Below, one piece after another: positions 1-64,000 of a stretch of 64,000 bases of DNA. The notes below the pieces were generated by a model. That model searched no databases, was not told the origin of the DNA, and worked only from the letters and a program-made list of their open reading frames with translations. The translations under genes were made by a program, and so were the position numbers. Every line of letters starts with the position of its first letter. Position 1 is the stretch's first letter. Source of the stretch: Styela clava (taxonomy: Eukaryota; Chordata; Ascidiacea; Stolidobranchia; Styelidae); NCBI RefSeq assembly GCF_964204865.1, contig NC_135259.1, positions 15,882,974-15,946,973 of the forward strand, read 5' to 3'.

Positions 1-601
1 TATATGCAAAACTACAACAATGAAACTTTGCATTGCCAAATGCGACCATGACTAATCCTTCAAAAATGTGTAATTAGAAATAATTCTCTCAAAAACAGCA
101 ACGTTTTTTTATGTTATGAAATTGGGAGGGTGAAGGCACTTCATAAAAGTAAATTTTATTTGCATAGGATTCGATAATTGGCTATAAAATTGTTATATTT
201 TCCGATATCATAATATTATATATACCATTCTCGAATTCCAGATGAAACAACTCGATAAAATTTCGGCATAACAATTATATCAGAATAAATTAATAGTGAG
301 AGTTGAATTATTTGATAAAAATGTCACTTGCATTGCAAAAGATTGAAAAGACAAAAAGTTGACTTGACCTAATGGCCAATTAATCTTTGTTATTTAGTAT
401 AAATTTGAGGCGCAATAAAACAAAATGTAAATTGTCATTCTTACGTTTCTAAAAATACACATCTCTTGGGTAAATAGGAAGTCACAATTCATAGCAGTAC
501 AGAAAGATTGTTGCATTATGCCCACATACTGTGCACAGTATGACTACATGCTATTGCAACCAGAGTAAACCTACTATATAAAGAAATAATACAAACACAG
601 A
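1..601. repeat. Direct repeat, left copy (about 0.6 kb)
   Basis: This stretch is nearly the same as 6081-6668 in the same orientation, with a few small indels and point changes. The shared sequence ends at ACAAACACAG in both copies. The left copy begins at the very first base of the window, so it probably extends further left. It could be an LTR-like end of a larger non-autonomous element or a segmental duplication. No TG...CA ends or coding sequence were found to decide. Confidence 0.8.
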
Positions 602-723
602 TACGGATGACGAGAAGTTCATTGAAGATAGGACCTCTATATGAGTATACCGAAAGATTATGTTTTTATTACCATGCATAACTTTATATTTTTATCCAAT
701 ATAACAATAAAATAGACCAACTC

Positions 724-1552
724 CATATCGTCACGCTAATAACCGAATTGCGTAAGTCATTTTTAGCAGTTTTGAGAAAAACGTAAAAAACTTCCTAATG
801 AATTTGTTATGCAATTGAGAGTCAATAATTTGCCATGGTTCAATTTTTTGATCGTAGCCGGATTTAGGTTAGTTTGTATGACGAAGTTAAGTGACGTCAT
901 AATGACGCACTGTGACTTAGGCAGAAATGTGTCTATGACTTGGGGACATACGCAATTTTGCAACTTCACTATATGCACCAGTCCTGAAAACTTAACATTC
1001 CAAAAACAAATGTAATTCCCAGTATCTACAATGTCTAATCCCCAAAATAGCTAATCAGTTTCAATTACATTATTTTTTATTTTTAAAAATATATATTTCA
1101 TCAATATAACACGTTCTGCACACCCACCGGAATAGGACTAAGATTAAATATAAAGAATAAAACAGCAATGCACCCAATATAAAAGCCAACCAAGGTAAAT
1201 TGGACTCGGACATTGAATATCACAAGTGCACGTCTTCCTATACTGTAGTAAAAATCAAATTAATACGCGCTAAGCTAGAATCCGAGATGCAAAAACTCGA
1301 AAATACTTCGCCGAAGTTATTTTGCCTTTGTGACGTCACAATAGTACTGCGGTAAATGATAATTCATTATGACGAAACAATTACACAAATGTGCATGTCA
1401 TACTAAATCTCCATTTTTATGGGTTTCGGAATTCCTAAAATAAAATCTGAGTTAACAGACAGGTGCGCAGCATTACATAAATACCTATTTTATAAAAAAC
1501 TCAAAATCGCCAAAAATGACTTACGCAATTCGGTTATTAGCGTGACGATATG
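724..1552. mobile_element. Non-autonomous DNA transposon with ~55-bp terminal inverted repeats
   Basis: The left end (724-778) and right end (1498-1552) are inverted copies of each other. They share TCGTCACGCTAATAACC and the following CGTAAGTCATTTTT, with only a few mismatches. TA dinucleotides sit next to the TCGTCACG ends on both sides, which would fit a TA target duplication of the Tc1/mariner kind. The interior has no transposase, so it depends on enzyme from elsewhere. The superfamily is inferred only from the possible TA target site. Confidence 0.7.
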
Positions 1553-3354
1553 ACGATTCCAACTGGGATCGGCTTGGGATCGATACAGCTTACCGATCGC
1601 TTATGAGAAACAAGTAAATGCCTTTTTTGTTTGATTTCGAGTGGATTGCAACCAGAATAACATTAGTCATTTTGCAGGGTTAGAGAATGTAAAATGCCGA
1701 TAAAATTCACCTCATAAATGTATGAGAGTCCGATATCCTGATGGGAGCAAACCTTTGCTATGAGTTTTCACATAAAAATATTTGGTATACGCTAAACACA
1801 CGAAGCTCTAAAGTTGTAAACAGTCTGTGATCCTACAACAGCAATATTCTTGACAATTTAGCAAAATATTCTTTTGCAACAAATCAAACCGAATTTTTGA
1901 AATTTAAGAACTAGAAGAATATGTCTTATTCATTAGGGGAAAGGCAGGTTAGTTGACTCGCTAGTTTAGTTGATACAGAGCTCCTCACGTTTCGTTTGAT
2001 GCGAAGAATATACTTTACCCATTCCAACGACGACTTTATCCTACTCATGACATGCGTAGTTTTCACACAACATCTCCGTTGAATAACATTTTTCAATCTA
2101 CTCATCTCTGTTTCGTTTAAATCACGCGTGACAACAAATCAAATGTCAAAAACACTAAGTATACACTGTTATAATTATTTATTTTCGAACCTATCCCAAG
2201 TGCAAGAAATAAAGTGACTAAAAGAGACACATTAAGCTTTTTAACATTAGGCTTTATGGAAAATGCAGTCATCAGAGCATAAAATCACATTTTTCGCGGT
2301 TTAGGTAAAATTATGTATTGTTTGGCGTGTACCATGCAAGATTCACATTTTGTAGTAGTTTCTTACTTCCGTTGATGTAAACAGTAGTTAATTTTTTCTT
2401 ACGCGAAACAACTTTGAAAACAGGAAATCTATTTCCCCCCTTTTTTTTTGCTTTCGCTGTTCTTGCACAATATCTCGCCGTTAGACGGATTAATTTTAAC
2501 AATATTCACTTCGACAAATCTGCAATCGCTTGCCTTGCTAACTGACGAAAAATATATAATTGTTATTTGAAAATACTAATCTAACCAAAATTACAAAAAT
2601 TATATGATTTTGTGCTCCAGTGACCACATTCCTCATGATGTTAGAAACTGTTCATGCAACTTCATTTATTCTTCATTCGGAATAACTTTGATCTATTCAT
2701 TGAGAATGTATATATTCCCATTGACTAATTGAACATGTGCTAGTATATTTAAATGAATGTTCGTATTTAAATATGTCATTTCATAAAGTCACGAGGTTCG
2801 ACTTCACCACATCGATACGTTTTCATTGATCTCGTATCAACATTATTTGCAGCAGAAAATCTTTTGAAAAATTCTATCTGTTTTGAAGTAATTGTAGGTG
2901 TTCGAGCCCAAATTTCCATTGTGTAAGTACCTGCAATTATTGTATTTTACAAAACAATGTTATCTACTCTGTGTTATTTGACATTTCCGTAGAAAAATAG
3001 CGAAGACGAAAAATTAAAAACCAGAGCTTACCGTCCAAAAATATCGTCGAGCAACCGAAAAACGTCGCATAGTCAGTCCAACAAATATGTGGGTGTGTAT
3101 TAAACCATTGTAGCTCTACAAAAACAAAGATATTCGTGACAAAATGTCTTTAGAGAATACATCCCATTGTAAGATGATTCGGCCAACCTGTTTTTGAATT
3201 ATCGGATGAAATTGGGTCGCTTTGCAGAGATGAATCCAATTTGTTCCAAGCGCCTCCTGAAACAAAAAAATGCCATATATCACGTTATAGGCACACATCG
3301 GATAGTAGGAATAGATCAAATAGAATTTACATTCTATCACGGGGGAGAGGAAAA

Positions 3355-3425
3355 TAGATGGGACGGCTCAATCATATTGCGACCCACGGCCTCTCGTCCG
3401 GCTACCAGTCCATGGCAGCAAACTC
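3355..3425 (-). mobile_element. SINE 3' fragment (reverse)
   Basis: The reverse complement resembles the 3' part of the SINE copies at 8153-8440 and 32388-32725, with the shared motif GGACGAGAGGCCGTGG. Only the tail portion is recognisable. Confidence 0.5.
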
Positions 3426-4346
3426 TACGCCTCCAGAGAAATGGGGAATAAACATACGAATCATTGCTTTTAATATGATGATTGATTATTGTAGAATAAA
3501 GCTGGGGAATAACGTCACCGGGTGCGGAGTAACCGAACACAGAGCAAATCTTATCCTCGGACAGCAGAGCGGATTTTACTTCACTTCAAAGTGAAAAATT
3601 ATTCTAATATTTAGTCTTACTCATGTGGGGGTGAGCATAGAAACGATTACTTGAATCTACTCCGAGATCTTCAACTATTGAACTGGCTGCTTTCGAATCA
3701 TTTCTGCAAAAAGAGATAATAGAATATATACTTTACTATAATTTCAACAAGAGAGAGGTGGTTTTTAAACTCTCAGCGCAGCGGAACCATAATCAATCAC
3801 ACCAGAGGTTAGACAGTCCTCAAAATTTATACACACCGTAATCAATCGAATTGGCATACTGTTAGCCACGGCAAATTAAACATGTTAGGAATAAATGATG
3901 ATATATATATATATATATATATATATGGATATAATATCCTAAATTAGTGTTGAAACTTTATCTCTAATTGCGACACACTTTTATTTGTCAATTAAATCAG
4001 AAAATTTAAATCAAACCGACACAACACCATATCAATAAAGTGTCTGAAAGCAAACAACTTTAAAAAAGCTGAAAAGCAACAACCAAGAAGACATAGACGG
4101 ATCGTCGTGACTTGCTAAGAATGAATTACAGTGATGAAATAGAGTTATGAATAATATCTAGAAGAGTCGTTGCCAATTTCGAAACTAGAAAGGCTTACTT
4201 AGATGTGACATGATATATAAATATATATATATATAAGTTATTTTATGTGGCTTCATTCACTTATTATTCATTAAACATCGAAGGCAAGTGGCTTTCGTAG
4301 CCGATGCCTTCATCTATTATATATAAATATATATATATGATATACA

Positions 4347-4540
4347 CAGTGGTGGAATTCAGCCGGTTCGCACCGATTCTATAGAACCGTCTCACGGAAT
4401 TTTATGAGATCAGCGAACCGGTTAGCATTACTGGTTACTGTCAATGTTCTGTTTGTAACAGAACCGGCTGGAAAATATGACTTTTGTGAAGGAACCGGCT
4501 GACGAAAAATTTGAATCCCACCACATGCACCACACCACTG
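4347..4540. mobile_element. MITE, CAGTGGTGGAATTC family, copy 1
   Basis: The ends are CAGTGGTGGAATTCAGCCGG and the inverted form ending ACCACTG. Two long GAACCGGCTG arms lie inside, making it largely palindromic. It is flanked by TA-rich microsatellite DNA, so the target duplication cannot be read. It lies 12 bp from copy 2. Confidence 0.7.
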
Positions 4541-4552
4541 GATATATATATA

Positions 4553-4710
4553 CAGTGGTGGAATTCAGCCGGTTCGCACCGGTTCTATAGACCGTCTCAC
4601 GGAATTTTATACCGGTTAGCATTACAAAAAAATAACATGTAACAGAACCGACCGAGAAATATGACTTTTGTGATGGAACCGGCTGACAAAAAATTTGAAT
4701 CCAACCACTG
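4553..4710. mobile_element. MITE, CAGTGGTGGAATTC family, copy 2
   Basis: Same orientation and family as 4347-4540, about 35 bp shorter through internal deletion. It also begins CAGTGGTGGAATTC, ends CCAACCACTG and is embedded in a TATATA tract. Confidence 0.7.
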
Positions 4711-6080
4711 TATATATATATATATATTCATTGTAATACATACGCGGGAAAATTATAAAAGGAGCCACTTTTCAGTTGTGTTCCAGTAACTTCAATTGGT
4801 GAAAATACATGACATTTCCAAACATTCTCCCAGATAGTTGTTGTACTGAAAAATGCTGAAAACCAGACCCCATTCATCTACAACAAATGATAACACTCTC
4901 TGAAATTTTAGCAATACTGTCGCATACAATCGCCTAAAATGTGACCAAAGTCGAAATGTACGTGAAAAAGAGGCGCTGTCTGCGAAATAGGCGACTTATT
5001 ACTTCATGCCATATTAGATTCTGCCTTGACTCTTTATAAATAGCCCGTTCGCTTAGTAATCATTACTGTTTTAGCAAATGGTACAATAAAGAAATGACAT
5101 CAGTTATATAGTTGAGAGATCATTTTCATGTTTGTATTACTAAATGGGCGCCTGAAAAATCGGCTCTCTCGCTGTGCAAGTATTTGTTTTGTCGAATAAC
5201 ACCAGGACAACGACTCGAACAACACCCTCAATTTAAGATAGCTTACCTTCGACCAGTCAATAATGTTTGAAATCTTCACACTTTCACCCGCTACGGTTAG
5301 CAAACATAAAATACACCATCGCAACATTGCACCATGCATAATAAGTTTCGGTTCCGTGGATGCGCACAACAGCTCGACAAACGGTCTTTGACGACTGTGC
5401 CCTTTTCAAATCTTTTGTAGTGAATTGATGTTCGTTATGCAGCTTCGTGACAGAAAATATTCACTCAAACAATATTGATCAATTTGTAAAAACATGGTCA
5501 CGCAAAGTTATGCGTTGGAATCCCCAGCTTGTCATTTCATTTTATAATTTTCGGGCTCGTTTCAACAAATTCGCAATGCAAGAGATTGAGATGATTGTAA
5601 TGAAAGTCCGACTAACCATGGCAGTTCTATGAATCGTAATTGATTTGTAGAATTACTGGACTAAACGTTTTCAAGTTCTCATTCAAGAGGTAAGGAATAT
5701 ATGCAATGCATCTAGGCCGCCAGTTTCTAACGAGAACCGGTAACTTTCACGCTAATATATCTGGTGTATTGTCTCGATTCGATACTGTTTTTATTTCTAA
5801 TTACACAGTCCACTCGTAATATTAACAACGACTTATTCTGATCAATACCTCGATCCAGAATCAAATATATTTCTCAAGTAAGCAATTTCAACGAATTCGA
5901 CGAGACCATGCAAAATAAAACGCATGAATAATGTTTATAAGATGCCATGTAAGCGAAGCAAAATTCGACGATTTTAGTTGAATTTGGTCAGAACAAATTG
6001 CCAATAAATGACGAAAATTCAAGGTTTTGTCTATTCATATAAGGTTGACGAAATATTAGGCAAACATACCCGGAAAATGT

Positions 6081-6668
6081 TATATGCAAAACTACAACAA
6101 TGAAACTTTGCATTGCCAAATGCGACCACGACTAATCCTTCAAAAACGTGTAATTAGAAATAATTCTCTCAAAAACAGCAACGTTTTTTTATGTTACAAA
6201 ATTGGGAGGGTGGAGACACTTCATAAAAGTAAATTTGATTTGCATAGGATTGATAATTGGTCATAAAATTGTTATATTTTCCGATATCATAATATTATAT
6301 ATACCATTCTCGAATTCCAGATGAAACAACTCGATAAAATTTCGGCATAACAATTATATCAGAATAAATTAAAAGTGAGAGTTGTCACTTGCATTGCAAA
6401 AGATTAAAAAGTTGACTTGACCTAATGGCCAATTGTTGCATGACAATTAATCTTTGCTATTTAGTATAAATTTGAGGCGCAAACAAACAAAATGTAAATG
6501 GTCATTCTTGCGTTTCTAAAAATACACATCTCCTGGGTAAATAGGAAGTCACAATTCATAGCAGTACAGAAAGATTGTTGCATTATGCCCACATACTGTG
6601 CACAGTATGACCACATGCTATTGCAACCAGAGTAAACCTACTATATAAAGAAATAACACAAACACAGG
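6081..6668. repeat. Direct repeat, right copy (about 0.6 kb)
   Basis: Partner of the repeat at 1-601, same orientation, about 6.1 kb apart. The right copy lacks a short stretch present in the left one (near 305-320) and has a few extra bases near 6440. The flanks beyond ACAAACACAG differ between copies, so the repeat boundary on that side is real. Confidence 0.8.
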
Positions 6669-6883
6669 ATTCAAAATTTTTGAGCCTACAAATGGGTCAC
6701 TGGCTTACATGAAAGTCAGATTATCCAAAATATTGCGCCAGATAGTGTAGAAAAAGTTGAATTACCATAGAGGAATTAGTCTAGACTTGACAATCCTGTA
6801 GTAGACATAACATACCATGAAACTATTGTAACTTCATGTTTAATTTAAAGGAGTCAGTGACTTATTATGATGAAAAAAGCCAA

Positions 6884-8575
6884 TTAATCGCTTTTCTCTT
6901 TTCTTGACCTCGAATTAGTGAGTGAAACAAAAAGCAGAAGGATGCACAACACAATGGGTACTGCTATAATTTGAGTTTGGTCTTTTAGCCTGTAATGTAT
7001 GTAAGACTGCATTGCCATCACTCCCGCTAATATGAAACTTGCGACCCCTGTCAATTGGTTCGATAACATGAGGCAACCTGGAAAACAACAAAAATGAGAT
7101 GATGAAACTTTGATAGGGGATTCTGACAACATCATGACGGTGGCTACTATCACACATCTCAAAACTCTGACACTAAGACAATAAGGAAATTGGGTAAATT
7201 AACAGAAAAAGAGTGTCATATTCAAATTTTTGCCACAGAGAGTAATAGGTAACACCTTTTTTATTATTCGAGTTAAATTACTCAGGGAGTCGAGACACAT
7301 ATTTACGCTCTCATGGTAAGATCATTCACGATACATACATGAAAATGGCACCCACATGTAACATAGGATGCAATTTCAGAATGTTTTTTCATTACCAGTA
7401 TTTTACTCGAGTAATTGACAGATTACGAGGATTGTTGAGAGAGTACTAGCATGCTGATACAAATACTTCACAACAAAAAAAATAGTATATATATAAAGCA
7501 TCATACCGCATATAAATTCTGTGTATCCAATAAACGACATATATTGTACAGATGTGCATTTGATGAAGGAACGAAATGGTGCAACTCTTAAATATTTCCC
7601 AAAATCTCTGGCCTAAATAAATTGAAAATTCGTAATGAGAAAATTCACAACGCTTAATGAATCACAAAAGTCCTAAGTTTTCTGTGTATTATATATTACT
7701 CGCAACAAAGATACAAAAAGAGAATATGAAACTATCTTTCATATGTAGGCACTATGTTGTCACAAAGGATGATATCCGAAACCGAATAATCAATTCGTTT
7801 ACATTTTTATTTAATTTTATAATCAGACAATGTAAATCGTAGAAGCGGGTTGAATTTAAAATTGCGATAGAGTTGAGATAAACAGTGATTGAAATATTTT
7901 TTTCATTTTTAAAGAAGTTTTCAGAAATTAAATAAAACTATTCTAGTCATAATTTAGGATTTCAAATGCTCGAAATGACACTTTTCGAATGAAACTATTC
8001 CAGGTCGATCCTAACATAAGAAGATATCGTATTATTGTGTATCATTAAAATGTTCGTACATTCTATGCATTTTGGACGGATTGCCACTAGTTTGTAAGTT
8101 ACAATCATTATTTACTGAAGGATATCAAAGAAAGACCTTATAAATTTATCCCCTCGGCAGTGATATTCGGCATCGGATTCGCAGGGCGATCTCATGGGGG
8201 GTAAATATGTGCAAGAGGATTGTTGGACTCTTCGCCGTAGTAATGTGGCTCATGTTACCGCTGGTCAGTTACGGCTTCCTCCACCATCAAGCCCATGCAT
8301 CCGGAACAAATACCTGGCTAACTAATCCCATACCATACATGAACAGGTAACCGGACGAGAGGCCGTGGTTCGCTACATGATTAAGCAGTGTTATCTTCTT
8401 TCCTTTCCCTCAGGATGAATATGTAAATCCTATCCTAAATACTGGTTTCCATACATACCAGCTCCTTATGAGTGTCAGGAACCAATGCAAGTCCAAGTCT
8501 GGGCATCAACGTAGCTCCAGCACATATGAAAAGAACTCCGAGTACAACTCGAGCACTTGTGGTCAACTTAGACAT
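6884..8575 (-). CDS. TMEM35/DoxX-like small membrane protein, paralogue 1
   Basis: Three exons on the minus strand: 8459-8575, 7507-7612 and 6884-7077. All have GT-AG borders (phases 0 and 1) and join to a 138-residue protein. The sequence shows four hydrophobic segments: an amino-terminal helix followed by MPRLGLALVP, a helix containing GYTEFICG, and two carboxy-terminal helices before a basic tail (NSRSRKEKS). In the TMEM35/DoxX-like family, an early helix followed by a G-x-x-E-x-x-x-G helix is typical. TMEM35A (NACHO) is an ER chaperone for nicotinic receptors, whereas TMEM35B is little studied. The assignment comes from the helix and motif pattern, not from an alignment, and the function here is unknown. 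It is the first of four tandem paralogues in the same orientation. A SINE sits in intron 1. Confidence 0.75.
8153..8440 (+). mobile_element. tRNA-derived SINE copy
   Basis: Lies in intron 1 of TMEM35-like paralogue 1. It shares the sequence from GTGCAAGAGG through CCATGCATCC, GGACGAGAGGCCGTGG and ATGAATATGTAAATCC with the copy at 32388-32725. The tRNA-like head is degraded in this copy. The family identity rests on the better-preserved A/B-box head at 32200-32300. Confidence 0.65.
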
Positions 8576-9079
8576 CGTTACTTATTAGTGACTGATTACA
8601 CCTAATTTCGAATAATAGGATCTACAAAAAACACAATTCAATTTGATTTTGGTTATTGTTGATTCAGAAAAAAATTCAAACAAAATCGAATAAATATAAT
8701 TCGAAGTTGCATGACGTTTTAAGAATTCATAGCGTCTTTTTTTCAAGGAAAAACTTTGATAAACTATAAGGCATTTTAGATAGATTAGATATGATACAAT
8801 ACAATTCGTAAAGAACATGATCTGATATTGTGGAAAATAATCAATCATAGATAAAGGCAACATGATCTATCATATGTTGATTAAAAAGAACAAGAAATCT
8901 AATTAGAGAATTAAGTTTAAAATGGTCTCAAACATTATTTGGCAATAAAAATCATTATATCAGATTAGGAATCGGTTTCCTCTTAGTTCAACATTAATCC
9001 AAACTACTTTTATAGGCCTAGAAAGTGTTTCCTGAGAACTATACAAAAACAGTTGAGAAAAGTACGCATGGGCTATAAT

Positions 9080-9662
9080 TAGGGCTGGGAATTTCAGGGA
9101 AAACACTTTAACCGTTAACCGGGTAATTTTACCGGTTATAATTTTAGCTTGTTACCTCACAATTGTATCGCTCGAAATTATTCGCGAATCGAGAAGGTTT
9201 CAGATATGCAGCGTGCTTTGAACATACAAAAGTAATTTAGTAAAACCGATTCCGTTATTATCTTTTATGTGACAAATTTCAGTGTCCGATGTGCAAAATA
9301 TACTTTGAGATATTACAAAGATCAACTGCGCACTTGTTAGTGACATTAACCCAATTGCAATAAAATCGTGAGCAATACATTTTGACCAAAAACTGATTCT
9401 GAATTTATCATCGTCAAATTTTCATAGTCAGTAATATTATATTTCAATTATTTTTTACATTTATTGGGTCCTTTCCAATACAATTAGTGATATTTTTTTG
9501 AATTAAACGCTACAGGGAATAAATTTGCAATGGCGTAATCATTTTTGAAGGAATTATACCTTATGTAGATGATTTGTACCCGAGATGCCAGTTAAAAGTT
9601 AAAATAAATCTTAACCGTTAACCATCTAAAATTGGTTAACCGGTAAACCATTCCCAGCCCTA
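9080..9662. mobile_element. hAT-like MITE (TAGGGCTGGGAAT ends)
   Basis: The terminal inverted repeats are TAGGGCTGGGAAT and its complement, followed by ACCGTTAACCGG-type subterminal repeats at both ends. Flanking 8-mers GCTATAAT (9072-9079) and GCTACAAT (9663-9670) match at 7 of 8 positions, the target-duplication length of hAT elements. There is no coding sequence inside 583 bp. Confidence 0.85.
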
Positions 9663-9670
9663 GCTACAAT

Positions 9671-11212
9671 ACTATCGGGCACCTTGGTAAACAATTCTAA
9701 CAAGAAATCAAGATTTGAAAACAAGTACATGTGAACAAGGCATAATGAACGATCACACCTAAAAGAAATATGGCAGAATGATAAACTTGATTGAGGTTTC
9801 ACAAATGTAAAGAATATAGATATTTTATTCAGTGATACAACAATAAATTTCATTTAACCATAGAGTTTAGTAACAGTCTTACATTTTTAAACTCATCAGT
9901 TTCTCATTCACTCATGACATATTTCACTTTCTACAAAAGATAAACTTGTCAAAATACATACATTCGTTGATGGAAAAATTTCATAATAGTCATGCAAATA
10001 CATTTTGATATATGCAACATTGATAAATTTCAAATTTCTTAAACTTGTCAACTTCACTGTCAACAGACATTACTGTTTGTCAGTGAAACAGTGATTCTAA
10101 CTTAAATTGTGGATAGTTTTATTTCATTCAAATTGACCAGACAATTAATAACAACTTGTGAAATTACTATAGTTCAATATAATTGTGATTCATTTGGCAG
10201 TAAAAGTATGTTCAATATATTTATTATTTCAAAAGAAGATAATAGATGTCAAAATAATACATTTGTTGGGCCAGCTTATAGGTGCATGACATCACAAGTT
10301 TCATTACACTTCAAGACATATGAATTGACTTTGACAAATGTTGAATCCATAACATAAAAACCCAAGCCATTCCACTATTGACATAACTCTGAACATTTTC
10401 AAAAGTGATACAATAAATTTTTTTACAATTAAACGTTATGGGTTGCAGTGGAATAATATGATCAGTATAACCATGTCATATTGTCCATATTATAACGAGC
10501 AAAAGTTGGCTCTGATTTATGGTTTCAAAATCACATAGACAGCACTTTCAATCTGAATTGATAAGTTATAAACTTATAAATAATCAATATTATGCGTTAT
10601 AATAGGATGAATTTTTTTGTCAATCTACTTTTTCAAACCTTTACTTACAATACATCCAGAAATAATTGAAATATGTTCTGAATTGACTGATGTTCAACAG
10701 AGCGATTGACTCAAAAATCTGTTAATTCGTCAAAATTGAATTCGGTATTTCAGACTTGATATTTTGTCTCTGTTTAGGTTTACATATAAAATAGTTCAAA
10801 TAAACATTAATTTTTTCATTTCTTTACAGTGGCAGAAGTTCAAGTCAAATCTATTTTTGTAATACCACCAGATGTCGAATGCTTAGAAAAAAAATTTGAT
10901 GTGAAAACAATCTCCATTATTACTGAAATTAAGTATTAAACACATCACATATATAACAATTTCGAAACTATTCAAATTTCATGATTCCTTTTGGAAACCA
11001 CTTCATAAAAATACCCTAAATTATTCATTAAACCAGAAAAATTATGATATCACATATGACAATTCCAGATCGACTCAAACGTTTTATATACCATACCACT
11101 GCCCTTGACAAACAAAATACATGTTAGGACAATCAATTGATTTAAAATGAACAAATTGACTTATTGTGGAATGACTTGGACAGTTTACACAACATATTAT
11201 TGATGAAAACAA
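9671..11212. other. Intergenic, nothing recognised
   Basis: AT-rich DNA between TMEM35-like paralogues 1 and 2. An 82-codon open stretch at 10109-10357 has no domain, no good start context and low complexity, so I do not call it a gene. Confidence 0.5.
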
Positions 11213-12467
11213 TTAATCTTCTTTCTCCTTTCCTCCTCCTACACTACAAGTCATGAACAATGACAGAAGAACACCTGCAATTGCAGCCTGGTATGTGACG
11301 TCATAATCCAACTTGTTCATGGTGTATAACAGACCAGACATTTCTACGATGAGAAAAAATGTTGCCAATGTCTGTATATTCCCAGTTAAAAGAAGGAAAC
11401 CTGAAAATAATAAATTTTGAAAATTATGTTTCAAAATAAAAAAAATTTCAAAATATTATCAGTTGAAATAGCCAACTTATTCCTCCAGTCAGGACTGTGT
11501 GCTGCATTCAGAACCATGTCTGTGCAGTCAGGGAATGCAAAACTACAACTGACTCCTACTTTCAAAAAAATTCTAAAGCTCATCACTTACCACAGATCAG
11601 ATCAACATATCCAAAAATTTCCTGGAATTGCATTGCATTGAGTGATACTGATTTTCTACCTGGAAAATCCTGTAATTCTTTGTCCATTCTTTTGAATTCT
11701 TTTCCCTGGATAATAAAAATATATACTTTATAGTCCTTGATGCACAACATAATTTGTTTGGAAAATATTTTTGTAATTTATCAGATATTCAAATAAAAAT
11801 GTAGAAGGAGATGTGTGTTGCAAACAACTGTGTATTTGCTCTAAGCATTCCGAGAATATTTATTCAGCCTAGAATCGTAATTTTCGTAAATTTCTCCAGA
11901 CTCGACAGCCGTGCCTTTATCTCTGAATAGTGCTCATGGCATTTTTGAGATACATTTATCATTTTTTTTTAAATCCTTTTTATTTTTTTCACTTATTCAT
12001 TTTCATTCAATATTGGTTACAGAATGATTTTTGGGACCTTGTGTACGAAGCCCCGACCACTAATGCAAACATGTGAGATACGAGAGAAACATCCCCGCCG
12101 AGTTTTCAAATACCAAATTAGTAATTATTCCGTTGGGATTAGTAATGATTTAAAAATTTGATTTTCAAGCGCAATTCGTATCCCTAGCTCTAACTGGATA
12201 ATTATTTATTTTCTTATTTTGAGCATTGGTTAGAGGCTTTTTACAAAAGATCCGATTTTTCCACAATACAGAGACAATTTAACCCATAAATCATCATTCA
12301 AATAGCCTAAGCCTACGCATATACTGAAATTGGGAATGTTCAATAGTACATACCATAGATTCATACAGATCAGGAGTCCATCTCTTTCCAAATCTTTTTG
12401 TTTTAATGAATCCAGCTGTCATAAATCCGAATCCAATAAAAATACGAATGAAGGTTCTCAAATGCAT
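11213..12467 (-). CDS. TMEM35/DoxX-like small membrane protein, paralogue 2
   Basis: Three exons: 12354-12467, 11591-11705 and 11213-11400, with phases 0 and 1 as in the other paralogues, giving 138 residues. The amino-terminal helix (RTFIRIFIGFGFMTAGFIKT) is followed by a hydrophilic segment and a helix with GYVDLICG, the equivalent of GYTEFICG in paralogue 1. Two more helices follow and the tail ends GGGKEKED. The start Met sits at the 5' end of exon 1, at the same relative place as in the sister genes. Function is unknown. Membership in the TMEM35/DoxX-like family is inferred from helix spacing and the G-x-x-x-x-x-C-G motif. Confidence 0.75.
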
Positions 12468-13588
12468 TTTTAATTTTGTTGATATAGATAGTTACTAGTT
12501 AGATAATTATAAAAAATATCTAAATGATAGAAATAGTAATAAAATACATCTGATTATGACAAAAAATAAGTAGTGCGTAAAATAAAATATTTTACAATAT
12601 GCTGAAAACAGGTATAAAAATTGAAAAATCAACATATCCTAAAAAACTGCTTTAATAGTGTTCAAGTCATGGTGAATAAAATTGTCGATAGTAACATTAA
12701 TCAAAGCAAAACCTGAGAACGTATTCAATTGAATAACAATAGATGATACTGCACTTTTATGATTGAAGCTTCCTATGAATAAAGGCAATAAGAAAAACAA
12801 AATTTGCTTAATAGAAAAGGAGGCATTGAAAAAATACTTGAAATTTTAAATGAGATCAAGTTAATTAGAATGATTGCTGTATCAAAAAAAAAAGACAACC
12901 ACAAATTTGAACATAATTACTGCATGTATAATTACTATTCTATCTACATGCAACAGTAGTACTTTCATATTTCAAAATAATGCAAACATTTATTTGGAGG
13001 TATTCACACAGTATAATTACGATATTACGACTCAATCAATATCACATGCGCATTACCAATAATGGTGGGCGGTGGCACATATCCAAATATATAAAAAATA
13101 ATAGTAAAAATGCACAGAATACAATTTTTATGAGCTTGGAAACATTTGATTGTTGGGCTGAGAATAATCAGAGGTTCCCGAACTTTTTGAACTTAATGAG
13201 TACCGGTATTTAGTGTCCATAATACGAATTTTGACGTGTTGAAAAAAAATTATTCGTCGTTATTAAAGCAATGCATGATGTTGCTTTTGAGCACATAGAT
13301 CATAATGTAGCTTAACGTATATGAGTAATTGTACCTCTTTTTCAAAATTAATTTCAACAGATATAAGTTATAAATGCCAGAAGATAAAATTTTTTGATGA
13401 ATCGATTTATCATTTGTAATTTGTGAACAGTTTGGAAATCACTGACTCACGATCTCACTTCAAAGACCAACCGTTTGATCTCCGATCTGATAAAATTCTA
13501 CAATATATTCAAAGGCACGATTGTTTACATATAAGTTAAATCGATGATTAGATTCTCATGGGCAAACTAGCAAAATGACTCCCAGAAA

Positions 13589-15930
13589 CTACGCTTTCTT
13601 TTGCTTCTTGCTAGAATTCAATACTAAAACAAAACTTAAAAGTCCGATGAAGGTTGCAGTTGTTGCAGCAAGACTATAAAAAGGTTGCTTCAGTAGATAG
13701 AGAGCGTACAATGCAACAGAATTAATCAACATCAGAACAATCGCAGAAAGAGCCATCAATTGTCCAGTCAAGAACATAAAGCCTGGTGAAAATAGTAAGA
13801 AACATTAGAATGAACATAGCAATCGAAGCAAAATAAATATTTAACTATCTATCAAAGAAATGAAGATCAATATTTGTACTACTGCTATTAATTCTTCATT
13901 ACACAGACTCGAATTCTGTGGTATGGTCATTCAGAAGAAGATATATATATGATAGTTGAACCAATTCATCCATGCATTTGGAATGTTAAACTGGTCAGCA
14001 ATCTCAGTACATGACATTGATTTATATTAAGTTAACAGACTGGACCAGTGGTTCTCAACAACCTTTGCTCTCCCTACATAACTACACTATAAAAAATTCG
14101 CAAACACAGACGCTTCCACTTTTATTACCACTCAGTACAGTAGCAATAACATCATCAATATTCATTGCTACTACAATCAAAGTTTAACTACAGTGACACA
14201 AATAAACTAAATTAATCAATAACTCTCGCAATTTTCAAAAGGTTTGTGGCCCACCTGGGAATGTTTCTGTGGTCCAGAAGTGGGCCATGGCCCACTGGTT
14301 AGTAACCAGTGTCCTCTGTTGCAAGCTATGCATGTAAAGCTCACTTTAAATCTTTCTGTACAACCTCTGGGGCCTATTGACCCGTGAAAATAGATAACTG
14401 CACTGGACTGTTTACCATAGTGAGCTTCGTCATCTCAGGATTTTTACTTCAATTCTCCTCTTCAGAACATATTAAACAGCTAAGCTTCAATTTTGACAAT
14501 TTAATTACCGACATACTTTATTAAGAAATAGGTGCCAAGAAAATTAAAAAGTCATGTAAATAACCTACTCAGTGATATATCTGCTAGTAAATTTGCTATA
14601 CTTCATGAACTTCACAAAACAACTAGCTTTGCTACATAAGAGTTCCTAGTTCCTGCCCTAAATTCTATAATCAGGTGTGAACAAATTTAAGAAAAATAGG
14701 TGACGCAAACAATTACAAAGCTGTCAATTTTTGAGCAAGTATCCAATTACATGGTAAGATATCAAGTTACATAATACGTCTATGAATTCAATTTCCATTC
14801 TCAAACCTAAAAGAAAGTTATATCACGGTACTCCTGTAGTGTGTGTACCAGATCAGGGTTAGGCCATAATTTTATTCCGATTTTCCATATTTTAGTTCTA
14901 TTACAAGTTCAGGGACTGTCTGTGTTAGCCAAGTGAATATGCACCCTGCCCATAGGCTTCCGTCCCTTTACTCAACTTGATGTAAAGTAGGAGAACAAAA
15001 TTAGTTACCTCCATTTGGTACACACACTTCTGGAGCGCCCTATAACACAATCTAATTAGCATAGAATACACTTATTAAGTAATAGTTCAGGCAATCACTA
15101 ATAGAAATCCGGAGTGAGATTGTAAAACTAACCGATCGAGGTACGCTGAAATTTTGCACATATTCAATAACACTGTTTATATGGAAGCAATTAGGATGAT
15201 AACGTACCACAGAGCATTTCCGTATATCCTACCACTTCCTGGAATTGCATTGGATTCAGGGAATTACTAATTGACAAAACTTCATGTGCTGCAGCAAAGG
15301 CATCAAACTGATAAAAAAATTTGAAAAATTTATTACCTAAGTGACCGAAGTATTTTGCAAGTTGCAACTAAGCCTTTTTGAACCTTTGTACTTTGCACTT
15401 ATTGCATATGAATTCATTGATACAAAGGAAAAGAGAAGGGCAGTAGTTAGGCATTACTTACAGTATATCCCGATCAATTACACATTCACACAACATACTT
15501 TTTCATTGAGAATCACCAAGTACAGAAGTGTACCATTTTGAGTAGCTTTTATTTTTTATCACTTTATTCAACAACTAAGTGGATTAATTTTAATTCTAGT
15601 GAATGAACCACAAAAACCAGAAAAAACTACTGATAACCAACGCATCACAAATGTGTGAATTATGAGAACTATTTTTTTTTCAATATATATACTTTAGCAG
15701 TGCGGAGAGTTTCACTAAAAGTGTATTAGGGCATGGCTAAAGTTTCCCGCTTCCCAGTCCGGAGTAAATTGATGCAACAACTTAGTTCATGACAAGTATA
15801 ATACACTTACCACATGGCCAAATATCTCTGGTGCAAATAATTTTCCTAGTAGTTGAGTTTTTACTCCGCCGCCAAGAAGGTACATCAATCCAAAGAAAAA
15901 TCTCATACAATTGATTGCAAACTTGCCCAT
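13589..15930 (-). CDS. TMEM35/DoxX-like small membrane protein, paralogue 3
   Basis: Three exons: 15811-15930, 15208-15307 and 13589-13782, with phases 0 and 1, giving 137 residues. The first helix includes MRFFFGLMYLLGGG, the second GYTEMLCG followed by FMFLTGQL. Two further helices lead to a lysine-rich end (SSKKQKKA). A lysine-rich C-terminal tail could act as an ER-retrieval signal, but that is inference. Intron 2 is enlarged to about 1.4 kb by two MITEs (14046-14311 and 14827-15040). Exons 1 and 2 match paralogue 4 most closely, so these two may be the youngest pair. Confidence 0.75.
14046..14311. mobile_element. hAT-like MITE (CAGTGGTTCTCAAC ends)
   Basis: The left end is CAGTGGTTCTCAAC. 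The right end is the imperfect inverted form, ending GGTTAGTAACCAGTG. CAGTGGTTC-type ends are common in animal hAT elements. No clear 8-bp target duplication remains. It lies in intron 2 of TMEM35-like paralogue 3. Confidence 0.6.
14827..15040 (+). mobile_element. GGTACTC/GAGCGCC MITE, copy 1
   Basis: A 214-bp element with inverted ends: GGTACTCCTGTAGTGTGTGT at the left and the inverted TGTGTGTACCA arm ending GGAGCGCCC at the right. Flanking 8-mers TATATCAC and TATAACAC match at 7 of 8. Four further clear copies occur in this window (26351, 35638, 49720 and 62701) and a related palindrome lies at 18543. Confidence 0.8.
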
Positions 15931-17730
15931 TTTTACAGATGCACAAGGTAGACAAATAAATGCTTATAATACTATTGGGAAAATTGCATACTCTGCACTA
16001 TGTAATATCTGAATAATATGGTGAATGTATAAAAATTTATATGAAAAAACTGCAGTGGGAAAAATGTAATATCATGGTGGCGAGAATTGTATATACAACA
16101 TTTGAAAGTACAGAAATCTATAATATTCAAATCAAAGCTGTGTTATCACATATTAGAGTTGTTTTTATTGATATTAGAGCTGGATTCGTATTTTTAATTC
16201 CTTACAGTCAGAGTTGAAATTTTCACAGGCTCTTATTAATAGTGAAAATGGACGTCAAACTTATATGACAGAAAGTTAAAAGGCATTATGTGGACCATAC
16301 ATTCTTAATAACAGATAATTGAAAAGGGATTGCATTGAACTAGTTTTGTTCTATCTGAATTCAGAGCCAAAATTCCCTTCAACCTGGAGTTGGGAGACTA
16401 AATCAGATTTGTTCAACCCAAAGCCATTAGTCTATGTCGTGTTTTTTAAAGGTCAAAGGTTGTTTTACCCGAACTCCACAGCCATGCTTGAAAATCAATC
16501 AATATCCAGTCACATAAAAACACTTTGAAGATATTTTAGAATTTGTAGCACCAGAATGAAACTGCTTTCTATAACTAGCAGTCAAAAGAATGACAGATTG
16601 GAATATCCTTAATTGCAGATTTCATACTTTCGTACAGAAATTTACTTACAAAATAACGAATCAAGGACACATAATTAGCCATGCTTGGATGATAATAATA
16701 ATAATAAAAATTGAAGACAAAAAATCAAAATGCTAGAAAAAGTATTCACAAAATATTCAGTGTTTTGGATATAGCTAACACAAATAGTGATTCTGTAAGA
16801 TTGTCAATATAACGCAAAACAATTTTGCTCATACATGAAGTATGTTGCTACAAACTAAAATAGCGAGAAAAAACAGTGTAAAGTAAGATAGAAGAAATGT
16901 GTGTTGATTCAAATAGGTTGAAGAAATTTCATGGATTAAGCAAAACATGGACTGCTATAACGGTCAGAATATACTTGGACATGAAATGGACCTACAAATG
17001 ATTGGCCAAACTGTTTCCATTACTCTTTTCAGATTTTCAGTATTTCAATTGAAATAAGTCACTAGATCTAGAAAAGACTAGAATATGAGCATTTTTATTC
17101 CTTTTTAACTTTTTTTGGTCCTATAAACCAGGCAGTTCATCCATAAATACCTAATTTGCAAGTGCAAGATTTTCTCAAGCTAAGCCTCATAATCAGTCAT
17201 TTGGTCTCCATGTTTATATAATTGATTTAAGTATTGCACACTTGTCTATACTTGATCTGCCAAGCGAGGCGACGTGTTTCTAAAGTCAGTGCACAGCACA
17301 ATATATTCAAATGACATGATGTACATTGACTTCTTCTTATTTTAAAGTTGGATAAAAATTGCACTATTGGAAGGAAAATAAGGCAACATAGCTTACAAGA
17401 GGTCATGGGACTCATGGCTGGCAAGAAAATTGTACTAATGGATTGAACATTTCAAAAATGCAAAATATTGGATAAAAAATATAAGAAAATGTAAAAAAAT
17501 ATTTCGACAATCAAATACTTCATGATTACTTAATTAACCAGGTTTGAAGAAACTGGAACACTTATTAAGTGTTAATTAGTCTATAAGTCACTGCATTACA
17601 CTTTCTTTTATTTGGTATAAGTAATAAGACTCAATTTAAAAAAGCATGATTTGGAGAGAAGAAAGAGGAGCTTCATTTCCAAACCAGCATAAAAATCACT
17701 AAAAAGTAATATATATATGTATTCTAACCC

Positions 17731-19045
17731 TCAGCCTTCATACCAATAGGGTTCCTGCCTCACAAACATAGCAAGGATAAAAGCTCCGAATGATAAAGTA
17801 AGATTGTGCCAATAAAATTGATCCAACAAATTGAGAAGATAACAGTGACAAAGTAACACCAGTGATAGAACCATGCCAGCCAAAGGAATCAATTGTCTCG
17901 ATATCAACATGAAACCTGAAAATTTTGCTTGAATTAATAATAAGTTCCATGAAAACCTGGAAAGCCTAGAGCCCAGGTTGTCTCATTGCCCAATCATACA
18001 GGTAATAATAATGGTGGTTATTTTCTTTTTGGCGGCCGTGATGCCCTAATGATTTAAGTGTTGGACTTACTAGCTATGTTGGTAATTGGTATCACAGGTT
18101 GGAAACCTCATCAATAATTATTTAATTATTAAGAGAAAATTCAAATAACAAGTGAATATACTAATTTGTGAAGATTTGTTTGTTAACAATGACCCAACTA
18201 TGAAATATATTCGCTATTCTAAATATCAAACTATATTACTGAAACACATTTGAAAATTGAAATATCTAAAGAACCTAATATTATTTTCATTTTTCTTACC
18301 ACAAAGCATTTCCAATGTCGCAAATATTCCTTGCATTCGCATTGGACTTATAATTTCATATAGTGGGAGAACATCATGAGCAACAGAGAAATAAACAGTC
18401 TAAAAAACCAATGAGAATTAATTATGAGTGAAAGGCGAAAACATTTCATTTATAAAATGCGTAATTGATCTCTTGGAACAGTATTATTCTAACTGGAAAA
18501 TCGAAGCATCATGCATAAGTAAGAAGTTTGGGTACTAACTAATGTAGTATGTGAATCAAGATGGCGGACATCGGAATGTAGTATGCGTACCAGGTTAGGC
18601 TTAGGCCATAATTTCAGGTACAAATACTACGGAAGTCGCTTGGCTGGTCCCTGAACTCGAATAGAACTAAAATATTGAAAATTGAAATAAACTTATGGCC
18701 TAACTTTAACCTGGTGCACATACTACGTTCCGGTGTCCGCCATCTTGGTGTACATACTACAGGAGCGCTGACATGGGTGTCATTTGCTTATCGTTAATAA
18801 TAAAACGTAAAGAATGCAATTATTTTCACAACAATCAAGAAAAACATTTTTCAAAGAATACAATTGAATGAATATTTCACCTATTTTACAAAGTAATCGT
18901 ATATTACCATTTCATGGTACAAATCTGGTGCAAATGCCCTTCCAAATGATTTTGTTTTAACTGCACCCGTGAGCAAGTGAAGTAATCCTAAAATGAAGCT
19001 GGAATGTCCAATGGCAATTCTGTTGACTTTCTTCCAAGTTAGCAT
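17731..19045 (-). CDS. TMEM35/DoxX-like small membrane protein, paralogue 4
   Basis: Three exons: 18908-19045, 18300-18399 and 17731-17915, with phases 0 and 1, giving 140 residues. The amino terminus is longer than in its sisters (LTWKKVNRIAIG). The second helix carries the LEMLCG motif. The third exon encodes two helices and ends EPYWYEG instead of a lysine-rich tail, so any tail-based sorting would differ in this copy. It shares the fragment GAVKTKSFGRAFAPDLYHEM with the GGGVKTQLLGKLFAPEIFGH segment of paralogue 3. A palindromic repeat sits in intron 1 and a tRNA-like SINE remnant in intron 2. Confidence 0.75.
18030..18120 (+). mobile_element. Possible tRNA-derived SINE remnant
   Basis: It has an A-box-like stretch (GTGATGCCCTAATGATTTAA) and a B-box-like GGTTGGAAACC about 50 bases later. 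No tail or target duplication was seen. Weak call. Confidence 0.3.
18543..18772. repeat. Long imperfect palindrome related to the GGTACTC MITE
   Basis: The arms at about 18543-18616 and 18693-18772 are inverted copies. They share CAAGATGGCGGACATCGGAA, GTACCAGGTTAGG and GGCCATAA. The outer TGTAGTATGTG / CACATACTACA ends resemble the ends of the GGTACTC MITE family, so this may be a snapback or sister family. It lies in intron 1 of TMEM35-like paralogue 4. Confidence 0.7.
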
Positions 19046-19876
19046 TGCTGCTAGTTTGTTTATTAGATATTAAGTAACTGTCAGTTGAATATTAGATTTG
19101 AAATATTAAATTTAGGATTCAAAAATGAGTAAATATTTTATATTCTAATTGAATATAATTTTGTTAATAAAATCTGAAAATAACTATAAATACACATTCA
19201 TGCTGGTCACTCCAACGAATAAAATTCAATTACATCAAAGTAAGTACAGTAATATACAAAAGTAATGTGTAAATAATAACAATTAAAAAATTCGAGTTAT
19301 GGAAAAAAAAATCTCCATATGTGTTAATTTGTCATATATTATAGCAATTTAGAATACTTTAAAAAGTTTTGGCCTTTTATATGACAGGCGTAATTGGATA
19401 AGGTTTAAAGCATGCTACATAACCTGTACCTTGCAATTTTATTTTCAAAATATTATTTCACTGTAATTTATTTTTTAATGATTTACTGCAGAATATAAAA
19501 ATTTGAAATAAAGAAATTTGACTATGCATTTTCAAATGTAGTATATGTTTGCATATAAACGACATTAAAAAAAATTCTGCTAATGCACACATAAGCAAGA
19601 AACTAGACATGCTAACTTATAAGGTATACCAATAAAAAGATGTTAGTGTCCTATTTGACAGGACAGTTTATCAATGTTGAATAAAGTTCCCAAAACACTC
19701 AGTCGAGTGGAGCTAATCACGAAGTTGAGTCTCAGTGGCATTCAGTTGATGAGGCATTTAAATTTTTGATAAATGATAAATAAAATGCAATTTGAGCCGA
19801 AAGAATGAATCAAACCTGGTACGTAAACGTATATTAGAAAATATATATTATTTTGAACTGATAAAAACTTTTTTGT

Positions 19877-20941
19877 TCAATATTCACTATCCCATTTATT
19901 TTTACCATCCTTCCACATTAAATTGATAAAATATTCGAGTGGTTCAGATTCATGCATTTCATGTTCAGAAGTTTGTTCTGATACACATGCATCATATCCA
20001 CATATTACTCTTAAATATACAAAACGGGCTAACACAGCGTAAAAAAGAAACTTTTTTTCATCATATGTGAGACTAAAATTTTTTTCAAAACCAGATAATG
20101 TAGTTTTAGCAGCATCATATGGATTTATATTAGGCGATGTCACAGTCGCATACATTGCACTCGCAATAGGAATTGCAGCTTCATATACATAATAACTAAT
20201 ACCCATGTCCGAAAAATCGATAATCCCTTTTACTAAATAGTTATCGACATCATTTTGCAGTTTTTTAAAAATGAAATTTTCAAGACACATATCGTTATGT
20301 ATAACCCCTTTTCTTATTTGGGAAAATTCATTTTTAATACTTGAATCCTTTAATTTTTGCATAACAATAGAACAAATGTTACGTACATTTTCATCATTTA
20401 CAATATTTAACCTCACATCTTCAATATGCATATTTTGTACAAGATAGTAATCATTCACACGTTTTAAAGCTGAAGGCGGGTCTTTTATTTTAAACAATTC
20501 AGCAGTCAGTTTTCCAGCACACAAACCTATTTCATGGCAAAAAGATAGAAATGATTCAGATTTAAATTTAAGGTTTTTGTATTCTAAACCAGTGACATAA
20601 GACATTAAAATTACTTTTCGAACTCCATTAGAGGTATCAATCTGACCAACATAACCCCCAGTTGTACAAGTAACTGGTTTAGGAATCTCAAATTGCAATT
20701 GAGGAATTTGTCTCAATACGTCCATGATAGCTTCAGTGAGTCTTTCTCTCTTTGAGTCATTGACATTAACTATCTTCAAGACATATTTGTCTCTATGTTC
20801 CGAATTGTGACTTAAATCAACGCATTCCAAGATATAGTTAAGGTCATCATATCCACTAATTAGTTCAACTGATAAAGCTTTATAATTATAAAAATCCAGT
20901 AATATTTTTGAGATATTTATATCAGTATTCTGCATATTCAA
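19877..20941 (-). CDS. HYKK: Hydroxylysine kinase homologue (APH-fold)
   Basis: A 354-residue uninterrupted reading frame. It matches the aminoglycoside-phosphotransferase-like kinase HYKK (AGPHD1), which phosphorylates 5-hydroxy-L-lysine with GTP in lysine breakdown. Visible landmarks are the glycine-loop equivalent YDDLNY (31-36, YDDQNF in the human enzyme) and YVLKI (53-57) with the nucleotide-binding lysine. The catalytic loop is HNDMCLEN (215-222), with Asp217 and Asn222 in the positions of the usual HGDLNDHN. The metal-binding segment is DFSD (242-245), followed by YYVYEAA as in the family. Length is close to the usual ~370 residues. The absence of introns is notable beside intron-rich neighbours and could mean a retrocopy, but the frame is intact. 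It is divergent with mago (start-to-start about 1.1 kb). Confidence 0.88.
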   Translation of the reverse strand: MNMQNTDINISKILLDFYNYKALSVELISGYDDLNYILECVDLSHNSEHRDKYVLKIVNVNDSKRERLTEAIMDVLRQIPQLQFEIPKPVTCTTGGYVGQIDTSNGVRKVILMSYVTGLEYKNLKFKSESFLSFCHEIGLCAGKLTAELFKIKDPPSALKRVNDYYLVQNMHIEDVRLNIVNDENVRNICSIVMQKLKDSSIKNEFSQIRKGVIHNDMCLENFIFKKLQNDVDNYLVKGIIDFSDMGISYYVYEAAIPIASAMYATVTSPNINPYDAAKTTLSGFEKNFSLTYDEKKFLFYAVLARFVYLRVICGYDACVSEQTSEHEMHESEPLEYFINLMWKDGKNKWDSEY

Positions 20942-22027
20942 CCTAATTTAACTAGAATCAATGATATAAAAAACAAGATGGTAATGTACAAGTATAATAT
21001 TCATGAAATTGGTTCAAGTACTAGACTACAATAGCGGTCACTGCTTAAATAATGTCCAAAAAAATAGGATTTTTCATGTTTTTTTTTAAATAAAAAGAAA
21101 GACTATATGGTGCAGAATGAAATTTTTGGCAGACGTGTTTAGTTGAAATCAAACCTACTCAATTTTCAACAAGCAATTTGTATTGCAATTATATTTAATC
21201 AGTCTGATGGAATTTGTATGTATTAAATAGTAACTGACAGACTGACCAAAACAACCAGCACAAAGACATTAGGCATCGATAAGATTTTCAGAATGATGTA
21301 AAGAATGTTACAGGATGTCGTTTGACCCAAATTTGCTGAGCTCTATATCACTATACAAGTGTGCAATCTATAACATTTATAATTTTAACATTCAATGTAA
21401 TAATGAAATGAATATTTGGTTGAGTAATTATTAGGCTTCTATGATTATTAGGCAAAAGATCTATCTCAAAAGATAAAACGACCTGGGACATGTTCCTAGA
21501 ATTGAATATATAAGGTCAAATAACTACTGAAATATTGGTATCTTAAAATCAGTGAAACGTAGTATACCCAATGCTAACATGCGCCGAACACCACGCACAA
21601 TTCCGACTAACCGCACAAAATTTAACAATCAGCAAAGTCAAATCAAGAAAGTGTCGCTATACTATACTGCTGTACTGTAATAGGAAACTAAAAACCATTC
21701 CGCGTTCAAGCGTTTAACTCCGCGACATGTTAGAAATAATACCCTAACCAAAAACACTAAATATTTGTAAAACCTAAATAATGAGTAAAATACCAAATCC
21801 TGTCAGCATTTATTAACCAAGAAATCGCCACGAAAACCCATGACGGCAACAAAATATTTTTCAACTCGCGAGCGCCAACTAATGGATTTATTTTTGAACT
21901 CATTATTTCAACGCTTCATTGAATACGATTAGTGCGACACCGCGTGTATTTTGAATTGCAGTGCTTCGCCATTTCGCATTTCAGCTTGTTGGAGCGTTTT
22001 TGTAAATTAGATAGCCTAGAGTCGAAA
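20942..22027. promoter_or_regulatory. Divergent intergenic region between HYKK and mago
   Basis: About 1.1 kb separates the start codons of the minus-strand HYKK and plus-strand mago genes, so it must contain both promoters and 5' untranslated sequence. I see no clear TATA box or other named element. The stretch from 21570 to 22027 is somewhat richer in CG dinucleotides than its surroundings, as expected near a housekeeping promoter. Confidence 0.4.
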
Positions 22028-23148
22028 ATGTCGAACGAATTTTATTTACGATATTACGTTGGGCATAAAGGAAAATTTGGACACGAATTTCTCGAATTTG
22101 AATTTCGTCCCGACGGTAAGAATGTTTTTTTTCTTATATCTGCCTTGTCTTTGTTGTTCACAATTATCAATAAACTCTGAAACTTGACAACTGAAAAAAA
22201 AATGTTGCAACACTGCCTTTTCTTTACTACCGTACAGTACTAGACTAATAGGAAAGGGTAATTTGACTTTTCAATAAGGTACCGGTAACTGAGATATGTC
22301 TTACACTTTACCCTGAATTTCATCACTAGCTGAATTAATCTTGTCCAAATTTAAGGAACTATCACGATAGAAATTCAGAAAGTGTGATAATATACTGATA
22401 ATGCGAACGTTTCTTTGAATAAGTTTCGTGAAGTCTTTAGTCTCACTATTAGAGGTATGGTACAACAATGTACTGTTGAATAATTGCTTTTTCAATTCAA
22501 CTATTCAGGCAAATTACGCTATGCCAACAATTCAAACTACAAAAATGACACAATGATCAGAAAAGAAGCTTGTGTTCATAAAGCAGTCCTTGAAGAATTA
22601 AAAAGAATCATAGAAGATTCTGAGGTTATGAAGGAAGATGACACAATGTGGCCAAACCCAGACAGAGTCGGACGTCAGGTATTGCGTCGAAAATCTTTCA
22701 AATTCATACATTTGCAATTTTAAGAAATACAAATTGGGATGCTTCCTCAATTAATTATTGGCATTCTTTTTTGTGTTGGTAATGATGACTAATCGGCAAT
22801 ACATTGGGAAGATTAAACCAAAGTGATTATTTGGCTGTTGAAAGAGTATTATCTGAGAAACTTCAAAAATAGTTGCAAAAGAAGGAGGTTCAGGCCAGGA
22901 AAGCATAGGCTACATGGGATAATTGAGTTCAAATGTTGTCGCTAAAATTTTTAAATTTTTTTCAGGAGCTGGAAATTGTATTGGGTGAAGATCATATTTC
23001 ATTTACAACATCCAAAATAGGATCTCTGATTGACGTCAATGATTGTAAAGATTCTGATGGTCTTCGTACTTTTTATTATCTCGTCCAGGATTTAAAATGT
23101 CTTGTGTTTTCACTCATCGGACTGCACTTCAAAATTAAGCCAATCTAA
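22028..23148 (+). CDS. MAGOH: Mago nashi (exon junction complex core protein)
   Basis: Three exons, 22028-22115, 22509-22678 and 22966-23148, join in frame to 146 residues, exactly the usual length of MAGOH. The sequence is close to identical with the animal protein. It starts [20 protein letters not shown], continues through [13 protein letters not shown] and [15 protein letters not shown], and ends [19 protein letters not shown]. Mago binds Y14 (RBM8A) to form the heterodimer that locks eIF4A3 onto spliced mRNA in the nucleus, with roles in mRNA localisation and nonsense-mediated decay. The start is fixed by the conserved amino terminus. A possible poly(A) signal, AATAAA, occurs near 23475. 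Nothing unusual in the coding sequence. Confidence 0.98.
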
Positions 23149-23979
23149 ATAATAGAAAGTGCTGCCTGATATGGATGAAGACCTTGGCTGGAGCAGATGT
23201 GGCAAAATTTGTCGTGGAACAATGTGGGTTTGAATTCCCACCAAATACTTTGTACTGTAGTTTCTTACTTCAGAAACGCTTTTTTATCCATTTTAAAAAA
23301 AATTCTGGTTGATATCAATTATTATATCAGCTTATGCATAAAGTCTGATCAAATGAATAATGGGACCAGTTTGATGTGTCTCATACTTCGCACAGACTAT
23401 TGTCAATACCAACGACTTTTTGTTTGGAAGGTTTACACTTTCCCACTGCTTTTTTCATTAAAATGGTTGTTGAAATAAATTTTTAGATCACAAGGTTTAG
23501 CAAAAGAGTATCTATTTCAAAATCTTCCAACAAGTCTAGGAAGCTCCCGTTTAATGGATGATTGTCAGCTTTGTCACCCTAAAGATTTCATCGGTTTGGC
23601 TGGTCAGTCAGATTGTTCCTACAAAGCAGCTTATGTCACATTTTTTCAGAAATGGACTAGATTAGTTTTGAATGGAGATAGTGCCTCGTGTTCAATTTGG
23701 CTACTGCAACTAGACTTATCTTAAAATTCGATATCCTCAAAAGCAATTTGGTTCTACCGCTCTGATATATCGCTAGCATGCTTCGTTATAAGTCTGAAAA
23801 AAGTTCGTTTTGGCTCAAGTTACCAGTTGATCTCTCCAATTTCAAAGTCTGAAATTGTGACACCATTTCAAAATCTTCACTCATCGCAGGTTGAACATTA
23901 CTCTGGCTCAGGCACTCAAGTCTCACACTGAGAAGCTGGTTTCAAAATTGCTTTGCAAATGACAATTTCACCCTCAAAT
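23149..23979. other. Intergenic, nothing recognised
   Basis: Downstream of mago. It contains the likely poly(A) signal near 23475 and no supportable gene. The open stretch at 23197-23478 has no domain. Confidence 0.5.
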
Positions 23980-25159
23980 TAGAGGTAAGATCGGGCTAAA
24001 AAATTCCAGCCCGACCCGACTCCGGCCCGTGGGTATTAAACCCGACTAATTAACTGGATTTGCAGGCCAGACCTGGGCCCGTGGGTAATAAAACCTGACC
24101 CGACCCGAGCCCGACTAATTAACTGGATTTGCAGGCCCGACCTGGGCCCGTGGGTAATAAAACCTGACCCGACCAGAGCCCGACTAATTAACTGGATTTG
24201 CAGGCCCGACCTGGGCCCGTGGGTAATAAAACCTGACCCGAGCCCGACTAATTAACTGGATTTGCAGGCCCGACCTGACCCTGGTCCGTGGGTATTAAAA
24301 CCCGACCCGGGCCCGTGGGTAATAAAACCTGACCCGACCCGAGCCCGACTAATTAACTGGATTTGCAGGCCCGACCTGGGCCCGTGGGTAATAAAACCTG
24401 ACCCGACCCTAGCCCGACTAATTAAATGGATTTGCAGGCCCGACCAGACTAACTAACAGGCTTTGCAGGCCCGACAAATTAACTGGATTCGCAGGCCCGA
24501 AATTTCATATTTTATTTAGGAGTTCTTCGAATTGTCATTGCAAGAGGTTAGTACAGTATTGGGGAATGCTGGGACATATTTCTTCTTTTGTGAGCTCTAT
24601 AATCTGCACATTCATTTGACAATGCGGGGCTAATAGATAGAGGGTAGCTAAAGGTTTTACTGGGCAAACTAAGAAATTCCCTAGCGACACCCATATTATC
24701 ATCAAGAGGCATTCAAAAACGTGTAAAATGTCCCGCTGCACTCCACTTGTGCGGCACATTAAATTAAACGAGGTATGCTGTTAAAAAGCAATGAATAAGC
24801 ATCATCATCCAAAGAACTACGAAACTTTAAATTTCGAAATTTAATATTTATGAAATCGGAACCACTCTGAAAAATAGTTTCTAATAAACATATATTTACT
24901 TATAAAAAATCCAGCGATATATAAGCCCGACCCGAACGTAATGATTGTCATTTCAGGCCCGACCCGAACCTAATGATTGACAAATCAGGCCCGACGCGAA
25001 CGCAATTATTGACTTTTCAGGCCCTACCCAACCTGAACGCAATGTTTGACATTTTAGGCCCGAACGTAATGATTAACAATATAGGCCCGACCCGTACGCA
25101 ATGCTTGATATTTCAGGCCCGACCCGAAATATCGGGTCGGGCTCCAGATCTTAGCTCTA
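23980..25159. mobile_element. Non-autonomous hAT-like transposon with GGCCCGAC subterminal arrays
   Basis: A perfect 8-bp duplication, CCTCAAAT, flanks the element (23972-23979 and 25160-25167). The terminal inverted repeats are TAGAGGTAAGATC and the complement of GATCTTAGCTCTA. The left third (about 24020-24500) is a tandem array of GC-rich units, roughly 60-70 bp, built on GGCCCGACCTGGGCCCGTGG. The right third (about 24925-25140) has shorter inverted units of AGGCCCGACCCGAACG. Such subterminal repeats are typical transposase-binding sites in hAT elements. The middle has no transposase frame. Confidence 0.92.
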
Positions 25160-25167
25160 CCTCAAAT

Positions 25168-26089
25168 ACAAACTGATTATCCCAGATTTTTCACACACCA
25201 ATCAGTCTTTATAAAATTATGCATTTACTGCATTAAAAACGCAAGAGGAACTTGATAATTAAATAAGTCTCGTCTTTAGTGATTACGATATTTTCTAGTC
25301 TAATAGCACCAAATATTACAAGTTTTGCTCAAAAAGCAAACTAAATTCACAATATAGAACCAAATTTTAAAAAGCACAGAGTTATTAAAATTAGTCCAGA
25401 CATCCAACTAAATACACAACAATGCAAAATCTGAGAAATAATATTCAACAAGATTGCCAATGTGGAAGTCTTTGCAAGTGAAGGGTTAATAGTGACAAGG
25501 ACCGGTATGTCATCAAATACCACGCAACATATTTCTATGATTCTTCTTCTGAAGATTTCCACAAGGGCAGTGGTAATATGGCATAAATTATATATGGGCT
25601 GAAAATAACGACAGTCTACAGAATTCAACATAATGCGTTTAATCTCAATTACTTTTGCAACATGGCAGCAGCACTTTTAACGAAGGAATTTAATTAAAGA
25701 GTGAACAAAAAAAGTTAAAACAACGTTAATATTATTACAAAAGTGATCTCAATACGAATTCCTCCTCCCGTGTCTTGTAAAATAAACAGAAATGTTATCA
25801 GGCATTTGGTTGGCATGTATGAAATGAAAGAAAAGTCAGACTTATTTGCTCTTATCTGAAGAGATAAAAGAATTACATATTCTCAGAGTAAACAATGCAC
25901 AAGCGATAAATTTTATCTACGCATTTTAAACTGCAAACCGTATGCGTTACAGATATATTCAGTACCGCAAATTTTAGAAATGCAGTTACAAATTTATTGT
26001 TGACGTTTCGTTTTTTAATAGTTGGCGAGCTGCAGATAATGAGTAAGTTGACTGACATCGATATTTTCATTGGTAATCATTGTGGAAAT
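25168..26089. other. Region downstream of USP24, nothing recognised
   Basis: Lies 3' of the USP24 stop codon, which is on the minus strand. It probably holds the USP24 3' untranslated region. A minus-strand AATAAA appears near 25780. No gene supported. Confidence 0.4.
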
Positions 26090-29000
26090 TCACAACGTAT
26101 CAACTTCTATCTCATTGTCTTCTGGTACATCAGAAACCTGAAAATCAATGTAAAATATGATTATTGAATCAAAATTCAACAATACCTTGAAAGAGCATTT
26201 CTATCCAAACCTAATGCACATTTGTTACAATTTCAAATCTCTGAAGACTAGCTGTGCAAGACGAGATCAGATGTCATGATTGGATCCTACTTCTGTTACC
26301 ATTCTTCCGTTGTTTCTTCCAAGTGTCAATGATAATTAGCCGGTAGGAAGGGTACTCATGTAGTGTGTGTGTACCAGGTTAGGGTTAGGCCATAATTTTT
26401 CTCATTTTAGTTCTATTGCGAGTTCGGGGACTGTCTGTGTTAGCCAAGTGAATATACCCTCTGCCCATAGGTTTCAGTCCCTGTACACAACTTGATGTGA
26501 AGTAGGCGAACAAAATTAGTTGCCTCCATATTGGTACAAACACTTCTTGAGCACCGTTGAAAGAGTGTATATATATTTGTTACTTTCATTTTGCAAGCAA
26601 AAAAATTTATCAATTCCTTACGTTTTTATTTCCTAATAGCGCAGTAACTTCTTCCAACGTATTTTGTGCCGACATAGTTCGTTGGAAATATTTACTAGTT
26701 TCATTCGAACGAATCTCAGACAATCTATTGGTTGATGATGAATTGTATTCAGTCTTCATTTTACCGGTCAACCAAGATACTGCGAATGACCACTGTCCAC
26801 TTACTGATACTAAATAATCCTTGTTAGATGATGACCTGCACAGGAATACAATATTTAATATAAAGCAAGATGGAAATAGAATTGTCACAAAAAAGAAACA
26901 CAGGGAATCTGGCATTTAAGGATTCAAAGCCAAAATAATTAGACTGACATCAAAATTATGATGTTCGACCACATTTTAATGAGAAAACCGAGGTGTTCTT
27001 GTCAGATTTCACAAAGGAATTGAAGACATATTTGCAGAAGCACTGTAGTTCATAGCCAATTTTTTTGCAGACTCATTCTCCTGTAAAACTCGTAAATCTC
27101 TTGCATGTGAGTTTTAACATGCTATTAAGTGTGACCCATGACAAACTTGAAAAATTTGTTAGATTTGATCTTTCCCGCCTTATTGTGGATATTTAAATTT
27201 CTTTATTGTTTACATTTCTTTATTATGTACACTCAGTCACTCAGTGTTTTTTGAAAAAACATACTTTCGCCTACTTATCTGTTATATGCAGAGTGATAGT
27301 AGATTGTTTAACATGTAATATATCAGCAAAATAACATTAATTTCATGTCACCTGTTCGCTAGTTGTACCAACATTTTTATACATTGGTAGCATTTTGGTT
27401 CATCCGATTTCAGAGTATTTTTAATAATCGTCAGGAGAGCTTGAGATGATTTTTCAAGAGCGAGAGACAATCTCATTACATGCAATTCATCTTCTAATGA
27501 GAGTAAGTTACTCAGTAATGTCAACAATGATCCGAGTTCATTTGCTGGTACAGATTGAATATCAGACTAAAAAAAGTGGAAAATTTTTGGGTTAAGTCTT
27601 GAAGGCAAAAAAGTAAGCTATCAAATTATACAGACATAGGTAAATAAAGATTGTGGATAATACATAGTAATTATTATCATAGCATAGTGATTAACTAATT
27701 ATATAGATTAGAAATCATGGGTTAAAGCCCACTATCTCACATGAATATGTATGTCTAATGAACAGATTCTGTTACTTCCAAATATAAAATTATTTGGGGG
27801 TGATGGCCTAGTGCAGTTGTTATCGACCGTCTTATTAAATTTGTTCCTTTGCCTATTTTGTAACTTGCACAGCCTAAGTAGTTTATTATGTGATTTTAAA
27901 TAAGTAATAGTTTATAACAGAATACTAGTGCAATACTACAGTGAAAACAAAGCAAAATTTCTTCCAGAAAACGGCAAAATCCCTCCCCAGTTTGGAAAGT
28001 TGGCCTAGTGAGTAACCCTTTCCGTGCGGTGGGCACGTATACGTACCAACGACAAAAGTCGCTAGATTGCGGTTGATGTACTCCACTGTTTTATTTAGCA
28101 ATCCGTCGCAAACTGTTGGTTTAGTTTTTCCGGGTTTTAGTTTATTGATAAGAAGTCTTCTTCGAGATTAACATAAGCGATGGTAAATCTCGCTTTCGTT
28201 TACGACGGGAATTTTATTTGCGGCGGACCGAGAGAGTGTTTTTGAAATTTATGCAAATTTCGCTTTTTTTTTGGGTGGTAATAGAAGACATATTATCCCT
28301 TCCATCTACCAAAGTATTTTGAGTTATATCACGAAATTGCTACAGCAATATTATGCTATTGTTTGCCAACCACGAAGCGGTAACAGTAAAGGATTTAGCG
28401 AATATTTCTATTTTTTATCACGGTTTGAAGTTTCAACTCCCAAGAAAAAAATGCCTTTTTTCTATCCGGTTTGTGACTCAGACCACCACTTTTAAAAAAA
28501 CTTTCTTTTTTAATCGCCAATTGCAAGCTCTTTAAATAAGCTTTCCAACGAGCCGTCAGTGGGCAGCAGAGGATCATTAGTTTTTCGTTAGTCGATCGAT
28601 TAGTTGTGGGGTACAAATGCATAAAATCGGCGTAGCAAATACGATTATTTGATAAAAAATAAAAATCGCATGGAAAGGGTTAAAGCATATTAGACTCAAA
28701 TATGTTACTGAATAATCATAGTTTAAAAATAAAACCCACACGAAGACCTAATCAATCAGTTTGGATAGATGAGATATAGCTATAAAACCATCCTAGGCAA
28801 TGAGGAAGTTAGCTCTTCTCTCGCAAAAAATCATCTACATAGGATATAAACCTGCAAAGCCAAGCCACACTATGTAATTATTAATAGCTTCTTCGAGAGC
28901 AAACATTTTCAATTTCGAACCATTTTACGCACACTCACCAGAATGATGTCGATAGCTTTGACAGAAAAGTTTTCATTGTTGTAGGAACAATGACAAATAA

Positions 29001-32000
29001 AATCAGAAACAACTGGACATGAACTTGATACCTCACGAGCAGCAGATAATAATTCTTGAAGAAGTCTAGAACAGAGAAAAAGAAAATTAATATTAAAAAT
29101 GCATACAATGTAATATGGTGTGATCCAAAAGTGCGTGGATAATACAAATATTCAATATTCCAAAATAGAAGAGGAAATACAAAAAAACAGCCCAAATTTA
29201 TACATATTAGCAATACTAAATTTCATTGTTTCTTTCCTCATAAGTCTGAAACATTTTCTGCACACTTTCATTCTGTCCTACATTTGCACCGGCAGGTGGT
29301 AGGTAGATAACTTGAATTCGCTAAATATTGGCATCATTTTGGTGCATATATAAATATTATCTGTTTATGTGTGGAAGCGATGACCTGGGAGTTTATTCGA
29401 GGATTCAACAACACTGGTAGCTCAGAGTAAATATCTCAGTTTCAATCCCTATGGTTGGCTTCATCAAGTGTGTAGTAAATTGGGTAGCCAGCGCTGAATC
29501 AAAAAATTCAGCTTCTCCAGAGCCTTCACATCGTCGTACAAGAAATCCAAAACACAAGCATCTTACCTTGACCCTACAATTCCAAATACTCCATGTTTGA
29601 TTGGTTCGGGGAGAGAAATTCGTTGAATGACTTGTATTGTTTGTGGCTTGAAGTTTGAAAGCTCAGGCTTTGCTTTAACTGCAAAGAAAATACAATCATA
29701 CAAATAATATTAATCAGAACTACCACCCAGTTGGGGTTTTTGAATAGTTATGGTATTTTCCCGGATCTCTGGAAGTCACAGCTGACCAGTGGTAACATGC
29801 CTCAACCCGTACAATGACGAGAGGTTAAGAAAACCTTTCACACATAATTAACCCCGAACACATTAACTCCTGGAAACACACGCAGGATAGTCAGTGTTGC
29901 AATAGCAAGCGCATTTCTAATGATGGTGCAAATGAAACTATTCTGTCTTTTGCAGGATTTGAGAAAAATTTGGACAAAAACAAAAAATTAGACGAGTGAA
30001 TTGATGCATGAAATTGCTCAGTACTATGGACTTAGAATAACACATGAAAACAAAATTCCAATCGCACTTTATCGTTTCATGTTCTTTCTTGTATATTCAA
30101 TTATTGATCATGAAAAATATATATTTAACATAATCAGTCATTGTCACCTTTAACGCTAATAAGGCTCAAACAACACTCCATATTCTTTCTCTATCTCAGT
30201 ATGACTATGATCAAATATAAAACTGCTTTGATAGCCGCATAACATGCGGGTTAAAAAACAACAATTTAGGCTAACAGAGAAACAAAAAATAGTGTAAAAC
30301 ATCTATAAATTTGAATGTCATACCTGTCCACATTGCTGACATATCGCTGTGTAAAACCAAATTAGTAAGAGCTGAATGTAGCGAACCAAATTCCCGAGAT
30401 TGCATGGAACTCCATCTACGACTCGCTGTCGTCGTATCTTGATTATCTTGTGTTGTTGTTGCATCAGACTGAAAACTGGTGACAGGTGCATCTCCACTAC
30501 CCTGACCTTCAGAATAATGAATTTTTTTTAATTTTTTGTGCTCGGTGTCTTCAAACAAGGTTTTGGACAAGTATTGATGTAAAAATGGATAGCTACGAAG
30601 AGTAAAACAACAAGATCCTCATGCAAGCTCTCGATTAAATGGCCTGCGGCACTAACATTGTCATGGTAACCACTCGCTACTGCCATCTTAAACTATATCT
30701 GAGAAATAGATCCTACTTGATAAAAGGTAAGTAGTGAAATGGATTAATGTTGCGAATGTGGTCAAAGTAGCATGATAGAGTCAGGCCAAACAAATTATAA
30801 AACTTATCTGAATTTACTAAATTTCTGACTTTTGGAAATTCAAAAGTTTGACCTTAGCTCTGATAATTTGAGAAAAAGGGCTAGATACAATTACTGTGAA
30901 ATAATGTACGATTGATAATGTTTGATATAAAAGTAAAATTCGTACCATTGATAGGTGCAAACTGATCTCTATTCATGAGAGGTTTTGTTGCTGTTTCACC
31001 GAGTAAAAATCGAAGTAGTTTGATAAAAACATTGTGACGTAACATTGCTTCACACGCTCTTGCACTCTGGAATAATGTATGCATATTGTTATTACAACAC
31101 AAACAAAAATCATACTGAAAAGTTTCCAAGTTTTATCAATTTAGAACATAGTTTAATAAAAAAGCTATTTAAAAAGGTTGAATGATATTTAGCTAAACGA
31201 GACGTCAAGCAAATATATGAATAGTGAAACTTGGATAGGATTTTCAATTTTTCATATTTATTCTGAGAAAAATAATAAGTAATAAAAAATGTCTTATTCA
31301 TTTTGGAAGCCCAAGCCTCTCGTCCGGTTACCAACAATGTCAGGCCTGTTTCAGATGTTTGAAAAACCTTACATAGCTATATGCTATCCCAAACATAAAT
31401 TTAAATTGTAACTCAAAAATTTGTACTTACTAAAGCACTAAAATTGGAGATGAGAGAGAAGAACTGTTGACTTTGTTTTACGTGTTCTGCTACTTCACGA
31501 TCAAGTAACGCAATTAAACGAGATAAAAGAAGATCAAATCCAACTGGTTCCTGGAAAAGTAAATTAAAAGTAAATGTTAGCACTTCTAGAGTAGCAGAAA
31601 TTAAAAACCTTTTCTGAGACCTAACAGGATCAAATTTCAACTTGTTTCTTCAAATTCAATAAATTTCCAGCAGAAACCCAAATCAAAAAGATCTAAAAAT
31701 TGTGCTTTAAAAGTGCACCCTTATCAAAGAAAGCTTTTTTTTTTTAAATGAAAACTGACACTTATACTAATCACACACAAAAAAAATCTCCGACAGTGTA
31801 ACAAACATATTTCCAAAAACTTGAAACAAGCTATAATAAAATAAAATTCACCTTCCCAATTTTCCTTGTAACGCATCCTTCCATAGATTTGACAAGGATT
31901 GAGCAAAACGTTTGTCTTATGTCTTCATTCGGGCATTCAAGTAAAAAAGCTTGAACATTCGGAAATCCGACGGCAGTGTGAAGTTGAGATACAAACCATA

Positions 32001-35000
32001 TGCAACTAAATATAATATCATTGCTCAAGGTGTTGTTACCAGTTGTGGTATAGAGATAATGTGTATAACATTGGATAACTTTTCAAAAATGTGTTTTTAA
32101 TCTTCCACTTCTAACAAGATTCTGAATAAGCGGTCACTGATATATAACAGGCCCGTGTGGCAGTGTTGCCACATATTTTTCAATTTATTTATATTTTTTA
32201 TTAGCCTGGCGGTTTGGCGCATTGTCCTAAGCTGTGGAAATATACTCCCCACCATTCCTTTGATTACCCTACATGGGTTTGCATGTTCGAACCCTGTGGG
32301 AGATAATTATGTGCGAGAGGATCGCTGGACTCCTCCTCGCTGTAGGTTGGTTTACGTAACTACTCGTCGATAATGGTCACTGATATGTAACAGGCTCGGC
32401 GATGTGGCGCATCGTGCTAAGCGTTAAAAATACGCTTGCAACCGTACCTCTGATTAACTTACACGAGTTCTTAGATTTGAATCTTGTGGAGGATAATTAT
32501 GTGCAAGAGAATCGCTGGACTCCTCACCGTCATGAGATGGTTCACATAACTGTGGTTGGTTAAGGCTTTTTTCACCATCAAGTCCATGCATCTGAAACAA
32601 ATAACTGGCTAACTAATCCGATACTCAATATGGACTGGTAACCAGACGAGAGATCGTGGTTCGCCATATGATTAAGCTGTCTTTCCTCTCACCCAAGATG
32701 AATATGTAAATCCTATCCTAACAAGCTACTGTGATTTTTGCAGGACCTGGCATACTCACTACAAACATTTTTTTTATATAAATATAGCAACTTTACCAAA
32801 TGGTAATCTCATGAGGGGTTTATTTAATTTATCTAGACAATAGACAATACTTGATAAAATAATTTTTGCTAGGATGCGTTTTCTCTGAATAAGGCTCTGT
32901 ACATGCAACTACTGACACATAGCTACTATTTTTAGGAGGATCTTAATTTTTCCGGTTCACATTGCCTACCCAATTTATTACAACAACAAAGTTGGTTTTA
33001 ATACTCGAACCGCACCCAATCCAGACGCTTACTATAAACAATGGAAAAGAGGAATGAGTCAAAATCAAAAGCATTTGGGAATCAATTTATTATGGTTTTC
33101 AACATGTTGAGCATCCACACTACAATGGCTGAAAGTTTGCCTCTGAGACTGTCGCAGAATTTTTTTTAAATGATTTGTATATACTATATATGTGGGAGTG
33201 CATATAGAACTGTCAATAAAACATGCAGGACAATACAAAATCATTTCTTGTCCGCATAATGCTTTTTTTTTATAATGATAGACGATAATAAGGTAAACTT
33301 ACGCAGGATGGCTCTTTGTTAAAATATCTTGTATAATATTACACCATTCATCAACATTAGTTGTCAGTGATCTTCGAGTCCGGAAATATGTGTTGAATAA
33401 AAACTGAGTTGATAGCTGAAGTGAAGTTACAGCTATTGCAGGAAGACCTTCAATGCAATTCTGAAACACATTGTTGAAATGAAGTTTTTATAAGTGATTT
33501 GGTAATATAAAATGATTGAAAGTTCTATATTTGGTGAAGTAAAAATATGAGCTTGTTAACGTTGCATGAAACTTAATTTATTAGTCCATTATTGGAATAG
33601 GAAGTTTAATAACTGCATTAAACACAACCTTCTAACTTTATGTTAAAACGAAGCTGTCTATAACATTGCTCCTAGTGTTCCAGTGTTTTATTTGCGACCC
33701 ACCCTTCTACCAGTACTATTTTTCATTACAGTTGAGCGCTGTGTATTTTGCTTCGAGCAAACTTTATTAAAAACAGATTATTATGGACAAAGTGAATACT
33801 GGTTTCTCTTCTGCCTAGATCTCTATATAAATTTTTTGTTGGAAAACAAGGATCTGGCTAGAATTGGTTTGATATGTTGAAACCTAGCGAGTTGAGAACC
33901 AACTAATCGCAAGTTATAGGGTGACAATAAAGGAAAAAGAAGTTTATTGAAATATCAATGATAATCCAAAAGATCCGAAATGTGGTAGAGCAAAATTGGA
34001 GCATAAAAAATGACCTAACAAGCCCACAGAAAATGCTACAAAATACAAAAGTAATATCCTCCCTCCATTTCAGCTACTGATCATGTGGAAGCAATTGGTT
34101 CACAGATTTAGTAACATATACATTCAACAATAATGGAAAAATTCTCACCATATTTACAGAAACAATCTCTTTTATAAAATCAAAATATTGCGTGCAGTAA
34201 ACATCACGATTCCTCATGAATTGTAAATTTTCTTCACGAACAAGATGACTGATAGAAGCTGGCATTCGAGAAGTAAACATTCTTCGTTGATCTCCCTTCC
34301 TAAATATTGTTAAAAAATGACGAATATTTCATTGTTTGTTTGTGTCCAATTTTGGTCTTAAATGCTTTCGAATATTCCCTCAGATTAGTCATGATATAAA
34401 ACATCATAGATAACTATATTCGAATACCAAATAAAAACAGTGTATAATGTGCCAAAAGACTATGACTCATTTAAAATTGAACACCCCATTATAAAAATCA
34501 ACAAAAACAGGTATAGTTTGAGCTAGTGAGTCTGAAAAAATAGAATCCAGATTTCTAAGCATTTCAAAAACTACTCTAGCTCACACACCCGACTCTAAAT
34601 GTTTGTTTAGAATGTTTGTTTAGAATATTCGTCAATCAAATATTTTTTGAGTTTGACTCCGATTATCACCATCAAAGTATGAAACTCCAACTTCAGAATC
34701 GAGAAAAAGTAAAAACTTGACTCAATAGAAATATGACAAATTTAAAACTCCAGAGCCCTGGTTTGAGATAGCAGGGAGTAATTGTCTTTGATTGACAAAG
34801 TAATAAGCAAATATGAAACTAAAGAGCTGAAATTACCATATAAATCCTCGAATAAAAGACGACTACCTAAAAATGACCCTAAAACAGTGAATTTATAAAA
34901 ATTTGTATATAAGCTGACCCTAAAAAAACGCGGGAGAGATCATGTGTATGACAACCAATGTGTATGACAATCACACACAGACTGGTATCGCTGTTATAGC

Positions 35001-35522
35001 AAACCAAGTGCTGCTCCACGTGTGTGTGTGTGTGCTCTTAACGTGAGAACTCGAGTTGTAGCTTTTTAGAATTAAGTTAGCATAATGTCATTTTGTTTGA
35101 GAGCGATCAGAGTTATGCGCATATAAGCCATATTAGCCCTTTTGAGTTCTAAACTCGCGTTATATGCGAGGATATGCATATATCGAGTTAAAAGAAGTGA
35201 ACTAATTATCTACTAAATATCTAAAATCTAAATCTAATCTAAAAAAAAAAAAACTAAATAATCAACATTATGAACTACCTGATTAAATTCGAAAGTTGTG
35301 ACAACTTCCTATCGACTACTTGTTTCGGGCTGTTAGGTGGACTTATATCTGGTGACGAGACCAACGGTGAAACAGTTCGATGATCTTCGTGTCTGTTCAG
35401 GAAAGTGACTCTCGACCTTCCGTTGGTGATTCGAGAATGTCGAGTGTCTGTTTCAGTCATTCTTTCATAAAATAAAAGATAAGCGTTCCAGTATCGTTGG
35501 CGATTTTCGTGATATGTAGTAC
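26090..35522 (-). CDS. USP24: USP24 exons 19-30: carboxy-terminal helical region and stop
   Basis: Exons: 35279-35522, 34149-34299, 33303-33460, 31852-32005, 31431-31550, 30946-31066, 30324-30548, 29567-29678, 28939-29065, 27352-27566, 26622-26835 and 26090-26137. Matching landmarks are [13 protein letters not shown], then [73 protein letters not shown] and [20 protein letters not shown]. The last exon ends [12 protein letters not shown]. The upstream border of the seventh exon in this list could instead be 30506. Both choices keep the frame. The carboxy-terminal helical repeats of USP24 are thought to help substrate binding. Confidence 0.9.
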
Positions 35523-38500
35523 CTGGATTGAAAAAAAGTAATTGCACAACGATAAGTATATATGAAGGAGTTATTTGATGTTGATGAAATTGATTAGGCA
35601 GAAATGACTAAGAACTAAAGAGCAATGCGCAGATATAGGCGCTCCAGACGTGTATGTATCGATATGTAGGTAACTAATTTTGTCCGCCTACTTTACATCA
35701 AGTTGTGTAAAGAGACTGAAACCTATGGGCAGAGGGTATATTCACTTGGCTAACACAAACAGTCTCCGAACTCGTTATAAAACTAAAATAAGGAAAATCA
35801 AATAAAATTAGGGCCCAACCTGACACACATACTACAAGGGTACTCAAGATATACTATACATATACATGGGTCATTGTGCATAAGCATATTGCCGAAAATC
35901 AATATATTGCTTGTTCCTAAAACCATCCCAATTTAGGGTAACGAAAGCAAAATTTCATCAAAATTTCACCCTCACTATTGGGATATCAACATCTGAAAAT
36001 AGGCATCGGCAATCTTTTAAAAGCGATAAAAAACTAAATGTTTATAACACTAGTTCGTACCTTTATCATAGACTTTACTTTCGTAGGTTCCACCAAAACA
36101 TTCTTCTGCCAGGCTTTGTTCATTCATATTAAATTCTTCCACTGTTATATCATTGAATTTAAACCATTTTCCTCGCCACGGATTACTCATTTGTGTTCCC
36201 CTGATAAAAAAGATTATCAAGTGGAACGCTATTTCAAATAGTATTAAATTTAAAAACAAATTGGCAACGAAGGCTCATGATTTTAAGTTCATTCTCAATG
36301 TCAAATAGCTTGCCGAGCTTGCATTAAATCAGGTAGTGTCAAACTGTCGAATATACATGAATAATTGTTCCATAGCAGTTGTTTCCAAACTGAGGCCAGA
36401 TTACAGCCCACGTAACGATTTGATATGACCCGCCGAACTTGAGACAAATATTAGTTTAACAATTTTTGTTTTCATTTTCGTTCCAGATACCACCCACTGT
36501 TATGTTATTATCACAGTTTAAATCCAAGTATATTCGTAACCAGTGTTCCCTCTAAAGTGTGCGCGTGTGCGCGCGTACACAGCTCTCAGAGGCTGCGCAC
36601 ACGCATAAATTTACTGCGCACAGACGTATTTCGATGTAATGTAACAATGTTCTCGGTTGGCAGGTTGAGAAAGTTTGTTGTTGGCCCACTTATTACCAAA
36701 ATTTCTTCATTGGTTTTTGCACAAATATTAGTCATTTCCAAAAAGTGCGCACACACCAAAATTTCTGCGCACACATTCTACAAAAAATTAGAGGGAACAT
36801 TGTTCGTAACACTTCTCCACGATCACTTCTAATTTTGGCCCTCGTTCAATCAACTTTGGGAACCACTGCTCTAAAGGTATGATACATGTAATACTGGGGA
36901 GGTGTCCGGGCACTTGGATCATTGACTCTGAACACCATTTATCAAAACCTTGATGAATTTCATTCAAACTAAATGAACATTCAAAAAAATCAGCACATCC
37001 AATACCTTCTATCTTTGATGAATGAATAGTAATGACCAGCACTTGCTTGACCGCTGTGAACAACGATCCCAACTAACTCGTACATGTTACAGTCAGATGT
37101 GTGGCGTGACCGACCTTAAAAGTAATATGCGAAGTTTAAAAATTTCAATAAAAAAATGATTTTTGTACCCAAATGAAGAAAACATACGGATAAAAAAGAT
37201 CTTTTTACACATGCAACAAACTAATATTTCTAAGCAATTCATAAACCGAAATGTATCAACCCACTGAAGTTATTGTACACTGGACATGCAAGACTAAGTA
37301 AAAATCTTTCTGTCACCTCATATAACTATGTCCTAGTTATTTAAATGTATTTACAGGAGAACAATCGTGAGAAACTTTATTTAATTTAAAATTAAATACT
37401 GGAAGGCAGTAGTTCTATTGGACTGGTAATCGAAAGTACTACTTCCTTATCACCAAGCAAAAATTTGCATCCATTTTTATTTTGAAACGCAAAGTAAATT
37501 ATCTTGAAATTTAAAAAAACATGATAATTTGACGACATAGATATCAAAGTTTAATAAAGTCATTCATTCGTCTTACCAGATTCTTTTTGAGAAATTCCCT
37601 CCTCAGTGTACGGTGACATATCGAGAGTGAGAGGAAATTTGAAATCGTGGTCAAACTTGAGTGACCTGCTACTTTCCCAATCGTAAACAAATCTCTTCAA
37701 TTGCATGATTAGTATAGGAGGAAGAGTTTTAATGCAGGTACGCTTCAGTGCAGTTCTCTGGTGAACAAAAATTATAAAAAAAAATATAAGAAATTATATT
37801 TTTTTAATAAAGAACAAGAAAGCAATGCTTGAATATGTAAACAAGTCTAATTTCAAAAACCTATTCCAACCAATTAAATTAGATAGCAAAGTTTTTCAGA
37901 ATTTTTTTTAAATACCTAAGTACTTTATTATTTCCTAAATTAATAAACATGAAATTAAAATTCTATCTTAGCGTAATCTGTTAAGTTTCGTGAAATGATT
38001 GATTTTGCAAAATTCCCCTTATTGTAACAAATTTATTTGGTAGTATTACCAATACAACATTTTTTTTTAAATTTTAATTATACATTTTTAAATGCTTATC
38101 CTAGTTTTAAAATTTCCAAAAAAAAAAAAATTTATTTCCCTAATAACTTTTCAGAAACATATTACTCGACGAATATTCACAAAAGTTAAAAATTTTGTTT
38201 GCGAAACTTTTAATTCCGTTTACTTACATTCTAATGTAGGATGTGTTAATGTTCAACATTTTAAATAGGCCAAATTGTTATAGATGCAAATAAAAAAATT
38301 ATGTTACAATTCAACATATTATTCAAATTTTTCAATTTCGCTTGTTTTCAGGTATTTCAGTGGTCCGAAATATAAAGAGGCGTTGAAGGCACTCGACGTC
38401 ACCCCGTCTCTGAAAAAACACACAAAATGTGCCTTGGCCTGTTTGTAGCTTGCCATATCCTAATACGCAGCGGGAGAGTTGGCTACTTTTCTTGTATGAA

Positions 38501-41500
38501 GGTAGGCGAGCTCAAACAGGCCAGGGAATATGAAGACGAAGGGTTGATCCAAATCGTAGTGAAGGAGCAAAAAATTAAGGACGAGATAGGTTTTCTCACA
38601 ATGTCACGAGAAGACTACCAAATGTTTTTAAAGGTAAGAAAACTTCATAAATGCATTCGCTTCCATTGGACTATAATTTTATATGTACATACAACGTAAA
38701 ATGACAGGATATATTCAATCATGGAACTCTACAAAGTATACCCTAATATTCAAATATATGTAAAATACTGTCGATACTACAAAATATATTTAACTATCGA
38801 TAATCATTGCTATTTTTAGCTGGTCAACACGTTTAAAAATGTAAACGAAAGAGACGACACGGAATACGCATTATCAACCCCTTCCAAGGAAAAAATGCGT
38901 GTGGACAAATGCGTAAGATCCTCACTGGCGAAAGTATTTGGTGAAAATATTAGCATTACTTTGATGAGGAAGATGACGGAAACCCTGGCCTCAAGTATGC
39001 CAGAACACCAGCAGAGGGATGTGGCCAGGGCTACGGGCCACTCATTAGAAGTAGCCCGTAAAAATTATAATTTACTGCACAAAGGGCAAACAGATCCGGT
39101 ATTTCCCGCCCGTCTGATAAACTCTCGACCTCCGGAATTTCCGAAACACACCTACCATCACCCTCAAAATACCAAACGCCCAAAAAAAGAAAAGCTCGTC
39201 CAGATTTTGTATCTCCGAGGACAAAAGCAATTAGAGTTACAGTTCCTCGCAAGACCTTAATATCCTCAAGTGATAGGATGTGGTTGTATTTCCACGAAGG
39301 AGTAAAAGGATTTCTTAAAGGTGAAGAATCTCTTTCTAGATCGCAATTACAAGAGATTGTTAAAGAGAGACCAAATTTGGCCACATTTAATATAGATAAA
39401 CTGATGGAAATGCTAAAAACCTTAAAAAGAAAAATGAAACATTTTTAACAATCTCTCGTAATTTGCAAAAAATCTAGAAAGAGGTTTTTTTGCCATTTTT
39501 AAAAGTTTTAGCTTTTTTAAGACAGAGTTTATTGCGATGTGGGCCAATAACGGGCTTTTTACTCCAATAACTTTTTTTCAGCACAAGCAAATACAGCATT
39601 ATTTCAAACTTATATTAGCATTGAAATTCTGCATTCATTCGCATATTACACATGTTGATATCTTAAGTTGTTTCAAAGTTATACGCAAAAAGGTCTCTTT
39701 TTCAAACCAAACTGGTAGGACCAGAAATTTTGACAATTTGACATTTTCTGAACGGAAAATTCGACATACACCTATACACCAACACCACCACCTACAACTA
39801 TACACCAGCTACTGGAGACGAACAGCGAAAAGTCTCCGGCCCTAAGATACCGCCATCTTATAGCCATTAAATACTTCTGTAAATGGACGGTGTTTAATGG
39901 CTATACAGTAGATTTTGAGAAGATCCGTGATGGGATAGATTTGGCCCAAGCGTCTGCTAGCAGACAGAAGAAACAGAAAACATCCCTAAAAAACGTTACG
40001 GACCAGGCACGGATGGAGAAGCTATTGGGACCCGTCATTGAGTAAGTACTTTATTATTTCCTAAATTAATAAACATGAAATTCAAATTCTATCTTAGCCT
40101 AATCTGTTAAGTTTCGTGAAATGATTGATTTTGCAAAATTCCCCTTATTGTGACAAATTTATTTGGTAGTATTAACAATACAACATTTTTTTTAATTTTA
40201 ATTATACATTTTTAAATGCTTAACCTAGTTTAACAATTTCCAAAAAAAAAATAATTTATTTCCCAAATAACTTTTCAGAAACATATTACTCGACGAATAT
40301 TCACAAAAGTTAAAAATTTTGTTTGCGAAACTTTTAATTCCGTTTACTTACATTCTAATGTAGGATGTGTTAATGTTCAACATTTTAAATAGGCCAAATT
40401 GTTATAGATGCAAATAAAAAAATTATGTTACAATTCAACATATTATTCAAATTTTTCAATTTCGCTTGTTTTCAGGTATTTCAGTGGTCCGAAATATAAA
40501 GAGGCGTTGAAGGCACTCGACGTCACCCCGTCTCTGAAAAAACACACAAAACGTGCCTTGGCCTGTTTGTAGCTTGCCATATCCTAATACGCGGCGGGAG
40601 AGTTGGCTACTTTTCTTGTATGAAGGTAGGCGAGCTCAAACAGGCCAGGGAATATGAAGACGAAGGGTTAATCCAAATCGTAGTGGAGCAAAAAATTAAG
40701 GACGAGATAGGTTTTCTCACAATGTCACGAGAAGACTACCAAATGTTTTTAAAGGGGAAGAAAACTTCATAAATGCATTCGCTTCCATTGGACTATAATT
40801 TTATATGTACATACAACGTAAAATAACAGGATATATTCAATCATGGAACTCTACAAAGTATACCCTAATATTCAAATATATGTAAAATACTGTCGATACT
40901 ACAAAATATATTTAACTATCGATAATCATTTCTATTTTCATTTTTAGCTGGTCAACACGTTTAAAAATGTAAACGAAAGAGAAGACACAGAATACGCATT
41001 ATCAACCCCTTCCAAGGAAAAAATGCGTGTGGACAAATGCGTAAGATCCTCACTGGCGAAAGTATTTGGTGAAAATATTAGCATTACTTTGATGAGGAAG
41101 ATGACGGAAACCCTGGCCTCAAGTATGCCAGAACACCAGCAGAGGGATGTGGCCAGGGCTATGGGCCACTCATTTTAAGTAGCCCGTAAAAATCATAATT
41201 TACTGCACAAAGGGCAAACAGATCCGGTATTTCCCGCCCGTCTGATAAACCCTCGACCTCCGGAATTTCCGAAACACACCTACCATCACCCTCAAAATAC
41301 CAAACGCCCAAAAAAAGAAAAGCTCGTCCAGATTTTGTATCTCCGAGGACAAAAGCAATTAGAGCTACAGTTCCTCGCAAGACCTTAATATCCTCAAGTG
41401 ATAGGATGTGGTTGTATTTCCACGAAGGAGTAAAAGGATTTCTTAAAGGTGAAGAATCTCTTTCTAGATCGCAATTACAAGAGATTGTTAAAGAGAGACC

Positions 41501-44500
41501 AAATTTGGCCACATTTAATATAGATATACTGATGGAAATGCTAAAAACCTTAAAAAGAAAAATGAAACATTTTTAACAATCTCTTGTAACTTGCAAAAAA
41601 TCTAGAAAGAGGTTTTTCGCCATTTTTAAAAGTTTTAGCTTTTTTAAGACAGAGTTTTTTGCGATGTGGGCCAATAACGGGCTTTTTCCTCCAATAACTT
41701 TTTTTCAGCACAAGCAAATACAGCATTATTTCAAACTTATATTAGCATTGAAAATCTGCATTCATTGGCATATTACATATGTCGATATCTTAAGTTGTTT
41801 CAAAGTTATACGCAAAAAGGTCTCTTTTTCAAACCAAACTGGAAGGACCAGAAATTTTGACAATTTGACATTTTCTGAACGGAAAATTCGACATTTCGAC
41901 ATTATTTGGACATTATTACAAGTCTGTCGCAATGTCGATAATTCCGATGTCGCACTGTCAATATTTCAATCAGGAATTATCGAAAAATCGACAATGCGAC
42001 CCCTTTTTGTCGCACTGTCGACAATTCAACAACTAAAAATCGACATTGCGACAAGCTATCTAAGCTAATCAACAGTGCGACATTCTTGGACAGAAATTTT
42101 GACAATTCGACATAATTAGACCAGAAATTTCGACATTGTTACAAGTCTGTCGCAATGTCGAAAAATTCCGAAGTTACTTCGCATTTGGGAATATATTTAG
42201 TTTTAGAAGGTAAAGTATTTTTTTCCTCCACACGATAGTGAAAATTTTATTATTATTGAAAGAGAGGCTTCTTACGAACCCATAGACCCCAATTTGAACA
42301 CTTATGAAGTCATTTTCAAAAAGTTATGGCTTTTTTAAGACAGAATTTTTTTGCGAAAGCGCCAATAACGGGCTTAGGACCTGTTGATACCTCTTAATTC
42401 TACAGCGTTTGTGACACTATTTAATTTATAAAACATGTTAATTCATTTCAGATATATTGTATCGTACGAAGTAAGTAATTCAAAACAATATTAAAAATGT
42501 CAAGACAATATCAAATGGATTCTGATGAAGAACCCCAAATTATTCATTCGGGGGAAGAGGAGCTGTCAACCTCTGAAAGCGAACTAGAAACAAGAAAGAG
42601 CCAGCAAAAGGAAACGGAAGCGGAAACGGCACCTTTGGTGGTACGGGTAGAGGAAGGTGAAGAAGAAACCGAAGAAGGAGAAGGAGAAAGAAACTTGATA
42701 TTTGTTTTTTTCCCGGCTGTGGCAAAATACTTCGGCGGCAGAAACGAAGACATTTAATGCAAGCACACAATATCCCTGAGTCCGAAGTCGAAAGGTATAT
42801 AATAATTTTATTTTATTTAATATTGCAGTAAGGATTCTTTGTCTTCGTTCTGGACGATTATTATTGCTGAAATCCTTTTTATTGCTTCTTGGCTATTCAA
42901 ATTTCGTTTCCTGACTATTATTATTATTGCTTCCTGTAATTCTGTTTCGTATGCAAATATTTACATCATATTTATTTTATTCAATTCTACAGATATCTTT
43001 ACCGTCAAACCGGTAAAATAGATTATAAAAAATATACCAGATGCACCATCTGTCATAAAGTTAACTTGCGAGCAACTTTGAGACGACATCTGAAGACCGT
43101 CCATAAATTACGAGGAGAGGAGTTGGACGGAACATTAAGAAATATGACGCGAGAGTCCATATACTATGATGTGAGTATACATTTTCATTATTTCATAAGC
43201 ACATTCATACATACATACACACATCCCTATCGTACAAGAAACTAAATATTTTGATGTTACTTTCTTTTCAGGTACTTCAAAAGTATGAAGCGGCTCTTCA
43301 AAAAGGGGTTTTCAACCAAAAAGCAAAAGACGCAAAAACGGCAAAATACGCAGTGAACGAGCTTAAACTGTACAACTATACACCAGCTACTGGAGACGAA
43401 CAGCGAAAAGTCTCCGGCCCTAAGATACCGCCATTTTATAGCCATTAAACACTTCTGTAAATGGACGGTGTTTAATGGCTATACAGTAGCTGGTGTAGAT
43501 TTTGAGAAGATCCGTGATGGGATAGATTTGGCCCAAGCGTCTGCTAGCAGACAGAAGAAACAGAAAACATTCCTAAAAAACGTTACGGACCAGGCACGGA
43601 TGGAGAAGCTATTGGGACCCGTCATTGAGTAAGTACTTTATTATTTCCTAAATTAATAAACATGAAATTCAAATTCTATCTTAGCCTAATCTGTTAAGTT
43701 TCGTGAAATGATTGATTTTGCAAAATTCCCCTTATCGTGACAAATTTATTTGGTAGTATTAACAATACAACATTTTTTTTTTAATTTTAATTATACATTT
43801 TTAAATGCTTAACCTAGTTTTACAATTTCCAAAAAAAAAATAATTTATTTCCCAAATAACTTTTCAGAAACATATTACTCGACGAATATTCACAAAAGTT
43901 AAAAATTTTGTTTGCGAAACTTTTAATTCCGTTTACTTACATTCTAATGTAGGATGTGTTAATGTTCAACATTTTAAATAGGCCAAATTGTTATAGATGC
44001 AAATAAAGAAATTATGTTACAATTCAACATATCATTCAAATTTTTCAATTTCGATTGTTTTCAGGTATTTCAGTGGTCCGAAATATAAAGAGGCGTGTAT
44101 TTCAGTGGTCCGAAATATAAAGAGGCGTTGAATGCACTCGACGTCACCCCGTCTCTGAAAAAACACACAAAACGTGCCTTGGCCTGTTTGTAGCTTGCCA
44201 TATCCTAATACGCGGCGGGAGAGTTGGCTACTTTTCTTTTATGAAGGTAGGCGAGCTCAAACAGGCCAGGGAATATGAAGACGAAGGGTTGATCCAAATC
44301 GTAGTGGAGGAGCAAAAAATTAAGGACGAGATAGGTTTTCTCACAATGTCACGAGAAGACTACCAAATGTTTTTAAAGGTAAGAAAACTTCATAAATGCA
44401 TTCGCTTCCATTGGACTATAATTTTATATGTACATACAACGTAAAATAACAGGATATATTCAATCATGGAACTCTACAAAGTATACCCTAATATTCAAAT

Positions 44501-47500
44501 ATATGTAAAATACTGTCGATACTACAAAATATATTTAACTATCGATAATCATTTCTATTTTCATTTTTAGCTGGTCAACACGTTTAAAAATGTAAACGAA
44601 AGAGAAGACACGGAATACGCATTATCAACCCCTTCCAAGGAAAAAATGCGTGTGGACAAATGCGTAAGATCCTCACTGGCGAAAGTATTTGGTGAAAATA
44701 TAAGCATTACTTACAGTAGTTGGTGTAGATTTTGAGAAGATCCGTGATGGGATAGATTTGGCCCAAGCGTCTGCTAGCAGACAGAAGAAACAGAAAACAT
44801 CCCTAAAAAACGTTACGGACCAGGCACGGATGGAGAAGCTATTGGGACCCGTCATTGAGTACCGTAAATATTAAGTGATTTAGTGAGTTGTAAAAAAAAA
44901 ACAAGTATCCTAACAAAACTAACAACAATCTAGCAAAACTATCCATAATCCATGTACGCAATGGAAAAACTGAATTTATAATATTCCAAGCGATTCTGAT
45001 CAAATATATTCGGTTAAAAATCGTTGTTATTATTGGTCAGATTTTTATTTGAATCCTGAAGAAAAAGTGTACCTATGACAGCTCAACCTGGCTAACCATC
45101 TGGAATATTCTTGATTCAGAATTGGCTACCCCTTGTTATCCCCTGGGTGAGGCAATGGGTGTGGAGATTGAACCACCGACACCAACATAGATAGATAAAA
45201 CGTTCTAACCCAGGAGTGGGCAAGGTTTTCGGACCGAGGGCCAAAAATTTTGCCCATCCAGACAATATTTACAGTGTTACAAAAGCAAAAGTGGAAAACG
45301 ATAAGTCTCATGCTAAAACTCAATCGACCACTAGGCCACTGGACAAATATGGTAAAGGAAGTAGGTCTGGAGGATTTTTAGAGGTAACATCACTGATAGA
45401 AGGTTAGTTAAAGATTCAGTTTCTTAATTCATATAGTGTCATTACCTTTGCATTACATTTTTCACAGAAATAGGCATTATCTCCTTCTAATTTTTCACCA
45501 GCAACAAACTGATCAAGAGAATCCAATAAATTTCCACATTTCACAGGTAGATTTAAAGCAAAATACGGTTCTTCTCTTTCATATCTGAGGTGATTGAAAA
45601 GCATAATTAATACAAATGAAAAGCAAGTGCGTAAACCCCAAGTCAAGATTAGGGTCACAAAAGTCACTACAAGACGCCTCACTGTTGTTTCTAGCCGCAA
45701 GTCAAGTTCGATGGATATGGATTAACCAAATTACAAATAACACTGTCTGCTGTTACCAGTCATGCTATAGTATGCGAATAGTTACCCAGGATATCACTTC
45801 AGATTCATTGTGTAAAGTTTATTTGCCCTCAAGGCAGATACACATATACAGGTCCTTATCCAGGCCTGTCATAAACTAGAATGAACCATCACACCAAAGT
45901 AACACCCTCGCACGCACACATGTAAACAAGTAATAATTACTCAATAACAACAAGTAATGGCACAATGATTACAAGTGTCTGGTAAAGTAATCAGACCAAA
46001 ACATTCACACATTGCTTTGGATGGTAGATTAGAAGGAGACCGCAACGGATCACCAGTATTTGAAACACCTTCAATCATCAATTTTTTCACACATAATCAT
46101 CCCAACATGATTCAAATTCGCAAACCCGTATGTAGCAAGGATATTTGAAGTCCAACACATTCATGATATATTTCTAATCTAAGTTGTTTTCTCATTACCA
46201 GATCTATTCAAAGTAAACAGCTAACATGCTAATAATGCAATAACATATTTTTCAAAAATGTAAAGGGATAACACTCACTTATGGGGACAGCCTTCGCATA
46301 TTTTTTGGTCAGAAAATAATCCTTGAAGTGTTTTCTTAAACAAAGGTTCTTGATTTTTGCTCTGCAAAATATGATAATATGAAAGAATGACAAATAAAAC
46401 GAACAATACAAAGCAGTAAGCGGACAATACCATCATACCCAAAATAAAAACATCAGTTGAATCATTTAATCAGGTATTCCTGTACATCAATAACATAAAA
46501 TAACAAGATAGAGCCAATTTATTTGTCAGGTCATCGACAGTCGTCATGTAGCCCACCACCAATCAATTTTTGTTATGTTTAGCATGTTTACTCTGACCAA
46601 AACTATATACAAGTATCTGCTTAGTCATGAAAAAAGTCATATGACCTTTTTTAGTTTGACATAGCTTGCCCAATTTATTACATCCTACAAGAACAAATAC
46701 CGGGGGGGCTAACCATAGCTCAACAATTAGATCTAACTAGTACATCATTAGGCCAAGTCACTCACTGCTAGTCAACCAAGCAAACGAGAGGATTGTCATT
46801 TTACGATACTTTTCTTTTTGTTTTTTTGTTCAGCTAAGAAGAAAGTTATGGTTACTGAAAGACTACAACCATTCCTTTAATAAATTGTTTTGAATACAAC
46901 AATGACACAGTCATACTTAATGACTATCTTGTTAAAGCGACTCCAAAGTATATTTAATAAATGTCTTAATTATACAGCGAATAAATGTCCAAAGCAATAA
47001 CATAAGTAACACACACAGACATAAACACCACCAACCGAGCTGTGCTCCAGACTACTCAGTGCACATGGCCAAATCACCTTCACAGGTGGTTGGTCATGAT
47101 CAGTCACCTGAAACTGATGACATCAAAGGTCATGCTCAACCATCTGGGAAAATGCTAGTTGCCAGAAATACAGCTAACAATCTCCCCAATTTCCAATTTC
47201 AAATAAAAGTTTAACATAATGCATTTAACAGTTCGTGTGAAGATGCTCCTTTCTTAGTCAAACAATCTGCTAATTGTTGATCACTCGGAAGTTTCTTTAT
47301 GCAGGAGATTTGATGGGATGAAACCATTTCTTTTAAACCATAAATGTCAATCCTGAGACGTTTCTCTGATACAGCTTTTGTCGACTTGATTGCATCACAA
47401 AGGCTTTGACTATCAGTACAACATTCAATGCCAAATTTTTCTGGTTGAACTCTTCCAGTCGTTAGTTCAAGAGTACAACGCTGCTAATAACACCGCTGTA

Positions 47501-50500
47501 TCAACACCATCTGACATAGAGAGGGTTTCAGCAGAAAGTGTGCTTCTCACGACTCTTTTGATTCGCTTGGATTGCCAACATAAAGGTATTTTCCTGTTTC
47601 CACCACTCATGAATACAATATGGCCACCTTGCGTGCCTCCATCACACAAATTACCAAATGATGCATCGCTATAAACAAGAAACTTAACTTCATTGTCATG
47701 GAAAGCAGGAAATTTCAAAGTGACCTTTTGTGCTTTCAGTTGCTTGACAATTTTGTTAACTTCTATCACAGTTTTAACAGTGCAATTCTTTAAAGCAGAT
47801 GTGAGTGTAGATGATGCAAATGATACATCTGGCCGAGTTTGATTTGAGACCCACAGTATCTGGCCAAGTAAAGATCGAACTTTCAAGACATCAGCTTCGA
47901 TTAAAAGCTCACTTCCACTCTTAGTTTTCAATGAACGGATATCAATCGGAAGCAGTAAGTGTGATAAGTGTGATATCTTCCTTATCAGTCTTTAATTCAA
48001 GTCCTAAATATTTGAAACTTTCAGTATATTCCACTCCAACTTTGAACTGCTCTCTCAAACTCTTGATGAATTTGCCTTCGAATTCTTCCGAACCGCCCCA
48101 CAGAAAGTCGTCCACATGCAAAGCGATCACCCCTTTTAAACCATGATCGAAATAATAGAATAAAGCAGGATCCACTACAGAGATACGAGCACCTAATTTT
48201 AGAAGCGTTTCCTTAACACTTTCGTACCAATACATTGAAGCATCAGTAAGACCATATACGCATTTCTTCAATCGCCACACAGCATTTCGCTTCTGTATTT
48301 TCTGATCAGGTGGTTTGATAAAAATATCACGCTCGAGAGATTTTCCCTGCAAGAAGGCAGTTTTAATATCCATAGTTTTTGGCGACCATTTCTTTTGTGC
48401 AAGCAGTGCTAAAACAAGTCTGAGACTTTCTTTAGAACATGTTGGGGAATCTGTCTTCAATTCACTGAGACAATCTTCTTCAAAACCTCTAACTACTAGT
48501 CTAGCTTTTGGTTTTGGTCCATTGTCAGTCTTTTTTATTGAACACACCCATCTTGTACTTAACAACTTTTGGCCTTTACTTTCTTCCTCTGTGTAGACAT
48601 CATTTTGCTTCCAGCTGTGCAGTTCCTTCATCTTTGCTTCAAGAAAGAGGTCTTCGTTAATCAACATCACTTGATCAACAATTGGTATTTCTTCAGCTGG
48701 TAAATCATCCATAATAGATAGATTCTCAACAGTGTCAAGATCAATGGATGTCTTTGTGCCTTTTTCAGATGAAGGTTGCAAATACTCAATATTATACCAG
48801 CTACTGTACTTTCCTGTTGCTTTACCAGTCCGCCCAAGTACTTTTGCAACTTTTTTATTGCCAGTTACATCCTCTTTGAATTCTACTATTTGACCACGTT
48901 TAGGATCTCTCTTCACAACAGGTGAAGCCGAGAGTCCATCGTTATATTCTAACTTGTCCACTGCTGCAAGAACCAATTGTTTTCTTTTAAAGCAAGATTT
49001 GTTCCTTTGAGAAGTTTACACGCCAGTACAGTGTCCGGTAACTCCATGCCAAATTTTCTCATTTTGGTGTTCACTGTCAAATCTTGATAAGTAATCTCTG
49101 ATGTTTTCATTTTCCAGTCTTACTAAATTCTCAAATTCCGTGTATGTTTCATACGTTCTATCAGAAGTCTCTCTCTCAAAAACACCATCTAATTTTACAA
49201 GTAATGTTTGCATTCCATCATCTCTGTTCAATTCCTCAGAGCTTTTTTCTAGAGCAACTTCTCTAGCTTTTCCACATAAGCTCAATGTCACTGCTAAAGC
49301 TTGCTTTTTCTTGTCAAGGTCTGTAATTAATCTCCACATAGAGATCTCATTCTTCCATTGATCGTATGGCTTCTCTCCCGTCAACAAAGGAGGATTCTTG
49401 TATCCTTGAGAAGTCATTGCACATCCTCTGCTACCATTTGTTAAAGCGACTCCAAAGTATATTTAATAAATGTCTTAATTATACAGCGAATAAATGTCCA
49501 AAGCAATAACCAAAGTAACACATACAGACATAAACACCACCAACCGAGCTGTGCTCCAGACTACTCAGTGCACATGGCCAAATCACCTTCACAGGTGGTT
49601 GGTCATGATCAGTCACCTGAAACTGATGACATCAAAGGTCATGCTCAACCATCTGGGAAAATGCTAGTTGCCAGAAATACAGCTAACAATCTTAGGCATA
49701 AAATTTTGTCATAAAAACTGGTGCTCCAAAAGTATGTGCACCAATATGGAGGTAACTAATTTTGTTCGCCTACTTTACATTAAGTTGTGTAAAGGGACGA
49801 AAGCCTATGGGCAGGAGGTATATCCACAGACAGTCCCCAAACTCGAAATAGAATTAAAATAAGGAAAACAGGAATGAAATTATGGCCTAACCCTAACCTG
49901 GTACACACACTACGGGAGTACTCCAAAAATCTGCTCAAAGCACTGCCCCACGCACTCACTCAAAAGTAAAAAGAGACTCATTTTTGAGGAGATGCTGACA
50001 CAAGATATTTTCCTCCTATCTCAAACTTACCTTTAAATATTCATCAACTTGGTCTGATAAATCAGTAAAGAACATGAATGCATCTTGTTGCTCTCTGACG
50101 TTAATTGCTTGTCCCCAAAGTTTAAAATTTTTCCAAAATGTTTCAGGAATAAAATATTGTAGTCTGGATTCTGATAGATGACCAAATATACGTTGCAATT
50201 GATATAATATAGTAGATTCCTCATTTGCATCTCCGAATTCAGTGCAAATTAGAGGCTGTCAATAAATACATAAAAAATTTCATCACGAATCAAAAATGTG
50301 TCTCAATGACTCAATGACAACAGGTAAAATGTTTCGTTACAGGGATGGCCAATACCGAATAATTCACTATTTCGAAGACATTCGAAATTATTCTTTTTGA
50401 ATATGAAATTTCGAAGAAATTATTATTATCTGTATGAAGGAATTTGCATACAATACAACAATGGAATAACTGTTATCTACAAGCTGGCTACCAGACATTT

Positions 50501-53500
50501 TATGTCCGCCGATTGCCGTGATATTTTATAGTAGTATGCTTATTTTATTACGAATCAAAATTAATTATAATCAGCCAGTTTACCATAAATTTTATGTCCA
50601 TAGATTGCCGTAGTATTTTAGAGTTGTAATGCTTTTGTTTTTCGTAAGTACGAAAATAGGAATCAAAAACTAATCATAATCTGGCAGTTTACCACACATT
50701 TTATGTCCGCAGATTGCCACAGTATTTTAGGGAATTAATGTATTAATATTTTGGTGAGTCGACGCAACCATGAGTTTTGTTTAACACAATTAAATTGATA
50801 CGGCAAGGCGTTTTAAATGCTGGTATCATATTTGAATATTTTGTCGCAACAGAAAATCATCCTAGTAAAAGTCTATACATTTTAACTATCATTATCAAAA
50901 TTTTCTGCCAAAAAACGGGAAATAGTGTGAATTGTTTTTCCATGAGTATGAAAATACAAATAAAAAATTAATAGTAATCGGGCAGTTTACACACATTTCA
51001 TGTCCGCAGATTGTCGCGGTATTTTATAGTAATGCTTTTATTTTTTCGTAAGTTGACGCAACCATGAGTTACGTAAATTAAACAAAATTGAATCAATACG
51101 GTAGGGCACATTAATTGAGGCGCACGCTCGCACAGAAGATAAAAAACAATCAAAGTGCCGATACTATTTCACCGTCATTGCAATATGGACAAAGCACAGA
51201 AAATCGTTCGAAGATTTTCCTCTTAAACGAAACACCTCGCTGATGGCGCAAAGTGGCTATTATTCAGAATTATTCGAAAATCAGCTAAAAATATATTCGA
51301 ATACTTTGATATACAAATACATTTTACACCCTTGAGTGAGGTGGGAGATCTTTAGCCTATGACACATACACTCAAATATATATATTTGCATAGATTGGTT
51401 TGGTTATTATAGATCATTAAGCTTCGGCCATTGCAGTTTAAAAGTAGCAACTATAAATAAACTCACAGCAAGATTTTTAATCATAAATAATTGTTGCAGA
51501 ATACTGTTCATGTAACAAGTTGCTCCTGCATTTTTCAAACCAACCAATCCATGTTCAGGCCGGGAGTCGACGAGAGGTTGAAAATCAAATTCCTGAAAAA
51601 AAGAAAAAATTAGAATAGGTTGGTAGTCATAAGATGTAGTCATAGGTTGGTTCAATTCAGGGATAACTGTACTTTAGAAAAATGCCACAGAGGAGAATAA
51701 AGATTGCAGACATCTGATCTAAGGTGCGAGAAACTATCTAATAGGGCTCACAATATCCAGAATGCTTAACAAGGTCAATAGCAGGATAGATAATAAAATA
51801 TTACAATTTAAATTCTCCTACCTTAGATCTCGATAAGTCAGGATAATGATGCATTGATAGTAGTTGAGATGAAACTTGTTGCAAATTCAAAATACATTCG
51901 TGACATAATTCAATCAATACACTGAATGCTGCTGATCTTGATTCATTCGAACTGCATCTGAGATAAACAGAATATAAATACAAGATAAAGGGGTTTATTG
52001 TAATGATGCAAAGCAATGCCCAAAGTCAAAGGAAAAATATTTCAGAAACAAGAATCGTCTAGCATCTAGGAATTATACGAGAGAAAAATTCTCAAATATA
52101 TAGACATACAGTTCCAACCGCAGTGACAGCAAAATTCCATGAAATAATAAATAAATTATATCAGAAGTGGTGTAACAGTTCCATATAACAATGTTCCACT
52201 TTAAGAAAAAAAAACAGAAAAGCTTTTGGGTGAAATATCTGGCCCAGTAGGATTGAGAAAAAGGTAGAAGTGAAAAAGAAAATTAAAGGTATAGCATCCT
52301 AGCAACTTCAATGCTCTTCAACTGCTGGAAATTTTAAATTGACCAATTGCACAATAGCAATTAGAACAACCTCTCCAACAACAAATAATTACCAAAGGTT
52401 AACAAAAAAATATCTCATACTGAGACTGTTAAAAGATTACAATTGAAAAAATCATTACTATTGGTATGTGTAAAAAGTTATTCATGGATATCGAGATATT
52501 CGAGAACTTTTTTCCAAAAAAATTATCTCATTTTTTTTCATTTTCTCAGAAATCATGCCCCCTTGTGTATCTGAATTTATTATAAAATCCATTTTTGCAT
52601 CACTTTACTTGTATAAATTACAGTTTTCAAAAACATTGTCTTACTTAGGTTGAAAATCAGAAAATATTCTTTTTCCTCTCGCTTGTGTTGAACTATCGAG
52701 AATTAATTTTGAGGCAGGAAACAAAAATTCAGTCAATAATTTTGATATCAGTTGGGAACCTGAAACATGGATATTGAAAAAGTTCAAAAAATAGAATAAT
52801 TTACTGAAATCTTCAAATTGCATTTTGAATAAATCAAACATTTTTTTATTTGAGTTGGTGTAAAATTTTTTATATTTATCCGGGGAGAGAAGAAAGTAGA
52901 TAAAACTACTTATTCATAGGGCATGTCGCATCTTTGCCAGTAGCTGAACCATCCTGTGACGACGAGGAGCCAAGCAATGTTTTGTCACTGTAAATTTGAG
53001 TCGTAAATGCAAGTGCGTTCTTAACAACTCGCACGAGCGAATAATATAAAAAGGAATAACCAAAAAAAGTTTTACACACTGTGAATAAGCTTGGTGAATT
53101 CAAATTGAAGACAACAGTGAATCTAGGTTAACTCAAAATTTGAAAAAAAATTGTATTCACCTATTTCTTTTTTATTAATCTTGGGGCATGCAATCAATGT
53201 TTTGATGAGACGCAGATGTCCAGTTAGTAAAGTATTGTCAAGAACTCTCGCAGATGATGATTCTGTATATTCTGTCGATGTCGGAATTTCAAAATTACTC
53301 AACCATTGAATTTCATCTTCCAACATCGTTTTAGGATCGACCCCACCTTTAGCCTGAAAGCAAAAAATAGTTCTTATTAGTTTGATCGAAAATAAGTCAA
53401 TATGCTGACAACAACAGGTTATAGCCCATTGCACGAGAGACAATCGAATCATCATTTTCCTCAACATTTTTCGTAAAATTCTCACTCTAAGACTATATGT

Positions 53501-56500
53501 ATAACTGATCTTGTGAAATGAGCAATCCAAACAAAAAGGCATGGATCAGTTGTGATCCTCAGTGGTTTCTTCTGTTGATATTGTATCATTTCATTCAGTT
53601 AATTTCTGGCAACACTGCCTGTTCACTTCATTTTATTGTCTCATGATCCACTGATTGTGTATCTGATTGCTCTTGCTTCTGAAGATTGCAGCATGGTTGC
53701 TGTGCAAGCTAATATAACAGTTCTGATCAAATAATATTTGGTTGTATTAACTGATATTAGTCAGTTTAACACCTCTTATCTACAACCCTAAACCACAGTC
53801 TTATCCTTAGCAGGGATATATAATATAATACAAAGATATCTCAGATTTAGGACTGAAAAGAATTGTTTTAGTCGCATATGTCATACCACAAATATTTTCA
53901 GCTTCAATCTTCCTATATTCCGATCATATTATGTATTTTTTTACCATAATCACCATTTTTTGATTTTTTCAGTAAATTGAAATTGGTCAAGCATTAGACT
54001 TAATTAGGAAGGCACCATATGTTAGTATTTTGATTAAAATCCCATGCTCCAGGGTTTGAAAATTTGGTGGGCAGTCTCGAATCGGAAAAATCTCGGTTAT
54101 TACGAAATAAAGAAGCAACTTCTTATATATCAGGCTGGTTGTGCAAAGCCTTGTTTGGAGTAAAACACATATAAAAATGCCATTTAAAAAATATTTCATG
54201 AGGACAAGCGGGGAAAATGTTTTCCAAAAGTTTCAATCCTCATCTCTTACCAACCTGAAGTGTTATGGAAATGTAAGCAAAAACAAAATGGGTCCAATGG
54301 CAGCTCCTTGCATAACAACGAAATAACACAAATTCATCTAATCAAAATTTATTTCCATGATAAAACTTTAAATAAGTAAAATATTGATAACAAACCTGTT
54401 GATTATGGTGAATAACATCTTGAATGAGTCGACAACGAAGATCAAAATATTGTAAACAATTCCGAACTATCTTTTGTCCTGAAGATCGTAAGAATGTGTT
54501 TTGACTCCAGAGTGGAAGACGAGCTTTTAATATGATCTGAGAAAAAAACGCAAATGACAAACTCGTTGCAATGAGACTTTAATAATGTTTTGATCAAAAC
54601 TTTTTTCATCTTTAATAATAAGGATTCCATTTATCAACTTTTTTAAACCAGAAATTGCAAAATATACAAAAATTGGATCAGAATGTATTTTAGTAGTCAA
54701 CAACGGTAACCAACAGTGTTAATTTTGAATTTCATTTCAATTAAATAATCTTCCATTTCAAGTTACAAATAAATACAGTGAATAAAATAAAAATATGAAA
54801 AAACTCACGTCCAGAAAAAGCCTAAAATGTATTCCATAAGCAGATGCGTGTTTAGGTGGCTTCTCTGCTCAAACCATAACAATATGGACTATACAACTAA
54901 TAGCAGTTTAAAGTCACATGTGAGTAAGCATCATACCTTTAACAGCATAAACCTAGGTCCATTTACAAAGGTTGCAGATTCAATGTTTGATAAAGCATGG
55001 AACTGTTCAACAGCACAACTTCTAATATCACGATCATTAGGTTGAGTTAAAAGATCAACGATAAATTCAGAAACAGATGGAAGATTGAAAAAACAATCTG
55101 AAGAAAGAAAAAGAAATTATGAAATTTTCATGCACATTGAAAAATAGTATGGGAGTATGAGAAAAGACTTTCTTTCATATACTGATTATAAACCTCTTTG
55201 TACGAACATTATAACAAATAAAAAGAGTGTTACTATTCGAAAAACACATCCAATATTTCAATTTGTACATTCAAATTCAAACTAAGACAATTTTGCAGGG
55301 TTAGATTAAATCCAGATAGGATACAATTTCGCATGAATATCCCAATTGAAATATTAATTTAATCGATTTTGGCCGTTATGAAAAATACGATAGCTACTGA
55401 AAATCAGAGAGCGATGCTCAAAAAATGGAAACGGAGGCCAAAAAAAACTATTTTATCATCAATTCCCTGTGATTCATGATTTCATGAGTAAATATTGCAA
55501 GGCTTTAATTTCCATAGCCACAATTATACATTGTGCTCGTTAATTCGTCATTTGAATTACAACAGACATAATCTTACCAAGATGGGAACTTCTTAATTGC
55601 AAACAGGTAATAAGAAGTTCTAAAGCTTGTTGTGCCACAACGGCATCAGGGTTTGGTGGAGGTTCATTGCGTTGTCCCAAATTACCAAAAACACTTTGTG
55701 ATTCAGATTCTACACTCCCTGCACTGGAAATACTTCCTGTGCTCGTGTTACGACCGATGTACGGACTGATGTTGCTGACCGACACACTTGAAGATGAAGA
55801 TTCACGACTCCAACGACGTGCCCTGGGTAATGTATTGGAAACTTTGAATTGAATTGTATGAAACGAATAATTATCTATATAACAAATCCACATTTTCACT
55901 CTGAACACTGCCCTGTACAGCAACCACTAACAAAAATGATCACCATTTTTCAGAATAAAAAACGTTCTGACCGGTATTCCATCAGAAATATACTTAAATG
56001 TTGCCTGCATTTTTTCATATAGTAAATATTCAATTCTCCAAACATTCTAAAATATTTTCATTTAAAGTTTAACAACCAAAATGAGATGTTAAAAGACATT
56101 TCACATGTCTCCCTTTAAATTTAATTCTCTTACTACATTTATATTGGATTTTGGAAAACTTAATTCTGGAGGGTAGCCAAAAATAGTTTAAGTCGAGCGG
56201 TATTACGAAATATGTAAATTTGGTAAAAATATATATATTTCCCTTACAGGAATATATCTTTAATAATATGCGAGTGTTAACTACTTACCTTGAAAAACTT
56301 GTCCCTTCATGTTCAGAAGGTTTAGCTACAGTTACTTGATCAAGTTTGGAAGCAGAAGCAAACCATGCAATACGAACCAAAGTTGATATAAATAAGGTGA
56401 AATCCTGTTCATCCATCACCTAGTGAACACAAATAATAAACACTTTATTGATTAACAAACAAAAAAAGAAGTTGATATTGTATTATTTTGTTTTGTTAAT

Positions 56501-59500
56501 TTCTGGCAACACTTGCTCACTTGCTCTTTTTTCTGAGGATTGCAGCATGGTTGCTGTGCAAGCCAATATATCTGTTCCGATCATATAATATTTGGTCATG
56601 TTAACAACATATTCATACTAGAATTTGGCTTGGTTTTATCAAACTGAACAAAGTATCCGAAAATATTCAAAATTCTTCTAATTCTTGATTTTAGAAATAC
56701 TTCACAATGCTTTAGTAATTAAATTAATAATTTTGATCCATTTGCATCTGATATTCATACAAAAATAAGTTTATTCAATTTCCAATACTAGTAGAAAAAG
56801 GGAAAACTATAAAACAATGTTTATTTTGACTTTTCTATAGTGCACAAATCTAATCTCATAATTATAACATTATTTATTCTGTAGAACATATATTCAATAT
56901 ATCCGCTACTTGTATTTTTTCTGCAAAAGAGATAGGAGTCAGGGCCCAATTAATTATCAATAATTACGGGATGTATGGGTATTGGTTAAAATTTTACATA
57001 AAAAGTAAAAACAGGGTAATTTACTATCCTAACCAAAAAATGGAACATTTTAAAACATATTCGTAATTGTGTCATGTTTCCCAAATAAATTTGCAGAAAC
57101 CATTGTAAATAGATAAAAACTGAAACTGGTAATGTTGGATAATAATTGAATATCCATTCTTTACATTGTCAGAAAATAAGTCCACGTCATATTATCACAT
57201 GCGAAATGTTTCAAACTCATAAATTTTTTAAACCTTTTATTCATTCAAATATCCAATTTATTTTGAACATCCCTGCAGATATGAGTATCAAAATAACTTT
57301 TATAGTGTACCAGGAATCAGATACATATAAAAATTTATAACTACCATTGCTGAAAAACTAATTTCACTTTTCACAATGCAACACTGAATTATATAAATTA
57401 CAACCATTTTATTAACTTGTGCATACAATGCATTCTACGTTTAAAGAGCACGATGTTATGAATTAATCTGAGGGAAACTGAAATTGACTTTCAAACGCCG
57501 ACTCGTTTCTATGTATTTGGGTTTATTCGTTAATTATTAGCTAACTATGAGATACTATAAGTCAATCACAAGTCGAAGATCACTAAAATATTCAATATAG
57601 TTAATTTTTAATTTTAGGAATAATTCAGAAATAGAAAAAATAACGAAAAATATGGATTATATGAATTCTGAAAACAGCAGGTAAGAATAAAAACAATAAA
57701 GCAATGCTTAGTTTCATTTCCTCATACTTTAAAAATCTATTCTCATGAATATACAATAATTGATAGGTATGTTGATAGGTATTTGTCTGTTTGTCTTTTA
57801 GATACTTTCATATGTTACGCGATATCTCACGAGAGCGGGGTTGAATCTCCTCCAAATTTTGCATGTGCATTCATCATGTCGGACCAGAAGCCTATTGATT
57901 TTGGATGAATTATGTCGTATAATTAGCGAGTTATTAATTAATTAGTGATGGGGCACACGGTGTCGCTGTAGGGTGAATGAATCGAAACCGCAGTTTCTGT
58001 TTTAGAAGATCCCCTAACTTTCGATCGATAAGTCTTCGGTTTCTGACTGACATTCTCGTTTTTCTGTTGAACATGATCTAATATAGAATATACTCAATAT
58101 TTTATATTCTGTCTTGGCCGACTCTGATATTTTGACTTCATTTTTACATTCTATTGGCTCACTGATAAACAACAGAACACACAAAAATCAAGGGTTGCAG
58201 GTCATTGGCGGGCCGGACATATTTTTAGAAAGAAATTTTTAGAAAATATATTTTCGGCGCTATTGAACCCTTTGCACTTTGCCTTAACTTTTCTGCGTTT
58301 TGTTACCCTTAGTTTAATCATAATTAAATTATTGGCTCATTAAACGAGTAATTGTGAATTTTATACTTGTTAGATTATAATATAATTTAGTCTACACGTG
58401 TCTCACAATAAATTCTGTTACGTAAAGAATATAATCGTCGAAACAGCTGTTTTGTTACTATAATTCAGTGAAGCGTCGCGAACCGGATTACATTCCCTCG
58501 CAGGCCGTAGATTGCCGACCCCTGATGTGAAAGAAGTGATAAAATTCAAACTATATTTTATATTGAAAGTGAAAAAAAATTTATTCTGGGATCCTATCTA
58601 TCCTGAATGTATCTTAATCTGAAAAATTCAATACATCGTTGCTTCGTTATTGTGTCACGTTCTTCGAGAATATATGTAGAAACCAATGTAAAATGATGAT
58701 AATTGAATTTGGTAATGATGATGAATACTATTTGGATTAGTCATCTATTTTACAGTGTCAAAAGTTAGGTCTATTTCATGTCCGATCATCACAAGCCAAA
58801 TGCTTCATATCAATAAATTGTTAAATGAGAATATTTTAAATATTTCGAAGGTTACATTCACCCCATTCGAATATTGGATTCATTTTGGATATCCCTGCAT
58901 ATATGAGAATCAAATTAACTTTCATAGTGTACCAGGAATCAGAAACATATAAAAATTTACAAATCCGATAGCTGAAAATTAAATTCTATGTTTAAAAATT
59001 ATGAAGCAGTGAAGTAAAACAGATGATCATGTGAATTTGACTTATCAACGCTGACTTTTGTCTACATATTTCGGTTTATTAGTTAGTTATTAGCTATGAA
59101 TAATTTCACACTGGAAAATTAATTCCGCTTTTTACAATGCAATGTTGAATTATAAAATTTACAACCGTTCTAACAACTTGTGCATACAACACATTCTACG
59201 TATAAATGAGTACAATGAAGTGAATTAAAACAGATAAGAAACTGAAATTGACTTTCAACGAGGCCATGTTTATTTGTTAATCAATACCTATTAATAATCA
59301 TAGATATGAGTGTGTCTGTGAGTGTGTACAAACAAAATATATGTAGGTTGGTGTTTCGTTATATGAAATTTGAATATTCGAATGTCATATCTCTGTAGGT
59401 GTGTCAGTTTAGAGGAAGCAATCAAAAACAGTTCAAAAAAGTTAAGATATACTAGACTAAGATAACTTGTCGCTTGTCTGTGCTTATTATTATGTAGCAA

Positions 59501-62500
59501 GATGTGAAGTTTAAAACAAAACAGTTATTTTATGTGAGTAATTAACAACAATAACAAGTCATAAATCACTACAACATTTCATTCAATCTTTTCTACAATT
59601 TTGCAATAAACACAAATTACTTAACTATTATCAATAATTTGTTTACATCAGTGTTTATCTTAATGATTGTGTGCTGATTACTTGATTACCTAATTGTTTT
59701 ATTTGTTTGTTCCCAACACAATAACACATAAGTTCAGTGTTGGAATTATTTAGTGTGCAGAGAATAGGTAGGCTACGTATTGGCGCACTGTTTTTATGAT
59801 AATAGTACCATTTCAGAAAATAGATATGGCAGATGGAAAATGTGTAAATAGTGGTAAGGCCAAGAGATTCTCGTGGTCACAAATTTCACTAAATAACGTG
59901 TGCGATTTCACAGGGTTTATTTTGGTAAAATCAATGATTGTTTCGTCAGTGTGACGTGGTTTGGTTATTTAGGCTGTGACGTGCTTATTATGTTAGTGGA
60001 TTTTGCAAGTATCTGTCTTCACATGTATGTCCTGTGCCGAGAGGACGTCAATAATTTTTTTCTCACCCTAAACTGTGCACCTGTGAATATCCGATTTTAA
60101 AATCCCCTCTTTAAGAAATCCTAGCTGCACCCTTGTATGTGGTAATGTTAATAACATTTTTTAAAACTTTCAAGACAGAAGTGAAAAATACCTGTACAGC
60201 GGCCCTTGCAACCTTGGGAACTTCTTGTGGTAAAACAACGGGACTTTGAGATAAAGGACTTCTACGATTTTTCTTTGTCGGAGTCGCTGAAGTCTCCATT
60301 GAACCAACAGTGACGAAATCCGCGTATTCTCTGATAGAGATAGGAAAGAAATACAGATAAAAGAGAGAATTTTGAGGTTGAAAGCTACCTTGCTTGTTGT
60401 AAGAATTATTTGTATATATTGGCAACATTGCTCTATGATTTACAGACCGTTGCGCGCATCCATGTAATATATGAGTATGAGTAGAATTTGATATATCATA
60501 TTAATTATATAATTATGTCATATCTGATAACATGAGGTGGTTCTGTGAACTAATCAATTCACATTTCCATTGAATGAGAATATGATGATTTTTCATGAAT
60601 GCCAAATCTCAGAAATCTTTAAAAAATTATAGGTTGAGCGGAAGTATGTAAAATTTAGCATTCTTCAACAGTGAGGGAAAATGATCAATTAAATGTTAAA
60701 TCAGCAAATTTCCCATTCAAATACTTAAGTAAATTACATTGCTACTGGTACGACAGCAATGCCCAATCTGAGCATGAGGTTCATCAATTGCCTAACAATT
60801 TTGCAAAACAATACATAGGTATACTCCATATTTTGTGTCCAATAACTGACCTCTTTGTGGGTGATGTTGGGGTTGCAGCCGCTTCCAAACTAATGCTTAG
60901 TCGTGGATGACGATTCCCTGTGAACGAGTCATCAGCAGTGGAGGAGTGGTCACAAAGTAAAAATCTAAAAGTCAAATAACAGTGATGTAAACATGAATTA
61001 TGTTGAAAAACATGGAATTCTCAAGTGATTAAAGCTCAATCTATCTGATTTAGCCTCCTTTTAAATGCTGAGCATTATATTATTATTTTTAGCAACGTAT
61101 GTTACGTAGAATATTTTTGGGCTTACACTTTACATTACAAAATGACTTTATAGACATACTGTATAATAGTTCATGTCATGTTATTGCCAATAATAGCACT
61201 AAACTTTTCTGTGAGAAACCATGGTAACATAAATGACATACCAAATGCGGGTGTTTTAAAAAAATTTACACAATCTATGACATCTTGGCTGACAAGTCGT
61301 GTTATTTGCTATCGTTAACGAATAAAGTTAACCGTGAGATGACCCTGCTCCCTCATTCCTTAAAAGATTCATCACAAGCTAATGGTGAAATGTGTGTCAT
61401 AAAATGCTGCTATCAGCACAAATATCATGAAAACAGATTATGACAATGCCAAAATTTTGGTAGGTCGATATTTAAAGATAATTAATGCCATGATTTTTCA
61501 GTTGGTTATATTAGGTCTGACATTGGTTGACAAAAAAGGGTTATATTAAGTCTGACATTGGTTGACAAATAGGGTTATATTGAGTCTTGACATTGGTTGA
61601 CAAATAGGGTTATATTGAGTCTTGACATTGGTTGACAAAAAAGGTGTGGTGCCCTTGATACACAGACATGACATTGACATTTATATACAAAAATACACAC
61701 ATTGTTTGTCCCTAATGAGAGGATTCTTGGAATTAGGTACCGTTACTTGATAAATCAATTTGAACTGTAATTCAGGAATTCTTAATTCATAGGTCAAGCT
61801 CAAGTGATGGTAGGCAAATAGGTTTTGAAAATATGCATCGCTTAGGATATAGATGGTGAGATTCCAGACAGAGTTAGTGGATGTTACGCCAGGTTTACTT
61901 GGAAAAGCTAGCTATCCCATCTATAACATAGTTAGTAATACTTGTTGTCATGGATACCCAAAATAAATAAAATATTCGAATACATTGAAATTTGGCGAAA
62001 TATTAAATATATATATTTGTATAAAAATTTGGCAACTGATGGTTAGACATTAATTAGATTTCATTCAACTACTGACACTGTAAAAAAAAAGATATTAAAT
62101 CAGAAAATGTTTATCCACACCACCCTGCATTCCCAGATATATTTTCTATCTATTTACATACCGCAAATTTTTCCGTTAAACATGAGTAATTCGGGATATA
62201 TTAAAAATAGTAAGGCTTATCCGTGCTTATGTGTTATATTCTGCTAAATGTGACAATCAATAACGGGTGTACGGCCCATGTCTAGCATGAATAGCAAATC
62301 CATATAGCAAAGCATAAAATGAATACCTTGCAATTGTCAATGCGATGGTATAGCATCCTCTCCTAGTATCAGCGTCAGTTTGATGTTCCACAGTCTCCGA
62401 TACAACCTCGTTTTGCAGTATGTTTAAAATGACTTGCAACCCGCCACATTTTAGGAAATATTTGATGAATTCAGCAGGATCATGTTGCAAGAGCTGTAAA

Positions 62501-62642
62501 TACAGATGAGCAAGGAATTAATGAGAACAGTTACCTCAGAACCTGAGATAGAATTAGACAGAATTAGAGAGATGTGCAGAACAAATTGTAGACCTTCACT
62601 CTTAACAAGTCTCTGCATTAGCAGCCCTTGATAATTAAACAG
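26090..62642 (-). CDS. USP24: Ubiquitin carboxyl-terminal hydrolase 24, 3' 30 exons (amino-terminal part outside window)
   Basis: Thirty minus-strand exons chain in frame with GT-AG borders for about 1,513 codons to a stop at 26090. Exons 1-11 and 12-30 are itemised in the next three entries. The order and content follow human USP24 (about 2,600 residues) from the helical region before the catalytic core to the carboxy terminus. USP24 is a cysteine protease that removes ubiquitin from substrates and acts in the cytosol and nucleus. Residues before exon 1 (UBA and helical-repeat region) must lie beyond the right edge. The gene is large because introns have collected transposons: one intron holds the 6.9 kb Crypton-like array, another the Copia element. 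I see no frameshift or premature stop in the chain. The paralogue USP9X is less likely: [19 protein letters not shown] and RRGCYTI are USP24-type sequences. Confidence 0.93.
26351..26555 (+). mobile_element. GGTACTC/GAGCGCC MITE, copy 2
   Basis: Same family as 14827-15040, sharing GTACCAGGTTAGGGTTAGGC and GGGACTGTCTGTGTTAGCC. The right end is slightly degraded (TTGAGCACC). It is in the last USP24 intron. No target duplication visible. Confidence 0.75.
28016..28679. mobile_element. piggyBac-like MITE
   Basis: The inverted ends are CCCTTTCCGTGCG and CGCATGGAAAGGG. The right flank is TTAA (28680-28683) and the left flank GTAA (28012-28015), a one-base change from the TTAA that piggyBac elements duplicate. 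The internal start GTGGGCACGTATACGTACC is typical of such elements. No transposase is present. It lies in the USP24 intron between the exons at 28939 and 27566. Confidence 0.75.
29399..29460 (+). mobile_element. Possible tRNA-like SINE head
   Basis: ACTGGTAGCTCAGAGTAA resembles an A box and GTTTCAATCCC a B box, about 35 bases apart. No cloverleaf can be drawn with confidence, so this is more likely a SINE remnant than a tRNA gene. Confidence 0.3.
32200..32370 (+). mobile_element. tRNA-derived SINE, head fragment
   Basis: Begins with a tRNA-like GCCTGGCGGTTTGGCGCATT followed by a B box, GTTCGAACCC, about 55 bases later, then GGAGATAATTATGTGCGAGA. The copy breaks off before the tail. It lies in a USP24 intron, directly before another copy. 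Confidence 0.65.
32388..32725 (+). mobile_element. tRNA-derived SINE, longer copy
   Basis: A degenerate tRNA-like head (CGGCGATGTGGCGCATCGTG) and B box (TTTGAATCTTG) are followed by the body shared with 8153-8440 (GTGCAAGAGAATCGCTGGAC, GGTAACCAGACGAGAG). It ends at ATGAATATGTAAATCC. Head and body together define this SINE family. Confidence 0.7.
35638..35845 (-). mobile_element. GGTACTC/GAGCGCC MITE, copy 3 (reverse)
   Basis: A reverse-oriented member with GGCGCTCC at the left and GGGTACTC at the right. Flanks CAGATATA and AAGATATA match at 7 of 8, supporting an 8-bp target duplication for the family. In a USP24 intron. Confidence 0.75.
36061..51592 (-). CDS. USP24: USP24 exons 12-18: USP catalytic core
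   Basis: Exons: 51467-51592, 50031-50255, 46279-46361, 45446-45584, 37577-37757, 37006-37114 and 36061-36200. Exon 12 has the Cys box, [19 protein letters not shown], with the nucleophile in ATCYMN. Exon 13 has the conserved REQQDA. Exons 14 and 15 hold the zinc-ribbon pairs KICEGCPHK and YFCEKCNAK. Exon 16 has [14 protein letters not shown] and YDWES. Exon 17 carries the His box, [16 protein letters not shown]. Exon 18 has KWFKFND, which supplies the third catalytic residue. All key residues are present, so the enzyme should be active. The intron between exons 13 and 14 contains the Copia element. The intron between exons 15 and 16 (37758-45445) contains the Crypton-like array. Confidence 0.93.
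36376..36868. mobile_element. hAT-like MITE (CAGTGGTTCCCAAA type), interrupted
   Basis: The outer ends CAGTTGTTTCCAAACT and the complement of AGTGGTTCCCAAAGT pair as terminal inverted repeats. A second element (36541-36802) has inserted inside. Without that insertion the element would be about 220 bp. In the USP24 intron between exons 17 and 18. Confidence 0.7.
36541..36802. mobile_element. hAT-like MITE (CAGTGTTCCCTCTAA ends)
   Basis: The inverted ends are CAGTGTTCCCTCTAA and TTAGAGGGAACATTG. A perfect 8-bp target duplication, TTCGTAAC, lies at 36533-36540 and 36803-36810. The interior is rich in GTGCGCACAC palindromes. It is inserted into an older MITE (36376-36868). Confidence 0.92.
37917..40042 (+). 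mobile_element. Crypton-like unit 1 of 3 (internal deletion)
   Basis: Begins TAAGTACT and ends GTCATTGAG like the other two units. It contains, in order, the recombinase carboxy-terminal exons (38352-38633 and 38820 onward), 3' sequence to about 39768, then a jump to the end of the third coding exon (about 39800-40042). Exons 1-2 of the gene are missing. It is the only unit whose last exon reads through the [11 protein letters not shown] motif with the catalytic tyrosine. A frame break is present near 39176-39190, in a CCCAAAAAAAG run. The left flank is ...AAATACC. Confidence 0.85.
38352..39449 (+). pseudogene. Recombinase carboxy-terminal exons in unit 1 (decayed)
   Basis: Two exons, 38352-38633 and 38820 to about 39449, separated by a GT-AG intron. 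The first has [16 protein letters not shown], then the frame break shared with the other units, then [16 protein letters not shown]. The second has [28 protein letters not shown] and [19 protein letters not shown], the recombinase end with the tyrosine. A basic region follows and, after another frame break, [18 protein letters not shown] and a stop at about 39449. The tail domain is not recognised. Confidence 0.7.
40043..43629 (+). mobile_element. Crypton-like unit 2 of 3 (fullest, 3.59 kb)
   Basis: Starts exactly where unit 1 ends, with TAAGTACT, and finishes at GTCATTGAG. It holds carboxy-terminal exons (about 40477-40755 and 40948-41570), the TCGAC-rich segment near 41880-42180, and then the amino-terminal exons (42497-43628). 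Its carboxy-terminal copy is dead: the splice donor after TTTTTAAAG reads GGGAAG instead of GTAAGA, and GHSF is followed by a stop just before the catalytic tyrosine. Confidence 0.85.
41880..42180. repeat. TCGAC/GTCGCA-rich palindromic segment
   Basis: About 300 bp packed with GTCGCAATGTCGA and its complement, TCGACATTGCGAC, in both orientations. Two near-copies of ACAAGTCTGTCGCAATGTCG occur at about 41917 and 42141. It can fold into several hairpins. It lies between the 3' end of the recombinase C-terminal exons and the start of exon 1, the place of the element's promoter or regulatory region. It is deleted in units 1 and 3. Confidence 0.6.
42497..44713 (+). pseudogene. Zinc-finger/tyrosine-recombinase gene of the Crypton-like element (decayed)
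   Basis: Exon model: 42497-42794, 42993-43170, 43272-43628, 44065-44378 and 44571-44713 (truncated). The first four run through unit 2 into unit 3. Exon 1 encodes an acidic leader, then, in a shifted frame, a C2H2-like finger (CFFPGC...HLMQAH). Exon 2 gives a second finger, [25 protein letters not shown], starting at 43070. Exons 4-5 encode the recombinase core. [16 protein letters not shown] (RSGRV in unit 1) holds the box I arginine. A lysine lies in [12 protein letters not shown], box II arginine in LMRKMTET, then ATGHS and the tyrosine in ARKNY; the last three are seen complete in unit 1. This residue set is that of Crypton-type or related eukaryotic tyrosine recombinases. Frame breaks occur in exon 1, near 43408 in exon 3 and at TGTTTGTAG in exon 4, so no active enzyme is expected. 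Confidence 0.75.
43630..44859 (+). mobile_element. Crypton-like unit 3 of 3 (internal deletion)
   Basis: Starts TAAGTACT, carries the first recombinase exon (44065-44378, with a 32-bp internal tandem duplication at 44065-44128) and part of the last exon (44571-44713). It then jumps to the end of exon 3 (44715-44859) and stops exactly at GTCATTGAG. Host sequence TACCGTAAATATTAAG follows. The TACC here matches the TACC directly left of unit 1. Confidence 0.85.
45205..45262. mobile_element. Possible hAT end remnant
   Basis: CAGGAGTGGGCAAGG followed by GGACCGAGGGCC resembles the common CAGGGGTGGGCAA end of animal hAT elements. No matching second end was found nearby. Weak. Confidence 0.25.
46930..47179 (-). 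repeat. Copia LTR (3' LTR in element orientation)
   Basis: Starts TGTTAAAGCGACTCC and ends CAGCTAACA on the plus strand. It differs from the other LTR at only a few positions, e.g. CATAAGTAACACACA versus CAAAGTAACACATA, implying recent insertion. Confidence 0.93.
47180..47192 (-). promoter_or_regulatory. Copia polypurine tract
   Basis: On the element strand, TTGGGGAGAT directly precedes the 3' LTR start TGTTAGCTG. The purine run is short but correctly placed for plus-strand priming. Confidence 0.6.
47215..47931 (-). pseudogene. Copia RNase H region, frameshifted
   Basis: The open part 47467-47931 has [27 protein letters not shown] with the first RNase H aspartate, and [10 protein letters not shown] with the glutamate. 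The domain continues in another frame down to about 47215, with a TDSQSL-type aspartate and the ADCLTKKGA motif that closes Copia RNase H. The frame change lies near 47465. Confidence 0.8.
47942..48976 (-). pseudogene. Copia pol: end of gag fused to reverse transcriptase
   Basis: 344 codons. The first ~15 residues ([11 protein letters not shown]) look like the end of gag and run straight into the post-integrase linker ([16 protein letters not shown]). The reverse transcriptase follows: [52 protein letters not shown] and the catalytic [10 protein letters not shown] frame break near 47938 separates it from RNase H. Integrase and protease are absent through the internal deletion, not through stop codons. 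Confidence 0.88.
49016..49417 (-). pseudogene. Copia gag, frameshifted
   Basis: 133 open codons starting 22 bp from the LTR. They begin [20 protein letters not shown] and include the [11 protein letters not shown] motif common in Copia gag. Near 49060 the coding frame shifts: the neighbouring frame continues with a gag-like [18 protein letters not shown], whereas this frame runs to a stop at 49016. Capsid function is therefore lost in this copy. Confidence 0.8.
49425..49436 (-). promoter_or_regulatory. Copia primer-binding site (initiator tRNA-Met)
   Basis: The plus strand reads CCTCTGCTACCA, the known 3' end of eukaryotic initiator tRNA-Met. On the element strand this is TGGTAGCAGAGG, two bases from the LTR, as expected for reverse-transcription priming. 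Confidence 0.85.
49439..49688 (-). repeat. Copia LTR (5' LTR in element orientation)
   Basis: Partner of 46930-47179 with the same ends and length. The primer-binding site lies directly inside it and the gag start is 22 bp away. Confidence 0.93.
49720..49924 (-). mobile_element. GGTACTC/GAGCGCC MITE, copy 4 (reverse)
   Basis: A reverse-oriented copy starting GGTGCTCC and ending GGGAGTACTCC, only about 30 bp from the Copia LTR. Its body shares GTTGTGTAAAGGGAC and GGCCTAACCCTAACCTGG with the other copies. Confidence 0.75.
50341..51334. mobile_element. hAT-like element with internal ~100-250 bp repeats
   Basis: The ends CAGGGATGGCCAATA and the complement of TTTACACCCTTG form imperfect inverted repeats, followed by TCGAA-rich subterminal sequence on both sides (GAATAATTC, GAATTATTCGAA). 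The middle contains four spaced copies of a TTTATGTCCGCAGATTGCCG-like motif (50500-51030). No transposase frame and no clean target duplication. Lies in the USP24 intron between exons 12 and 13. Confidence 0.55.
51822..62642 (-). CDS. USP24: USP24 exons 1-11: helical region upstream of the protease core
   Basis: Exons: 62535-62642 (5' border uncertain), 62327-62493, 60851-60964, 60192-60330, 56289-56419, 55578-55822, 54937-55097, 54396-54536, 53161-53353, 52645-52759 and 51822-51957. Phases agree at every join. Recognisable USP24 segments in order are [31 protein letters not shown], a serine-rich linker in exon 6 followed by [26 protein letters not shown] with [33 protein letters not shown], and [12 protein letters not shown] just before the catalytic domain. 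This part is expected to be armadillo-like helical scaffold. The first exon is anchored by its donor and by [13 protein letters not shown]. Its acceptor at 62643-62645 is a choice among several AGs. Confidence 0.88.
53555..53760. repeat. Dispersed repeat, copy 1
   Basis: Shares TTAATTTCTGGCAACACT, GATTGCAGCATGGTTGCTG and ATAATATTTGGT with 56473-56605 in the same orientation. Probably an unclassified mobile-element remnant. In a USP24 intron. Confidence 0.6.
56473..56605. repeat. Dispersed repeat, copy 2
   Basis: Partner of 53555-53760, shorter by an internal deletion. It lies in the 3.8 kb USP24 intron between exons 4 and 5. Confidence 0.6.
57125..57480. repeat. Diverged direct repeat, copy 1
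   Basis: Shares ATAGTGTACCAGGAATCAGA, ACATATAAAAATTTA and AACTTGTGCATACAA with 58690-59260 in the same order and orientation. This suggests duplicated or dispersed repeat DNA within the USP24 intron at 56420-60191. Confidence 0.6.
58192..58532. mobile_element. Possible eroded hAT element
   Basis: The right end GATTGCCGACCCCTG matches the complement of the common CAGGGGTCGGCAA hAT end. The left end (CAAGGGTTGCAGGTCATTGG) is an imperfect partner. GCGGGCC / CAGGCCG motifs lie inside both ends. Confidence 0.45.
58690..59260. repeat. Diverged direct repeat, copy 2
   Basis: Partner of 57125-57480, with extra sequence between the shared blocks (about 58990-59090). No coding potential. Confidence 0.6.
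61505..61645. repeat. Tandem repeat, about 36 bp x 4
   Basis: Four copies of a unit reading GGGTTATATTGAGTCTTGAC followed by ATTGGTTGACAAATA, the last two nearly identical. It lies in the USP24 intron between exons 2 and 3. Confidence 0.85.
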
Positions 62643-62700
62643 CTGCATATTTTTGAAAGGAATGGCACCTTTCCAGTTAAGCATTGCCTTCCCAAAATAT

Positions 62701-62907
62701 GGTACTCTCGAAGTATGTGTACCAGGTTAGGGTCAGGCCATAATTATATTCCGATATTGCTTATTTTAGTTCGGGGACTGTCTGTATTAGCCAAGTAAAT
62801 ATCTCCCTGTCCATAGGTTTCAGTCCCTTCACACAACTTGTTCTAAAATATGCGAACAAAATCAGTTACCTCCATATTGGTACACATATGCTACTTATGG
62901 AGCGCCC
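62701..62907 (+). mobile_element. GGTACTC/GAGCGCC MITE, copy 5
   Basis: GGTACTCTCGAAGTATGTGT at the left and GGAGCGCC at the right, flanked by CAAAATAT on both sides (62693-62700 and 62907-62914, the right copy overlapping the last C). This perfect 8-bp duplication supports the family ends. It sits just upstream of the first recognisable USP24 exon. Confidence 0.85.
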
Positions 62908-64000
62908 AAAATATTACATCTTGGGTAATTTCTTGGGCCTGAGATTTCAACCAGAGATGACAACATAATTAAGTCCCAACTCTACAAGGATTTATCATTG
63001 CTTTGGTTTGATCTTATTACTACCCATTATTATCCTTAGACCGAATGAAAATAGGTGTGATTAACTACAAAAAAAAATTAGCAATAAAAACAAGTTTTTG
63101 TTACTTTTTATGTATTACTACATCAGCCCAAATATATATTTATTTATTTAAAATATTGTAAAAAAAAAATTTGAACTTCAAATTTGAAAAATTTTAATTG
63201 TCATTGTATCATTTTCAAGTTATTTTAGAAATTTATAGATCATATTTATATAAATTTAAATTATCAAACAAATTCAATTTGAAATTGTAAAAAAATTCAT
63301 TTTGTAGCTTTCTATGAACCTAATGTTAAATCATTTTTATTAGTGTTGGTTCATTTAAGAAAAGTGTCCTTTTATTTTAATAAATTCCTGATATATATAT
63401 ATATATATACAACGACAATGATATGAGTACTTCAAATATTTCTGCTGAAAAATACTATTTATAAGGCATGGAAATTTGATGCTGTAGCCTTTGTAATTCA
63501 AATATTTCTGCTGAAAAATACTATTTATGAGGCATGGAAATTTGATGCTGTAGCCTATCGACAGCCAAAACAGATTCCACAAGTTATACCAGAGTCTATG
63601 AGTAATAATGACTAAATTTATTCTATGTATGCAATATGTTCCATGCTCAAATCTTTTGTAATGACTCATATAATATATATATATTATGAAGGGATGAAAT
63701 ACACTAATAGATACTTTAGACAGGGGTGGCAAGAAATGAAAGAAATTGTAAAGAAGACGTACGAAGCATATATTGAAACCGCTAAAAATTATTTAGAAAT
63801 TATGTATTATTGTTAACGATGTTTGTGAAAACGTCAAATTGCTCAAATTATACGAATAAATTTTCTAATTTTTTTTATATGCTTGTCAACGTCTTTCGCT
63901 CTGAACAAGGCCCTGCACAAGAGACCATTGATATCAAACAAGATATAAGGAGTTGCTATTTTTGAGATGGCTGAAATCTTTCTCTTTCGGTACTGCCTAC
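62908..64000. other. USP24 intron sequence, nothing recognised
   Basis: Further upstream USP24 exons are expected beyond the window. This stretch is AT-rich with a TA microsatellite near 63390-63408 and a tandem duplication of about 66 bp (63432-63560, unit containing TATTTCTGCTGAAAAATACT). Open stretches at 63355-63816 have no domain. Confidence 0.5.

Follow-up and report, generated by a model that had tools for sequence, protein, structure and literature searches.

In Styela clava, the window analyzed here (the whole stretch of DNA, 64,000 nucleotides) contains three head-to-tail units that are 97–98% identical to one another, with the tetranucleotide TACC flanking the array on both sides (Table). 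Sequence and unit alignment agree with the positions and lengths of the units given in an earlier note on this locus, and the alignment also bears out its account of the length differences as deletions within the first and third units; the TACC that it recorded at both outer flanks is likewise seen in the sequence. The units match in 2068 of 2120 ungapped columns (units 1 and 2), 1158 of 1192 (units 1 and 3) and 1169 of 1193 (units 2 and 3). Unit 1 has a net internal deletion of ~1.45 kb, occupied by filler DNA that includes a 10-mer also present nearby (unit alignment and BLAST on the window), and unit 3 has a net internal deletion of ~2.39 kb (unit alignment) along with a 32-bp tandem duplication (44065–44128). 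The statement that inverted repeats are lacking held for a repeat finder, which returned none in 37000–46000 (seed 15, minimum 40 bp), but not for BLAST, which detected an imperfect inverted repeat of ~50 bp (81%) at the 3' end of the gene (41445–41492 versus 41572–41624).

Table. Features of the three-unit array and its flanks, in window coordinates.
Feature	Position	Strand	Description	Basis
Left TACC	37913..37916	.	4-bp flanking repeat	sequence
Unit 1	37917..40042	+	2126 bp; rest of the intron, 3' exons, beginning of repeat X, end of exon 3	unit alignment, BLAST
Exon 4	38352..38633 (unit 1); starts at 40476 in unit 2 and 44065 in unit 3	+		
Exon 5, unit 1	38820..39448	+	recombinase-like TxxR-24-GHS-9-Y; frame broken downstream	
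Unit 2	40043..43629	+	3587 bp; longest copy	unit alignment, BLAST
Repeat X, A (41621–41684) and t2	41621..41821	+	joined to truncated 3' end of recombinase-like copy	
Repeat X, inner sub-repeats (m)	41882..42174	+	rich in GTCGCAATGTCGA and its complement	
Candidate circle-closure joint	42174..42175	.	m (..TTCCGAAGT) fused to t1 (TACTTCGC..), ~1 bp microhomology	
Repeat X, t1 and A' (42311–42375)	42171..42375	+	joined to 5' side of gene copy at ~42376	
Exon 1	42498..42794	+	broken frame; has the ATG, an acidic N-terminus and the first zinc-finger-like motif (by eye); limits as read by us	translations, relative P0001
Exon 2	42993..43170	+	second zinc-finger-like motif (by eye)	translations, P0001
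Exon 3	43272..43628	+	terminates ...GTCATTGA	translations, comparison of copies
Intron 3	43629..44064	+	GTAAGT...TTTTCAG; crosses the unit boundary of the earlier note	
Unit 3	43630..44859	+	1230 bp; intron remainder, exon 4, part of exon 5, end of exon 3	
Right TACC	44860..44863	.	4-bp flanking repeat	sequence

The gene carried by the array was assigned by the spacing of its motifs, R..102..TxxR..24..H..9..Y as counted on a C14-based string, in which the H of HxxR is replaced by T. This agrees with what we take to be the spacing in Cryptons and tyrosine recombinases, and it is this spacing that leads us to call the product recombinase-like. Searches of Pfam, PHROG and PDB with the protein gave no match better than E 0.087, and AlphaFold models were uninformative (pLDDT ~40). 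Protein searches that required shared 5-residue words, one of which scored the best 8000 candidates, returned no relatives beyond Styela clava. Pattern matching gave 22 hits in viral contigs and 51 in prokaryote contigs, none of them confirmed as a relative, near-genome records possibly being excluded from these sets. Exon 4 contains a frameshift that is common to all three units and to the copy at C13:22.39 Mb and is absent from the copies on C14 and C6; because it is shared in this manner, the gene was already broken when the array formed.

The earlier note took the identical, gapless ends of the units, TAAGTACT and GTCATTGAG, to be the natural ends of an element. The description is correct as sequence but fails as evidence, because the outer edges set the phase, so that such ends arise automatically in any tandem array. 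The octamer TAAGTACT has three occurrences in the window, each coinciding exactly with the start of a unit, and is uninformative by itself given that 2.4 occurrences are expected by chance; GTCATTGAG lies at the three unit ends and twice more on the minus strand at 50302–50318. In the copies on C14, C6 and C3, the equivalents of exon 3 (from window positions 43311, 43258 and 42846, respectively) continue directly into the equivalents of 40043–41621, and the point at issue, GTCATYGAG|TAAGTA, is a normal splice donor in all three. The boundary at 43629|43630 cuts the donor GT in two, between an exon ending ...ATTGA and an intron starting GTAAGT..., and the corresponding acceptor reads ...TTTTCAG in the array, C6 and C3 and TTTTTATG in C14. 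The annotated Styela clava protein P0001 is continuous across the same boundary (...GRVIE-YFSGPKY...), and the C13:22.39 Mb copy (at 22.387 Mb) agrees in gene order, although the boundary point itself falls within a stretch deleted there. The array edges match the ends of none of these copies, those on C14, C6 and C3 being collinear through the edge; the earlier note had itself named different ends in other copies as an outcome contradicting its reading. By this comparison of copies, TAAGTACT and GTCATTGAG are not element ends but the sequences on either side of an ordinary 5' splice site within the recombinase-like gene. Since other copies read through this point, the internal unit boundaries are not joints, and the units are circular permutations, their segment order being permuted relative to that of the other copies. 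Long inverted repeats around the C13:22.39 Mb copy (1350 bp, 97.9%) were considered as true element ends and not adopted, because they hold repeat X along with additional sequence, and what lies between them is no more than a fragment of the gene.

A different junction within unit 2 is a candidate for a genuine joint. At 42174|42175, the end of repeat family X (m) abuts the start of the same family (t1), a fusion that is kept in unit 2 alone and is missing from all 7 other listed copies of t1 and from all 8 sampled m ends. Sub-repeats of X are found in satellite-like arrays, spaced at close to 1.45 kb; X itself recurs at a distance of ~2.4 kb where C10 begins; and short m-like stretches lie 0.5–0.6 kb upstream of t1 in two of five X loci (L024 and L026). 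Because of these upstream stretches and the repetition of X on C10, the fusion could also represent a deletion inside repeated X. The inverted repeats of GTCGCAATGTCGA at 41.9–42.2 kb were entertained as a recombinase attachment site, an idea that we abandoned on finding them to be sub-repeats within a widespread repeat or satellite family.

We consider it probable that the array arose when an extrachromosomal circle was reinserted into the genome. The earlier suggestion that a circle was involved thus survives, on the basis of the permuted gene order, the equal phase of the edges and the m|t1 fusion in unit 2. The source would have been a decayed copy of a recombinase-like (Crypton-like) gene with introns, lying inside a copy of repeat X, in the order t1-A'-gene-A-t2-m, from which a segment of at least 3587 bp would have formed a circle, most simply by end joining of m to t1; recombination between X copies could have closed it as well. 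No such source locus was found. Both the equation of the fusion with circle closure and the manner of its origin are what we infer from the permuted order and the fusion, which are read directly. The circle would then have multimerized, or monomers would have been added successively by homologous recombination. A break separating the two bases of the GT in the intron 3 splice donor would have opened it, and TACC would have been its insertion site, presumably with a 4-bp duplication. Opening at one point would give both outer edges the same phase and would make the units permutations of the gene; the phase is indeed identical at the two edges, which read ...AAATACC|TAAG on the left and GAG|TACCGTAAA... 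on the right. The 4-bp flank match has a chance probability of ~0.006 in this window, and under one insertion with TACC duplication the empty target site would read AAATACCGTAAATATT. End-joining deletions would afterwards have removed internal DNA from units 1 and 3, and the filler in unit 1 looks templated, as in polymerase-theta-type end joining. None of these steps would need the encoded recombinase.

Comparison with the C13:22.39 Mb copy over ~642 columns showed 7, 3 and 5 private differences for units 1, 2 and 3, respectively, 6 differences common to all three units, and none common to exactly two; in a second, shorter region, all 3 differences were common to the three units. This star pattern points to near-simultaneous copying of the units. 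Some further observations fit the circle less well. Private changes in the three-unit alignment (1187 columns) are uneven, at 13, 5 and 19; the splice donors, ~4 per 3587 bp by our own count, make up a small fraction of the unit in which the break could fall, and we treat the position of the opening inside one of them as a coincidence; and the A/A' duplication flanking the gene (66 bp, 85%) is left unaccounted for.

The array might instead have arisen at a source locus, from which a chunk of whole periods was moved or was left by two-sided deletions, with no circle at insertion. Tandem copying is plausible given the satellite-like X sub-repeats spaced at ~1.45 kb and the repetition of X on C10, but both edges would then share the same phase of the 3587-bp period by chance, whereas a linearized circle gives equal phase automatically, and no further array of this gene was present among the 9 matches listed, out of at least 9. 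We regard this origin as unlikely.

Considerably less credible is the mechanism favored by the earlier note, namely, that a tyrosine recombinase inserted circular copies successively at its own crossover, with TAAGTACT and GTCATTGAG as natural ends. It would use TA as crossover dinucleotide and ACC-TA-CCG as target, with TACCTACC expected in the empty site, which in the TA crossover version would read AAATACCTACCGTAAA. TA does occur at every boundary (four for three units), the motif spacing of the gene is recombinase-like, and the array is free of long inverted repeats. Nevertheless, the supposed end is a splice donor within the gene that is read through on C14, C6 and C3, and these collinear copies leave the model largely refuted. 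A Crypton-type crossover is expected to leave the same short repeat at each joint, but TACC is confined to the outer flanks, and TAAG stands in its place at the boundaries between units. Unit 2, moreover, holds a different fusion compatible with circle closure, and the frameshift common to all units tells against an active enzyme encoded by the array, although one may have been supplied in trans by another copy despite the frameshift in the gene of the array's ancestor.

An assembly artefact, with repeats collapsed or falsely joined, is highly improbable, as the units differ by 2–3% and in deletions, filler and the 32-bp duplication, and P0003, a Styela clava protein with a different gene number, has the array-type C-terminus, such that this version probably exists beyond the single assembly of the locus examined here. 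We give still less credence to the notion of a recombinase that recombines at its own intron donor, with the crossover site within the splice junction, which, if true, would constitute a self-limiting switch, a single integrated permuted copy having its gene split, and the splice site and complete gene being restored in circles or tandem arrays only.

Read as a reinserted circle, the locus offers a clean tunicate case in which assembled sequence shows both the point where a circle opened (the intron) and the candidate point where it closed (the repeat). A further caution is that the termini of a transposon are not defined by tandem units with identical ends, and the array no longer serves to argue that animal Cryptons integrate through their recombinase. 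Durkin et al. are said to have found in 2012 that the KIT alleles for color-sidedness in cattle are reinserted extrachromosomal circular DNA carrying a large host-gene segment. The array resembles those circles in its permuted insert order and in having one breakpoint pair from closure and another from opening, but it carries a dead recombinase-like element nested in a repeat, is a trimer, and is flanked by a 4-bp repeat.

With Cryptons, as portrayed in PMC3212892, the array shares the recombinase-like motif order R...xxR...H...Y near the C-terminus and the lack of long inverted repeats; the same paper credits Goodwin et al. with proposing a circular intermediate for these elements. It departs from Cryptons in that its edges do not coincide with those of other copies, its joints have no short repeat in common, the protein has no profile match to a known family, and the recombinase part has two zinc-finger-like motifs (by eye) ahead of it. 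Fungal and stramenopile Cryptons have a short direct repeat of 4–6 bp common to both ends and the circle junctions; in the array, TACC stands at the outer flanks only. Because animal Cryptons are described as lacking terminal repeats (Kojima and Jurka 2011, PMC3212892), this difference bears on whether a crossover took place at this locus, where it counts against one, and not on membership in the family. Transposon-derived DNA arranged head to tail is also seen in satellites of the Tetris type, reported as a tandem satellite born from a transposon in Drosophila virilis (PMC4079207); compared with such satellites, the array is distinguished by having only three units, equal edge phase and a 4-bp flank repeat.

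The three head-to-tail units described in the earlier note were recovered with the same lengths, ends and TACC flanks from the sequence and from the unit alignment, where ungapped identities are 97.6% (units 1 and 2), 97.2% (1 and 3) and 98.0% (2 and 3). The reported absence of inverted repeats was borne out at 40 bp and above by the repeat finder, which returned none in 37000-46000, but BLAST detected a single imperfect one, ~50 bp long, at the 3' end of the gene. The octamer TAAGTACT occurs 3 times against 2.4 expected and is by itself without significance, whereas the full-length repeats are significant; the chance probability of the 4-bp flank match is ~0.006.

The unit edges, GAG|TAAG, had been taken as element ends, and this part of the description did not survive comparison with other genomic copies. 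Exon 3 of the array's gene ends in ...GTCATTGA and the intron begins GTAAGTA, placing the edge between the G and T of a splice donor. Searching the genome for the gene gave at least nine matches, four in the array itself and five at four loci, the best candidates being scored. On contigs C14, C6 and C3, the exon 3 equivalents are directly continuous with equivalents of 40043-41621, and the donor is conserved in all three; the acceptor ...TTTTCAG is conserved in C6 and C3, with TTTTTATG at that place in C14, and exon 1 pieces lie upstream in the same order on C14 and C6. The Styela clava protein P0001 is likewise continuous across this point (...GRVIE-YFSGPKY...). Because these copies and P0001 read through it, the internal boundaries are native sequence rather than joints.

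Gene copies, array units and other features of the window
Feature	Location	Strand	Remarks
Unit 1	window 37917-40042		2126 bp
Unit 2	window 40043-43629		3587 bp
Unit 3	window 43630-44859		1230 bp
C14 copy	2.8177-2.8225 Mb		exon 3 equivalent from window 43311
C6 copy	24.2736-24.2765 Mb		exon 3 equivalent from window 43258
C3 copy	24.8519-24.8543 Mb	minus	exon 3 equivalent from window 42846
Fourth locus	C13:22.385-22.389 Mb		same gene order; deletion across boundary point
Gene fragment at fourth locus (L016 + L017)	G000:C13:22385206-22389403		between 1350-bp inverted repeats, 97.9% identical
X copies L024, L026, L028	G000:C10:2571-5306; C6:24292057-24292401		~6 kb or less from a contig end (C10 start; C6 end, position 24297679)
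Copia-type retrotransposon	window 46929-49692	minus	RVT_2 domain, E 1.5e-32
Its direct repeats	window 46929-47183 and 49438-49692		255 bp, 98.8% identical
CCCGACC-rich tandem arrays	window 24041-25128		periods e.g. 69 and 165 bp
Direct repeat, ~600 bp	window 1-600 and 6081-6667		90% identity, 5.5 kb apart
Single-exon open frame	window 19877-20947	minus	356 codons; APH-type phosphotransferase domain, E 2.5e-8

In unit 2, the stretch separating the 3' end of the gene from its 5' end (41621-42375) is part of a repeat family, X, with at least 143 matches in the genome including the array's own (40 of 73 first-look candidates scored). Its segments run t1-A-t2 at five other t1/A/t2 loci and in both arms at C13:22.39 Mb, and the sub-repeats m follow t2 at four of the five (L024, L025, L027, L028; not L026). 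The array instead reads A-t2-m-t1-A', where A' is a second copy of A and the gene sits between A' and A, so that m is fused to t1 at 42174|42175 with ~1 bp of overlap. This fusion was found in none of the seven other t1 copies among the matches listed (the five loci and two C13:22.39 Mb arms), nor at any of eight sampled m ends from four loci, and would be the picture expected had end joining within X closed a circle. It could also stem from a deletion inside repeated X, with the circle closed by recombination between X copies: at L024 and L026, t1 is preceded at 0.5-0.6 kb by short m-like stretches, and C10 begins with X repeated at a distance of ~2.4 kb. A sub-repeat of X is present in satellite-like arrays too, at spacings of about 1.45 kb. 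The C13:22.39 Mb inverted repeats contain X, which is found both near contig ends and in contig interiors (C5, C2) and is perhaps a subtelomeric repeat.

We consider a reinserted extrachromosomal circle the probable origin of the array, a confidence we lowered because of the deletion alternative for the m|t1 fusion, which is kept in one unit only. Two further points count against the circle: a break within a splice donor is a low-probability coincidence, 3587 bp holding about four of them, and the model does not account for the A/A' duplication on either side of the gene. In its favor, the outer edges (...AAATACC|TAAG left, GAG|TACCGTAAA right) are equal in phase, except for a 2-bp TA identity at the right. 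A linearised circle always has both ends in one phase; an arbitrary piece of a pre-existing tandem array would rarely show this, making such a chunk an unlikely source, although one given somewhat more weight on account of the same deletion alternative. The linearised multimer would then have entered in a single insertion with a 4-bp duplication of TACC. On the flanks alone, a TA crossover into ACC-TA-CCG, which we consider unlikely, could also account for the insertion. The repeated crossovers envisaged earlier fit less well, since TACC stands at the outer sides and nowhere between units.

Across ~642 columns present in all units and in the C13:22.39 Mb copy, units 1, 2 and 3 carry 7, 3 and 5 private differences, no difference is common to exactly two units, and six set all three apart from that copy; in a second region (43371-43629), three sites distinguish all units from it, with no other pattern. 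The C13:22.39 Mb copy differs from the units by 1.4-2.0% in the first region and 2.2-3.5% in the second, compared with 1.2-2.0% and 0-1.4% between units. Private changes are uneven in the 1187-column three-unit alignment (13, 5 and 19). We read this pattern of private and common differences as near-simultaneous copying of the units. An exon 4 frameshift is common to the units and the C13:22.39 Mb copy and absent from C14 and C6 (C3, whose row was cut with another anchor, was left out of this comparison), which indicates that the gene was already broken before the array formed; recombinase may have been supplied in trans. The large deletion in unit 1 holds filler with a copy of a 10-mer found nearby, the unit 3 deletion junction has, by our reading, an overlap of at most about 1 bp, and unit 3 carries a 32-bp duplication; these look like later decay resembling ordinary end joining.

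The 5' part of the gene (42498-43628) can be read as an acidic N-terminus, two motifs that by eye look zinc-finger-like, and one more stretch; its 3' portion, at the unit starts, can be read as a recombinase-like domain (R..102..TxxR..24..H..9..Y, spacing counted on a string with letters mainly from the C14 copy). Pfam, PHROG and PDB searches gave no match better than E 0.087, predicted structures are of low confidence, and three protein searches matched S. clava proteins only, so that "tyrosine recombinase" and "Crypton-like" are motif-level labels. P0001 aligns with the C6 copy over four segments (98, 97, 90 and 96% identity) and has a frayed end in common with it, its residues 51-111 being without a match there, and P0004 matches the 5' exons of unit 2. 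P0003 (LOC120338454), also from S. clava, has an array-type C-terminus, yet differs from units 1 and 2, the units compared, unit 3 being without most of that part; another array version may exist in a different assembly or haplotype.

According to PMC3212892, terminal repeats are not seen in animal Cryptons, and circular intermediates have been proposed by analogy. PMC10462705 describes TE-derived circles in Arabidopsis mutants, truncated and chimeric ones among them; Durkin et al. 2012 is cited there and in PMC12235870. Among the open-access papers listed on Cryptons with tandem and circular forms, or with tunicates, none showed anything on this array.

Elsewhere in the window, the CCCGACC-rich arrays lie in the most GC-rich 2-kb bin, and the Copia-type element, only ~2.8 kb long, is probably internally deleted.
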